Origin: Geosiphon pyriformis
Taxonomy: Eukaryota > Glomeromycota > Glomeromycetes > Archaeosporales > Geosiphonaceae
Direction of reading: 5' to 3'
DNA: 64,000 nucleotides
NCBI GenBank assembly: GCA_016748015.1
Contig: JAAOMT010000201.1
Coordinates: 384,336-448,335 of the forward strand
In this document: in pieces, positions 1 to 64,000 of the stretch
Layout of the letters: every line of letters begins with the position of its first letter
Numbering within the stretch: the stretch's first letter is position 1
The notes under the pieces: generated by a model
What the model was told of the DNA's origin: nothing
The model's database searches: none
The model's input: the letters and a program-made list of their open reading frames with translations, nothing else
Made by a program: the position numbers and the translations under genes

Positions 1-59
1 TAGGAGCAAATCATGCACTTTCTACACGTGACCAGCCACTCAAACCAGCCAGGACAATA

Positions 60-3000
60 CTACATACTTATATGTACAGAAACTGCGTTTCCAATACCCG
101 AAAAGAACAAACAAAGCTTACAAAACCCAAAACTAACTCCAAAAGCTTCAGTCACACCCAACAACCTAATCACACCAACTGAAAACACAGTAGGCAAATC
201 AGAAATTGACACGAGAATAGACCTATTACTTGGAATCAAACCATGCCTTTCCATAAACGTCTGGTGTTTGGTACGGACCAACCAGATATCATCCTGAAAT
301 ATAAGACAAAACTCACATACAAAGCTCACAATCTTTTTAGTACCTTCTTTAGAATCTTTAAAAACTGAAACAGACTCATGAAATCAGTCATTAAAAACAA
401 AGCCCTTATACAGAGCAACACCAATTTCAACCTCAGAAATACAAGAAGCCAACACCTGCAAGACACACGAAAAAGAGCGAGATAGACCAGAAAGAGCCTC
501 CCAAGCTAAAGCATGAGTATTCAACAAACGAGCATGGCTAGCAGCATCCTGAGGACATGAAAAGACATGATCTGAAATCTCAACATCACCACAGAACAGA
601 CAGACCACACTAGAGTATCTCCTATTATACAATTGTTTGTGCATAGCAACAGAAAGCCAATAATAGAGAGCCTTCATAAAGTAAGTACGACAGCTTGCCA
701 TGCGCATGTTGGTGAAACCAAAGGCCAGGTGAAAATCAGTGTGCCACACCAAAGAAAACTTAAACCAATTGATATCAGCATGTAAACTATCAGCCACAAT
801 GCGAGAACCAACTCCAACCTTCCAATGAGCTCGATTAACTGATTGGAAAACATTATGAACAAAGTGTCTAGAATTACCAGAAACTGCCATACCACCAGCA
901 TACAGAAAACATTCACTGACTAAATGAGACAGACACCAAGCAGAGAGAGCAGCATCTTTGGCAAGTGCATCAGCATGCTCATTGCCTAAGACACCTGAAT
1001 AACTTTTTACCTTAACCCAATTCACATCCAAATTTTTTTGACAAATAACAGTAGCAATATGGTGATGCTTGATCCAACAGCAGTTCCTGAAATCCAAATG
1101 AATCAATGAAGACTCCGATCCATATGCATCCAAAGTGGCTTGGCTATTTGAAAACAAGTCAATTAAACAAGAGGAAGAAACACACTCAAGAGCCAAAGCT
1201 ATGGCTTGCAGCTCCGTCATAGTAGAAGAAACCAAACCAAACACTCCAACACCCAAACCCAAGTTAATGTCCTCAAAAAAAATGGCAGCACCCACTTTTA
1301 TGTCAAAAGTGCTCAGACTAGACAGAGACCCATCCATATACACAGAAAAGTGGGCAGCATCAACGGTCAGTAGAGTGTCACAAACCACACCAAAATCATG
1401 AGAAAGATGAATATTTGACACAACATAATTATCTACCAAAGAAGAACTTGAAGAGAGGGGAACAATACCACCAAGAAAGTGGACGGAGAGATCAAACCAG
1501 AAAGGGATTGGGCCATAAGGGTCCAGTTTCTTCCAATGCTTGAAGGTCTCCCAACTGAAAACATCACCATCACGGCCACAAAACTGCTCCACAAAAGCAA
1601 TTCCATAACACCTGAGTGAAGAGACACACTTGAAAAAACAGGGTTCACCAAGAACCAAAGACATAGAAGTACTGCACCGATGGCAAAAAGCACAAGCCAG
1701 AGAGCCACCTAAAGACAAATCACACCTGAAAAAAATACGTACCACACCAGCCAAAAAATTATTTGAGAGATTGACACCAATACAAGACAGAAACAGCAAA
1801 AGATGATGTGGGTGCTAGCTGAGAATCTGAAGATTATGAGACCTATGAGAAAAAAGGCAACCCAAAATACCAGCTGAATTTGCAAAAATAACAGCAAATG
1901 CCAATTTACTCTCAGCTTGAATCTGCTCAAAAGTCTTCAAACCGTATAATGAGGGGTGGTACAGTGTATTATTGGGGAAATCATGAGACAACCCAGACTT
2001 AGATTTCAAGATCTTGCATACTAGAGCATCCTATTTATTACAAACACCCACAGAAATGAAACTGAACTGAGTCCTATAGCTGATGATAGAAAAAAAAACC
2101 GCAGACACCAAATACACATATTGTTTATCAGAAACTGTCTTTCTTAAAACCAGATTCACAAAAAACCGCACATCCATCTGGGCTTTAGCTAAGCTGGGCT
2201 TTGAAAAACCCTTGGAAGATAAAAAAATGCCTAGATAACAATGAGATTTTCTTTTCTTGGCAATAGAGATAGGCACACCACTGATAGTTAAATGAGGGTC
2301 CAACACCCGGCAATTAATAGGGATGGCCACTATTTTGTCATTATTTACAGAAATATTGTTAAACCTAAAAAACTTACTAGCAACATCAAGGATGCATTGT
2401 GTAGCAGTCTGGCTGCTACCAACCCAAATAGTATCATCGACAAAAGCGCTGGCAGCAAGAAACAAAGACAGCCCAGCTTGAGGATCTGTTCAGCCAGTTT
2501 TAGATATAAAATGAGAATTCAACCTATAGCTATAAACACTATCCTGTCTTTTGACTTCACACAAGAGTGAATTGTAGAATATACACTAAAGAAGAGAAGA
2601 GAAAACTTCTCCTTGGTCCAGCCCATTATGAACACAATACCCATCAGTCAAGCCGAAGTCAGTCATCACTTTGTTAACGCGACCATTGTAAATACTACCA
2701 AAAAATCTAATAAACTTCTCACACATCTTAATTCTGACCAAACTCCTCCTGAGATGTTTCCAACCAACTGAGTCGTAAGCCTTACACATGTCTTGTAAAA
2801 CCAGCCAGAATTCTCGGTTTTTCTCCAGAGCATCTTCAATTACTGAACCAACAGCAAAAATAGAGGACTGCATTGTTGTACCCTTTAAAACTGAAAAATT
2901 GTCTTCATGAAGAACATTAAAAGTGCTGCAAACTGAAGAAATCCTATCCAAGAGAATCTTGGAAAGAATCTTGCAGGCTGTTTCAATTAGAGCAATAAGA

Positions 3001-4748
3001 CAAGTGTTCATGAGAACTCCCTCCCATTTATACAGTTTAGGAATTATAGAAATCCAAGCTTCTTTTCAAAGTCCAGGAATTGACTTACTAACTAAACACA
3101 GGTTCAAGAGCACCAGAAGCATATCCAAAACTGATTTGTTACAACACTTCCACAATTTGTTAGAGATACCAGAGAGACCAGTCACCTTTCCATTAAGAAG
3201 ATCCTTGATGACTACCAACATTTCATCAAAACTGATCGGACACATGACACCAGAAAAAGCATCATCAAAAACATGCTTCAGAGGCCGATATTGGTGAACC
3301 CAATCTTCAGAGATGTCAGAAACCACTCTATGCTTCCTGGTCCACCCCTCCATGATTTTATTCACCTTCAATTTGACAAAGTCAGGCTCCAAAACCAACT
3401 CATCTTCTACAACCAAATGATTTAAGACTACTTTGCGAAAGGGACGCTTCAAAACACTCCTAATAGTATAAACTTTGTCCAGTTCAAAACTCTCCATCCT
3501 TTTACTAATAGTCTGCTTGATCGAAAATTCCTCAGCACATTTGGATTCCAACAACTTAGAGGCATGGTACAACTTTCTTATTTTGGCCAGTGCAGAACGA
3601 ATAAGATCGAAACCAGAACCTGAAAGAAACAGAGATCTTACTACTGACACACCAGAGGAATCAAGCTTATTCCATGTCTTCAACAATGAAGCAAAATCCC
3701 CACCAGAAACCAAGTGAGAATTTCTAACCAGCTTAGACACCAGCAGTTCCAGTTTATGAAATCTAGAAGAAATCTTATTAAAAACACTATTGAAACTCTT
3801 AAACCATTTTTTTTTGAAAGTTCTATCTGCTGAAAGAATTATAATTTTCTGAACAATGTTCCACATCTCATCCATATCTGAAAATTTCCTAGCCGTAACA
3901 AAAGCATCCGAAAACATAGAAGTATTATTAGTCATAGTATTCTTGAACCCTAACCATTTCATCTTACTAGTACATTTGATGTCAAATTTCCAACAATCTC
4001 TGTTGGTCTGTTTGTGCAATGAAAAAAGCTACACATTCAATAAACTATCTACACTCACAGACACAGAAACAGCCTTATGATCAGTATCAAAAAAGTCATC
4101 AACACCAGCCACACTGCGATTTACAACTGCGTTAATCAAATTAGAGAAGACAAAAATGTAGTCAATTGTCTTGGTGACACCATGAGAATTGCACCAAGTC
4201 AGAGATTTCACAAACGAACTTCCACCCAAAGAATTGACCAAACTCAAATCAAAACACTTATTGAAACTGGCACATTTGTGAGAACTGTTCTCATTGAAAT
4301 CACTACCAAGAATGACAAAAGAAGATTCATTCATTGTTTTAGCAATAAAAGAGTTGATATTACCAGCCTAAGAGAAATGAACCACCAAAAAAGCACCAGC
4401 ATACAGCCCCAGAATCAACACAGAAAGTTTGTTCTTAAAAAGCAGCCTTACTGACAAGAGCTGACCAGGCACTTCCAAAACCTTGCACACATGTCTCGCC
4501 AACAAAAAGTTCAAAATAATAGCAACACCAGATCCTATGTGACCAGAATCCAGACCAGAAGTAAAAACACAAACGCCATCAAACCTATCAGCAATCCAAG
4601 GGTGAATCTTCCCCTTCAACTTTGTTTCAGTGACAATGGAAACCAGATTGTTCATATCCTTATGCCAATGAACAATATCTGCCTGCTTTGCACAATTGTT
4701 CATATCTCTGACATTGCATATGGCAATCTTCCAAACTAAATAAGTCAT
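60..4748 (-). pseudogene. LINE ORF2: endonuclease / reverse transcriptase / RNase H polyprotein (broken by eight in-frame stops)
   Basis: One reading frame can be followed for 4.7 kb without an indel. Stops lie at 4370-4368, 4031-4029, 3068-3066, 2588-2586, 2492-2490, 2033-2031, 1817-1815 and 386-384; the natural end is 62-60. The endonuclease shows ICNVRDMNN, a TETKL glutamate, GSDFNEN and TDHKA. The reverse transcriptase shows motif A (QDMCKAYDS, about 2797-2770), motif B (DQGEVFSSLL, about 2620) and the catalytic FVDD (2444-2433). RNase H shows YMDGS (Asp near 1334), TELQAI (Glu near 1214) and NEHADALAK (Asp near 971), but the third acidic site reads FSNSQ (near 1148), Asn for Asp. A CCHC-type finger CLFCGDVEISDHVFSC follows. 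The last part, DDIWLVRTKHQTFMERHG, ends in the natural terminus. This is the replication enzyme of the element, inactive here. Confidence 0.93.
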
Positions 4749-6714
4749 TGGGACAATGTGGGAGCTGACAAATCCGAACCAGAACACAAAAGATTCAACT
4801 TATCCAAAACCAAACCAACTAAAGCTTCCAAAGTAACCAATTTTGTCTCCAAACTGCCCACCTTGGCAGTAAGAATCTTGGAATCACTAGCACTGAAGTT
4901 GACAACAGCATCATTAGTGACAGGAGGAGTAATATTCAAAAAACTCAAAGCATTGTCTATAATCATATCCGAATTCACCTTAGAACTTAAAACTGCAAAA
5001 GCAATAGGAGAAGAAACCAGAAAAAAAGGAACCAAAAGAACCACACCAAAGGAATCCAACCTAACCAGAATGCCAGAAACACGGTCAGCCAAAAGCTCCA
5101 AAGAGCATTCCAAAATTGCCAAACAATCACTCAAATAGGAAACAACAAAAAAATCAGAGACTGCTGAAGGAGGAACCAAACCAGAACACAAACCAGAATC
5201 AGAAGAACCAAAAAAAGGCACATGAAAAGAGATGCCACCAGCAACTTGGGCCCATGTTTTGCCACCAAACAAAACTGGATGGGTAATAGAAGCTGACTTT
5301 TTCTTATATATACCAGCCAAATGAACCCAATCCTGATCAGAAACCACCCTCTTCCCATGAACACCAGAACTTCTATTCACAGGACAGTTGGTAGTGGTAT
5401 GACCAAACTGTTCACACTTGATACAGCTAGCCAAAACAAAACTAGTCCAATGCAACCTAACACTCTTGAAAATTGAAATGGTACTAACAGCAGCCAATCT
5501 GGCATCTTCATTCTTAAAACAAATGATTACACACCAATCACAGACATATGAATCAGGATTACGGCCAATGAAACAAGTTTTCTCATCATATGATACCAAC
5601 AACTCTGACAGATCATGGGCTGAAGTACCAACTGGAAAAGTATAGAGCAAAGCCCGATGACAATCTCTCGACATCCACGTTTGTTTATCATTGACAGCCA
5701 GCACCACACAAACTGAATCCTTTCCTACAAGAACAGACCACTTAGAAGTGACCAAACTGGCAACTTCTAAAGACTCAAATTCAATCAAGGCCTTTTGCCA
5801 AAGACCAATCAAATGCATCCTGATGGAAACAATCTTGCCAAATTTAGAAAAAACTAATTCTACAGCCAATTTTGGAAGATCAACTGAAATCTTCTTAACG
5901 ACCACTTCCCAATTCGAATGAATGTTTGCTTTTTTGAGATCACTATTGACAACAATTTTCTCATGAACTGCTATTTCTCTGGCCTTAATCAAACTAGACT
6001 TACTTGTGAAAGTCAAACAAATAACACCAGAAAATTTTGAGGAAGTTGAAGCTCCCCCAAAACCATCGATTTTGTAAAAAAATTTTTGATTAAAATGAGC
6101 TTATCACTATTATTATTTCCAAGCACAGTAGACAATTTCACATCCAAAGCAAACAATTTTACTGGCTCAAAGCTTCACTTTTCTATAATACGTGACTTGA
6201 CAAACAGCATCGGATTGGAGCCATTAATCATTTTTGGAAATAGAAGACTTAGCGCATTCTCATTATTACTTATGGAGTCAAATGTTGGAGCTTTTGGAGA
6301 TTTGCCTAGCACATAAATACGGGTCCGGGTTTTTCTCGGCATAGTCTTGTTCATTTCGTTGTCTTCACTAGATTCTGTATAGCTTGTTTTTTCGGCAATA
6401 GTGTTCACTATATTCTCTACATTTGACATCCCACTCATGCTTGACTTATTGTTTTTAACTTCACTTCCCCAAGATACCTTATGTTCTTCATCATCCAAAT
6501 GTAACAAAGCAGCAGGCAGAGGGCCAGCAGACAAATCCACAACTTCATCAGTGACTTCAGGTTTCTTAGGTTTTTTATACGACGGATCATGAGAGTAGAT
6601 ACTTTTAACTCACGCCTTTTTTTTGGTGCCAGACCAGGTCCCCAACCCAGTTGATCCAGGACCAGAACCACCAGCAGACAAACTCGCTGGTTCTATGGCA
6701 ACAAAGAGGGGCAT
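4745..6714 (-). pseudogene. LINE ORF1, gag-like nucleic-acid-binding protein (broken)
   Basis: The ATG at 6714-6712 opens a frame starting MPLFVAIEPASLSAGG. It meets TGA at 6612-6610, resumes (6609-6178), meets TGA at 6177-6175, and continues to an A/T homopolymer near 6075-6090. There a one-base loss shifts it into the long open stretch 6016-4745. That last part holds an RRM-like segment and a zinc knuckle CIKCEQFGHTTTNC (C-x2-C-x4-H-x4-C, near 5400-5440). ORF1 products of LINEs bind element RNA to form the RNP. Both stops fit Arg CGA changed to TGA, judged against remembered relatives. The natural stop (4747-4745) overlaps the ORF2 start as ATGA. Function is lost in this copy. Confidence 0.9.
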
Positions 6715-6815
6715 GTTAAGAGAAATAACTAAAGTAAAAAAAGGGAAAAGGGAAAAGGAAAAGCTATTCTATCAGTAAAAACTATGCTTTCATCGTGGGC
6801 AGGAGATTAACAAGA

Positions 6816-7100
6816 AAAAAAGTTTTAAAACTTAAATTTATATTATTATTTTAATTTTTAAAATTAAATAACTTGATAAATTAATTAATAAAAATTATAT
6901 GTTAAAATACAATTTATTTTGCTTTTAAAACTTGTAAAAATTAATAAAAATTTAATATATTATATAGTTTAATTGTATATTAATTAAAATTAAATTTAAT
7001 AAACATATTATTATTGTTATTATTTAAATAAGAAAAAAATTATTATTTATAACCAAATTTAAATTAAATATTATAATTAATACAATTGTAAATAAATTAA
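6816..7100. other. A+T-rich spacer between LINE and pogo element
   Basis: About 285 bp of very A+T-rich sequence with long A and T runs. No frame or motif stands out. Confidence 0.6.
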
Positions 7101-7125
7101 TACAATCAGATTTTCATAAAAAAAC
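7101..7125 (+). repeat. Left terminal inverted repeat of pogo-like element
   Basis: It begins TA-CAATCAGATTTTCATAAA and pairs with the right end at 9310-9334. The leading TA is the presumed duplicated target. Confidence 0.85.
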
Positions 7126-7556
7126 TCTCTATAAAAGAACAATTTTTTATAAAAAACATTTTTTTATAGAATCAATTGATTAATTAACAATTTTTCTTCT
7201 ATATAAAAATAATCTATAAAAGAACAAAAACAGTAATTTTATTAAACATTTACTCAAAATTTACCATATAAAAACAAATATTACGTGTTAAATATTAATT
7301 AATAATTGAAAAAAAAGTTAGAATATATTAGATTAATTTTATCATAATTTTTTTTAAATCAATTTATATTGGACTTACTTTTTTTGATCTTGTTTGTTTT
7401 TATGTACAGTTATTTAGCACTTATTGTATTCCAATTTAGACTTGCTAAAACCAAATCTAATATTATTGTAATAAGCACATTTTTTAACAAATTTGCTAAA
7501 CCATTACAATATTAAAATTTTTATTCAAAAAACAAAAATAAGTAACAGTTAATAAT

Positions 7557-9231
7557 GCTCTTGATAAAAAAATTTGTCAATATTTCAAAAATTACTATGA
7601 TATAAAACATAATAATATTATAGCTTACTTTAATCATAAATATCCAAAACTTTATATTTCTTGTCCAACTGTCTTTAAAATAATTAAAGAGAATATAAAG
7701 TAGTTAAATATTGAAATTAATAAAATCTTAAAAAAATTTATTCAACACAAAAACATTAAATTTCTATTATTAAACTAAACTTTAAGTTATTGGGTAGAAC
7801 AAATAACTATAACCACTATTAAATTTAATAATCAACTAATAAAAGAGAAAAAAAATTTGCCAAACGTCTTAGTATACACAAAAATAAAATGCAATTTTCA
7901 AATAGATGGGTTCAAAAATTCAAAAAATAAAACCAGTTGTGTTTACCAATTTTATGATGAAACAAAAAGTGTATTAATTGAAAGTTTACCAAAAGAATAA
8001 AAAAAATTAAAAACTATTATATCTGAATTTAATTTTGCTAACATATATAATATTGATAAAACAGAATTATTTTTTTATATAAAACCAAATTAAACACTTG
8101 CAAAATATTAAAATACCAAAAAAAAATTAATATATTATGTTTACCAATTGTTATCATTATATATTATTGTTATATTAAATTAATTAGGTTTTTTATAGAA
8201 TAAATCTCGAATTACAATTTTTTTTGCTACAAATTTAACTAAATCTCACAAATTACAACTTTTAATAATTGAACATACAAAAAATTCAAGATGCTTTTAA
8301 AAAATTAATACTTTCAACCTATCTGTAATTCACAAATTTAATTTCAAAGCATGGCTTAAATATATAAATAAAAACTTTTGAATTCAAAATCAGCATATAT
8401 ACTTTTGATTAATAATATAACTTCTCATTATACTCAAATTGGAGAAAATTTATTCTAATTAACCAATATTACTTTGCATTATTTTTCTTCAAATATTACA
8501 TCATATTTTTAATCAATGAATGCTGGTATTATCAAATCTTTCAAAGGCAAATATAAGCACTTATATTGTCAACATATTTTACATTAATTTAAAAAAAATA
8601 TATTATTGAACAGTTAAATAATATAACATATACAGTATTATTATTGTTATATATCATATATTTTTTATCTAATATTAATTTATTTTTTAGAAATAAATTA
8701 AACATAAAACAAGTAATTGATTATGTTGTTCAATCATGGTTTCAAGTAACATCTGTTACAATTTAAAACTGTTGGCAAAAAATGGATATTTATTTTTATA
8801 ATCAAGAATTAAAAATTTAAGAATCCGAAACATTAATTGCTATGGATATATTTAACAATTTATTATCAAATAGACAACAATTGGTCAAAAATTTCGAAGA
8901 TTATACTGTAACAGTTGATGAATTATTGGCAATTGAAAATATTCTTAATAATAATAAAATTGTAGATATGGTTTTAGCCGATGTTCAAATTGAAACCAAT
9001 ACAATTAATGACTTAGAAAAAGAATTAAAAGAATCTCTACCTGCTATAATTACAATTACAAAAGCATATAAAGCATTAAAAAAAGTAATTAAATTTAAAA
9101 AGCAATTAAAAGAAGAAAATTTTATTATAAAAAACCAAAAAAAAATTATATATAAATATAAAAAAATGAAGAAAAATTCCAAAAAACAGGTAACAATTAT
9201 TCAATTTTTTTATAATAATAATAATTGATTG
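7557..9231 (+). pseudogene. pogo/Tigger (CENP-B/DDE_1 type) transposase relic
   Basis: Fragments in family order are visible on the plus strand. An N-terminal Psq-like helix-turn-helix lies at 7557-7694 (CQYFKNYYDIKHNNIIAYFN then ISCPTVFKIIKEN). A second DNA-binding segment lies near 7780-7960. The first DDE aspartate motif is near 8040-8090 (NIYNIDKTELFFYIKPN). The diagnostic SMNAGIIKSFKGKYKHLY, before the last catalytic residue, lies near 8514-8570. An intact C-terminal frame runs 8842-9228 (128 aa, Lys-rich, ending KQVTIIQFF, a common ending in this family). Stops inside the fragments often replace expected Gln codons (CAA to TAA). No catalytic activity is possible. Assignment rests on motif order recognised from the family, not on a search. 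Confidence 0.78.
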
Positions 9232-9309
9232 ATTTAATAAATAAATATAGTTTATTTGATAATAATTATAAAACTCTATAATAGAACATAATTTGCATGC
9301 TTTAACTGT

Positions 9310-9334
9310 GTTTTTTTATAGAAATCTGATTGTA
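9310..9334 (-). repeat. Right terminal inverted repeat of pogo-like element
   Basis: The reverse complement begins TA-CAATCAGATTTCTATAAA, matching the left end at 7101-7125. Confidence 0.85.
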
Positions 9335-11284
9335 TAAGCATTAAAAAAATCAAATAAAACTAATACTATATTTTTTTACAAAAAAAAAGTTTCAAATCAA
9401 AAATCAAAAATCATCAAAGAAATTAGTTATATTAGTTTTAAAAAAAAATTGCTTTATCTTTTTTAACTTTTTTTATCTAAACAATAATAAAAAAGTTGAA
9501 TTTAAAAAAATAACTTTGTTATTAATTTTTTGTTAAAAACTTTTAAACTTTTAATAAAAATAGTAATTACATTAAATTTATTATTAATTGTTTATTTAAA
9601 AAGAGCTTTATATAAGAAAAAACTTTTACTTAAAGCCAACAAAAATGTTTTTTTTAGCAATCAAAGACTGTTTTGTATTTTTATTACTTAAAAAAATATT
9701 TAAATATATCATAAAACACACTTTAAATTTTTATTTATCTAAATTTAACTATTGTTAAAAAAGGTTTATTATTATTTTTAAATTTCAAAAGTTTTTTAAT
9801 ATTGTTATTAATAATTCGGTATTTAAAAATTATTATATTATTTAGTTTTTTAAAATAATTTTGTTAAATTAGTATGTTTAAACTGTTAATTGATTTGTTG
9901 TGTTTTCTGTAAAAATTAATTTAACAATTTTTTTTTTAAACTGATATAAATCTGTACTTTATTGGATATTTTAACTTAATACCTTGTAAATTTTAATAAA
10001 GTTTTTGTTTACTTGTTTGGAAAAAAGTAAAACTTTATAAATTATTAAAAACTGTTAAAACTTACAAGTTTAATGCTTATATTAGTAATTTGTAATATTG
10101 GTGTTTTAGTTTAATATATTTATAATTAATCTAGATAATTAGCTATATGTAAAAAGTACATAACTTACATTAACTTTAAGCAGTATATTTACATAACAAA
10201 AAAATATTAATGAATTTATGCATTTTTTTATGCTTATTAATAAATATTGATTTTGCTAAAAAAATATTTTTTACATTAAAAAAATCTCAATCAATATATT
10301 GAAATAATGTTTATAATGTATTTTTTTAGATTTTTTGCAAATAACTATTTTTATCTATTAAAATAGTAAACAATTATTAAAAAAGTAGCAAAAAAATCAT
10401 CACCTCTAGCCATCTACTTAATTTTTAATGAAATCTGTCATAATTTAACTAATATTGGTTATATTGAATGTGATTTTTTTGAAATAGATTTTTTCTGTTA
10501 CATACTTTATATATTTATTATTTTATATTTAATTATATTATTTAATCTAAATTTTTATTGATATATTTTTTAGAAAAGTAAATAAAACAAAGAAATGGTA
10601 TGAGAAATTTCAAAATTAGTATATTGGTTGTTATTTTTAAAAAACTTTTTCTTTAAACAATGACAATTATTATTATTATTATTATTATTATAAAGATATA
10701 TTATTTGATCTTGTGAATATTAATAATTTCAAACAAAAATATACAGTAATAATAATAATAATAATTATAAAACAGTTTATAGAAATAAAAAAGTTTTATA
10801 TATTAAATTTATTAAAATGTAAGATGAAGAAAGCATTATTTATGTGTCTACCTTAATTTTAGTTTTTGATATCTATTAAAACAAAAGAAAATATATAACA
10901 CCAGACTAATTTTCAAACATAGTCAATTAAGAAAAATGATATTTGAGAATTTGTTACCCAGATTTCTATCGAATAGACAATTGCTCAATTTTCAAACTAT
11001 TGAATTAGCAAAAACAATAAACTAATTTTTAGCCCTTATTAATAAAAAAAAGCTATTGTTTTAACGATGATTTTAAAAGCAGCTTTTCCGGGAGATAATA
11101 TTAATCAAGTTTAATACTGAGCATCTTTCGAGTTATCTCGATTTGATGGTATTATTTTAACGTCATGATGTAGTATAAAGAATTGATTTGTCAATGTATT
11201 CAGAAAATATTGAATAAATTGACAATGATTTATATTATTGAGATATTGTAAAACTTTCCATTTATTCAACCAAATCTTAGGTTT
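9335..11284. other. A+T-rich intergenic sequence with short trinucleotide runs
   Basis: About 1.95 kb, strongly A+T-rich, with (ATT)n near 10664-10691 and (AAT)n near 10747-10765. No supported gene. The last 300 bp (about 10985-11284), with higher G+C, probably hold the promoter and leader of the bPH gene that follows. Confidence 0.55.
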
Positions 11285-12014
11285 ATGGCATCATCCTCCT
11301 TGCCTCCCAACTACGATCCCTCCGCAGCTTCTGCGAGATTGGAGGTCTAAAAATATTAGATGACAAATTATCACGTCATTTTCATGGCATAAAATTTTTT
11401 TTTCGATCATAAATTTATAGAAATTAATTTGGGAAGGAACGACGTGGCCTGCTGGCTTGCTTTCACCTTTATTTTGCTCATCAAGTGAGTTTAGGATTAT
11501 CTACCAGCTTGATCTTTGATATTTGTGCCTTTGAAATAAAACTTGGGAAATTGTTTTGACCTGTGATAGCTAAGTGGCGAATTACTGATAGGCGGATCGA
11601 GTACACAGCTGGATTCTGCGGAAGTGAGGAGAGTACTCTGGTAGATTTTATGTTTCTATTTTTTGATATTTCTGGAGTTACATGAATGATACGTTATTAT
11701 AATCAATTTTTTTTTTTTAAAAGGATGTTCGTCGAATCACAGATCTTCAATTCCAACGATCACTTTTTCAGTTATTGTTGGGCCGTGGGACCTTTATAAT
11801 TTATTCCGCGTATGCAAAAATTTCTCACAAAAACTCAAGTAAGAAATTCTAAAAATTCATTAAACGTTTGAAATTTTTTAGAGATAACACGGATCCAAAA
11901 TTGGAAATCTCTACTTGGGGGATGAAACAAGTTTATTACGAATTAAAGGAGTCCTGGTTAGGGCAAAGAAAAGTTCCTGCCGCTATAATTGAGTATGAAC
12001 ACTCTCCTTACTGA
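11285..12014 (+). CDS. Small bPH (bacterial-type pleckstrin-homology, bPH_2-like) domain protein, five exons
   Basis: Splicing joins five short exons: 11285-11344, 11421-11484, 11570-11640, 11724-11809 and 11882-12014. They give 414 nt and 137 aa, with consistent phases throughout. The protein starts MASSSLPPNYDPSAASARLE. It continues with KWRITDRRIEYTAGFCGSEE, DVRRITDLQFQRSLFQLLLG, RGTFIIYSADNTDPKLEIST and WGMKQVYYELKESW. The pattern of WRITDRRI followed by an R-I-T-D-L-Q-F-Q-R-S helix-strand and LGRGT-hydrophobic-IYSAD is that of YdbS/YdbT-like bPH_2 domains. No signal peptide or membrane segment is seen, so it is probably a soluble cytosolic adaptor. Ligand and partners are unknown. The first donor (GTCTAA) is weak; the other four introns have ordinary GT..AG ends. 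Confidence 0.8.
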
Positions 12015-15000
12015 GTCGGAAAAATGACTAGAAAAGATTTCGATAAGAAAATGTACCTTTTTATAAAGGCGTTATAGAGTAAAAGTCATTCTGCCAATGA
12101 AGCCGTTTTATGATGGAATTGTAAAAAAATTACCTATGAGTCTGATTTATTTTAAAGGATGACGCTAAATCCTTATTCTCAAATGTTTGGATCATCTTTC
12201 GCTGAATTCATTTCCAGGCGATTGATTTAAACAATCCTTTTCCTTTGGGTTAGTAAATCTTTTCTATGTTTATTATGAGATTCATTCTAAAGTTGTTATT
12301 TTTCAGGCGATGGTACAATTATTTTGAATTTTATCTGAAATTGATTTCGGTCCAACGCAATCGTAAAAAAGTTATTTTCCGTTGAGTTAATTTACTCATA
12401 TCAAAGACTTGTAGTTAGTGTAATAAAATAAAAAGCATTAGAGCGTCCAAAGTTTACAACTGCTGGAGTTTCGGTGCTGTAAATGGACAGAGATGAAAAT
12501 GGTCTTTTAAGGATTTTTCTCTGGGTATTGATGCAATCTTGATCCTCTCCTTAGGGTCATACAGGAAATAACAGCTATCCCTATTATTATCTACTATCGA
12601 TGTGTTACAATCATTCAGTTTAAAAAACTCGAGCCATTATATTACATTTAAGTCAGTAGCACCTGTTCGGTAAAAAATATAATAATCCTGTCTTTATTTA
12701 TAAACATTAAATTCTGTCTATTCGTTTGAAGAAGAATCATTAATGTGGAGAGAATTCTAAATAACAATGAGAAAATTGGAATTTAACAGTCAAAAATTTG
12801 GTCACAAAAATTCAAATAAAAGGTTTCAGCTTTTATTAAAAAATATGTAATAAATTATTACACTGTGAAATGAATAAAATAATTGTGTAAATATTATTTT
12901 TATAAAATTAAAAAATCCAACTATATTATTCTTTCAAATATTAAATATCAATAATTAAAAGGTGTTTGAATAGAATTATTTTTATAATATTTTTACAATT
13001 CAATGAATCAACGTTTTTATTAAATTATTATTTTTTTTACAATCGAAAATTTTCAAATATATACATATCATATGTTTTTTAAATATAATTTGGTTCAAGA
13101 GAAAAATTCAAATATTAAATATTTTTAAAAATTTTTTATTATTAAGAATATTTGGCTTTTTATAAAAAATTTATATTTGTTGAATTAAATACAATTTAAA
13201 AACAGTTTATAAAAAAAATTTTTCTGGTCAAATCTTTTGTTATATTTCAATTTTTATCTTTTAAAGTAAATTATTAAAAGTATTATTTTTCAATTGATAT
13301 GTAAATTTTATAATTTTTATAACTGTTTAGAAAATCTTATTTAAAAAATGATTTTATTAAAGCTTCAATATATTTAAATTGAAAAAAAAATTTAAAAAAT
13401 AAAATTTCATAACTTTTATTAAATAAAAATAAAACCCAATACTTACTTAAATTTCGACGACTTGAACTTACATTTAACATTACAAAATTGTACACTCTTG
13501 CCAATTTTTAATGTAAATTCAACTTTATAGTTCAACTTCATTTTTCTTGGACATGCTATTTAAAAATTGCAAATAAAATGGTCATTAGTTAATTTGAGAT
13601 CACATTATTTAAAATAAATTTCTTGAAGTTGCGATTGAAATTATAAGTTTGAAATAAAAAAATTATTGCTAAAAATTGATTTATATAATCTCATTAATAT
13701 GAGCTATTTTTATGTTGTAACATCTTTTTTGAAAGTTATATATAAAAAAAAGCCTATTGAACAAATAAAATTTTGTCCTGAATTAAAATATTTTTCAAAT
13801 GAACCTTTAATAATATTGAATATTCATGAAAATTAAGAAATGTAACATAGATCTATCAAATATGATGATTAAATAAAAACCCTAGATTTAAAAAAGAAAT
13901 TAATGTACATTTTATAAAAAAAAAATTAAATTATCTACAAATTCTTAAGAACCAATTTCTAGTTATCCTAAAAATACTTATTATTATTATTATTAAATGA
14001 TTATAATCTTTACCAAAATGATTTTTTGGTTTCGTATTTATTTTTTCATTTAATTGTTATTTCTAATTTGGTTTTTCTATAAAGTGTTTTCTTATAAACT
14101 GTTTCAAGGATTTACAGCCACCATTTATAAAAGGTGATATTAGAAAGGAAACGGTTTTTTTTAGTAAATCTCCTGTGATAAAATTTTCAGTTTCATTTAT
14201 TTCCAGTACGAAAAACAACAAAAGTTTGATCTCTCTTTGTTTTTGTTTTTGTTTTTTAATGACCATTAAATTTTTAATGAATCCAGATATTCAATAAAGA
14301 AAATTCCAAACAAATATTTTTAGTAATATTATTTAAGATGAATTGTATGCTCATATGAAAAAAATTATTTTTTAAAATCGGGTAAAAGTTAAAAAGAAAA
14401 ATTTTAAATCACAGCAACTTCTTTTTCAGGCTTTATCAGGCTTTACAATCGGGCGTTTGTCATAATCGTTTATAAAAAAAAAAATCCAATATTGAAATGG
14501 TTAATGATCATGATATTTTTAGAACACCCATCTCAAGATTTAGTTAGACCCAAAACAATTGTGCTTCTCGGGGGCTCAGTCCCGGAGATTACTAAAAGGG
14601 AACATCGGATATTCGCTGACCCCCGTCATCACACTTATGTATTACAAAATACGTTCTAAATATAGAAAACGTATTTGCCAAGGCTAAATAATGTTGATCA
14701 AAGTTCTGTTCGAGTTTCGTTTAAATTTAAAAGGCTTTATCTATAGCGATTTGTATGTTTTATTAATATTGATATTTGGTTATATGAATTATTATTATTA
14801 TTATTAAATGTTGAAATATTCAATGTTTATTTTTAATACCGCCACTGAAAAACATAATGAAACATGAAAATGATAAAAGATAAAACCATCTTGTCTGTTT
14901 AAATATGAATCCTGTTTCATTTATGAATAGATACAACTCATCGTTCCATATCTATTATTTTGAAGGATTCATCAAAAATAAACAAAAAATTACCAAACAA

Positions 15001-15350
15001 AAACTAAAAATTGGTAACTTTTAACATTTTCAAACGTATCTGAAATTTATCCCCTTGTCAATAACAAACTGAAAAGCAAATGAATCCCCGAATTTTATAT
15101 ATTAAGGCTAGCTTCAGGGATTATTTATATTCAAAGTCAGCTCATCATGTAAGCATTCTCTTAAGGCTATTTTTTTTTATTTCTTTAAAAATTCAGTTAA
15201 AAAGAATCTACCTTATTTGTGACACAATGTGAATCTATTCTTTACAATCATATTAGGCAAAGGAATTTTTTATAAAGTAAAAGATCTTCTTTGAAAAACA
15301 GGATAATAATTATATCGGATTATAGTTGGAATTGCCATTTGGAGTTTACT
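12015..15350. other. Intergenic; exon-like scraps downstream of the bPH gene, no resolved gene
   Basis: 12015-12560 is less A+T-rich and contains short open pieces, for example AIDLNNPFPLG near 12218 that could splice at GTTAGT to DGTIILNFI before a stop near 12330. No continuous gene model could be built, and it may be the 3' part of the bPH transcription unit. 12,600-15,280 is mostly A+T-rich with no supported gene. A short G+C-richer patch at 14,560-14,640 shows nothing recognisable. Confidence 0.4.
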
Positions 15351-15905
15351 TCGGAGTTGAGAGTTGAGAGTTGCGATTGCGTTGAATGAAAAAACCGCGC
15401 AAAATCAAAATGCCTCCATGAGTATGTCAACAGCTTGCATTTGATCGTGTAACCAATGTAAATTTTTGACCTGCCATATTAGAAGTTCAAAATCAGGTTT
15501 TCTACTGGCTATTGATCATATAATTAAACATAAAATATTAAAAGAAAAAATCTTATTATTATTCCACAAGGAATATTTATTTGTAAAAATTATTAATTTC
15601 CATGGCAGGATTTTCAGCCAAAGAAAATGAGGATCCAGCATGATTTTTTCAATAAATTAATTACTGTCGAGTAACCAGTTGAATCGGTATCAAAGTAAAA
15701 CCAACGTTTTACTGGAAGAAATAAACGCAACGCGCTATAAACTGATTGTCGACGCGTAAAACACAATTTTCAAGTCGTCTTAAAATATCTTAGGAGCTGC
15801 ATCAAGGGATTTACCAAATAGAACAATGTAATTTTTTTGTTGTTGAGCGCAAGAGATCTGAAATTGTTTATCTGTATTCAACTCTTTTAGCATGACAATT
15901 GATAT
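15351..15905 (+). pseudogene. Unresolved, possibly broken multi-exon gene
   Basis: A likely exon opens after an AG at 15607-15608 and reads DFQPKKMRIQHDFFNKLITV to 15671. A TAA at 15672-15674 then interrupts it, and a different frame immediately continues QLNRYQSKTNVLLEEINATR followed by YKLIVDA (15676-15756) to a possible GTAAAA donor. One extra base near 15672 would explain the break. A further open segment starts ELHQGIYQIEQCNFFVVERK (15794-15893), in a phase that does not fit cleanly. The composition is protein-like and helical, but no family is recognised and the first exon is not located. It could be a pseudogene, a sequencing error in a real gene, or chance. Confidence 0.3.
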
Positions 15906-16398
15906 TCAAAAGAGACCACGTAAAAAAAAAAAAAAAAAATTTAATTCATAAAGAACAATGTATGTTTGCAGAGTGACAATTTGTGTCAAGGTACGCTGAA
16001 TAGTAATTGACAAAAAGAAATTATGAAACGAGACTAATTTGACCCGGTAATAACCGATAATAAATTTTTTTAAAATTCTAGAATATTTCACGTATGCTCT
16101 TTGACATTGTCCAGTTACGTATTGTTTTAAAATTGATTTTTCGATTGTAAGATTGAAATAAAATTTTTGACCAATCGCATAAATCAAAGATCCAAAGAGA
16201 ATCTCTAATCGAAAATCACTTATTCAGGGATCTAGAGAGTTTTGATTGGTTCTAACCAAGTATAAGATTCAATTGGGGGTTTTTAAACAAAGAACAAAAA
16301 TATATCAAGTTTAAATCGGATTATTAAGAAAATGGGGTCTAAAAAATATTTGAATTGAATAGAAATGAAGTGATGGTGAAATGAAAGGGATTATCACC

Positions 16399-16399
<1 letters not shown>

Positions 16400-16454
<55 letters not shown>
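16400..16454. repeat. (TTA)n microsatellite
   Basis: About 18 uninterrupted copies of the trinucleotide. Confidence 0.95.
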
Positions 16455-16455
<1 letters not shown>

Positions 16456-17863
16456 GGTGAAAAGGAAAACTCACTATATTTTTCAAAGTCACAATATATA
16501 AATTAAAATTTACTAGATTTTTTTGACTAAAATAATTTTTTTTATTAATACCAAAAGTTTTAAAATTATACATCAAATATAAAACTTGACGTGACAAAAC
16601 ATAAAATATTTCCAAGAAAAAAAAAAGAAAAGAAAAAAGAACCATTTTTAACCGAAAATGTTGAAAATAAGGAGATATATGTTAAATGTAACATATTATA
16701 TTTCTAACCGCCTTCGTCGATTAATCCTAGAGATGATGAAATTATGACGAATTTTCAACATTAATTTTTCCCATACAACCTACTTAAATTTGCATGTCAA
16801 TTTGTGACTTTTATGGATAAATCATTTTTCGCGTGGCTAGAAAACTTGCCAAAAAGTTCAGGGTCTTTTTGAGATAGAAAAAATAATTTGACAATTATAA
16901 TACCAACTGGGAATTTTCTTTTTTTTAATGTCAGTTTTTTTATTTTAATTATGATATTATGAAAATACTTCAAAGATTGAAAGAATTTTATGATTACAAA
17001 TATACTTTACACACTTACGTATCATATTTCTTTTATTGAATAACATGGTGGTAAAGATATTATCTCATTCTCACCAAAGTTTTACTTTAAATGAACTCTG
17101 TTTCTAAATTGCAAGTTTTTTTTATTTTATTTTATTTTATTTTATTTTATTTACAGAAGGAAGAAAAAAAATAAATCTCTTGTCTTCCCAAAATCTTGAC
17201 ACGATATTTTTAATTACTTGCGTCTTGTTAAATCATATGGAAAAAAAATGCTTCTTTTTGTCCTTGAATAAGCTTTAATGTGACTAGATAAAACTAAATT
17301 TTTCTTTGCAGATAAATAATATTTCAATTCAAAAAATGTAATTGTAGTAGATTACGATTGGAGAAATAAAGTTTAATGAAGTGCATCATCAACGTGATGA
17401 ATTTTTTTCTTTGAAGCATGGACCCTTCTTTTACCTACAAGTTTAAATTCGTTGTCGGTCTCTTCGCATGGCAGTAGATCTCATTCTATATATGTCAGCA
17501 GGGATTTTCAGTTCAGATACTTCATGCATTCGGAAAAAGGTCTTGATAACGTAGGTAGATCACTTTTGATAATGGCGGAGTTTAGACGGATAGTGGCTAA
17601 TGTCTCGCCTCGGAAGAATAACGAAAACTGGTTTAAAACCACTTATATGTAAAGGCAACATTACGCACTTTTAATTATTCAATGAATAAAGAGATGCTTC
17701 ATAGAGATTCTTGTTTAGAAATGGGATAGGAAGTTTAGTAACTCTAATTTCTGGGGATTTTACAAATGATCGGAGTCATAACTTCCTGCCGTACGATGAT
17801 GCCCGTCTATACCGGCAATGCATTATCGATCAAAAGGTATCGTGTACGGTCATTTCCATAATC

Positions 17864-17938
17864 ATAATCATCATCAACATCATCATCATCATCAACATCA
17901 TCATCATCATCAACATCAACATCAACATCATCATCATA
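17864..17938. repeat. Compound (CAT)/(CAA) trinucleotide array
   Basis: CAT triplets punctuated by CAA or ACA at regular spacing. One frame reads a His-rich run with Gln spacers, much like the coding tail of the HMG protein, but no gene context is visible here. Confidence 0.9.
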
Positions 17939-19394
17939 AAATCTTTGAAAAATACTTTTTGTATTTCTTATTTAAAACTATTCAATCGAGAAATCATTTA
18001 ACTAACCAATTTGAAGTATATCATTTCCCTCAGTATCTCATGAGATCATTTAAATCATGTGAAAATAAACATTGTACCACCATATGTCTTATCATGGTCA
18101 CGTTTCCTAATACAATTTGAAACATTTCTGACGGTATCAGATGATCATGTATGTTCATTTGAACATTTTTTTTTTTTTTTTTTGAAACTGCAACGTGAAA
18201 GCAAAATTTAATGACACATGAAAAATTCTCCATGATTTGGTTTAATCTGCAAGAAATTTTTTTTTTAAATGAATTTATGTTACCAATGGTTCTCAAAAAA
18301 ATTCATTTGAGAAAAGCAGTAAAATTGAGTCGTACTTTAATTTCTTTGGTTGAAACATGAGAATTTTGTCCGAACCACATCAAAGAGTAGCAACACGAGG
18401 AGTCAACAATACTGCATCATAAGTTCGTTGTATGAAACGTTTGATTAATAAAAAAAAATTTTTCACGATGGTTTCTTTGGTGCCTGTGACAAACAGAAGA
18501 TGATTTTCTGCTTTTGAGAAAAATTAAATTTTCAAACACTTTAGGAGTCACCAAAATTATTATTATTATTATTATTTTTTTTAGCTAATCAAGTAAATCC
18601 GAAAAACAAAGAAAAATACAGCTAAAATATGTTTATTTACATTATATTAATATTTACATTTACAAATGGGAAAATATTAACAGTTATTTTAGTTAAAGTT
18701 TCATTTAATGTTAATACGGTGAAAAAAGGCTAGAATTTAGAGCAACTTTGCTTGTTTGTTTTTCATTTTACCTATTTGAAAAATGAATTGTCAACACATA
18801 AACTTTTATTTAATTTAATTTAATTTAATTTAATTTAACTTAATTTTAATCATTCTACCTATTAAAATTATTATAACTTTTAAAACTAAGTTACTTAGAC
18901 ATCATTTTTCATACCTTTTCTAAATTTTGTATACTTAACAAACTTCTTTTGAACTATACAATTAGAAAAGTATAATAGGATTTAAAAATTAACAATACAT
19001 GGATTGTGTTTGCTTTATGATCTTTTGTGTTATGTCCGTGTTTATATTTAGAAATTTGTTGATAGTAAATCCCTGGTATAAATAACAATATCCTTATTCA
19101 CGTAACTTTATTCCTGTATTACTAAATCTATGCTGAGATTCATTAAGAAAAATAGAATGGATATAATGTGTTACTTAATTTATTTCCATTTAAGGAACAA
19201 TGCAAAAATCTTTGAATATTATTAATAGATATTGGATTAAAGACCATCCAAAAATTCTCGTTTGAAACAATTTAAATACTAAATATTAAACAGATTTTCA
19301 TAATACTTTCCAAAAAGTACAATCATATTTCTCGTTTAAATAAATTGGGAACCTTTTCATGAAAACAATAAATATCACGTGTTGTTCTATACCC

Positions 19395-19428
<34 letters not shown>

Positions 19429-19756
19429 AATGCCCCAAAATGCGTCATTATTCGATTACCGCGCTTTTTTGCCTGGGTCATTTCACATTGTACATGACAT
19501 AAATGATCGACATCATAATAAAATATCAAAAAAGACAATGACCATCAGGGGAATATCGGTTTTTAATCTAGGCAACATTGTATGCACAAGAGTGGCAAGT
19601 GCAACAAGAGATCCTAGTTTGTGGCTCAAGATGAAACTTATTGAGGGATACCCTCATTGTGCAATTATTTATTTAAAAATCATTGTTATTGACGATACGG
19701 CCGGTGGCGAATACCTTTGCAATTGGCGTTAATTTTTTTTTTTTTTTTTTTTTTTT
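19395..19756. repeat. Segment bounded by poly(A) left and poly(T) right
   Basis: A run of about 28 A (19395-19422) and a run of about 24 T (19733-19756) bracket about 310 bp that is clearly richer in G+C than its surroundings. The plus strand of the insert is open for about 100 codons (MPQNASLFDYRAFLPGSFH...) to a TAA near 19730. No homology is recognised. Confidence 0.6.
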
Positions 19757-21856
19757 GCCAAGCCCTTGAAAAAGTAAAACTTGGTAATTCTATAATGAAA
19801 TGTTCAAGGTATTGACTCTTTTAGATGAAAAATAACCGGGAAGAAAAAGAGGGCGTATTTTTGCTACTAAATTATGCAATTGTAAAACTTTTTTAGGATT
19901 AGTAAAAAAAAAAGGTTGAATAAAGCTTTCAAAAAGTATTAAAACTAAAAATAATTGCTTTCTATATAATATATTAGAGATTTATAAGCAGAAATTCATT
20001 AAAAAAATCCCCCAAATAGATGAACCAAAAAAAAAATGTCAACTTAAAAATTTTGTGGCTCCAGGAAAAGAAACGTTTTGAGGCTTTAGCCAAAGCAAAA
20101 TAGTTTGAAATATTGAAAAAAAAAAAATTTCTTAAAATATTTCACAAATCATTTTTTACCATAAAAAAAGTTTCTTGGACACATTTTTAATTATAATATC
20201 TGGAAATAAAAGGTCAGACTACAACTTCCTACGAGTTGAATGAAATTTTTTTTATATCTTAGCTTCTATGGTTATTAAAGTATTATGAAGTTATAAATTT
20301 TTATAATAAAAAAAATAATAAAAAAATCTTTAGCAAAATGAGGCGCAGTAAATAAATGAAAAATAGCCGATTAAAAATAAAATTTTAATGAATTAATCAA
20401 CAAGCCTTCTCAATTCTACTCGTTTATATTTTAATATTAAAATTTTTAATTATTCAAATCCCCCATTCATTAATTCTATTTCGTAAAAACATTTCTCCTA
20501 CTATTCCTTTATTAAGAAGAAAAAAAAAAGGTTTTAGAAACTTTATCAAAATTTGGGAATATTTTTAACGAAAATATGAAAATAATATTGATATTTACAA
20601 ATTATAATTAGCAATCTGAAAAACATAAATTTGATTCAAGACTTTAGAATTCGGGTGACAAATCATAAATTCACTTAAAGTAATAAAATTACTTGAATCG
20701 TAATAAATTGTAAATACAAACAAAAAAACAATCTTTTTTTTTTTTCCAAACACTTGAAAACAATTTGCTCTAAACAAAAATTAATAATGACGCCACGTTG
20801 AAATGGTTACAGGTGAAAAATAAGGCCGAAACTGGTGATGTCAAAATATTAAAGGAACTAATGGGTTTCTTGAAACCAAAAATATTTTGACCGGGGCATA
20901 AATTACACAAGTTTTCTATCTTTATATCCGGAAATTACAATTAATATCTAAGAATAGTCTGGAGGTTTTTTATTTTCAAAGAATCGTATGGTCATTTTAT
21001 TCATTTATTCTTTATATTATAATATTATTTAAATTTAAATTCAATCCTTTATAATTTCTCAAAAAAATTATTACTAGAGCATTTAATAGGTCTCTTAAAG
21101 TATAATTGAAGAAGTATGTGAAAAAAAAAATTCACCAAAAAAGTTTTTCTTCGTTAAAAGTTTAAAGTAGAATGAATGCACAGATCGGGAATGTGATTTC
21201 GAAATTTAATTTTGGTGATAGTGAATGATATTTTGTCACATTAAAATAAAATTTATAATTATAAAATAATTTATAAAATAATTTATAAAATATTTATTAT
21301 AATTATAATTATTCTTGATCTTTGAAGTATAATATACTGTTTTATTAGCTTTTATAAAAATTATACTATAAAAGTTAATATATATATATATGTGTATATT
21401 ACACTATAATAGTAGTCTAAATTGCATTTCGTGAAACCTGTGATGATCTCCGTGAAAGTTTAAAAGCACTGTCTAACGAAAAAAATTTCCAAATCCAAAT
21501 CCAACAAAATAACTTCTCATCTTTCTTACTCTCTTCTTCTTCTCGTGGGACAGCTTAAACCCTGCTCACCCTATCAAAAATTATACCCACAATTATTCTT
21601 TCACTCTAGTTCAGAAAATAAACTTGACTTTTTATTGAATACTTTTTAATAGCTGAAAATTTTTACCCACTTTTTTAAAAAATAAAATTGTTCAAAATCA
21701 GCTTTTAGCAGATATACTTTAATTAGTTTTTTCTTACCCAACACACTAATTGTCTTTTCTTTTTGTTAAATCATTTTCTTTCCCTTCCATTAAATTTTCT
21801 TGAAGTTTTTCCTTTGCAAAAAAGTTTCTTTCTTTCTTTAGAACAAAAACATAAAA

Positions 21857-23287
21857 ATGAGGAAATATATCGGTTTATTGATGTTTAATGCTCCTTCAGT
21901 TAATTCAAACACTTCTTGTGTAACAACACAAAGTTTTAATAATCCGTCAACACAGGAAGTTAATTCTTCTTCATTCTACAATTCTTCCGACACAATGTTC
22001 GTCCATGAGAATCCCAATGATTATTCCAGTGAATCACTAGCAGCTGGAGCCGCAGCTGGTAACAATTCAACATCCATCGCCACAGGAGATTCTGGTACAA
22101 CGCCGGCTAAACAACCTCCAAGACCTCCGAATGCCTTTATTTTATATAGGCAAGCGAAACAGCCAGCACTTATTCAGGCTGATAAGAACCTCACTAATGC
22201 TCAAGTGTCTCGAAAAATGGCAGATATGTGGAGAGCAGAGACAGAAGAGGAAAAACGCCTATGGGAGAAATTAGCTGACAGGAAGAAATTAGAACATATG
22301 TTGCAATATCCAAATTACATTTATAAACCCAACAAAAACAAGAAAGTAGACCAAAAGGGAAAGAATGGTAAACAAGCAAAATCTGCTGCCGCAAAAATTT
22401 CTAAAAAATCAAGTTTAGCCACATCAAACACTCTCCCAGGAAAACCCAATAAGTCACAAACTTCGATTACCGGACCAATTAGGACAAATTCAAAGAATGC
22501 CTCTAATCGATTGAATATGTATTCTAACCCTTCTAACCAAAGAGTCCCACCGTTTGTGCCTTCCAATGATCCCCCGACACCCCCTCAACAAATTCAAAAC
22601 CAACCTAATCAATATACCCCAATTGTCCCACATCCTCAGATGCCAATGTATAATCTCACTGATAGTTATGATATTTATTCGCAGCCAGCACAATCTCATT
22701 ACCAATTAAATTCGTTGACAACTTTAACACCATCACATTCGCAAATATCTTCCTCATATGAGATTCAACCGCTACGAAATCAAGGGTTAAAAATGCGAGC
22801 AATTTATTACCCTGGAAATGTCCCGGAAGAAGAAGAATCTCAAAATCGTTATGACACTGGCAATCTGAGTTTTTGTGGGTACCCTCCAAATTATAATGAT
22901 TTAACAACTAGCTTTAATTCAAGTGACGTTTACGTTCCTGATGTTGTTGAACAACAGCAACACATGATGTCAGAGTACTTGCTACATCACACAACCACAG
23001 AACCATCAACTCCTACTAGCTGCAGCAATTCTTCTGGTTCAAATTCTCCAATCTCTACTCCATCGGTCTCTCATGAACATTTTTACCAAGGTGCTTATAC
23101 TGGAACGAACACTTCGCCAGTTCAACCTTCTTGGGTACATTTACTTACTGGTGAACTTTCGAGTCAAATTGAAACTTTTGCGCCATTGTTAAATATTGAT
23201 TCTGTGAATCATCAACACCAACACCAACACCAACATCAACACCAACACCAACACCAACATCATCCTCACCCCATATATCTTCACTAA
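21857..23287 (+). CDS. MATA_HMG-type HMG-box DNA-binding protein
   Basis: 476 aa, apparently intronless. The HMG box spans about residues 86-158: it opens PPRPPNAFILYRQAKQPALI, passes through VSRKMADMWRAETEEEKRLW, and ends in the YPNYIYKP motif typical of fungal mating-type (MATA_HMG/SOX-like) boxes. A basic Lys-rich extension follows, then a long low-complexity Ser/Asn/Pro/Gln region. The C-terminus is (His-Gln)n, about residues 450-468, encoded by CAACAC/CAACAT repeats at 23209-23262. Such proteins bend DNA and act as nuclear transcription factors. AM fungi have large families of them, so a mating-locus role should not be assumed. No homeodomain genes are adjacent. The first ATG is used; Met9 is an alternative start. 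A pyrimidine-rich leader lies upstream. Confidence 0.9.
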   Translation: MRKYIGLLMFNAPSVNSNTSCVTTQSFNNPSTQEVNSSSFYNSSDTMFVHENPNDYSSESLAAGAAAGNNSTSIATGDSGTTPAKQPPRPPNAFILYRQAKQPALIQADKNLTNAQVSRKMADMWRAETEEEKRLWEKLADRKKLEHMLQYPNYIYKPNKNKKVDQKGKNGKQAKSAAAKISKKSSLATSNTLPGKPNKSQTSITGPIRTNSKNASNRLNMYSNPSNQRVPPFVPSNDPPTPPQQIQNQPNQYTPIVPHPQMPMYNLTDSYDIYSQPAQSHYQLNSLTTLTPSHSQISSSYEIQPLRNQGLKMRAIYYPGNVPEEEESQNRYDTGNLSFCGYPPNYNDLTTSFNSSDVYVPDVVEQQQHMMSEYLLHHTTTEPSTPTSCSNSSGSNSPISTPSVSHEHFYQGAYTGTNTSPVQPSWVHLLTGELSSQIETFAPLLNIDSVNHQHQHQHQHQHQHQHQHHPHPIYLH

Positions 23288-25829
23288 ATATTTTTCTTTT
23301 GGTAAATGTTTATAGAAAAAAATGAAAGAAAAAATTTTACAAAAAAGAGAAAACAAAAACAAAACTTTTAAAGGGAAATTCATTTAATGGGCGGGTTTTT
23401 TTTCATATTGTGGGTTTTTTCGGGTTTTTTTTTCTAGAGTTTAACTTGGGCCTTAGGTATTCAATACATTTCTTAGCTTTTTTTTTTCGTGAGTGACTTT
23501 AAAGAACATTTTTTCATTGTAAAATTTAACTTCAATACCTTGTAAACTATCCTCCTCTCCCCTTTGCCATACTTCTCAACATTTCATCCTCACCCCATTT
23601 CTTAATTTCCCCCATAAATTACAATTCTTTTAACTTAAAAGACTAGACAACCATTTCACAATACGACGAACACTTTTTCTCTTTTTATTTTTTTTTCTTT
23701 TACTTTTTCATATTTTCATATTATCATTCTTGTGTTTCCAGCTCTTCTCTCCTAATCCCCCTCGTCACAATCCCGTTATTACAACTCAAATCCATGCAAT
23801 GCCGGGGATGGTTGTGCTAATTTTCACCAAAAAAAGGGACAGAGTGAAGGAAACACCCTTGCATTGTACAGGAGCTTTGAATTCTCTTAGAAATACGTGC
23901 TTTTCTTGTCTACTTCCCTATAATTCTTCAACTATCACATTTTACAAGCAAACTAGCATAAACGAGGCTTTTCGGACGTTTCTTCTTTTTTACTTTTAAT
24001 GTGGTTGCAACAAGCAAGAAAGGCGAATCCTTCTTTTTTACTTAATGTTCTTCTACCTATGACCTCTTCTTTATTGAATATTTAAAGTAAATAGTCATAA
24101 AACGAACATCAAGTAATTAAACTTGTAAAAAATTGGTCACAGAAGTAAATATTTTCAAATGCATACAATAAATCACATCATATACAAAGAGCCAGTATCG
24201 ATAATTTTACAATCAATGAATCCATTTTAGAATAGATTGTTGGCTTGAAGCCACAAACCTGACATAGATAAAAGAGCTGGCCTCTTTTTGCTCTGGAAAC
24301 AATAAATCAAAAATCTTAATATTTCACAATAATTAATTTCTTTGTTGATCGCGTTGAAAAGTGTTTGATGCAAAGAAAATTGGACATAATCTTAATTTCT
24401 CGCTATTATGTTTAATGATGCACAATATAAAATATTTGTAATCTTCTGGATTTTGCATTCTACAAATAGAACGATAATATATAAAATTGGAAACTTCCAA
24501 AAAAATAAAAATACGATAATGTTTTGATTGACAATTTTTGTTGTTCGGAGAAATATTCTCAATTGAGTAAATCATTAATAATATCAATTTCACTCTCTCT
24601 ATTATGTTCCCAAATTGCTTTGTCTATGAGCAAAAATTTGGGAATTATTCAGTTTCTAAAAAGCATGGTGGGTAGAATAATTAAAAATTTGACCATTCTG
24701 TTGGTTTTTGATTTTCAAGAATAAACGCGTGTGCAGCATACAGCATAATAAAAATCTTCCGAAATCTGCCATCGCATCTTCCGAATTGGATGAGCATTTA
24801 AATGATTTTCTAATTGCATCTTCCGATCGCAATCTTCCGATCATAGAACGTCTTAAAACGGAAATATGCTGGCAACTCTGTGTTTGTTTTACATATGCAA
24901 AACCCGAACCCGTAATAACCGATGGAAATTCTATGATCTGTCAATCCAGCTATTAGATTACCTTCTCGGGCGAGTTCTTTATAAACCTGAAGAAAAAATT
25001 CTAGAATCTTTTTGATTGTGTCTGTGTGTGTCAAGTGGTACCAATGGGTTTTTTTTTTGAATTGAAATCGTGATATACGGTAGCGTTAGCAGCTAACGTT
25101 TCAGGCTTTGACCAATTATGAATTTAATGATTTAGGTGCCAAGAACCAACGAAGCTTTTTGGGATAAACCAAAAGTCTACCTCGTGTTGACACAGTACGA
25201 AAGATGATGCATCTTAAGAAGTTGTATCGGTACAAATGAAAGATATTGATTTTTCCGCTTTAAGTATAATTCAAATGAAAATTCTAGAAAATCGTGTCTC
25301 AATGAGTTCTCAGAACGGAAGAGAAGATAGGTTATGCGAAAAAAAAAAAAAAGAAAAAAAAACGTAAAATTTTTATTACTTTTACAGATTTAGGCATCCC
25401 GATGATGAACAGTAAGTTCAGACGATCAAGTATAGATTCTTTGACATAGGTAGAAGCATTGCCGAAAGAAATTTCACTCCATCATTAGTAAAGCGCTTTT
25501 CAAAAGAAATGCAAGTTTGGTGTCTTTAGAAAAATATACGTCATAGATTATCATTTCTTATGACCTACTGCATTGTGTGCATGCTTCCACGAAATTCCGT
25601 AAATCGAGCGCTTAAGAAATAGTGCAAAAACTAAAACCAATATGCTAGTCAACTTTCATGTGACTGATTATGTAATCATCAATCATTGGTCCAGAGAATC
25701 AAATGCAATTGAGCAAGTTATTGTTCTTTTCGTCTTTTCAAACGGCTAGAGAAACGAATCTTGTCAACACTATGGACATCTAAGTGGACCCTGTGGCAGG
25801 TCACAAGCGTGAAATTAGATTTAAGCACA
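23288..25829. other. 3' flank of the HMG gene and intergenic DNA
   Basis: 23288-24060 is T/C-rich and is probably 3' UTR and downstream sequence. 24700-25080 has higher G+C and open pieces on both strands, for example KKILEFFLQVYKELAREGN on the minus strand near 25010, without a consistent gene model. 25340-25370 is a poly(A) tract. Nothing else is supported. Confidence 0.45.
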
Positions 25830-26105
25830 ATGAAAACCCTTCTCAGATTGACAAGGCTAAACGCAGCACAAAAGTCAAAGCTCACAGCATCGCTGTTTGC
25901 CACGGTTTGCTTGTTTGCAGTATTTACTGTTGCGGTTCCCGGGTTACTGCCTTGTCCTGCAATCGATGATTCACAGCGACTTGTGGCTTTGGAGCAAAAA
26001 CGCAAAAGAACTGTGATTGTTTCTGAAAGCAAGAAAAAAGAGGTTTTGGTGATGATGAATAACAAGAAAAAACTGATCGTCGTTGCCGAGGAACAGGACA
26101 CGTGA
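25830..26105 (+). CDS. Small membrane protein with one N-terminal hydrophobic segment, function unknown
   Basis: 91 aa from ATG 25830. A short basic N-terminus (MKTLLRLTRLNAAQKSK) is followed by one hydrophobic segment (about residues 18-42, LTASLFATVCLFAVF then TVAVPGLLPCPA). The rest is a strongly charged Lys/Arg/Glu-rich tail ending AEEQDT. The basic start, single transmembrane segment and Pro-Cys-Pro just after it recall small mitochondrial inner-membrane assembly-type proteins of fungi, but no family is identified. The same frame is open upstream to at least 25761, so a longer start or a 5' exon is possible. G+C is clearly above the surroundings, which supports real coding. Confidence 0.55.
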   Translation: MKTLLRLTRLNAAQKSKLTASLFATVCLFAVFTVAVPGLLPCPAIDDSQRLVALEQKRKRTVIVSESKKKEVLVMMNNKKKLIVVAEEQDT

Positions 26106-27118
26106 ATGTTTTTTTTAGAGAATTGTCACTAAAAATTTTATGAAGGTATTTGAGAAATTTTTCATCAGAATATATTGTGGAATTCTTGAATGTGATTAAG
26201 TGCTCGGGGAGGACATAGGTCAAACGTCGAAAGGCCCCTACACAGTATAACTAATCTTTCAAGATTATTCGACTTTTCAGCAAACTCTTTGGTCAATAGT
26301 ATGAAAAGAATTCAAAGTAATACAGGACTTAAACTAGTAATTCTTTGAGATCAAATGGAGTTGACTTGAATTCATGGATAAGAGCTTGTTGTTTTGAGGG
26401 GTTATCCTGTAAGTTGTTTTTTAAAAGACTGTTTTGAAATGTTTGATATATTTTAGTCAACTCAGGCACATTAATTTCTCTTTTTTAGGATCCCTTGATT
26501 CTAAATATAAGAGAAATCTTGATATTTTCAAAAAGAGACATATTGCTCATATTCACCAAAAAATATAATTTTAAGCAAAATCTTTATTATAATATATATA
26601 AGTAATTTCAAGATTGATGAACCCATTAATAAATTATTATTAAAAAATTAAATTTGTTTTATTAAATGATTATATAAATTTTAACAATATAATAATTATT
26701 TGTGTTTTTTAATAATTTATGAAATTTAATAATATATAAATTTTATTAAATAACAAAAAATTTTTTTTAATATAATTATGAATAATATTTCTAAATACAA
26801 TTACATTTAGTTTTTTTTAAACTGTTAAATTTAAATTTAATAATTATTATTATTTTAAAAATATATTTTTATCAAAATTAAATTAGATTAACATTTTAAA
26901 AAATTGGTATTTAATTTTAAATAATTAAAAATTAGCTTATAAAAAATTGAATTTATATTTAATAAAATCAAAAATTATTAATTAATTTTAAAATGTAAAT
27001 TAATTAATTAAAATAATTAGTTTATTAAAAATATTAAATAATAATATTATTATTATAATTTGAAAAAATTATAATTATAAATTATATTTTTTGAAATATA
27101 AAAAGAATAAATTTTATT

Positions 27119-27120
<2 letters not shown>

Positions 27121-27191
<71 letters not shown>
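27121..27191. repeat. (AAT)n microsatellite
   Basis: About 23 perfect copies inside a nearly pure A+T block. Confidence 0.97.
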
Positions 27192-27195
<4 letters not shown>

Positions 27196-27517
27196 TAAAA
27201 AGAAATAAATAAATAAATTTAAAATACCAAAAATATTAAAAATCAAATTAAAAAAATAATAATATAATAAAGTATAAATTTAAAATTAATTAAATAAAAA
27301 TCAATATTATACAAATTAAAAAATTAAATTAAATCTTTTTAAAATACCTAAAAAAAATTTTTTTTTTCAAAATTAAATATTAAAATTATGAAAAATTAAA
27401 TAATTAAAAAAATATAATATATATTATAAAAAAAAAATTTCTAAGTTTTAAAATCTAAAAATTATTTTAAATTATTATATATTTTTTTAATTAAAATTTT
27501 AAAATACAAATAATACA

Positions 27518-27551
<34 letters not shown>

Positions 27552-30500
27552 TTAATTATAAATATTAAATTATTGTAAAAACCTAAAATTCAAATTTAAA
27601 CAATAATTTTAAATATTTTGTAATTATTTAAATAGAATATAATCTAAATTTAATAAAAAAAATAATGAATAAATATTAAAAAAAAAAATAATCATTGCTC
27701 AAAAAATGAAGATTCAGATTTTATGATCAATATATATAAAAGAAAATTTTTTATTTGAAAAATAAATTAAAATCTTAACAAGTTAAAAAAAATTTGAATA
27801 TTTTTAATTTTTAACCAAAAATAATAATAATAGTAATAATAATAATAATAATAATAATATTTCATGGTATAATTAGATTTGTTTTCAATAATAAATAAAA
27901 TATTTTTGTAAACTTAATTCACTTAGTTTTTAATAAATTAAGATTTGATTTTTAAATACTTAATAAATTTTTCATTCTTGTTTAGAAACTTTTTTTGTGA
28001 GACATTGATGATAACATCAAATATATAATTTTTACCATATCAAGATTCTTTATTAAACATAATAATTTCTAAATGCATGCAGAAAAACAATATAAAAGAT
28101 TTTTTTTTTTAAAAAAAAAACCGTTTCTTGCATTATAATATAAATTTTTTGGTTCACAATATTTAGGCTTATTACCATTTTATTAAAAGTTTCAAAATTA
28201 TTACACGAAAACGCGAAATTTAAAAACCTTAAAATTATATATATATATTCCTTTTTTTTTTTTTTTTTTTAATGAATACTAAACCATAAATGTCAAAAGA
28301 AAGAATTCTAAGATATTATTTATACATTTTCACTAAAATATAATAATAATAATAATCATCTTTGTTATATTTTCAAGTATCACATTTGAGTGATGTGGGA
28401 ATAAAAAAATTTGTAATTGAATTTTTTTTCCTCCTGAAATTTTTTTCATTTCTAATCGTGAAACCTGAATAGAAAATTTTGGATTTTTTGACTCACAACA
28501 GAAAATTTTTTTTTTCACAATTCACTGCATGGCGTAAATAAATTTATCTTTCGCCTTTCCTTTTAAAAAAAATTTCTTCACACAGCAGTAAAAATGGGCT
28601 GTTGTGTATAATAAAAGATTAAAAGAAATATCGCGAAAAAAATTTCAATTGCCCAAGTCCTTAATTATATGGGCCTACTTCTATCCGATTCAAAAATTAG
28701 AAAGTTTTTCCATTGGATTCAAACTTTAAAATTTTCTCGACATTATCTTTGAATCTTTTATTTTTCCATACTTGGACAACTTTTAGGAGCTATACGTGCC
28801 ATCAGCTGAAAAGCAGGCCAGTGCGCAATTAATACGAACATTAAAAAATCATGGTACTTGAAATTGGACTGATTTTTAATATTCCCTTTTTAATTAAAAG
28901 TTCCTTGCTAACCAGATCATCGAAGGGGCTATTTCTTAAAGTGTCAAACAATCCAAAGTCAATTTTTTGCTGTCTGACGTATTAACTGTTAAGGGTTGAT
29001 ATGTCGAATATCTTCACAATGGAAATGCAGAAACAATTTACTTTCCTTTAATAAAACAGTGCATATTTTAGATATGTTAACATATCTTGGTGTAATTTTT
29101 TTCCCGCCACTGGATATGGGATAAGAAAATCAAGTAAAAATTTGAATTGAACAAGTTTCTTTCAAAGTATTCCTCAATGATTGAGCAGATTTTATTTTAA
29201 CGGCTGAGCAATAAAAATTTTAATTGCCTTATTAAACACGACACTTAAGAAAAAGGGAAAAGGAACTTGACAAGGTTTGCTTGGGGTGGTTGTCAAAATA
29301 GGAGCTTTAACTTTAAAAGACACACATAAAATTAAAATAATATATACTTTAAAAGTTGGTCCCAGTAATTTTAATTTTACTTTTTTAGGAAAGCTTTGAA
29401 AGGAGAGGTTTTTTTCAGAGTAGTCAAGTTCCTTGACATTTCGTGAAAAAGAATTTTTGTTTAGGTTTCGATCCTCAATACTATAACAGTTAAAAGATGA
29501 TCCCAAACAGTGGAATTGGTTAATGGTATTTTCATAATGGTTACTACGGTGGATAATGTATCAACTAGATAAGATGTGTGCAATGCATGCACTAGAATTT
29601 CCATTACATCTCAGCCAAACAGAATTTCCTTATTTTATTGATAGATATCAGAGATTCCCTTTTCAATATTACATGCGGAAAGGAGTAGCACTAAAGTCAT
29701 TCAGATACTTGTAAAAATTTAAATTGGAAATACTTGCATGGAATAATAACCCAAATAGCAAGGCCAATTACGTATTTTAAACCATACCTCATTCAATTTG
29801 CTTGCTTTCATGCATAGAATTTAAGAATGTCATTTCATTCTTTAAAAAAATACCCCCATTGGCGCATGCATAGAAGCTTTGAATGAAAATTCTATTTGAA
29901 GAGTAAGATAATATATTCATTTTGAAGTCATTTAAATGAAAAAAAAGAGCTTTTGAATGAGAACTTTAAAAACTTGATCTGTTTAAAAATGTAATGGGAT
30001 TATTGAAAGATTATGAAGTAGATAGGTATTGAATCACCGTGATGATAATTGGAAAAACAAAAGAATTTAGACGATTTTGTTTTTTGAAGTCAATTAATTT
30101 TTAAGTTAATTAAAGTATTGTAAGCAAAGTTTTATTTTATTGGAAAATAAAAATTCATTCAAGATTCTTGAAGTTAGGGAGGGACTAAATATTTAGAAAA
30201 TATTATAGATTCTAAAGCATCAAATTCATCCCTGAATAAAATATAGAAAGTTTTTTAATTTGTTTTCCTTTTTCGGAATTTTTTGGCATAATAAGAAACG
30301 AGCCTTGAAATTTAAGATAATTCGTCAAAAAATTACTGTTTAAGAACGAACATTAATTTTATTGCTAATAATCTAGGATATACAATTTTAGTATACTTAT
30401 TCTTTTGCTGATCGACACTTAAATTTTTTACTTTGGTAAATATTTCATGAATGAAACCCTTAAAATCAAGGATTGAAAAACTCATTTAATGTACTACTAG

Positions 30501-31328
30501 GGATTTCTTATGTTGTAGAATCTAGTTTTTCCTGAAAACCATTCTTAAAAGATTTAGATGAAAATTTTTGAATTATGAATAAATGTTAAAAATAAGAGAT
30601 TTTTAATCGAAATTAAAAATTCTTTATCTAATGATTCTAAACTTTGGTTTAAAGTATAATAAAGATAAAAAATTAAAATGTTCAAAAATGATACCTTGGA
30701 TATTAGAAAACTTGAAAGTAATTCTTGGAAATATCGAAAAAAAAAAGATTATATCATATGACTTTATTCCAATTGTTCTAATTACCAGAGAATGACATAC
30801 CAAAAAATTCATTTTAACATATCAAAAATGTCATTTTGAAATTATTAATTATCGACAAATCTTTGTATATCGAGAGTTTTAATGATGAGATCATTTGCAA
30901 GATGATCTTGAAATCATGCTACGATGATTATCAAAAATAACAAACAAACAAACAAACAAACAAACAAAAAAATAATAATAATTTTCGAACTGTTTTCATT
31001 CTGGAAAATTATGTATATATATCTTTAATTAGAAAAACGGGATAATTCAAGTCTTTTGTTAAACAAAACAAAACAAAAAGAACAAAAATTAAAAGTTTTT
31101 TTGTTAGATTTTTTATTTTATTTTATTTTAAAAATATCTTAAAAGTGTACAAAATTTTTATAGTTACATAAGAAAAAAACACAAATAATAAAAAAAATGA
31201 AATTTTTAAAAACAAAACTTTATTAAACTCGTAATTTTTTGTGATCCGTAAACCGTTAATACGAGAAAAAAAAAACCACCCCATTGTATATAAAATTTGT
31301 GAAATGATTCAAATCACAAGGATATTAT

Positions 31329-31386
31329 ATGACATGATATGATATGATATTATATGATATGATATGATATGATATTATATTATATA
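31329..31386. repeat. (GATAT)n pentanucleotide repeat
   Basis: Repeated GATAT/TATAT units, partly degenerate, passing into TA repeats. Confidence 0.85.
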
Positions 31387-31449
31387 TAAAAAACATCAAA
31401 ATTATTTTCCGTATCAGATTTTTTAATTTATAATATAACCTTATTACGG

Positions 31450-31493
<44 letters not shown>
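31450..31493. repeat. (AAT)n microsatellite
   Basis: About 14 copies. Confidence 0.95.
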
Positions 31494-31494
<1 letters not shown>

Positions 31495-31656
31495 CAGGCA
31501 TTTTTGTCTTCAAAAAGAAGTGATCATGCATTACATATTTATTCATGAAAACGCGTAAATATAATCAATATTTCAAAATTAGTAATATTAACTTTTTAAA
31601 AAAAATTCAAGCTAGTATGAATAAGGTTTTCCCGTCATCATCAACATCATCATCAC

Positions 31657-31690
<34 letters not shown>

Positions 31691-32767
31691 TAACTTGAAA
31701 AACACAGGAAATTCTGAGTCGGTAGGAGTGACAACTAATATATATATTTTTTTTACAATATTAGAAAAAGAAATAAAAAAAGGAATTTTTAATAATCAAA
31801 AGTTTTTTTTTTAGTTAACCCCTTTTATTATAATTATAATTATTATAATTATTATTATTATTATTATTAACTGTACAAGACACGCGTTTTTAGAAAAAAA
31901 GCCCTGCATAATGATATCAACTTTAAATTTTGACTATTAATACTTTAACATATTAATTACCATAAACGGGATATTTTACCGAGTATCATATCAAAAATTT
32001 ATTAAAGGTAAAACAAAAACCTGGAAGAATTTTTTTGTAGAACTTAGAAATCAGTTAAAAAAAAAATGCAATAAATGATCGTGTAATAATGAACATAAGC
32101 CTTTGTATTATCAGATCAGTTATATATATTATTAATGGGTTGGGAAAATTTTTAATTTATACGCGCGAGAAAGTTGATAAACCGAGTTAAAACGCAACGG
32201 TCTGTTAATGATCTAGATTGATTGATTGATCTTTTGACTGTCAGCTCGCATTATTATTATTTAAAATTTTTAATAAGCAACATTTGATGCTTTATTTGTT
32301 ATGTATACGAAAAATCTTTTTAAAAATATATATATATATATATATATACATATCACATCATTCATATTTTAACCAATTTTTGATTAGACTGTAAATTCTA
32401 ATTAAAGAAATTTTCGTCATTGTGTATAAATCAAGTAAAAAAATCAATTGAGCATTAAAAATCCATTAGTCAGACCATAAAATAAAATAAAATAAAATAA
32501 TTTTTCAATTACAAAATTCATTATTTTTTTGTTAAATCAAATTCTAACATTTATCAGCTGTCAAAAAATTTTTCATTTCATGCGAAATGCCATGCAACGC
32601 TAGTTAACAGAATTTTTTAAAGTTGCAGAAATGAAAAAAATTTTCGAGATTCGTATTGGATTTTTACCCAAGATGGAGATCAAAGGATTCTTTAAATTTC
32701 GTGTTTGTTGAAAAATTTTAAAAAAAGATGTGATTTTGAGAAATCTTGAAAATATCATAATATTATC

Positions 32768-32770
<3 letters not shown>

Positions 32771-32804
<34 letters not shown>
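32771..32804. repeat. Poly(T) tract of about 34 bases
   Basis: Uninterrupted T run in A+T-rich DNA. Confidence 0.97.
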
Positions 32805-32809
<5 letters not shown>

Positions 32810-32965
32810 CCTTGGAGATAATAGGGATTTCGAAAATTTTTATAAATTAGAATATTTTTCAAATGACTTTTGACAGTTGAAAATAAAAAAAAAGGCTATA
32901 AAATTGGCATTTTCATAACTTTTTGTGATATTCAAATAACACCTTCTGAAAGATTAGATACCGCC

Positions 32966-33060
32966 TATCTGCGGCTTGGAAGAAATAGATAGACCCCTAT
33001 ACAAAATTTATCTGCGGCTTGGAAGAATAGACAGAAGCCTATAAAAAATGTATCTGTGGC
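32966..33060. repeat. 43-bp direct tandem repeat, about 2.3 copies
   Basis: Units start TATCTGCGGCTTGGAAGAA at 32966 and 33009, and TATCTGTGGC at 33051. The units differ by a few substitutions and one indel. Confidence 0.85.
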
Positions 33061-34879
33061 TAAAACAATGACAAGAATTTCTATCGTCAAAAAGTTAAAA
33101 ATGACGAAAGTTTATCGCTTATTCAATTCAGTAAAAAATTTAAATTTTGGGGGGTTGACTAGGTATCCCAAGAAAAGATTCTTGAAAAGAAATATTTTAA
33201 CACTATTAACCAATAAAACAATCTTTTGTATTAATATCTCCTTGCTCCTTACTCCTTACTCTCGTTTTTGATTACATCAGGAAAAAGGTGAAATATTCTC
33301 ACAGTGACAGGTAAAAAAAAAAACTCAAAAATGTGATAAAAACAACCATTTTTTCAAATCTCCGTGACAAAAGTCAATTCAAATGTGATATAACTACAAA
33401 ATTCACGATCATCACATTAAAACGAATAGAACACAATCGATTGATCATCAAAGACAAAAACACGTCTAAACTCCCTTGTCTCATAATCCAGTACAATCCA
33501 GTACAATAAAGTACAATTTCTTTCTTTTTTTGAACGCTAACTAAAAACAATCATGATTTACACAATTGAATTGTGTAAAATAAAGTAAACGATTCTTTTG
33601 CAATCACACACAATTGAAAATACCACGACAAAGACAGCTTTCTCATTGTCCCGTTTTTCCTGAAATTTAAGCTCGGTTACACTGGTCTATAGGATAACAT
33701 GATGAAAATGATTTACCGGTAGTGTTACATGAGCATAAATTAGCTTGCTGTAAGGTGCCATTCATAATGACCCGTAATGATTGATAACAGGTTTCATTTT
33801 TAATTTGACGAAGATCCTTTCATTGGGAATTTATGCACAAGAAAAGGAGTGCGTGGCAATTTTTATTGACGACTTAAACTTGTTTAGATAAGTAAAAACC
33901 GATCCTTTTAAAGTTTACTGCTTTTGTAAATGATTTAGAGCTTTGCCATTAACTTTCTTTTTTTTTCTTTTCCTTTCTATTTTTTTTTCTTTTCCTTTCT
34001 ATTTTTTTTCTCTTTTTCTCTTAGAAATCTCGCACCACCAATAGCAAAAATTTTTATATCAAATAGTAAAAACTTTAAAAATATAAAGTTCAATCATACT
34101 TTTCCGGCCTTTTTAAGCGGAACCTAGCAGCGGGTGATAGCACCAACAGTTTTTGGAAAAAACGATCTAGCCAAGTATGGAATAGGAGAGTTTAAGATGG
34201 AAAATAGTTGATCATATAACTGGAATTATACGTAATCTCGCTTTTCTTTTTCTTTTTTTTTTTAATTTTATGCACCTAAGATCCCTCTTGTTGTCCTTTT
34301 TTGGGTGAGCCTTCTAAGAAGTGTAGTGTAGATCGGACTATCAGTGAAGATGAGTTATCCTGCAGTTCGCGAGCGGCCGAGTTAGGTAATTGATGCGTAA
34401 TAAAATAGTAATCAACTGATAAAATTAGAAAACCAAAAAATTTGAAACTTTAAAAAAAAAATTTTTTTTAGGATTAATCATTTAGTCTAAAGGAAATTAT
34501 TAATTATTTTCCCATGTTTAATTGTCATTTAATTTTTGAAATATTTTTTAATCGAAATCATTGCTTTGGGCATGTTTATCTGTAAAAAGACTAAATTAGT
34601 TAATTGTATACCCCTGAAAAATTCCATGTCTTGAAAATTTTATTAATAAAATTTAAATACTTTTTGCAATTCTATTAATCATTGTTGTTGGAAAACCAAA
34701 AATATTTGAAATTTTTTCAAATTGTATTTTTAAATAAACATTTTAACTTTTAAGTTAAAATATGAAAAAAAATATATTCACATTAACATTCATATATCAA
34801 GTTGAAATGTTGAAATAATGAATTTTAAAAAATAAAAACTTTTCATTTAGAAGGAAATATTTTAGTTTTAAAATCCTTT

Positions 34880-34880
34880 G

Positions 34881-34928
<48 letters not shown>
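34880..34928. repeat. (CAT)n microsatellite
   Basis: About 16 copies followed by TTA units. Confidence 0.95.
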
Positions 34929-35186
34929 TATTATTATCATAAAAAAGAATAACAATATTTACAGCTGGGAATATGATTGTGCAAGCAAAGATCTTTTCAG
35001 TCTCCATCTTTTTGATCTTGATGTCACGAGCAGTTCACTTGGTTGGTCGGTTGGTTGGTTGATTGATTGATCTCAAAAATTTTTAAAATATTTTGATCTG
35101 ATCGATTTCTTGTTGCCAATATAAAGTAGTAATATATTTTTTGAGAATAAAGAAATAGTCTAAATTCTATTAACCCACTGATGATT

Positions 35187-35234
<48 letters not shown>

Positions 35235-35235
35235 T
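35187..35235. repeat. (TAA)n microsatellite
   Basis: About 16 copies. Confidence 0.95.
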
Positions 35236-38058
35236 AAAGAATGACTTGGTTTGAATTGTCAAAATAAATCCCGTGTGATCAACTAAACAACATTTAAGGA
35301 AATTTCTTTATTGTAGGAAAAATTAATGACATTCATCCTGTTTTACGTCTTGTTCAGTGACAATCACAGACCTCTTGGATCGACCACGCGGTCAGTGATT
35401 GACCATTTGAAAAAGGAAAGATGACACGCGTATCAAGATCTTTTTTTTTTTTCGCAATTAGAGATGAAATAAATAAATAAATAAAAACCGTCATTTCAAA
35501 AGGCAATTAGGAAAGTTAAACAAACTGACCAACCTTTCGGGGTGCTATAACATTCGTCCATTTTACTCTGTGTCAAAACATAACACAATAAACGAAAATA
35601 ATTTCTTAACATGGTTAATATTAATTTGTGTTCACAATCCCTGCATATAATAATATTATTATTATTATATCGGCACCTTGAAAATTTTTATAACAATATT
35701 AAAACATAAATAAAAAAAAAATATTAGCATTTTGTTTTTATTTACCTTAGAAAAATCTAAATTTCTATACACTTAAAAGAACAATAACGTTCTTTATTAT
35801 TATTATTTACCCCACACATTTTTTTTTTTCAATAAATGCAATGCATTATCTTATTATTCGTACTAGATTTTTCCTGTGCTTCTTTGCTTTAATATGTCTA
35901 AGGTTTAGTCCAACGCCAAATTTTAATAATAATAAATATTAATTTATTATTATACGCGTCAATTTCGTACTTGGCATTTAATACGCGTCAAAATTTTTTA
36001 AGATTTTATATGGTTTATCATTATTAATATTTTATATTAAAACAGGTTATCATGTAACACGTCAAAAATACCGGAAGTAATCTTGTCAAAAGGACATTTA
36101 CTACGAATAAGGATCCTTTACGATTCCTTTGTTCAAACGTGACAAAGATGGATGATACATGAATCGAGGAATCAAATATATACTATATAAACTTTTTTTT
36201 TTTTTGATAAAGTACTTTTGCGTCATCATTTTCGCCTTTATTGTTTTTGTCAAATTTAATTTTTAACTTTCAAATGCACCGTGGATCTGTTGAGAAAGGC
36301 AAAATAAAATGACCTACTTTAAAGTTTCGATAATTTCCGATTTCGCGTGGTTAAAAGGGATTTTTCACAAAGAAAAAAAAAACAAGTATTGTTATTAATG
36401 TTTTATATTATCTTTTATTTTGGTGAACACTTGATTATTATTTTTTTTTGTATGCCAATATCTTTGTTTTAATTTATGTTCACACAAAATTTATTAATTG
36501 TTAAACGTTCAAAATTCTTTATTCAGAATTTTTTTTTTTTTTTATTAATAATACTTTTCTTTCTTGTTACTCTAATAAAAAATTTCAAAGAATTTTCCTT
36601 TTTTAGAAGTATTCTAAACAATCATAATAAAAAATTTCTAATCGGGAAAATTTTCATAGGCTACTATTACTTTTCAAAAAAAGGGAGAATTTTCTAAAAA
36701 AATTTTATGTCAATGTAATGCCAGATTATCGAAAAGTATGTGAGGTTATTTTCAATGCTACTATAATCTCTACGTTATCAGACTAAATGTACTCGTTTTT
36801 TTTTGACCATTGTTCTTTTTGCCAAAAATTTAGGCCTAAATTTTGTGTGAAGAAAGTAATAGTATTCGGGATGATAATTCTTTCCAAAGATGGTGATCAA
36901 GGAAATAATGGGAAATTAAGAAAACGTTTTGATGTTAAGCATATTTTTAATTTTGTATCATGTTTCTTATTAACTTTAGGATTGGCATAAAAAAGTTTTT
37001 TTTATCACAGGGATCAAAATTCTAAATACCCAAAAAATAGTCATTTTGTAAAATAATAAAGATGAAAAATTTTTATTAAGAAACCTGACACTTTTTCCTT
37101 TCGATAGCTTCCTAAAAAAAACATAGTATGACAGATAGGGAAGAAGTTAGATTCTCATAGTAATATCTAAAATCATCGATAAGGTTTTCCCATGCATCTT
37201 TTTTAGATATATTTTTTTCTAAATATAAATAATCTTAAATTCGAAAAAAAGAAGAAATAAATCAAAACAACTTATCAAATACGTTACTAAGCCATAAGAA
37301 AAATTTGTGTGTGATAAGGGAAGGATAAAGAATCAAATTAATTTTGTATTTAATTCTACTAGATCCCCAAAATCGAGTTTTTCTCAAGTTATTATAATGA
37401 TCTACATGGAATATGTTAAATAAGTGATTTAAATTACCAATTGTAGAAATCTTTTTTTTTTTTCATTCTTACATTCTATTTTTAGCTTATACATATAAAT
37501 TCACATTTTAAAAATGAAATTTCATAATGTATTAAATTGAACATTTTTTAAACTTGAGGAGGAAGGGATGAAAAATATATTATTGTGACAATATCAAAAT
37601 CTGGGCCTTTTTTGTAAATCCTTATGTACTTCATTCATTTGGGAAATATCAACTTAGTAAGCTGAAATAGTCTGGGTATCGCATGTTTAATATGTTTTAT
37701 GCAGAACATCATTGATCATTCCTCATGGTAAATGATTTTCAATTGATTGGTTAAATATTACACGAACAAAGGATTCATGGGAATCGATGAAATAACTATA
37801 TTGAGTAAGCATTTTACTCATGAATCAAAATAATTTCTATTATCACATCAATTGTTATGAATCTTAATAATATGATGAGCCCTTAACTAATTTAAACTAT
37901 GTAATACAAAAAGAGCCTGAATAACAATGATTTAGGCAGGTTGATTCACCGTTTTTTTTTTTCTTTTCTTTTTTCAGATTGAACTTTTTTGTTTTTGCTG
38001 CAGGTCAAAATTAAATGCATAAATTAATGTTTATCAACGGGTTGAATTCTCCGTTTGC

Positions 38059-38128
38059 ATTCATCATCATCATCTTCTTCTTCATCATCATCTTCTTCTT
38101 CATCATCATCATCATCATCATCATCATC
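38059..38128. repeat. Compound (TCA)n/(TCT)n array
   Basis: Blocks of TCA alternate with TCT triplets in an 18-bp higher-order period, then a run of pure ATC/TCA. Confidence 0.93.
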
Positions 38129-38316
38129 CGTTTTACAAAAAGAGACCGTGTGGAATTTTAGCAGCACGACGGTACTCTTAAAAACTGATTACACAAAATT
38201 GTTCCCATGAGTTTTTTTTTATGTTGCAAAAATAATTTTCAAGATTGTTTGTTTGTCTTTGTTCTTTTTTTTAAGTCATACTCATTCTAATATTTTTCAT
38301 GATGATAATGATAATT

Positions 38317-38317
<1 letters not shown>

Positions 38318-38369
<52 letters not shown>
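38318..38369. repeat. (TGA)n microsatellite
   Basis: About 17 copies, complementary in sense to the TCA array about 190 bp to the left. Confidence 0.95.
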
Positions 38370-38699
38370 CAATTTCAAGAAAAGATTCATTTATTAAAAT
38401 TCAAAATGAAAATAGAAAATTAACTTTTTTCCCTCGCTTCAAATGAACGTGGGAAAAGGCTATAAAGCGTCATTTGTGAAACCAATCGATGATATTCTAC
38501 TGGGGATGGTGTGCTTAACTTATTCTTCACATCATCCTCAGGCTTATTAGCCTCATTTAGCCACTACATTAATAAATCATTCCTATCCTGAAAATAGGAA
38601 AGAATGGTATAAAGAAAGTAGTGGCTTTTATACCTATTTTATAGGTTTAGGGTGGCTAAAACTAAATAAAGAGGAGGCTTTAAAAATAACGAAATAATG

Positions 38700-40316
38700 T
38701 GAAAATTTCAATTTCATTTGTGCCCCAAAAATTCATATTAATGAAAAAATTTTTGTCATATTCTTGATAAATGAAAATTTAAAAAAAAATTTAAAAGAAA
38801 TCCCATGTTGTGAGTATAAAACAAATATATCAAAAAAAATAAAATCATTATAGTTTTGGCAGAAAATAATATGCTAAACAACCAAAAGTTTACAAAATAC
38901 TCAAAATTTCAATAAACCAAATTTTATTTAATAAACATTTTTTTACTGGATCTCAAAATTACGAAAATTAATTATTTTTTTCCAATCTTTTTCATGATAA
39001 AGCCAATAATCTATGATAAAAATTTAAATTATAAGTGCTTTATAAATAAATTTAAAAAATTTGATAATTTTTTCATTTGAAAACATATCAAAAATATCAA
39101 AAATAATTTTTAAATAGAATTATAAACACAATAAATATATATATAATCTTATAACACATTTGTAACAATATTTTTTCAAAAATCATAATAAATTATTTTA
39201 TTGAGAATATAAGAAATTTAAAATCATACTTAAAAATAATTTATTTATTATTTTATTCTTTTTTGTTTACAAATCAAAAAAAAAAAAATCAACAATTTAA
39301 CAAATAGTGATAATGATAATGATAGTGTATTTTATATTTATTTAAATCTGGAATTCAAATGATTTTTATTCAAAATAAAAAAAAAATCAATTGAATTTTT
39401 ATTATATACAAATACCAAATATGAACTTTTGAAAAATTTGAAAACATTTATTTGTTCAAACATATTAAACTAATTATAAAATTACAAAAGTTTGAGATTA
39501 AAAAAAAAATTACAAAATTATTATAGCAAAAGATGATAACTCATTAAATTTTTAAAATTTTTAATATCAAATATTGAAATATTTTTTTAATTCAAATATT
39601 TTCAAACAATTTGGATTAAAATTTTTTTAATTTATTTATTTTTTATAATATATATTTTTACATTTAACAATCTGATTATATTAACATTTTAAAAATTTAT
39701 ATAAATTAAAATATTTTTTTTAAAATTAAAAATTTACAAATAATATTTAATATTTGATCCTCTTTATATAATTTAAATTTCACTTTTCTTATAAAAGAAT
39801 TTGTATATATAAAAACGCCTTAAAATTATTTGCTTTACAAAACATCAAAAAACTTCATAAAATAATAATTAATAGAATGAAAATATTTTCTCAAAGAATA
39901 TAAATAAAATAAAATTTATATTTTCAAAATATTTTAACTATTAATGATTCAAAGAAAATATTTGACCAAAATTAAAAACACTTATACTTTTAAATCTTAC
40001 TTGGTTGTTTTGATAATTTTTTTATCAATTCTTTAAGACTAATATAATTAGCCTTTAAAGATTAAAATTATAGAAAAATATTATAATTTTTAAATTTAAA
40101 AAAACTACAAATAAATCTTCAATTAAAATTTTGTTTAAAACTTAACAAAAACTAATTTTTAAAATATGTTTGATGATAAAATTTTTTTTTAGATTTTTGA
40201 TTAATGTTTACTTTTAAAAGTATTAACAAATTATCAAAATATATACTTTTCTGAAATTGACAAACCAACTTTGAAATTTTTTTTAAAAAATTATCACGTC
40301 TAAAGTCTTAAAAAAT

Positions 40317-40351
<35 letters not shown>

Positions 40352-43300
40352 AAAAATTCATTTTTAAAATAAAATTTTTTTTATATAGTTTACAAAATAA
40401 TTGGTAAGGTTTCATTACAAAAAATAATTCTTGTTTTTATACTTAATTTATAAAATTCAAAAATATCTTTTACAAATATAAAAGTTTTTTTTGAACTTGA
40501 AATTTTTGAAATTTCAATATATATATAGATATTCATCAAAAATCTAAAACCATAATTAAAATATATGAATAAAAATTTTGAAAATTTTCAATCTCGAAAT
40601 AAGTTCTCTTTAAAAATCATCAAAAGTTTAAATCGATTCAAAAAATTTAATAGATAAAATAATTTCAATACTAAGCAGAAAAAATTTTAATTATACATGT
40701 CTGATTTTCACACTTTTAAAAAAAAAGAAAATACAAAATAATTAATTTTTTTTAGAGAAAAACTTTTTTGAAAAGATAAAATAATTTCAATACTAAGCAG
40801 AAAAAATTTTAATTATACATGTCTGATTTTCACACTTTTAAAAAAAAAGAAAATACAAAATAATTAATTTTTTTTAGAGAAAAACTTTTTTGAAAAGATA
40901 AAATAATTTCAATACTAAGCAGAAAAAATTTTAATTATACATGTCTGATTTTCACACTTTTAAAAAAAAAGAAAATACAAAATAATTAATTTTTTTTAGA
41001 GAAAAACTTTTTTGAAAAGATAAAATAATTTCAATACTAAGCAGAAAAAATTTTAATTATACATTTCTGATTTTCACACTTTCAAAAAAAAATATAAATG
41101 AATTTTTATCAAAATTTCTTAATGCTATCAACAAATGATATAAAAATTTGAAATATTCATTGAAATATTTTAAGAAAAACTCAAATTTAACGCTTAATAA
41201 AGCAGATAATTTATATTTACAACCTTTTTTTTACAATTTTATTAGTTAATATTTATGATTAAATAATAAAATTATAACGGTATTTTTATTATTCAATATT
41301 ATAATTAAATTCTTGAGAAATTGCTATTATAATCTGCAAGAATTCAAAAATTTAATAATAATACATTGAGTAAATTATATACACATTAAAAAAATTATTT
41401 AAATTAAAATTTATCAAAAAATTACAATCAATTCTTATAAATATGACATTAAATAATATGATAATTATAATAATATAAAAAAATTGCTTTAATCTAAATA
41501 ATAACATACAACCAAAAATTTTAAATAATTTACCATGATACATATGTAATTTATTTTTCTTTGCTGACGGTGTAGCCCAATCATAGACCATACATTAGAC
41601 TCGGATCGCGCAAAAACCATTTGATATCTTATTTTATTCTGTTTTTTAATTTTTGTCATTATCTTCAATATAAATTTTTTATATTAAAGTATTTGATACT
41701 ACTGTATATTTTATTAATATTTTTACGTTATTTAAAAATATTAATAATTTCAAAAAAATAATTTGTGAATTTTCAAAAAATTTAAAATTCCCTAACAAAA
41801 TTGAAAAAATAAATTAGAAAAATTATAATTTAAACAAAAAAATTATAGGCATAATCTTTTAAAATATATATGTTGCCATTTTATTCTATTCAAAAAACAT
41901 GTTCTATTGTTACAAAAATATTAACAAAAGAACTTGAATAACAAATGCTTTATTTGAATTAAATATAAGATATTCAAATATATATAACATTTTTTTAATA
42001 ATTTATTTAAACGCATAAAAAATGTACATATGTTACAGATGTTATATACAATATTATTAATACTTGTGATACAGTTATATTCAATACAATTTTAAATTGC
42101 TAAAAAAACAATTTATTATAAATTTTAATAATATGACCACTGATATCGATTTTATTAACATTAACATGTAAAATAAAAAATTACAATTAATTATAAAATT
42201 AATTATTTTTAAATATTTGAAAAGTAAATTGTAAAAAAAGATTTTTACTAGTTTTAGAAATATTTATTATAATTGAAAACAGAAAATTGGTAATTTTAAA
42301 AAAAAGTATATATTTAGTATTAGCCAAAAATTGCATTTTTCAAGTTTAAGTTATTGAATCTTATTTTTTTATCATTATGGAATTGCAAATCATTATTCAA
42401 AATTTTTTATTTTTCTAATAATTTAAAAATCATAACCAACAATTAATGATACCTTTTCAAAAGGAGAGATTTTGATTGACTTGGGTCAAGATATGATAAT
42501 ACTAATTTAGAATCTATAGAATCAGATATTAGCGTAAGAACTAAGAAAGATGAATTTAACAAAAAAGCAACTGTCTTATTTGAATTAATATTTTTATTAC
42601 TAGTAAGTGGCAAACAAAATATAACATTTTTAAAAAAATCTCAAATTATTATCAAACAAAAACCAAGATCATTATCTCTCGAATCTTACCACGGAGATGC
42701 AATCTTTTCATGTTTTGAAAAACATCCAGTTTTGTGATATCTTAAATGAAGTTGATTCACGATCTTATTTTCCTGATGAAAATGCATTCAAAAATTAAGC
42801 ACATAAATCATACCCAATATTAATTAGCCAATCACATAATTAGCACGGTAATTAATTAAAATAGCATAGAGCTACGTAATAGTTTCTAGCTCTAAAAAAA
42901 CAATATTTAATAATTTAATATCTTCTACTTAATATTTGATATCTTAAAATTAAATATCTTTCTTTTCATATCTATTTTACAAACACAATATTTGAATAAA
43001 AATTTTATTTATAAAATTCAAAATATTTTTTTATACTAAAAACATATTTTTATTACTTTGTTTAATTTTAATAAAACTTATTATTAAACTATTATATTAT
43101 TTACTATTTTTAATAAAAAACACAAGATTAATTTTAAAGAGCAAAAAAATGTAAATTTTAAAATATTTTTTTAAAAAATATTCATACAATAAACAAGTAA
43201 ATAATATTTAAATTTTGGTACAATTCTCACTATTTTTACTTAAAAAATTATTTTTAACAACAAAAAACAATTTGCAAAACTTTTTTTTAGCCAAAACATT

Positions 43301-46300
43301 AAAGAAAAAACCTGAAAAATGTTTAGAAAGACCAATAAACTATTTTTATAATAATATAAGAAATTTATTAATAGAAATAAAATAATAAATATAACAAATA
43401 ATATTAATTTAATAATAAAATTTTTTAAGATTTTATATATTTAATGTTTAATTTAAACGATTTAACTTGAAATTAATAATAATTTGCAAAAAACAATAAA
43501 TTTAATTAATTACACAAAAGTTTAAAGGTATTTATTATTAAAAAAACAAATATAAAAAAAACAAATATTAAGAAAAATTAAGTTTAAGAATTTATTAATT
43601 AAAAATAAAAATATTTTTATTATTATATTTTGTTGAAATTGAACTCAAAACTTATTTTAATGCTTAAAATAGCAAAATGTAATAATTTTAATATTTTTTA
43701 AAAAATAAAGTTTTTTAATTTTAATTTAATTAAATTTTAATACAAAAACAAAACTTTAAATTTTATTCTTTAAATTATATATTTTAAAAAATTAATTATA
43801 ATAATAGTAATTATATTAAATAAAAAATACTGCAAAAAAAAATTAATCAATAATTTTGGTCAATAATTTTGACTATAAATATATGTAAAATTTTTTTTTG
43901 ACCAGAATTATTAATATATTCAAAGTTTAAATTAACCAAAAATGCCTATTTTATTTATGTTATTTATTAATAATATATATATATATATAAAATACAATTA
44001 TTTTAATATAAATTTAAAATAAAAATAAAAATATGAAAACTACAAGAACAAATAAATATATATAATTAATATTTATTAATAAAACATTATTTATTTATTT
44101 TTCTAATAAAATTCATTAATAAAACAAATTTATTTAATAATATTAAATTTATTTTTTTAATAATTTGATTTTATAATAAATTTATTGTTTTTGTAAATAT
44201 AAATTATTTTATAAAAATAAAAATGAACTTTTTTTTTAAATTTTATAATAACCAAAACAAAAAATAAAATAAAAATAATTATTATTATTATTTTAAAAAA
44301 ATTACTCAAAAAACTTTTTAATAATAAAAACAGTTAAATAAATATTGTAAAAACATTTTTCTTTTTTGACTAAATGTTTTTTTAAATAATACATAAAAAT
44401 TAATTTTAATAATAAAATAATATGTTAATAGATAACAAATAAACAGATATTGTAAAATAATAAAATAATCAAAAAAATTTAACAAAGAATATATATAAAT
44501 TTAATTTGTAAAATTATTTTTATAAAAATTTTGATTATTAATTTTTTAAAGATAATCTAATTATAAAATCAATATTTTTTTTTAAAGCTGTAAAAAGTTT
44601 TATTTATATATTTTTTAAAAATATTAATTGATCAATTAATATTTAAGTTAATAATTATATTGTTATAGTTAATTTGTAATTTTATTAATAATTTTTTTTA
44701 ATAATATATATATAAAAAATTATTTATATTTAAAATAATTTATTTAAACAAGATTAATATATTTTTTGTTTATTATTTTTTCTTTTTTTTCTTTATTTGT
44801 ATATTATTAATTTTTATAAAGTACAGTAAATAAATGTTTACCAAAAAATACAAATAATATTTGTTATTAAATTATAAAACATTAACATAAAATATATAAT
44901 TATAACAGCTGTATTATTTTTTATTAATAATATAAACTATTTTTTTATTTTTAAATTTCTTTGTTATTTTTCGAAAAAAATAACAACTAAAATATTTATA
45001 AAACTGATTTCATAAATTGAATTCTTATAAATTTAATTTGCTTATTTAGTTGAATTTATTTTTTATTATATAATATTTGTTTTTTTTTGCTATTTATTAA
45101 TATATTACTTTAAATTATAATAATATTAAAATTAAATCATAATAAACAGCCAAAAACCAATTTTTTTCTTAATATTATTAAAAAAAACCTTTTTATTTAA
45201 CATTTTTAAAACATTAGTTTAGTACTTTTTAAGAATAATAAATCTTTTATTATTGTTTTAAAGTTGTTTTTTTTTAAAAAAAAAACAGAATAATAATTAT
45301 AAAAACAAATCTTTTTTTGTTTTAATATGTATTCATATTTAATTATACTATAAAAACTAAATTAATTTTTTTTTAAAAACACTTTTAACTTTAATAATAT
45401 TTAAATAATTATTATTAATTGCCAAAGTTTTTAAAAAAATTTTATTTTAATACTTAATAATTTTTCTAAATCCAATTGGCTTATGTTAAGACTAAATTAT
45501 AATATTATATAATTTTATTATAATTAAATTGATTATTAAAAACAATATTAGTTTTTTGATAAAGTTTACATTTATTATGTTTAAAATTACAAAATTTGTT
45601 ATATTTTTGGTTTTGTTTTTGGTTTTATTGTTGTTGTATTTTTTTAATATATATTTTAATATTATTAAAAATAGTTTTAAAGTATTTAGTAAAATTGTTT
45701 TTATTAAGTTAAAGCTTGTAAATTTATAATAATACGCAGCTGTTTATTTTAGAAATATTGAATAATTAATTTTATTTTTGTTTATTAATTGGTTTGCTAA
45801 AAAAACAGTATTGAAATTTTTTTAATTATATAATTTATAAATATTAATATAATTATTTAAGTATATAATTAAACATATATTGTTTTTTAAGATAAATTGT
45901 TATTAAAAAATGCAGTAATTATTTTAAATTTCAAAAAACTTTTAATTATTTATTATTAAAACTAATATCTTAAAAAATAATTATATTAATAAGAAATTTC
46001 TAATTATTAGCATTATTAAAAGTATTAAATTTTAAAATTATTTGGTTTTGTTTTATATAATTTTTTTCGTTTATTAAAAATACGTTTAAGATTTTTAAAT
46101 TGTTTAAAGTTGTTATAAACTGTTTTTATAAATTTTGTTTTTTATATTAAAGTTATTATTTAATTTGTTATATTTTATTTTACAATAAATAATAGAATTT
46201 TTAAATTAAATTTATTAAAGTTTTAAATATAAAAATTAATTTGTTTAATAAATTAAATAGTAAAACTTTTTGGTTTTTAATAGTATAAGTTATTTGCTAT

Positions 46301-47415
46301 TAGTTTTTAAAAACAAATTTGTTTTAAATATAAATATTTGGTTTTTTTTTAAAATTCAAATTAAACATACTGTTAAACTAATTACTGGTTTGTTTAAAAG
46401 TTTTAATTAAGTTAAAAAAAAGTATAATATATATTGTTTAAATAATAATAAGATAAATAATAAAAAATAATTTTTTGTAAATAAAAAACTTTTAATAACT
46501 TAAGAGTTTTATAATATTTATAAGTTTTTAAAATTTATTTAATAAAAAAACTACCAAAATTTAGATATGTAAGCTTATCTAAGATTGCACATATTTAAAT
46601 TTTTGTATAAGTAAAGTAGATATAAAAAATTTATTTTTATTGTTTATAAAGGAGTTTCAATTAGTTTAAATAATTAGTTATGTATTATTATTGTGTAATC
46701 TATATTTAATATATTGTTATAATTCAATTTCTATTTTATTTGACATTAAAATTATTTTATTTATAATTAATTGTAATATTATATATTCAACCACTTTATT
46801 GCTAAAATTAGTTATTGGCTTGATTATTGATCTGATTAATAACTTAATTATTGATTTAATTATAAATTTAACTATTAACTAAACTGTTAATTTAATCATT
46901 AATTTGGTTAATTGTCCATTTTAGAAAATATATAAACAAGATTTTTTTTAACTGTAGAAAAATATTTAGCAAACTAAAAAAGGTTATTAATTATAATGAC
47001 TTAATTTCTTTTTATATATATATTTTATTTTATTCTAAATATATTAGGATAAAAAATCCAATTTCTTTTTCTTTTTTTGATTTGCATCATTGTTATCTTT
47101 TGTAAAGTATATTTAATACCTGTTATTAAATTCTAATAGCACCAATTAACACATAGAATTATAGTAGCTGTAAAAATAAAATTTTGGCTATTTTTAAGGT
47201 CATTTTAATTAAGATTACTGAATATAAATTTTATTGTTGGCTCAAGAACTTGAATATTTGTTCTATTTTGGATGATTTGACCAATGGCAGTTTTTTGGTG
47301 TACTTAAGGGAATTAATATTTTTGGAAATTGTCTAAACTGAAACAATAAAATTGCACCAAAGATATTCAAGCTGAAATATTTTATTGCCAAATATAATTC
47401 CGTCATCGCTTGATC
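38700..47415. other. Extremely A+T-rich gene desert
   Basis: About 8.7 kb, almost entirely A and T with scattered short trinucleotide runs, for example (TTA)n at 40319-40350. A small G+C-richer patch at 41560-41615 encodes MVYDWATPSAKKNKLHMYH on the minus strand, before the frame becomes low complexity. Another at 42460-42790 has no open frame. No gene is supported. Confidence 0.6.
40653..41090. repeat. 122-bp tandem repeat, about 3.6 copies
   Basis: The unit starts GATAAAATAATTTCAATACT at 40653, 40775, 40897 and 41019, exactly 122 bp apart each time. The first three units are essentially identical. The last diverges after about 45 bases (CATTTCTG for CATGTCTG) and fades into a different sequence. 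The high identity points to recent expansion or an assembly effect. Confidence 0.97.
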
Positions 47416-49813
47416 ATGATCAAATTATCAGCGTGGAAAGTTTCCTGCATTCTTTTCATCTTCCTAAGCATTCCTAACATTGAGTTTTTTCCTTCTTGGA
47501 AAAGCCAATCATACTCTACTATATACAAAGACGAGTCGTTAGACTCATGGCCAATTAGAACATATCCCTATTCTGATGGCACTGTAGTAGTATTAAATGA
47601 TGCTGACTATATGGAACTGGTTTTGCATGTAATGTTGGAGATGAAAAAATATCTTTCTTAAGAAGTGGTGCCGTCGTTGATATCACATCATCAGTATTTG
47701 TTTATCAAATCAAAAACCCATTACCTTTTAGAGGGCTTTTTGTCGTGTCAGAAATGCCTCCAAATGGTCCTCCTGTGGCTATATACGACGAAAAAGGACT
47801 TTATAAGCAAAATTGGTCCTTCCTTGTAGGAAATGAAAAGCTCGACTATTTTATTCACACTGTGCTACCCAATAATACGTTTTGGGGACTATATAAAGCA
47901 GGAAATGAAACAGATATGTTTGTTTATCGTGCCGAACTTCCCAAAATATTCCCAGGTAATAGTTTTTGAAAAGTTCATTTGCTTGCTTCATCCTGTTTAA
48001 TTTTGTTTTCAAAATTGGTATTTTTAGACAATCGTTATAACAACCCTATGGTTGTATCTACTTCACCAATGCATGGAGCAAAAACTTAATCATACCTTAA
48101 TATCATATCTATCACCTTTGCACAAAACATCAGCTTATAAACCCAAATATTTCAATATATCAATCGATTGGAGAGATTTCTTTGTTGCCGCAAACTTTTT
48201 CAGGGCTTTCACAGTTTTTTTCAATTAGAAATGATGGGAAAACGGCGCGTGTTCTTGGTAGTACTTTTAATCAAGCTCTCGGGAAATGTTACATAAAAGT
48301 TTTTCAAGGCTCGGCTCTTAAACGAGCCACTCATTGGTATATCAAAAAACTTTTGGCAACTTCCAAACGGTAAGAACTAAAAGATTTGTGAGATTAAACA
48401 AGATTCGCTTATACAAGCTTTTTATTTTTTAGATAGACAAGATAATGAAGTGTTTGTCGGTAGGAAAAAATCATTTGACCCTCTATAACACAATGTTTAA
48501 ATTCGATCTTTAATTAGAATTTGTCATAATTTAACCATTCAGCTTCCTATGATGGCCTTTTACGGCTGACCCCGGAGGGAACATCCTACTTTATAAAACT
48601 TGACACTTCAGAAAAAAGAATTTTTGAATGCCCTCCGAGTCGAATTATAACAAACGATCCCTGTTGACATGACTAAAATACTGAGCTCTAATCAGTATCA
48701 TTTGGATTCTTCAACTCATGTACCACAACTACTGTTTCCGTTGAAAATCTTGTCAACCAATAACGAGTCAGAACGCAGTGCAATAAGGGTGGCGAATGAT
48801 TTGAGCACTCTTATCCAAAATAAATTCATTCCTCAGATTTAGCCTAAATCCCCATTCCTCTTATTTGGACAGTGAATATGGATACCGGCATACGCGTAAG
48901 TTTCTTCTAATATCTTGAACTCAATTTGTCGTCAACTAACAAGTGAGTTTGACTTTCCTAATTTGGACAGCGAATCTTTAGAAAACCTAAAGTCAAAAAT
49001 CTTTTTATTCGCTGGATTTTTCGTTATATCAGCCTTAATCTATTTTTTGTCACGAAAGATGTATTCTAACGTAAGGATTCCATAAATCCGTTATGCCATT
49101 ATTCACTTTTTTTTCTGCATTGGCTAAAATTTTCAATTTATTTAAAGGGAAAAAACTTCATAATATATACCTATAGCTTGCTTTTAATTGACTTGGCATT
49201 GGATATTGTTTTTATTGTAAATAATGGAAAAGATATACCTTTCCTTTTTATTCCAAGGTACTGTAAAAGTTGATTTTTTCTTAAAGATTATCTCACTTAA
49301 TTTAATTGCTGCATATTATTTTTCTAGGGTTCTCGCACTTGCCTTTTCTTTGTTTTTCAATATTTTGGTGCTTACTGAGCTTCAAACTAACAAAACGTCC
49401 CACGAATGGTTTCTAAAATTCACAAAACTGGGTGCTATCCTCACACTGTTATAAGCTGCAAACATTGAAGTCTTAAATTTGTTGTCTTCAGAACTTGCTA
49501 TTTTCTTTGCCACTTTCAGATTCAGGCCATAGGCTGATATTCTGGGTTTGTTGAACATTTGCATTGAAGATATCCCACAATTAATTATCCAGGTACCAAA
49601 AAAATATATTGAGTAATTTTGTTGATTTCACGGAGACTTGCTAATATCTCATTTTTTGAATACTTGCAGGTTCTTTATTACAAATATAGTATTTCATACG
49701 ATATTATCCCATTCCTCGCTCTCATAACAAGTGCTGTGAGTCTTTTAATTAACTTAATTGGCCGTGGATATTATATTGTCATTCAACATAATGCAAAAAA
49801 AAACCTGAATTGA
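47416..49813 (+). pseudogene. Collapsed paralogue of the large ectodomain/multi-pass membrane protein at 59468-62797
   Basis: The signal-peptide end (MIKLSAWKVSCILFIFL... WPIRTYPYSDGTVVVLNDAD) is followed, near 47605-47612, by a junction directly into NVGDEKISFLRSGAVVDIT. That segment aligns with about residue 330 of the intact paralogue, so roughly 260 codons have been deleted. Recognisable exons follow: LPNNTFWGLYKAGNE, an intron from 47956 to 48027, NRYNNPMVVSTSP, SYDGLLRLTPEGTS, LDSEYGYRHTR, the first membrane segment, GKNFIIYTYSLLLIDLALD, and the last exon (49670-49813) after IEDIPQLIIQ. Several in-frame stops (for example LTL-stop-AANIE near 49452) and frameshifts confirm decay. Intron positions match the intact copy. 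Confidence 0.85.
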
Positions 49814-52647
49814 GACTTTATGGCAACATCGTTTAAAAGGCGAAAAATAGCTTTTTTTACAGATTACTTGCAATTTTGGTTAATAAATATCCTATCAATT
49901 AGAAAATTTCAGCAAGTTGAGATCTTCCAATTTATTCATTAAATATAATCAAAATAAGAGGCTTTCATTTTACAACAAAAGAATTTGACACAATTTAAAT
50001 GAAAAAGTAGAATTGTTATCTTTTGCGCATGTGTTTTTTTAATTCAGTCACATCTTTCTCTAGCTCATTTTTAATATTAACCTAAAATTTTTTAAAATCT
50101 GGGAATTTTTAGTTGGGCAGATTCTGTTCAAGTTCTTTTTAGGCAACGTCATCTAAAACTTGATGAGATTTTGGGTACTGATTCCTTTTCCATGCCGTCA
50201 AGAATTTGGATATATTTATAACCTTGCGTGGGTTTCTGAAATGGTTGCTAGCCTAAAAAATAAGCAAGATTTTAGATAATTAAAGAAGATATCAGTTCTA
50301 AAAACATGATGATTATCTAAAACTCGATCATTCGCATGCTCAACATTAGTAAAAACTAATTTTTTTTACCACAAAATAAATTTAATAATTCAATCACGGA
50401 AAAACGTGGATTTATCAAATAATCAAACAGGTTTATCTATTTATGGAAAAAAGAACGGAGTTGAATTTATCGGAGAAAATTACAAAAATCTTTTTAAGAT
50501 TTGTTAAAGAGCGAGTTTTTCGTTTTAAAAAGATAAATCAAATCCAATGGGTTCATTGTTTTTCAGCAATCTAAAATGTGCTCCAAAATTTAAATCTATC
50601 TTTGGCAAAACAAAACAAAAATATCGATTTTGAAATTTAAGTTTCAACACAATTTGTTGCTGAAAGTAAAATATAGCGAATTTAATCCGCTAATAAATTG
50701 GGTGTAATCATGCCAAGAAAAATTTGTACAATGTTGAATTTATTTATCAAAAATTAATGATCGCCTCCCAGTAGCAAATTAATCAAAAATTTAACGCGAA
50801 TACAATTTTGATTGTTTACCTAAAAAGATAAAGAACAGGGCGGATTGGAACGCAAGGACTTTTATTAAAGCGTTTTGAAATACTTTGGTTTCCTATTAAA
50901 TGTGCATATCAATTTTATTATATACTGTCTGTAAAACATTTGAGTACTTTTAAGTAAAATATCTCGATTTGTTAAAATCCAAGATTTCATACAGTCTATT
51001 CATTTAACACTGGATAATGTTTAATGCGCAGGAAAACAAGAATAAAGCAAAAAATTAAAAATGAATAAATTTTCTGAATACATATATCATTAATTTGGAT
51101 TTGGGTTTTAATTTGGTATTAATTGATTAATTTCCCATTGGGGCTATAATATGTTTTTGGGGCGAATAAGAAGACTTGAATGCATGTTCTTAATATTTAA
51201 CCTTTAATTTTTCTCTTAAACTTCCTAATTAATCATAAAACAATATTTGAATGAATATTTGGAATTCATATTGACTAGCATAAGAAATTATGTCATATGC
51301 ATGATTAAATACAAGCTGTAATGCTCCCCTTACAATCGATGCTGTTTTCCTATGGCCTAAAACTTTTTATTGTTTAATGCAAACGGGAAACGGTTTCAAA
51401 AGATTTTTTTCCTCTGGGGTTCCTGCTTATGCTTTGTTAATTTGTGGAAATTGTAAATTGTAAATTGTAACTTGTAACTTGTAACCAACAGTCATACCTC
51501 CGCGATTTTCTTTGTCTGATTACGAATCAATTTTAATTAAAAAATTGAAACAGAAATTTATTATGCCTGCATTTCACTTATAGCCAACATGGGGGCCTGA
51601 ATTTTTTCTTGAAATATAATATTTTCGTTAGTAATAGAGATTTTCGTTACTATTTTGCTTTTGATAAATTCAATCATGTTGAAACAATTTTTAACTTTGA
51701 ATATTGTTTTCATCGCTTCAAATTTGATTTTCAATTTGAAGTCTCGCTTTAAAGCCGAAATGTATGATCATGAATTGAAATATATTGAGATAGTTCGCTC
51801 ATTATATCACGTACAATTTGACCATTCATATTGAGCAATTTGTCTATGAGGCAAAAAATTGCAGCCGCAAAAGAGATTTTCATTGATGAAAATTAAATTT
51901 GAAATGAAAAAGTAGTATATATTCTGCATGCAATATCTCTGAATTTCATATAGTAACAAAAATATGATACTCAAAGAATAATTTACGTTCAAAAAAACTG
52001 GTTATTCATCTTTATGATACGAATACAATCTTCGGCTTCTAGTTTCGTTCTATGAAACCTATAACATATTTAAAGTTTCAAAAGAAATAAACTACATATG
52101 ATATATTCTAAATTTTTAAAAGGTTAATTTCCTGAATTGGAAAACTAGATACTTAACAAATGAAAAAAAAGCAGATTATTCACATTTCGCCAAGATCGGA
52201 TTGGGAAAATTGAAACAAAAAGGTATTTGTGAAATATCCGTGTGAAACTTTAGCTCATATTGAATTAGGTGTCTAAACAATCTATCATGCATAAGGATTA
52301 ATAAGTGTGCCGAAAAGATTACCACCTCGCAGCTGGAAAAAAAACGAGTGATCCAATTTCCGAAGTATTGAATGTAGTTTTATTGGGTTGCAAAGAACAA
52401 ATGGACGCAATAAAAACACTATATATAATGGACCTTCCTTGAGTTTTCAAAAGGTTCCTTAGCATTTCTTTTGATAAGAAAAAAGTTCATACAAGATAAC
52501 TTCCCTTGGTTTCAAAGAGTTCCTAAGACAGAAGCTGCGCTTCATACCCATTTTGAATTCTCACAAATTTGCAAGCCAAATTTACCAACCATTCTTTCAT
52601 TTTTGAATCAATTTAATATCACTTTTCCTACAAAATCGAAAATCAAA
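49814..52647. other. Intergenic; promoter region of the first histidine-brace gene at the right end
   Basis: No supported gene. A coding-like scrap near 50118-50195 reads WADSVQVLFRQRHLKLDEI followed by LGTDS; it may be residue of the adjacent pseudogene or chance. The right end carries a TATA-like element (separate entry). Confidence 0.45.
52419..52428 (+). promoter_or_regulatory. TATA-box-like element
   Basis: CTATATATAA about 220 bp upstream of the ATG at 52648. Position and sequence fit a core promoter; this is inference. Confidence 0.4.
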
Positions 52648-53828
52648 ATGCATTTCAGAACAAATTCAAACGGTCATTTTTTAATTGCTATTATCGGTCT
52701 ATTTGCTCTTTCGACCAATGTTGCCGCACACGGTCGCATGGTAAAAAAAAATAACCATAATTTTTTCTAGTTCTTGGAATGAATCTAACAATTGAACATT
52801 ATTTTTCAACTTAATAGGAACTACCTGCTATTCGTCTTTTGCCTGGTGACGACAATAACGGTTTTACAGTTAGTCGTGGGCCAACGAAAACTCAACCTTG
52901 TGCTAACCTTCCACCGGGCCCTATACCTGATAAGAGTCGGTTCAAAGTTGGTGATTCGGTTCCTATTCAATGGCAAATTACTGCAGCACATCAAGGAAAA
53001 TGCTTCATTGAACTCTCAACTACTGGTTCTGACAGCGATTTCAAGGTTTTGAAGGAATTTGATCACTGTGCTGATGATAACGGTGAATTCAAAGATAACA
53101 TTCCACTGCCAGCAGGTGTTTCATGTGAAAAATGCACAATGAGATGGCGTTGGGAAGCAAAACTTACCAACGAATTATATATCAATTGTGCTGATATTTC
53201 AATTGGTGCCGGATCTGCTGGTTCATCAAGCGGGTCAGGTTCTCCAGGAGCATCAAAATCCCAGGGATCCAAACCTACAGCTACATCAACTCCCACCAAG
53301 ACTGCACCAGCCAACACTCTTTCCCACCCTTCAAGTTTGCCAACAACTACAAATGTTGGTAATTCTCCTACTACTCCTACATCAGTCACAATCACAACTA
53401 CTTCTGTAAAATCGAGTGGCACTCCAGCTGCAACATCCGGTATTCCAACCGGTAAAGGTGGAAGGAAGCATGGAAGAAAACATGGTAAAAGTGGAAAGAG
53501 GCATAGCACTAAACATCGGAGAGGTAAAAAGGGTGGAAAGAAGCATGGAAGAGGTGGAAAAAAGCATAACAAAGGTCAAAAGAAGCATGATACAGGTCTT
53601 GGGGATAATGGAGCCACTAATGAAATCCCAAACGTTGAGAAGCCTGGTGAAAATGGAATCCCAAAAGTTGAAAAACCTGGTAAAAATGGAATCCCAAAAG
53701 TTGAAAAGCCTGGTAAAAATGGAATCCCAAAAGCTGAAAAGCCTGGTAAAAATGGAACCTCAAGAGTTGAAAATTCTGATAACAATGGAATCCCTAAGAC
53801 TGATAGCGAGACCCCCAACTACAAATAG
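52648..53828 (+). CDS. Secreted histidine-brace (LPMO/AA11-like) protein with Lys/His/Gly-rich tail and 11-residue repeats
   Basis: Two exons (52648-52740 and 52818-53828; 77-bp intron) give 367 aa. A signal peptide (residues 1-27, ending STNVAA) is followed directly by HGRM, so mature residue 1 would be His. Further features in mature numbering are Ala-Ala-His62-Gln-Gly-Lys-Cys, RWRWEAK near 113, and ELYINCADIS (Tyr125). His1, an internal His near 60 and a late Tyr in a NCA context is the copper histidine-brace layout of LPMOs, closest in order to AA11. Six Cys fit three disulfides. A Ser/Thr/Pro linker, a GRKHGRKHGKSGKRH-type basic tail and 33-bp/11-aa repeats (NGIPKVEKPGK) follow. It is probably secreted, acting at or in the wall. 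Enzyme activity is unproven; the domain is only about 130 aa, shorter than usual AA11. Confidence 0.8.
53618..53790 (+). repeat. 33-bp in-frame tandem repeat encoding 11-residue units
   Basis: About five copies of a unit encoding NGIPKVEKPGK; the central three are nearly identical and the outer ones diverged. It lies inside the C-terminal tail of the gene 52648-53828. Confidence 0.92.
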
Positions 53829-54600
53829 ACCGATTGAAAAAATATATATTTATTAGAATATTGATATTCTTTGTAAATATTGTAGAAAATCAACTTGGGT
53901 AGTGAGAATTAAGAAATGGGCATTAGACTAAAAATGTCGTAAACTTTTAAATTTTATGCTTGATGCATAGAAAAAAGTCATGACTAGCAGTTCTTTTCAA
54001 GCATCATATACAAAGCTCTTTTTAAAATAATATTTAATAAAGAAATAAAAAGTTTTGCCATGGAGAAATGAATTTGTAATCTTGGGTATTATGATGATGA
54101 TGATGTAAATACATGAATAAATTTTTTTTCTGGGCATTTTTTATATGAGATGAATTTCCAAAAATTTTTTGACCAGTAATTGGGTAAAAGCCAAGTAAGT
54201 AACGTTTTTACAGGTAAATTTTCTTTTTGTTTGATTTAAATTAGTTAACCAATAATACATACAAACATACAAACATATATAGAGTGTGTATATATATGTT
54301 ATTTTACTTTTATTGAAATAACAAAAAAAAATTTTAAAAAAATTAATAATATTATTTTCATTAGATCAAAAATACTGGCTCATCTTTTTATTTATTTATT
54401 TAATATGAAAATGTTGAGTATTTGTTATTACTATTATCATTATTATTAATGGGTAAGTTGAAAAAAAGTTAATATTTTTTTAAAATTTGGGTTCTAAAAA
54501 AAATATTATTGAAAATTCAAATAATAATAATAATAATAATAATTTATTGTTAAATTTTTACTGTTTTTATGTATTTTATCTATTAAAAAGTTTTATTATA
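53829..54600. other. Intergenic, A+T-rich, 3' flank of the preceding gene
   Basis: Short GAT and AAT runs (near 54091-54105 and 54523-54542). No gene. Confidence 0.5.
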
Positions 54601-55882
54601 CAGTCTGGTAAGAAAAAAATTGGAAATATAAAAATAATTACTATGTCTTAACTAATGTACCAAATTACATAAAACAACTATTATTAGAAAATCAAATACT
54701 ATATAATTTTATTAAAAAAATTAATAGGAAATTCTTTTACCATTTGTCTCAATTATCATTTCACAATACTGCCTCATTAATTCTATTAACCCAATTAAGG
54801 TAGATTTAGGAATATCTTGCCACTCTTCCCCCATAAATCTCTCTAATTCACTATGATTTTAAGGCATTCTTTTTTCTACATTCTTTTAACAATAGCCCAA
54901 AGGTTTTCTATTGGGTTTAAGTCAGGACTATTAGATGGCCATCCCAACAATTCAGTTATATTCTCAGTAATAAATTCTTTGGCAAGCTTGCTAGTATGCT
55001 TGGGGTCATTATCTTGTTGAAATCACCAATTATCCCCTAGCATTGCTCTAATTTCAGGTAAGTGGTTACGAAGAATATCTATATAAAATTGAGCATTCAT
55101 TATTTAAACAAAACAGAATAAACTAGTCTTTCCTTTTTCGTAGAAACCCCCCCCCCCCCATGCGAGAATTTTTGTTCGATCTTTAGACATAGGATGAATT
55201 GGTTGAGTACCTTTATGCCAATGTTTACCATGTTTTGAAAAAGTTGAAAAGATGTTTCGTCAGTAAAAACTGTTCTTTTCTAATTGTCGTTCAGGTGTTT
55301 TTTGGCCCATTCTACACGTTTTTACTTATGCTCTTTGGTCAGCATTGGAGTTGCTCTAAAAAGACTTTTTTTATAATTAAGGTTGAATAAATGGTTTTAA
55401 ATAGTAACATGAGAAAAATATATTCCCTTCTTAGCCAACTTTATTGCTAAATATCTAGACAAAACTGAGGAATCTTTATGAATAATATGCCCTAATACTT
55501 TCGAGGCATTTCTCATAATCTTTCTTGACCGATCATTACCACTCCCATGCTTTATTGTTCCTTTTTTTTTGAGTTTTTCTAGGATATTATAGATTGTAGA
55601 AAGGGTTATATTCATTTTATTATGTATTTCTTTCGCCTTTCATATTCCTTGCTTCCAAAAATGTAATACGACTTGTCGTTGCGTTTCTTGCTTTGAAGTT
55701 TGCATTTCAAAGACAAGTTTTAAAAAAAACTATTAGTTAATATACAAGAAAATTTTTTAGAGCTCAGCCACTTACCTAACATTCTGTTTCCATTTTTACT
55801 GTCACAAAACTTACCAAAAATGGTTAAACCAAATACAATCTTTGTAGATTCATATTTTTCCAATTTTTTTCTTACCAGACTG
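54601..55882 (-). mobile_element. Tc1/mariner transposon with intact ends, coding on the minus strand
   Basis: The termini CAGTCTGGTAAGAAAAAAAT (54601 on the plus strand; 55882 on the minus strand) are perfect inverted repeats of about 27 bases and are flanked by TA on both sides, the Tc1 target duplication. The length is 1282 bp, standard for Tc1. The interior transposase is broken. Because the ends are intact, the element could in principle be mobilised in trans; that is inference. Confidence 0.92.
54721..55705 (-). pseudogene. Tc1/mariner DD34E transposase (broken)
   Basis: It starts MQTSKQETQRQVVLHFWKQG, then a TGA, a helix-turn-helix (MNITLSTIYNILEKLKKKG), a basic linker, VFTDETSFQLF (first catalytic Asp), a run of 13 C (55147-55159) within a poly-Gly segment, [17 protein letters not shown] (second Asp), and [11 protein letters not shown] (Glu). 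Exactly 34 residues separate the second Asp from the Glu, hence DD34E. The total span is not a multiple of three, and several TAA/TGA codons interrupt it, some at expected Trp or Gln. It lies wholly inside the intact inverted repeats. Confidence 0.88.
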
Positions 55883-57461
55883 TATATATATATATTTAGA
55901 ATGTAAAAGAATTTTTAATAAAAATAATTTTTAAAATATTATGTTAATTAAATGATAAGATGTAGGAAAAAGTATTTTTATAAAAATAAAATGTAAATAA
56001 TTATTTAAAATAAAAAAAAACCAGGCAATAACTAATAACAATAATTAATTTATCTATAATATAATGAATATATAAATAATAATAATTTTTTTTTTTGAAT
56101 TTAAAAAAAACTTTTTTGATTAATAATTCCGTGCATGTTTTTGTTTATATGACAATTTTTATTTTTATCATATTTATCATATTGTTACACCTCTTTATTT
56201 TTATTATTCAATCCTTTTTTCATGATAGGATAACATTGGATATTAAATGTAATCAAAGGAACATTTTCATGTTTCAAATGAAATTCTTGAATGGTAAAAT
56301 GGAGTCACTGGTTAATATTATCGTTATTTTTAATAATAATAATAATAATAATATTGTTCAACTAAATTTGGAGTCTGAGTGGAAAGTATCTTATTTGAAA
56401 TGTCACTATTATTAGACTATCCGACTCTATTTTTCCAAATTTAGGATTTCATCAAACAAAGTTTTAGCGTGCAACAATTTTAAAACGGCTCTTCCCTTGC
56501 GTATATTTTCTCCGTCATGCAATAAGTTTTAATAAAGAGTATATGCAAGGAGAAATTTTTCTTTCATTAAATTTGTGTATGTTTCCTGAACTTTAAAAAA
56601 TAATAAAAACTTAAATTTATAAGTAATTTTAAATACTAAATCTCATAACAATAGTAACAGGTATAATAATTTAATGATTATGATGATGAGGACGATGACG
56701 ATTACGGATAGAAATGAGGTGCAGGTTCATATCCATATTCAGTATCAATTGGTAGCAAATTAGAATGTCACCGCATTAAAGTATAAATTTTTTTTTGAAC
56801 TATATTACGTATTTTCAAACCCATTTAAAGATTTAAAATAATTCTAATTCTACTAAATCTATTAGCCAAATTCCACATTTATATATTAGTAGTGTCTTTA
56901 ATTTACTCATAGGAATGAGTACCTTGACATGCAAGGTGTACTATTTATCAACTATGCTCATGTTTCAATCATGGCCACTTTTCATCCCAAATAAAAATTA
57001 CCAAAAACGACATTAAAAAATGTTTACATATTGTTCGAATTTATAGACAAAGAAAATGGTTCTGTTAGCCAACTTTCAAACACATTATTTTTATTAACTA
57101 CAATATTTTTAATTTAATATTTGTATCACAGATTAATGAAATTGAAACCATATGGTTAAAAACTTTGAATGTGATTCATTTTAACCCACATTATGAAAAG
57201 GGATTCGCATGTCCATACAATCTTTTATTAACGGATCTTAACAAAGCCATACATTTTAAAGATAAAACAAAATTATTCTATAGATTTTTGAAATCTTAGG
57301 GGTTGCAATTAAATTTCTTCAATGAAAAAATTAATCTACAACCGTTTATCTAGGCTAAGGGACTGGTTGTTTCATATGGGCAAAATTTTAGCATAAATAA
57401 ACACTTTTGGTTTCTGGCTGAAATGAGCTTTATCAATTTTCGTCAACTTTAATTAAATAAA
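55883..57461. other. Intergenic DNA between Tc1 element and second histidine-brace gene
   Basis: A+T-rich. A short minus-strand reading NLLPIDTEYGYEPAPHFYP ending at a stop near 56707 looks protein-like but has no neighbouring exon. Nothing else is supported. Confidence 0.45.
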
Positions 57462-58137
57462 ATGTATTCATTTAAATACACAAAAATTTTTATATTGTTT
57501 TCAACAATTCTTTTTTTGCTAGTTACAGACAATGTTTACGGGCAAGGTCAAATGGTTAGCATTATAAATTATTCCGTCTCAGAATAAAAAAAACTTTATG
57601 CTCAAGTACAATTTATTGATTTTTCTACTTTTAAAACAGTTAACACCAATACCTCGTAGCCCAACGACTAATATTCAGAGTGGATCCCTTGCTCATGGTC
57701 CGACTACACTTCAACCATGTAATGGATATCCTCCCGCTAAAATCATCACTAATAGTTATTCTTCTAACTCTGTAATTCCTCTTGAATGGGAAATTTTTGG
57801 TGACCATCAAGTTCAAGGCAATTGCTTTGTAGAACTTTCTATCACTGAAGATGACACAAATTTCATCTCACTAAAGCAAATTCCTGACTGTGCTAGTTCT
57901 AATCAAAAATTTACCCAGGATGTCCCGCTCCCGTCAGACGTTTCTTGCGAAAGATGTACTTTAAGATGGCGATTGGAAGTGGAATCAACTAAAGAATCGT
58001 TTATTGATTGTGCTGATATTTCAATTCTTGCGAACTCTGAAGAAAATGTAACTTTCCAGTCTATCAAACCTAAAAGTCGAGGGAGAAATCACACAAAAGG
58101 TCGACATCACAAAAAAGGAAAACATCGATCGACATAG
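57462..58137 (+). CDS. Divergent paralogue of the histidine-brace protein, N-terminal His replaced by Gln
   Basis: Two exons (57462-57554 and 57640-58137; 85-bp intron, GTTAGC donor) give 196 aa. The signal peptide (1-27, ending TDNVYG) is followed by QGQM where the paralogues have HGRM, so mature residue 1 would be Gln, likely pyroglutamate. The core keeps the family pattern (GPTTLQPCNGYPP; DHQVQGNCFVELS with a two-residue insertion; VSCERCTLRWRLEVE), but the final motif reads ESFIDCAD, Phe for Tyr. It ends in a basic NHTKGRHHKKGKHRST tail like the first paralogue. Loss of His1 should abolish a copper histidine brace, so this copy is probably non-catalytic or repurposed. The intron lies exactly after the Met codon, as in the other copies. 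Confidence 0.78.
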
Positions 58138-58747
58138 TCAATGAATCAGTTACAATATATACAATTTAGAATGTACACTACTTTTTTATTTATCTAGCTT
58201 TTATTTATTTATACATTCATAAGTTTTTGTGTAAATTTCAATTTGGTTTATTTATCTTTTGAAGAAATAAAATAACTGATTATGAATGATAAAATATGTT
58301 CACTAAAGAATGTTTTTCTATAAATTCATATCCTGAGAAAATTCTCTTTCACCATCAAAAATTTGGTATAAAAATTTGATTCAATTGCAAGTCTCAATCA
58401 AAACTTCACATCAGTTAAGTAAAGATTTAAAGTTCAGAGCACATTTTAGATTGCTGAAAAACAATAAACCATTGGATTTAATTTATGGCTCTTTAACGAA
58501 TCTTGAAATTTTTTGATTTTATTGGATAAATTCAGCTCCGTTCTTTTTGCCACAAGTAAATAAAACATGTTTTGATTAGTTGATTAAATTTCATTTTTTC
58601 ATTGTTGAATTATTAAATTGGTTTTGTGGTAAAAAATTTTGAGCATGTGAGTAATCGAGGTTTAACGAAAAGCTGTTTGCAATATTAGACGTTCATTATG
58701 TTTTAATTAGAACTGATGTTTTCTTTAATCATCTAATATCTTGCATA
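58138..58747. other. Intergenic, 3' flank
   Basis: No gene or repeat recognised. Confidence 0.5.
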
Positions 58748-59227
58748 CAGGGGGTATTAAAAATATTGGACACTTTTATAATATGTTACATAAAAGAACT
58801 AACTTATGAATCGTTAATTTATTATTATTATATTAAAATACATGATAGTATTTTGTTTGACCCCCATTTGCTTCAAGAATAGCTTGAAATCAACGTGGCA
58901 TAGACTTGATCAAATTACGATAGTAATTTACAGGTATCGCATCCCATTCTTCCTTAACCCACTGTTCCAATTGTACAATATTTGAGGGTTGTGAATTACG
59001 TTGACGAAATTTAACTTCAATATATGACCAAAAATTTTCTATTGGAGTAATATTAGGACTTTGTGCTGGCCAAGGAAGTAATTCAACATTTGAAGAGGTA
59101 AGAAAAGAACACGCGACTTTTGATGTGTGGATTGGTGCATTGTCTTCCTGAAAAAAAAACTTTTTTTTAGTTTTTTTTGCATGAAGTTTTACCGTAGGAA
59201 TTGCAAAATTAGCCAAGGTTTTGCAGT
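58748..59227 (-). mobile_element. Second Tc1/mariner element, truncated at an adapter sequence
   Basis: One end is visible: TA then CAGGGGGTATTAAAAATATT at 58748, typical of Tc1-type ends. The minus strand carries the C-terminal part of the transposase. The other end is missing: the sequence stops at 59227, where a synthetic 19-mer begins. Its end sequence differs from that of the element at 54601-55882, so it is a distinct family. Confidence 0.8.
58833..59227 (-). pseudogene. C-terminal fragment of a DD34E Tc1/mariner transposase
   Basis: It reads FFQEDNAPIHTSKVACSF (second catalytic Asp), SPNITPIENFWSYIE (Glu; 34 residues between them), VKEEWDAIPVNYYRNLIKSM, then a TGA at 58892-58890 where Arg is expected, and QAILEANGGQTKYYHVF to a natural stop at 58835-58833. 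The N-terminal DNA-binding half and first Asp are absent because of the break at 59228. The peptide running through the break includes LSLIHI, a translation of adapter sequence. Confidence 0.82.
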
Positions 59228-59246
59228 AGATGTGTATAAGAGACAG
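59228..59246. other. Tn5/Nextera mosaic-end adapter sequence (assembly artefact)
   Basis: The 19 bases AGATGTGTATAAGAGACAG are the Tn5 mosaic end used in Nextera tagmentation libraries. On the plus strand it translates within DVYKRQ and on the minus strand as LSLIHI, both well-known contamination signatures. The Tc1 element is cut exactly here. Sequence left and right of this point may not be contiguous in the genome. Confidence 0.93.
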
Positions 59247-59467
59247 GCTAGATACCGTCTCAGAAAACCCGCGCAAGGTTATAAATGTATCCAAATTCAT
59301 AACAGCATGCACATGTAACGGTGTTTCAAGTTCGGATATTGAGTGTTTAGGAGCCAATATATATATAATAAAACATTATTAACCGAGGTTAGGATTTTGA
59401 AAGATCCCAAAACTTCGAAATTTCCTAATTTTTTAACTGAACAAGACGCAGGTCGTCACTTTTGAGA

Positions 59468-62400
59468 ATGCAAGTTAAAATTTTACTACAGTTTTTTTTC
59501 CAGCTCATATTTAGTTTGCCTTTTTGCATCGGTGATGGATATAAGTCAATAGTTTACCCCGAAAATAAATTCCCAAGTTCATCCCCTATTAGAATATATT
59601 ATTATTCTGAAGGAACTGTAGTGTTAGAATTAGAACCTTATATTCCTCCAAATTCTTATCCAAATCGTGTTCTCAGGGTTTTTTCAGCAAATGGCACACT
59701 TAATTCATTTGAAGTGAAAAATCCCACAAAAGGAATTTCAATAGATCTTGGGTTTTACCCTTTATCACCGGGATATTTATTTTTGGTTTATACCAATACT
59801 TCCATTCCATCCGAACCTTTCTTTTACCCTAATTATGGAATGCTAGTTTCTTTAGATGGAAGAATTCTGCAAAAGTATTTCTGTTTAACAAAAGATAGAG
59901 TCAAAAAAAGTCTAATTTCTCTGTTTATTCACCTTTCTCTAATTACAACAAAAATGTTTCTCTAAAGTGATTTAGATTTAGGTATTTCAAACCAGTACAG
60001 CAACTCTTTAACGACGAATACTGAACCTGATCAGAATTTTATGTGGTCAACTCTAACACCAAAGCACAATGAAATTCGATGGACAGTTTTCCAAGCGCCG
60101 TAAGTCTAAAAAGAACAACGTAAAACATTTATTTTTATAGAAAGATTGTTTGACCATTTTTTTCAAAAGAATAGGAGCCCAAAGAATCAGGCTCTTACAA
60201 AAATTTGTGGAGGGATTATTTTGACAACGTTAAATATTACTAGTCATGCATCTTTTCCCACTGTAGATGGTGGTTATGGAGTGGCATTTATTGTGGAAAA
60301 AGCGGGATCCAGTAACAAGACAACTATTAATCCCTACACAAAAGGGATTGCAAGAAACGTAATAATCTCGGCATACGTTACTTTTTTGGACCCTAATGCA
60401 ACAAAATTTGGACAAAATTTCTTAATTTACACCACCAGTCAACCGGCAGCGCGTGAAGGTTTACGATTCTGCTTCCCAAAAGTCTTGGGAAATGGATTTG
60501 AATGTACAGTTGGTGACGATCGTATTTCTTTTCTAAGAAACGGAGCTGTAATTGATATAACACATTTAGAAACCCGGGATCAAATAAACAGACCATTACC
60601 TTATGGTGGAATTTTGGTCGACACTCATGTGACTGACCTTCAAAATTTTTCATCTGCGTTAATTTATGATGATAATGGCAATCCCAAACAGCAATGGCCA
60701 TTTCCTGTATCAAAAGGATATCTGTATAATTTTATGTATGACATCCTGCCAAATAATACCTTTTGGGGAGCATATAAGGAACTGCATAGTAATAATATTA
60801 CTCTTTATATTCAGGATGTCCCTAAATTTTTCAAAGGTAAGTCTTCATTTTCGGTGAATTTTTAAGAATTGCCTTTCGAATCATAAAGTACTGAACATTT
60901 TTTTAGATAATGGTTATAACAATCCAATGATTGAATCAACGACACCACCACGAAACTCAAAAGTTTCCTTGGAAAGTAAATTAATTAGCGTCAAATATAT
61001 TCAGCCAATCACCACGTCGATTAAGAATATCTCAATTTATCAGTTCAAAGGAGCTGATCCGATTCTGAGACAAACTTTTCCCTCCCAGTCCCAGTATTGC
61101 TCATTAAGTGATGATCAAAAATCAATAAACATCAAAGTGTTGAGCAGTACTTTTAATCAACCAAATGGCAGTTACTTTGTCATTATCGACAACAATTTCG
61201 TGAAAACTCGTTTGCTCGACGAGCCTTTGTTTGGCATCAAGAAAAATGACTGGATAATTACCAGAGGTGAACTATTATTTCGTGCTATTCCAATTAATAT
61301 ACTTGTATTAATTTATTCCTTATTTTTTTGAACAGATGAAGAGGAAAATGTTTTTGCGGGTAAGTTGATTCTTCTCAAAATATTCAAATTTCAACTTAAA
61401 AATTAACCAATATTCTTTAGGTTCTTTTACCGGCTTGGTTCGATTAACTCCGGATGGTTCAAAATTTTTTCGAGGTCTTTCTACCAATGCCGCCCGAGAG
61501 TTCATTAATCAACTAAAAGTTGAATTAGCACAGACCATTCCGGTGGACATTTCCAGAATATCAACTTCAGATCAACATCAAGAAGATCCTTCTTCGCCAT
61601 TTTCCCAAACACTACTAAAATTCACAATTTTGTCGACCCAGGACTCTTCTCAACCTAATTCTTTCAAACTATCCCAAGATCTAAAAACTCTTATTGAAAA
61701 TAAGGGAATTACACAACTTAGCTTGAATCCTCAATCTTCTTTATTGGATAGTGATTTCGGATTCCGGTCAACACGTAAAAATCAAAAAAATCTCAATTTT
61801 GTTTTCATCAATCTAAAAAGATAGATTCTAAGTAAAATTTTATTTTGACAGCGAACATATGGGAAAATTTAAAATTAAAGATCATTATTCTTGGAGTATT
61901 CATTATATTTTTATTGATCGTTTACATTTTGGCAAGGAGGAGATTTCCAGAGGTAAGCTAATGGCGTTTAACAGTGACTTTAGTCGAAATTTATTAAAAA
62001 TGCTCTTTATCTAGGGAAACAACTTTGCTCTAATAAATCAAGTCTTAGTTTTGTTTGATCTGGCCATGGATGTCACCTTTATTCTATATAATGGGAAAGA
62101 TGTTAAAAGTTTATTTTTACCAAGGTACATAAAAATCTCATTTTGTGTCGCTCAAAATATTCTTATCTTAACTTTTCGAAAAACTTTCAGTATTATAATT
62201 TTAGCTGTCGTGGTGACTTTCAATTCCGGTTTAGCAGTTTACATTTTAGTAAACGAAATCAAAAGAAACAAAAATTGTGTTGACTGGTTCCAAGAATATA
62301 CTAAACCAGCCGCTATGATTACTTTAACTTCCGCTGCTAACATTGAATCTCTTAAACTGCTCTCCTCACGTTTTGCTGGCTTAAAAATTTTCAGTTTACC

Positions 62401-62797
62401 TTTATCTCCTACGGCCATTCAATTGATTTTTTGGGGTGGATTCATAAATTTGTTCCTCGAAGATATTCCACAATTGATTATTCAGGTAGGAAAAATAATC
62501 AGTCGGTAATTTACTATTAATTAATTCAATTACTAACTTCGACCCATTCATTTCAAGATTCTTTATTATAATTGGAGCATTTCTTATGATATAATTCCAT
62601 TTCTCAGTCTTGTGACTGCCGTGCTCAGCGTCCTATGTAACATTATTGGACGCATTTATTACCTTATAATTGAACTTTATGTGAAACCAAACACATTTAG
62701 TAGAAAGATTGCTAATTACAATGATACATTAACACTTGAGGAAGAGCAAAGATCACCCATTCTTTTAGATCCACAATATACTGAACCGATGGATTGA
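59468..62797 (+). CDS. Large secretory-pathway membrane protein: long ectodomain plus C-terminal multi-pass domain, 10 exons
   Basis: Exons: 59468-59874, 59968-60099, 60175-60836, 60907-61266, 61336-61359 (24-nt microexon), 61421-61774, 61852-61952, 62015-62124, 62191-62485 and 62558-62797. They give 2685 nt and 894 aa with consistent phases; several splice sites are confirmed by the same boundaries in the pseudogene at 47416. A signal peptide (1-22) precedes an ectodomain of about 630 residues with many N-x-S/T sites. TM1 is about 653-673 (IIILGVFIIFLLIVYILARR). Further segments are near 684-703 (LFDLAMDV), 718-738, 790-806 and 825-851, with EDIPQLIIQ at 807-815. This resembles a family expanded in Rhizophagus, of unknown function. 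The E-x-x-PQL-x-x-Q segment recalls XK-type scramblases, only as a hint. The start is the first ATG after the upstream stop. Confidence 0.82.
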
Positions 62798-63366
62798 TGG
62801 ATAAAAAATTATCAGAGAAAAACAGTATAATATATTTTAAAAGTCGCTCAGTTTTTAAACTTGAATAAGATTTTTTTGAGATTACCGTAAGTGTAAATAA
62901 TAAATAAATTTCTTTTCAGTATCAAGGCAAGTTCAATTAAAAGTATTTAAATACCAGCTATCAAGTAAATTTATTTTGATTTAATAGTTTTAATTTCAAG
63001 TTAGAAAATATTAATTTGCTACTTTAGAATTAGTCATTAAGAATTAGTGAAAAATTAAAAAACATTTTAAATTTTAAATAACTCCCAGACCTTTGATCTG
63101 GGCTTTTTAAGAAATCTTAATCAAATTTACCAATAAATTATTGAATAAAATGTGGATTTGGTTTCCCGGCTATTACTATTAAGGAAATTCATCATGTGAA
63201 AACAAAGGGAAAGGGGATTGAGTTCGTAAACCAGCTTTTGTATTCATAATCATGATTCCGGTGAGGTTTAATGAACTATTTCGATTTTTTTAACAATCCC
63301 TTTTCCATGATTATTTTTGATTTCAAAAGGTATTAATCAATAAGCCAGTTTGAAAAAAAATGTACA
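62798..63366. other. Convergent intergenic region
   Basis: It separates the 3' ends of the convergent genes at 59468-62797 and 63367-63941. No further feature. Confidence 0.5.
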
Positions 63367-63941
63367 TCAAGTGATCTTGATGTCAGCACAATTAATGTAG
63401 AGTTCTTCCGTGGTTTTGGCTAGCCATCGCCATCTTAAAGTACATTTATCACACGTTTTTCCAGCCGGTAATTCAACACGTCGACTAAAATTACCAGTTT
63501 CGTTTGCACAACTGGGTAATTTTTTTAGAATTTTGAAATCCCCGCTGTCTCCAGTAGTAGATAACTCGACAAAACATTTGCCTTGATGTGCTGCTGTAAT
63601 TTCGAATAAGATCTGAATACTACTACCCGATTTATATGTGTTATCGGCGGGAACTGACTTTGAAGGAAGATTGGCACAAGGGTAAGTTGTGGCTGGCCCT
63701 TTGCTGATTGTAAATCCATTATCTTCGTCACCAGAAGGAAGACGAGTTATTGGTATTTTCTATAAAATGAAATTTGTTTAAAATTTGATATTTTCGTAAG
63801 AAATTATTTGAGTTAAACTTTTTAATTATAATTTGACATGCTTACCATACGACCATGACTCATGACTTGTCCAGCAAGCACTAGCAAACTGTAGAAAACA
63901 AATAAGAAATAACTAGAGAAATTTTTGTTTGATAAATTCAT
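63367..63941 (-). CDS. Secreted histidine-brace (LPMO/AA11-like) protein, compact form
   Basis: Minus strand, two exons (63941-63846 and 63759-63367; 86-bp intron with GTAAGC donor) give 162 aa. The signal peptide (1-28, ending GQVMS) is followed by HGRM, giving mature His1. The core follows the first paralogue closely: RLPSGDEDNGFTISKGPATT, EITAAHQGKCFVELSTTG, AGKTCDKCTLRWRWLAK, and ELYINCADIKIT at the very end. It lacks the linker, basic tail and 11-residue repeats of the copy at 52648. All presumed brace residues (His1, internal His, Tyr) and the six Cys are present. It is predicted to be secreted and copper-binding; substrate unknown. Only 59 bp of upstream sequence lies in the window. 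Confidence 0.8.
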
Positions 63942-64000
63942 CTTTTTAATGTGGGCTTTAAAACACAAAATGAGGGCGACTCGTATATCAAATACAAGTT

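Follow-up and report, generated by a model that had tools for sequence, protein, structure and literature searches.

A secreted protein family of Geosiphon pyriformis with a compact LPMO-like fold and complete copper-site residues in two of five known members

The stretch of Geosiphon pyriformis DNA analyzed here (64,000 nucleotides; hereafter the window) contains three genes, A, B and C, of a secreted family whose compact LPMO fold appears nearest to those of AA11 and AA15. Judging from sequence, we put the chance at roughly even (about 0.5) that A and C encode copper monooxygenases acting on the chitin of the fungus's own wall, with the other members reusing the fold without a histidine brace. 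AM fungi reportedly possess few wall-degrading enzymes. The family points to possible remodeling of own-wall chitin, or recognition, in symbiosis. Its two complete and several altered copies form a natural series on the role of the LPMO fold without copper.

Results

All three genes (Table 1) encode a hydrophobic signal peptide and are interrupted by a single GT-AG intron immediately after presumed mature codon 4; their products are 367 (A), 196 (B) and 162 (C) amino acids long. In A and C the signal peptide is followed by HGRM, with cleavage predicted directly before position 1; the V-A-A preceding this His in gene A agrees with the -3,-1 rule. Gene C also offers a possible alternative cut, between VLA and GQ, which would yield mature C without His1. 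The tail of A is first S/T/P-rich, then K/H/G-rich, and ends in 11-residue repeats; a 33-bp repeat (5.3 copies, 53619-53794) lies in this part of exon 2. The GC content of the window is 26.5%.

Table 1. Features of the window, numbered from its first nucleotide
Feature	Position	Strand	Description
Gene A, exon 1	52648..52740	+	Signal peptide (27 aa) and HGRM; phase-0 GT-AG intron
Gene A, exon 2	52818..53828	+	LPMO-fold domain carrying both H62 and Y125; tail; stop
Gene B, exon 1	57462..57554	+	Signal peptide and QGQM (no His1)
Gene B, exon 2	57640..58137	+	LPMO-fold domain; GDHQVQGNC keeps second His, Phe for Tyr; short basic K/R/H tail
Gene C, exon 1	63846..63941	-	Signal peptide (28 aa) and HGRM
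Gene C, exon 2	63367..63759	-	LPMO-fold domain, H62 and Y125 present; tail absent
Neighbor TM1	47607..49876	+	Upstream of A; paralogue of membrane-protein gene TM2
Neighbor TM2	59464..62797	+	Adjoins C; signal peptide, then a large ectodomain; C-terminal end with hydrophobic segments
Tn5/Nextera mosaic-end adapter, exact	59228..59246	+	Assembly artefact between B and TM2/C

A search of the genome (124.7 Mb) raised the family to at least five genes, the additional members (L003 and L005) being located on other contigs. The domain spans 134 residues, and six Cys (C32, C66, C88, C107, C110 and C128) are common to all five known members; A and C are 57-58% identical to each other, while B is 42% identical to either. 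The first-pass annotation had proposed three paralogues at this place, each with a signal peptide and a domain of about 130 residues with six conserved Cys, and these features hold up: signal peptide, intron position and the six Cys are shared, and all three products score above the Pfam LPMO_10 cut-off (see below). The copper site fared differently. In the five-member alignment, the full set of His1, His62 and Tyr125 occurs only in A and C, in which the motifs listed earlier (N-terminal His, AAHQGKC, RWRW and ELYINCAD) are complete, but B retains the second His alone, with Gln1, Phe125 and the motifs QGQM, GDHQVQGNC, RWRL and ESFIDCAD, so the idea of three copper-site proteins in this cluster lacks support. 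L003 and L005 also carry Gln1 and have lost the second His (His62), with the Tyr kept. Between the domains of L003 and L005 dN/dS is 0.14, and these brace-less domains therefore look conserved by selection; between A and C synonymous sites are saturated, so that selection on this pair is not measurable.

Beyond the fold, the L003 tail contains four Cx3C units (three with an identical core) and seven [KR]R sites, and a 159-bp repeat is present in 2.4 copies at 97%. With its signal peptide and near-identical repeats split by [KR]R sites, L003 fits the pattern of a Kex2-processed repeat protein, the processing itself being a prediction. The L005 tail, with five [KR]R sites and a single Cx3C unit, does not show this repeat pattern. 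A literature search on LPMOs with Kex2 and propeptides yielded no published example of this kind of fusion.

Profile searches place A, B and C among LPMO-like proteins. Against Pfam LPMO_10 (PF03067; cut-off 23 bits) they scored 31.7, 28.0 and 36.1 bits, respectively, and their LPMO likeness is therefore more than chance; outside the window, L003 (14.2) and L005 (22.6) fell under the cut-off, and the genome-wide Pfam search returned only A, B and C, without picking up L003 or L005. The NCBIfam model NF043005 (SCE4755 family polysaccharide monooxygenase-like) was matched by all five members (best 6.1e-9), C reaching 34.9 bits and so remaining under the model's cut-off of 75 bits. When the genome was searched with NF043005, A (33.2 bits) and C (30.1 bits) were recovered and B, L003 and L005 gave no match. 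A literature search under this family name found no paper. Pattern searches gave 8 and 99 matches in a viral collection and 5 and 105 in a prokaryote genome collection, none confirmed by tblastn as a relative; one plasmid match was disregarded (E 5). A search of the genome for Fas_alpha_ACP returned no match; the control hits were two bacteria, both under the cut-off, so the search may not be sensitive to a fungal gene. Together with the GC content and the genome size, this outcome is in keeping with an AM fungus, without proving it.

The second exon of gene C was modeled with the LPMO fold, its beta sandwich superposing on those of solved LPMOs. This model, built from three sequences, has a mean pLDDT of 67, and two of the five models fell below 43; 24 of its first 25 residues are below pLDDT 50, and His1, encoded by the other exon, lies outside it. 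A second model, with A placed first, reached a poor mean pLDDT of 55.5. By sequence, AA11 chains are the closest solved structures (ranks 1-3 in one search and 1-2 in the profile search), while AA15, compared by fold and by the LPxGVTCxxC motif, came first by structure and third in the profile search, a near tie with AA11. An AA11-like LPMO, as initially proposed, is thus supported in being LPMO-like by sequence and predicted fold and in having AA11 as its nearest relative by sequence, but by fold AA15 is about equally close. BIM1/X325 was absent among the best 50 structure matches listed, an observation that carries no evidential weight.

By hand count, H62 and Y125 of A and C align with residues 71 and 133 of 7p3u. 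That chain has 201 residues, 142 of them up to the NCAD strand compared with 134 in the domain here, and the 59-residue segment that follows the strand is missing in this family: C ends four residues past NCAD, and A runs on into its low-complexity tail. It is the absence of this segment that makes the domain markedly shorter than AA11, as had been claimed, and the substrate face may consequently differ from that of AA11.

The adapter between B and C breaks a repeat, so the assembly does not prove that C adjoins A and B; a Tc1-like element lies between B and TM2. Duplication of the neighboring membrane-protein gene nevertheless favors this arrangement: six of eight TM2 exon queries matched TM1, in order and at 29-62% identity, with exons e1 and e6 giving no match in TM1 at E 1e-3. 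Of the 27 matches to the exon for the TM2 ectodomain, none is on the contig of either L003 or L005, which indicates that the association of LPMO-like and membrane-protein genes is one local duplication.

Discussion

The mature products of A and C most likely bind one Cu each through a histidine brace. Their substrates would be chitin, or soluble chito-oligosaccharides, from the wall of the fungus itself, and oxidizing these would potentially help wall remodeling at growth, fusion or root entry. The long S/T-rich, lysine/histidine-rich tail of A probably anchors this protein in the wall. In B, L003 and L005, the N-terminal Gln is expected to cyclize, which would block the amine, and L003 and L005 also lack the second His; a brace would then be impossible in these three, and their fold may be reused for binding or display. 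The Kex2-type sites after the fold of L003 and L005 would free a small Cx3C peptide. We infer that the brace was lost in these members rather than gained in A and C.

Alternatively, the LPMO fold may act at the surface as a ligand, either for telling self from non-self or in contact with the plant; copper chemistry would then be dispensable, and the duplicated membrane protein would be the partner of this ligand. We regard this reading by analogy as unlikely. In one study (PMC9550227), the AA11 enzyme CWR-1 of Neurospora is reported to act in a fusion checkpoint that does not require its catalysis, and cwr-2, the gene linked to it, codes for a protein with eight predicted transmembrane regions and the domain PF11915. 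Consistent with such a role, three of the five family members lack some brace residues, and a membrane-protein gene adjoins C and has its paralogue upstream of A. However, TM2 (as a rough concatenation without exon 2) matched neither PF11915 nor any Pfam family above the cut-off, and the membrane-gene association reflects a single local duplication, partly across the adapter junction. A search with DUF3533 (PF12051) was empty and has no bearing on CWR-2. To our knowledge, the basis of fusion compatibility in this fungal group is open.

A further explanation, that these are small secreted effectors in which a worn LPMO fold binds a partner of plant or fungal origin without enzyme activity while the brace-less copies free Cx3C peptides, is quite unlikely: the brace residues persist in A and C, so the whole family would not be covered, and the match to NIS1 lies at a level where a common arrangement may be all that is shared (a literature search on NIS1 with Ig-like structure found nothing relevant). 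It is also very doubtful that A and C bind surface Cu and pass it on without oxygenase activity, the role ascribed to BIM1/X325, and that the K/H-rich tail of A adds a further binding site for metal or polyphosphate; the complete brace residues of A and C and the His-containing basic tails of A and B would suit this role, but A, B and C have no PF20238 (BIM1/X325) match up to E 10, two separate loci elsewhere in the genome (contigs C366 and C295) do match PF20238, and A and C share the axial Tyr of AA11, in place of the Asp reported at the copper of X325 (PMC10952591). The BIM1/X325 identity raised for HMM comparison by the first-pass annotation was rejected on these profile results. We would give similarly little credence to the combined proposal that the copper site was dismantled stepwise with the fold kept (two copies complete, one without His1 and Tyr, and two without either His), that a brace-less fold leads a Kex2-cut Cx3C precursor, and that the window is a recognition locus like cwr-1/cwr-2.

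Copper monooxygenases active on own-wall chitin remain our preferred reading of A and C, and their closest comparison is with AA11 (4mah; 7p3u). The second His and axial Tyr of A and C align with those of AA11, several Cys align as well, the LPMO fold and secretion are shared, and C-terminal tails are common in AA11, as they are here. The family differs in an extra CxxC (C107 and C110), for which the AA11 alignments shown offer no counterpart, and in the brace residues missing from three of its five copies. The Thermobia AA15 structure (5msz) is a 195-residue chain whose sequence match to this domain is limited to short stretches. Compactness is not new, since the chitin-active 5aa7 (15.5 kDa), a bacterial AA10, already provides a solved LPMO domain of 142 residues, though it is of a different AA family and 18% identical in structural alignment. 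NF043005 is likewise compact (146 positions) but is used for bacteria and archaea. BIM1/X325 belongs to an LPMO-like histidine-brace class, and Neurospora CWR-1 combines a secreted LPMO-type domain with linkage to a polytopic membrane-protein gene, as at the locus here; the membrane partners lack homology by Pfam, and the allorecognition role is that of CWR-1. Set against these systems, the family refines a known class rather than forming a new one.

Results

The first-pass annotation described three genes (A, B and C) sharing a signal peptide, a domain of about 130 residues and six conserved cysteines, and this description stands: each has a signal peptide, the domain common to the family spans 134 residues, and six cysteines are invariant in an alignment of all five known members. 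A single phase-0 GT-AG intron lies right behind codon 4 of the presumed mature protein in A, B and C. Identity is 57-58% between A and C and 42% between B and either, and all three exceed Pfam's cut-off for LPMO_10. Exon 2 of C recovered five matches at E <= 0.001 in the genome that contains the window (124.7 Mb in 406 contigs; counts are lower bounds), namely A, B, C and two off-window members, L003 and L005, in which one open frame spans signal peptide and domain. The L003 protein recovered the same five, its match to L005 crossing one TAA in the tail; three weak extra matches (E 0.7 to 2.2) were left out of the member count. A genome search with LPMO_10 matched only A, B and C, again a lower bound.

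Coordinates of features, as window positions or as genome:contig:positions (G000, the window's own assembly)
Feature	Position	Strand	Description
Gene A	52648-52740 and 52818-53828	+	window reading and splicing
Gene B	57462-57554 and 57640-58137	+	window reading and splicing
Gene C	63941-63846 and 63759-63367	-	window reading and splicing
TM1	47607-49876		paralogue of TM2; 6/8 TM2 exon queries match in order (47.6-49.9 kb)
TM2	59464-62797	+	signal peptide, large ectodomain, hydrophobic peaks near C-terminal end
Transposase gene remnant	58745-59227		DDE_3 match, between B and TM2
L003	G000:C354:338008-338949	-	intronless paralogue without brace
L005	G000:C325:9682-10062	-	intronless paralogue without brace
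BIM1-like locus	G000:C366:1521268-1521913		PF20238 match
BIM1-like locus	G000:C295:760891-761487		PF20238 match

An AA11-like motif order with an N-terminal histidine had been proposed for all three window genes; it is retained in A and C, which alone among the five aligned members carry the complete copper set (HGRM, AAHQGKC, ELYINCAD), but not in B, which starts QGQM and has the second histidine, with phenylalanine at the tyrosine position of the other members. L003 and L005 have glutamine at position 1, lack His62 (NALEGNC, KALEGNC) and retain the tyrosine. Since V-x-A, V-x-S or V-x-G precedes position 1 in all five members, the sequences favor signal cleavage directly before it, a cut further upstream in gene C (between VLA and GQ) being a lesser possibility. 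Divergence between the L003 and L005 domains (dN 0.17, dS 1.17, ratio 0.14) points to purifying selection on the brace-less domain. Seven of the remaining nine member pairs gave ratios of 0.31-0.42 at dS 1.5-2.2; the other two, A paired with C and A paired with L005, have saturated dS.

Through the NCAD strand the domain has 134 residues in A, B and C and then ends (C) or runs into a tail (A, B), whereas the solved AA11 chain 7p3u has 142 residues to the end of that strand and 201 in total. Small size alone is unremarkable, since a chitin-active LPMO domain of 142 residues (5aa7) is already in the PDB and NCBIfam NF043005 has 146 positions. The latter profile matches all five members (best 6.1e-9), gene C scoring 34.9 bits, below the cut-off of 75; searched against the genome, it found A and C as the only family members and, weakly, a BIM1-like locus. 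BIM1/X325 identity is not supported for A, B and C, which gave no PF20238 match up to E 10. Elsewhere in the genome, that profile had four exon-level matches (three marked over cut-off) at two loci, likely this genome's X325-type copper proteins.

Gene C has no tail, B a short K/R/H tail, and A one stretch rich in S/T/P, another rich in K/H/G, and a repeat of 11 residues (33 bp, 5.3 copies). The unit QR[DNT][PA]Cx3C, followed by basic residues, occurs four times in the L003 tail and once in that of L005, with seven and five [KR]R (Kex2-type) sites, respectively, around the Cx3C units. A 159-bp repeat in L003 (2.4 copies at 97%) contains units of this kind. Just past the L003 stop codon, the spacer-like VVPIEIPS recurs in another frame, as if the array had once been longer.

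The membrane-protein gene TM1 lies upstream of A, and its paralogue TM2 beside C, which looks like local duplication of a TM-plus-LPMO unit in a single event. TM2 has four Kyte-Doolittle peaks >=1.5 close to its C-terminal end (rough concatenation without exon 2), and Pfam returned nothing above a cut-off for it. Its main ectodomain exon has 27 genome matches, itself included: one lies in the window (47607-47957), and none on the L003 or L005 contigs.

Between B and TM2, an exact 19-base adapter sequence (59228-59246), the Tn5/Nextera mosaic end, interrupts a Tc1-like element whose transposase remnant is of Tc1/mariner type. The adapter has 99 exact copies genome-wide (48 forward, 51 reverse), its reversed control 0 and 0. 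With 40 of 99 candidates scored, the element gave 41 matches: 39 are copies, 92-97% identical, at other places, one is the window itself and one is short, at 81 bases. All 39 end within query 481-491, at the adapter (query 488). Where 11 other copies were read across this point, the element continues with different sequence in every one (two soon reach N). The junction sequence is thus artificial, and the assembly by itself is no proof that TM2 and C adjoin A and B; the presence of TM1-A and TM2-C pairs on one contig nevertheless argues that the linkage is real.

Discussion

Most likely, A and C would be secreted copper monooxygenases whose substrate is chitin, or chito-oligosaccharides, from the fungus's own wall. 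B, L003 and L005 have no brace; their LPMO fold has probably been kept for binding or display, and L003 and L005 might additionally release peptides. Kex2-processed repeat proteins are reported in high number in R. irregularis (PMC6339444), in a paper whose main text lacks the words 'domain', 'pfam' and 'lytic'; a literature search combining LPMO with Kex2 and propeptide found no paper.

AA9 and AA10 were absent in a survey of G. rosea (PMC4771724). AA11 is reported to have contracted significantly in the ancestor shared by Mucoromycota, Mortierellomycota and Glomeromycota, whereas Glomeromycota have slightly more AA enzymes overall (PMC11134847). These genes may therefore be entered as AA11 in published CAZyme tables already. 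No description of this five-member family turned up in our literature searches. According to PMC9550227, the AA11 domain of Neurospora CWR-1 has a role independent of catalysis, and the partner gene linked to it codes for a protein with eight predicted transmembrane regions; the LPMO-fold and TM genes here resemble that pair in layout only.
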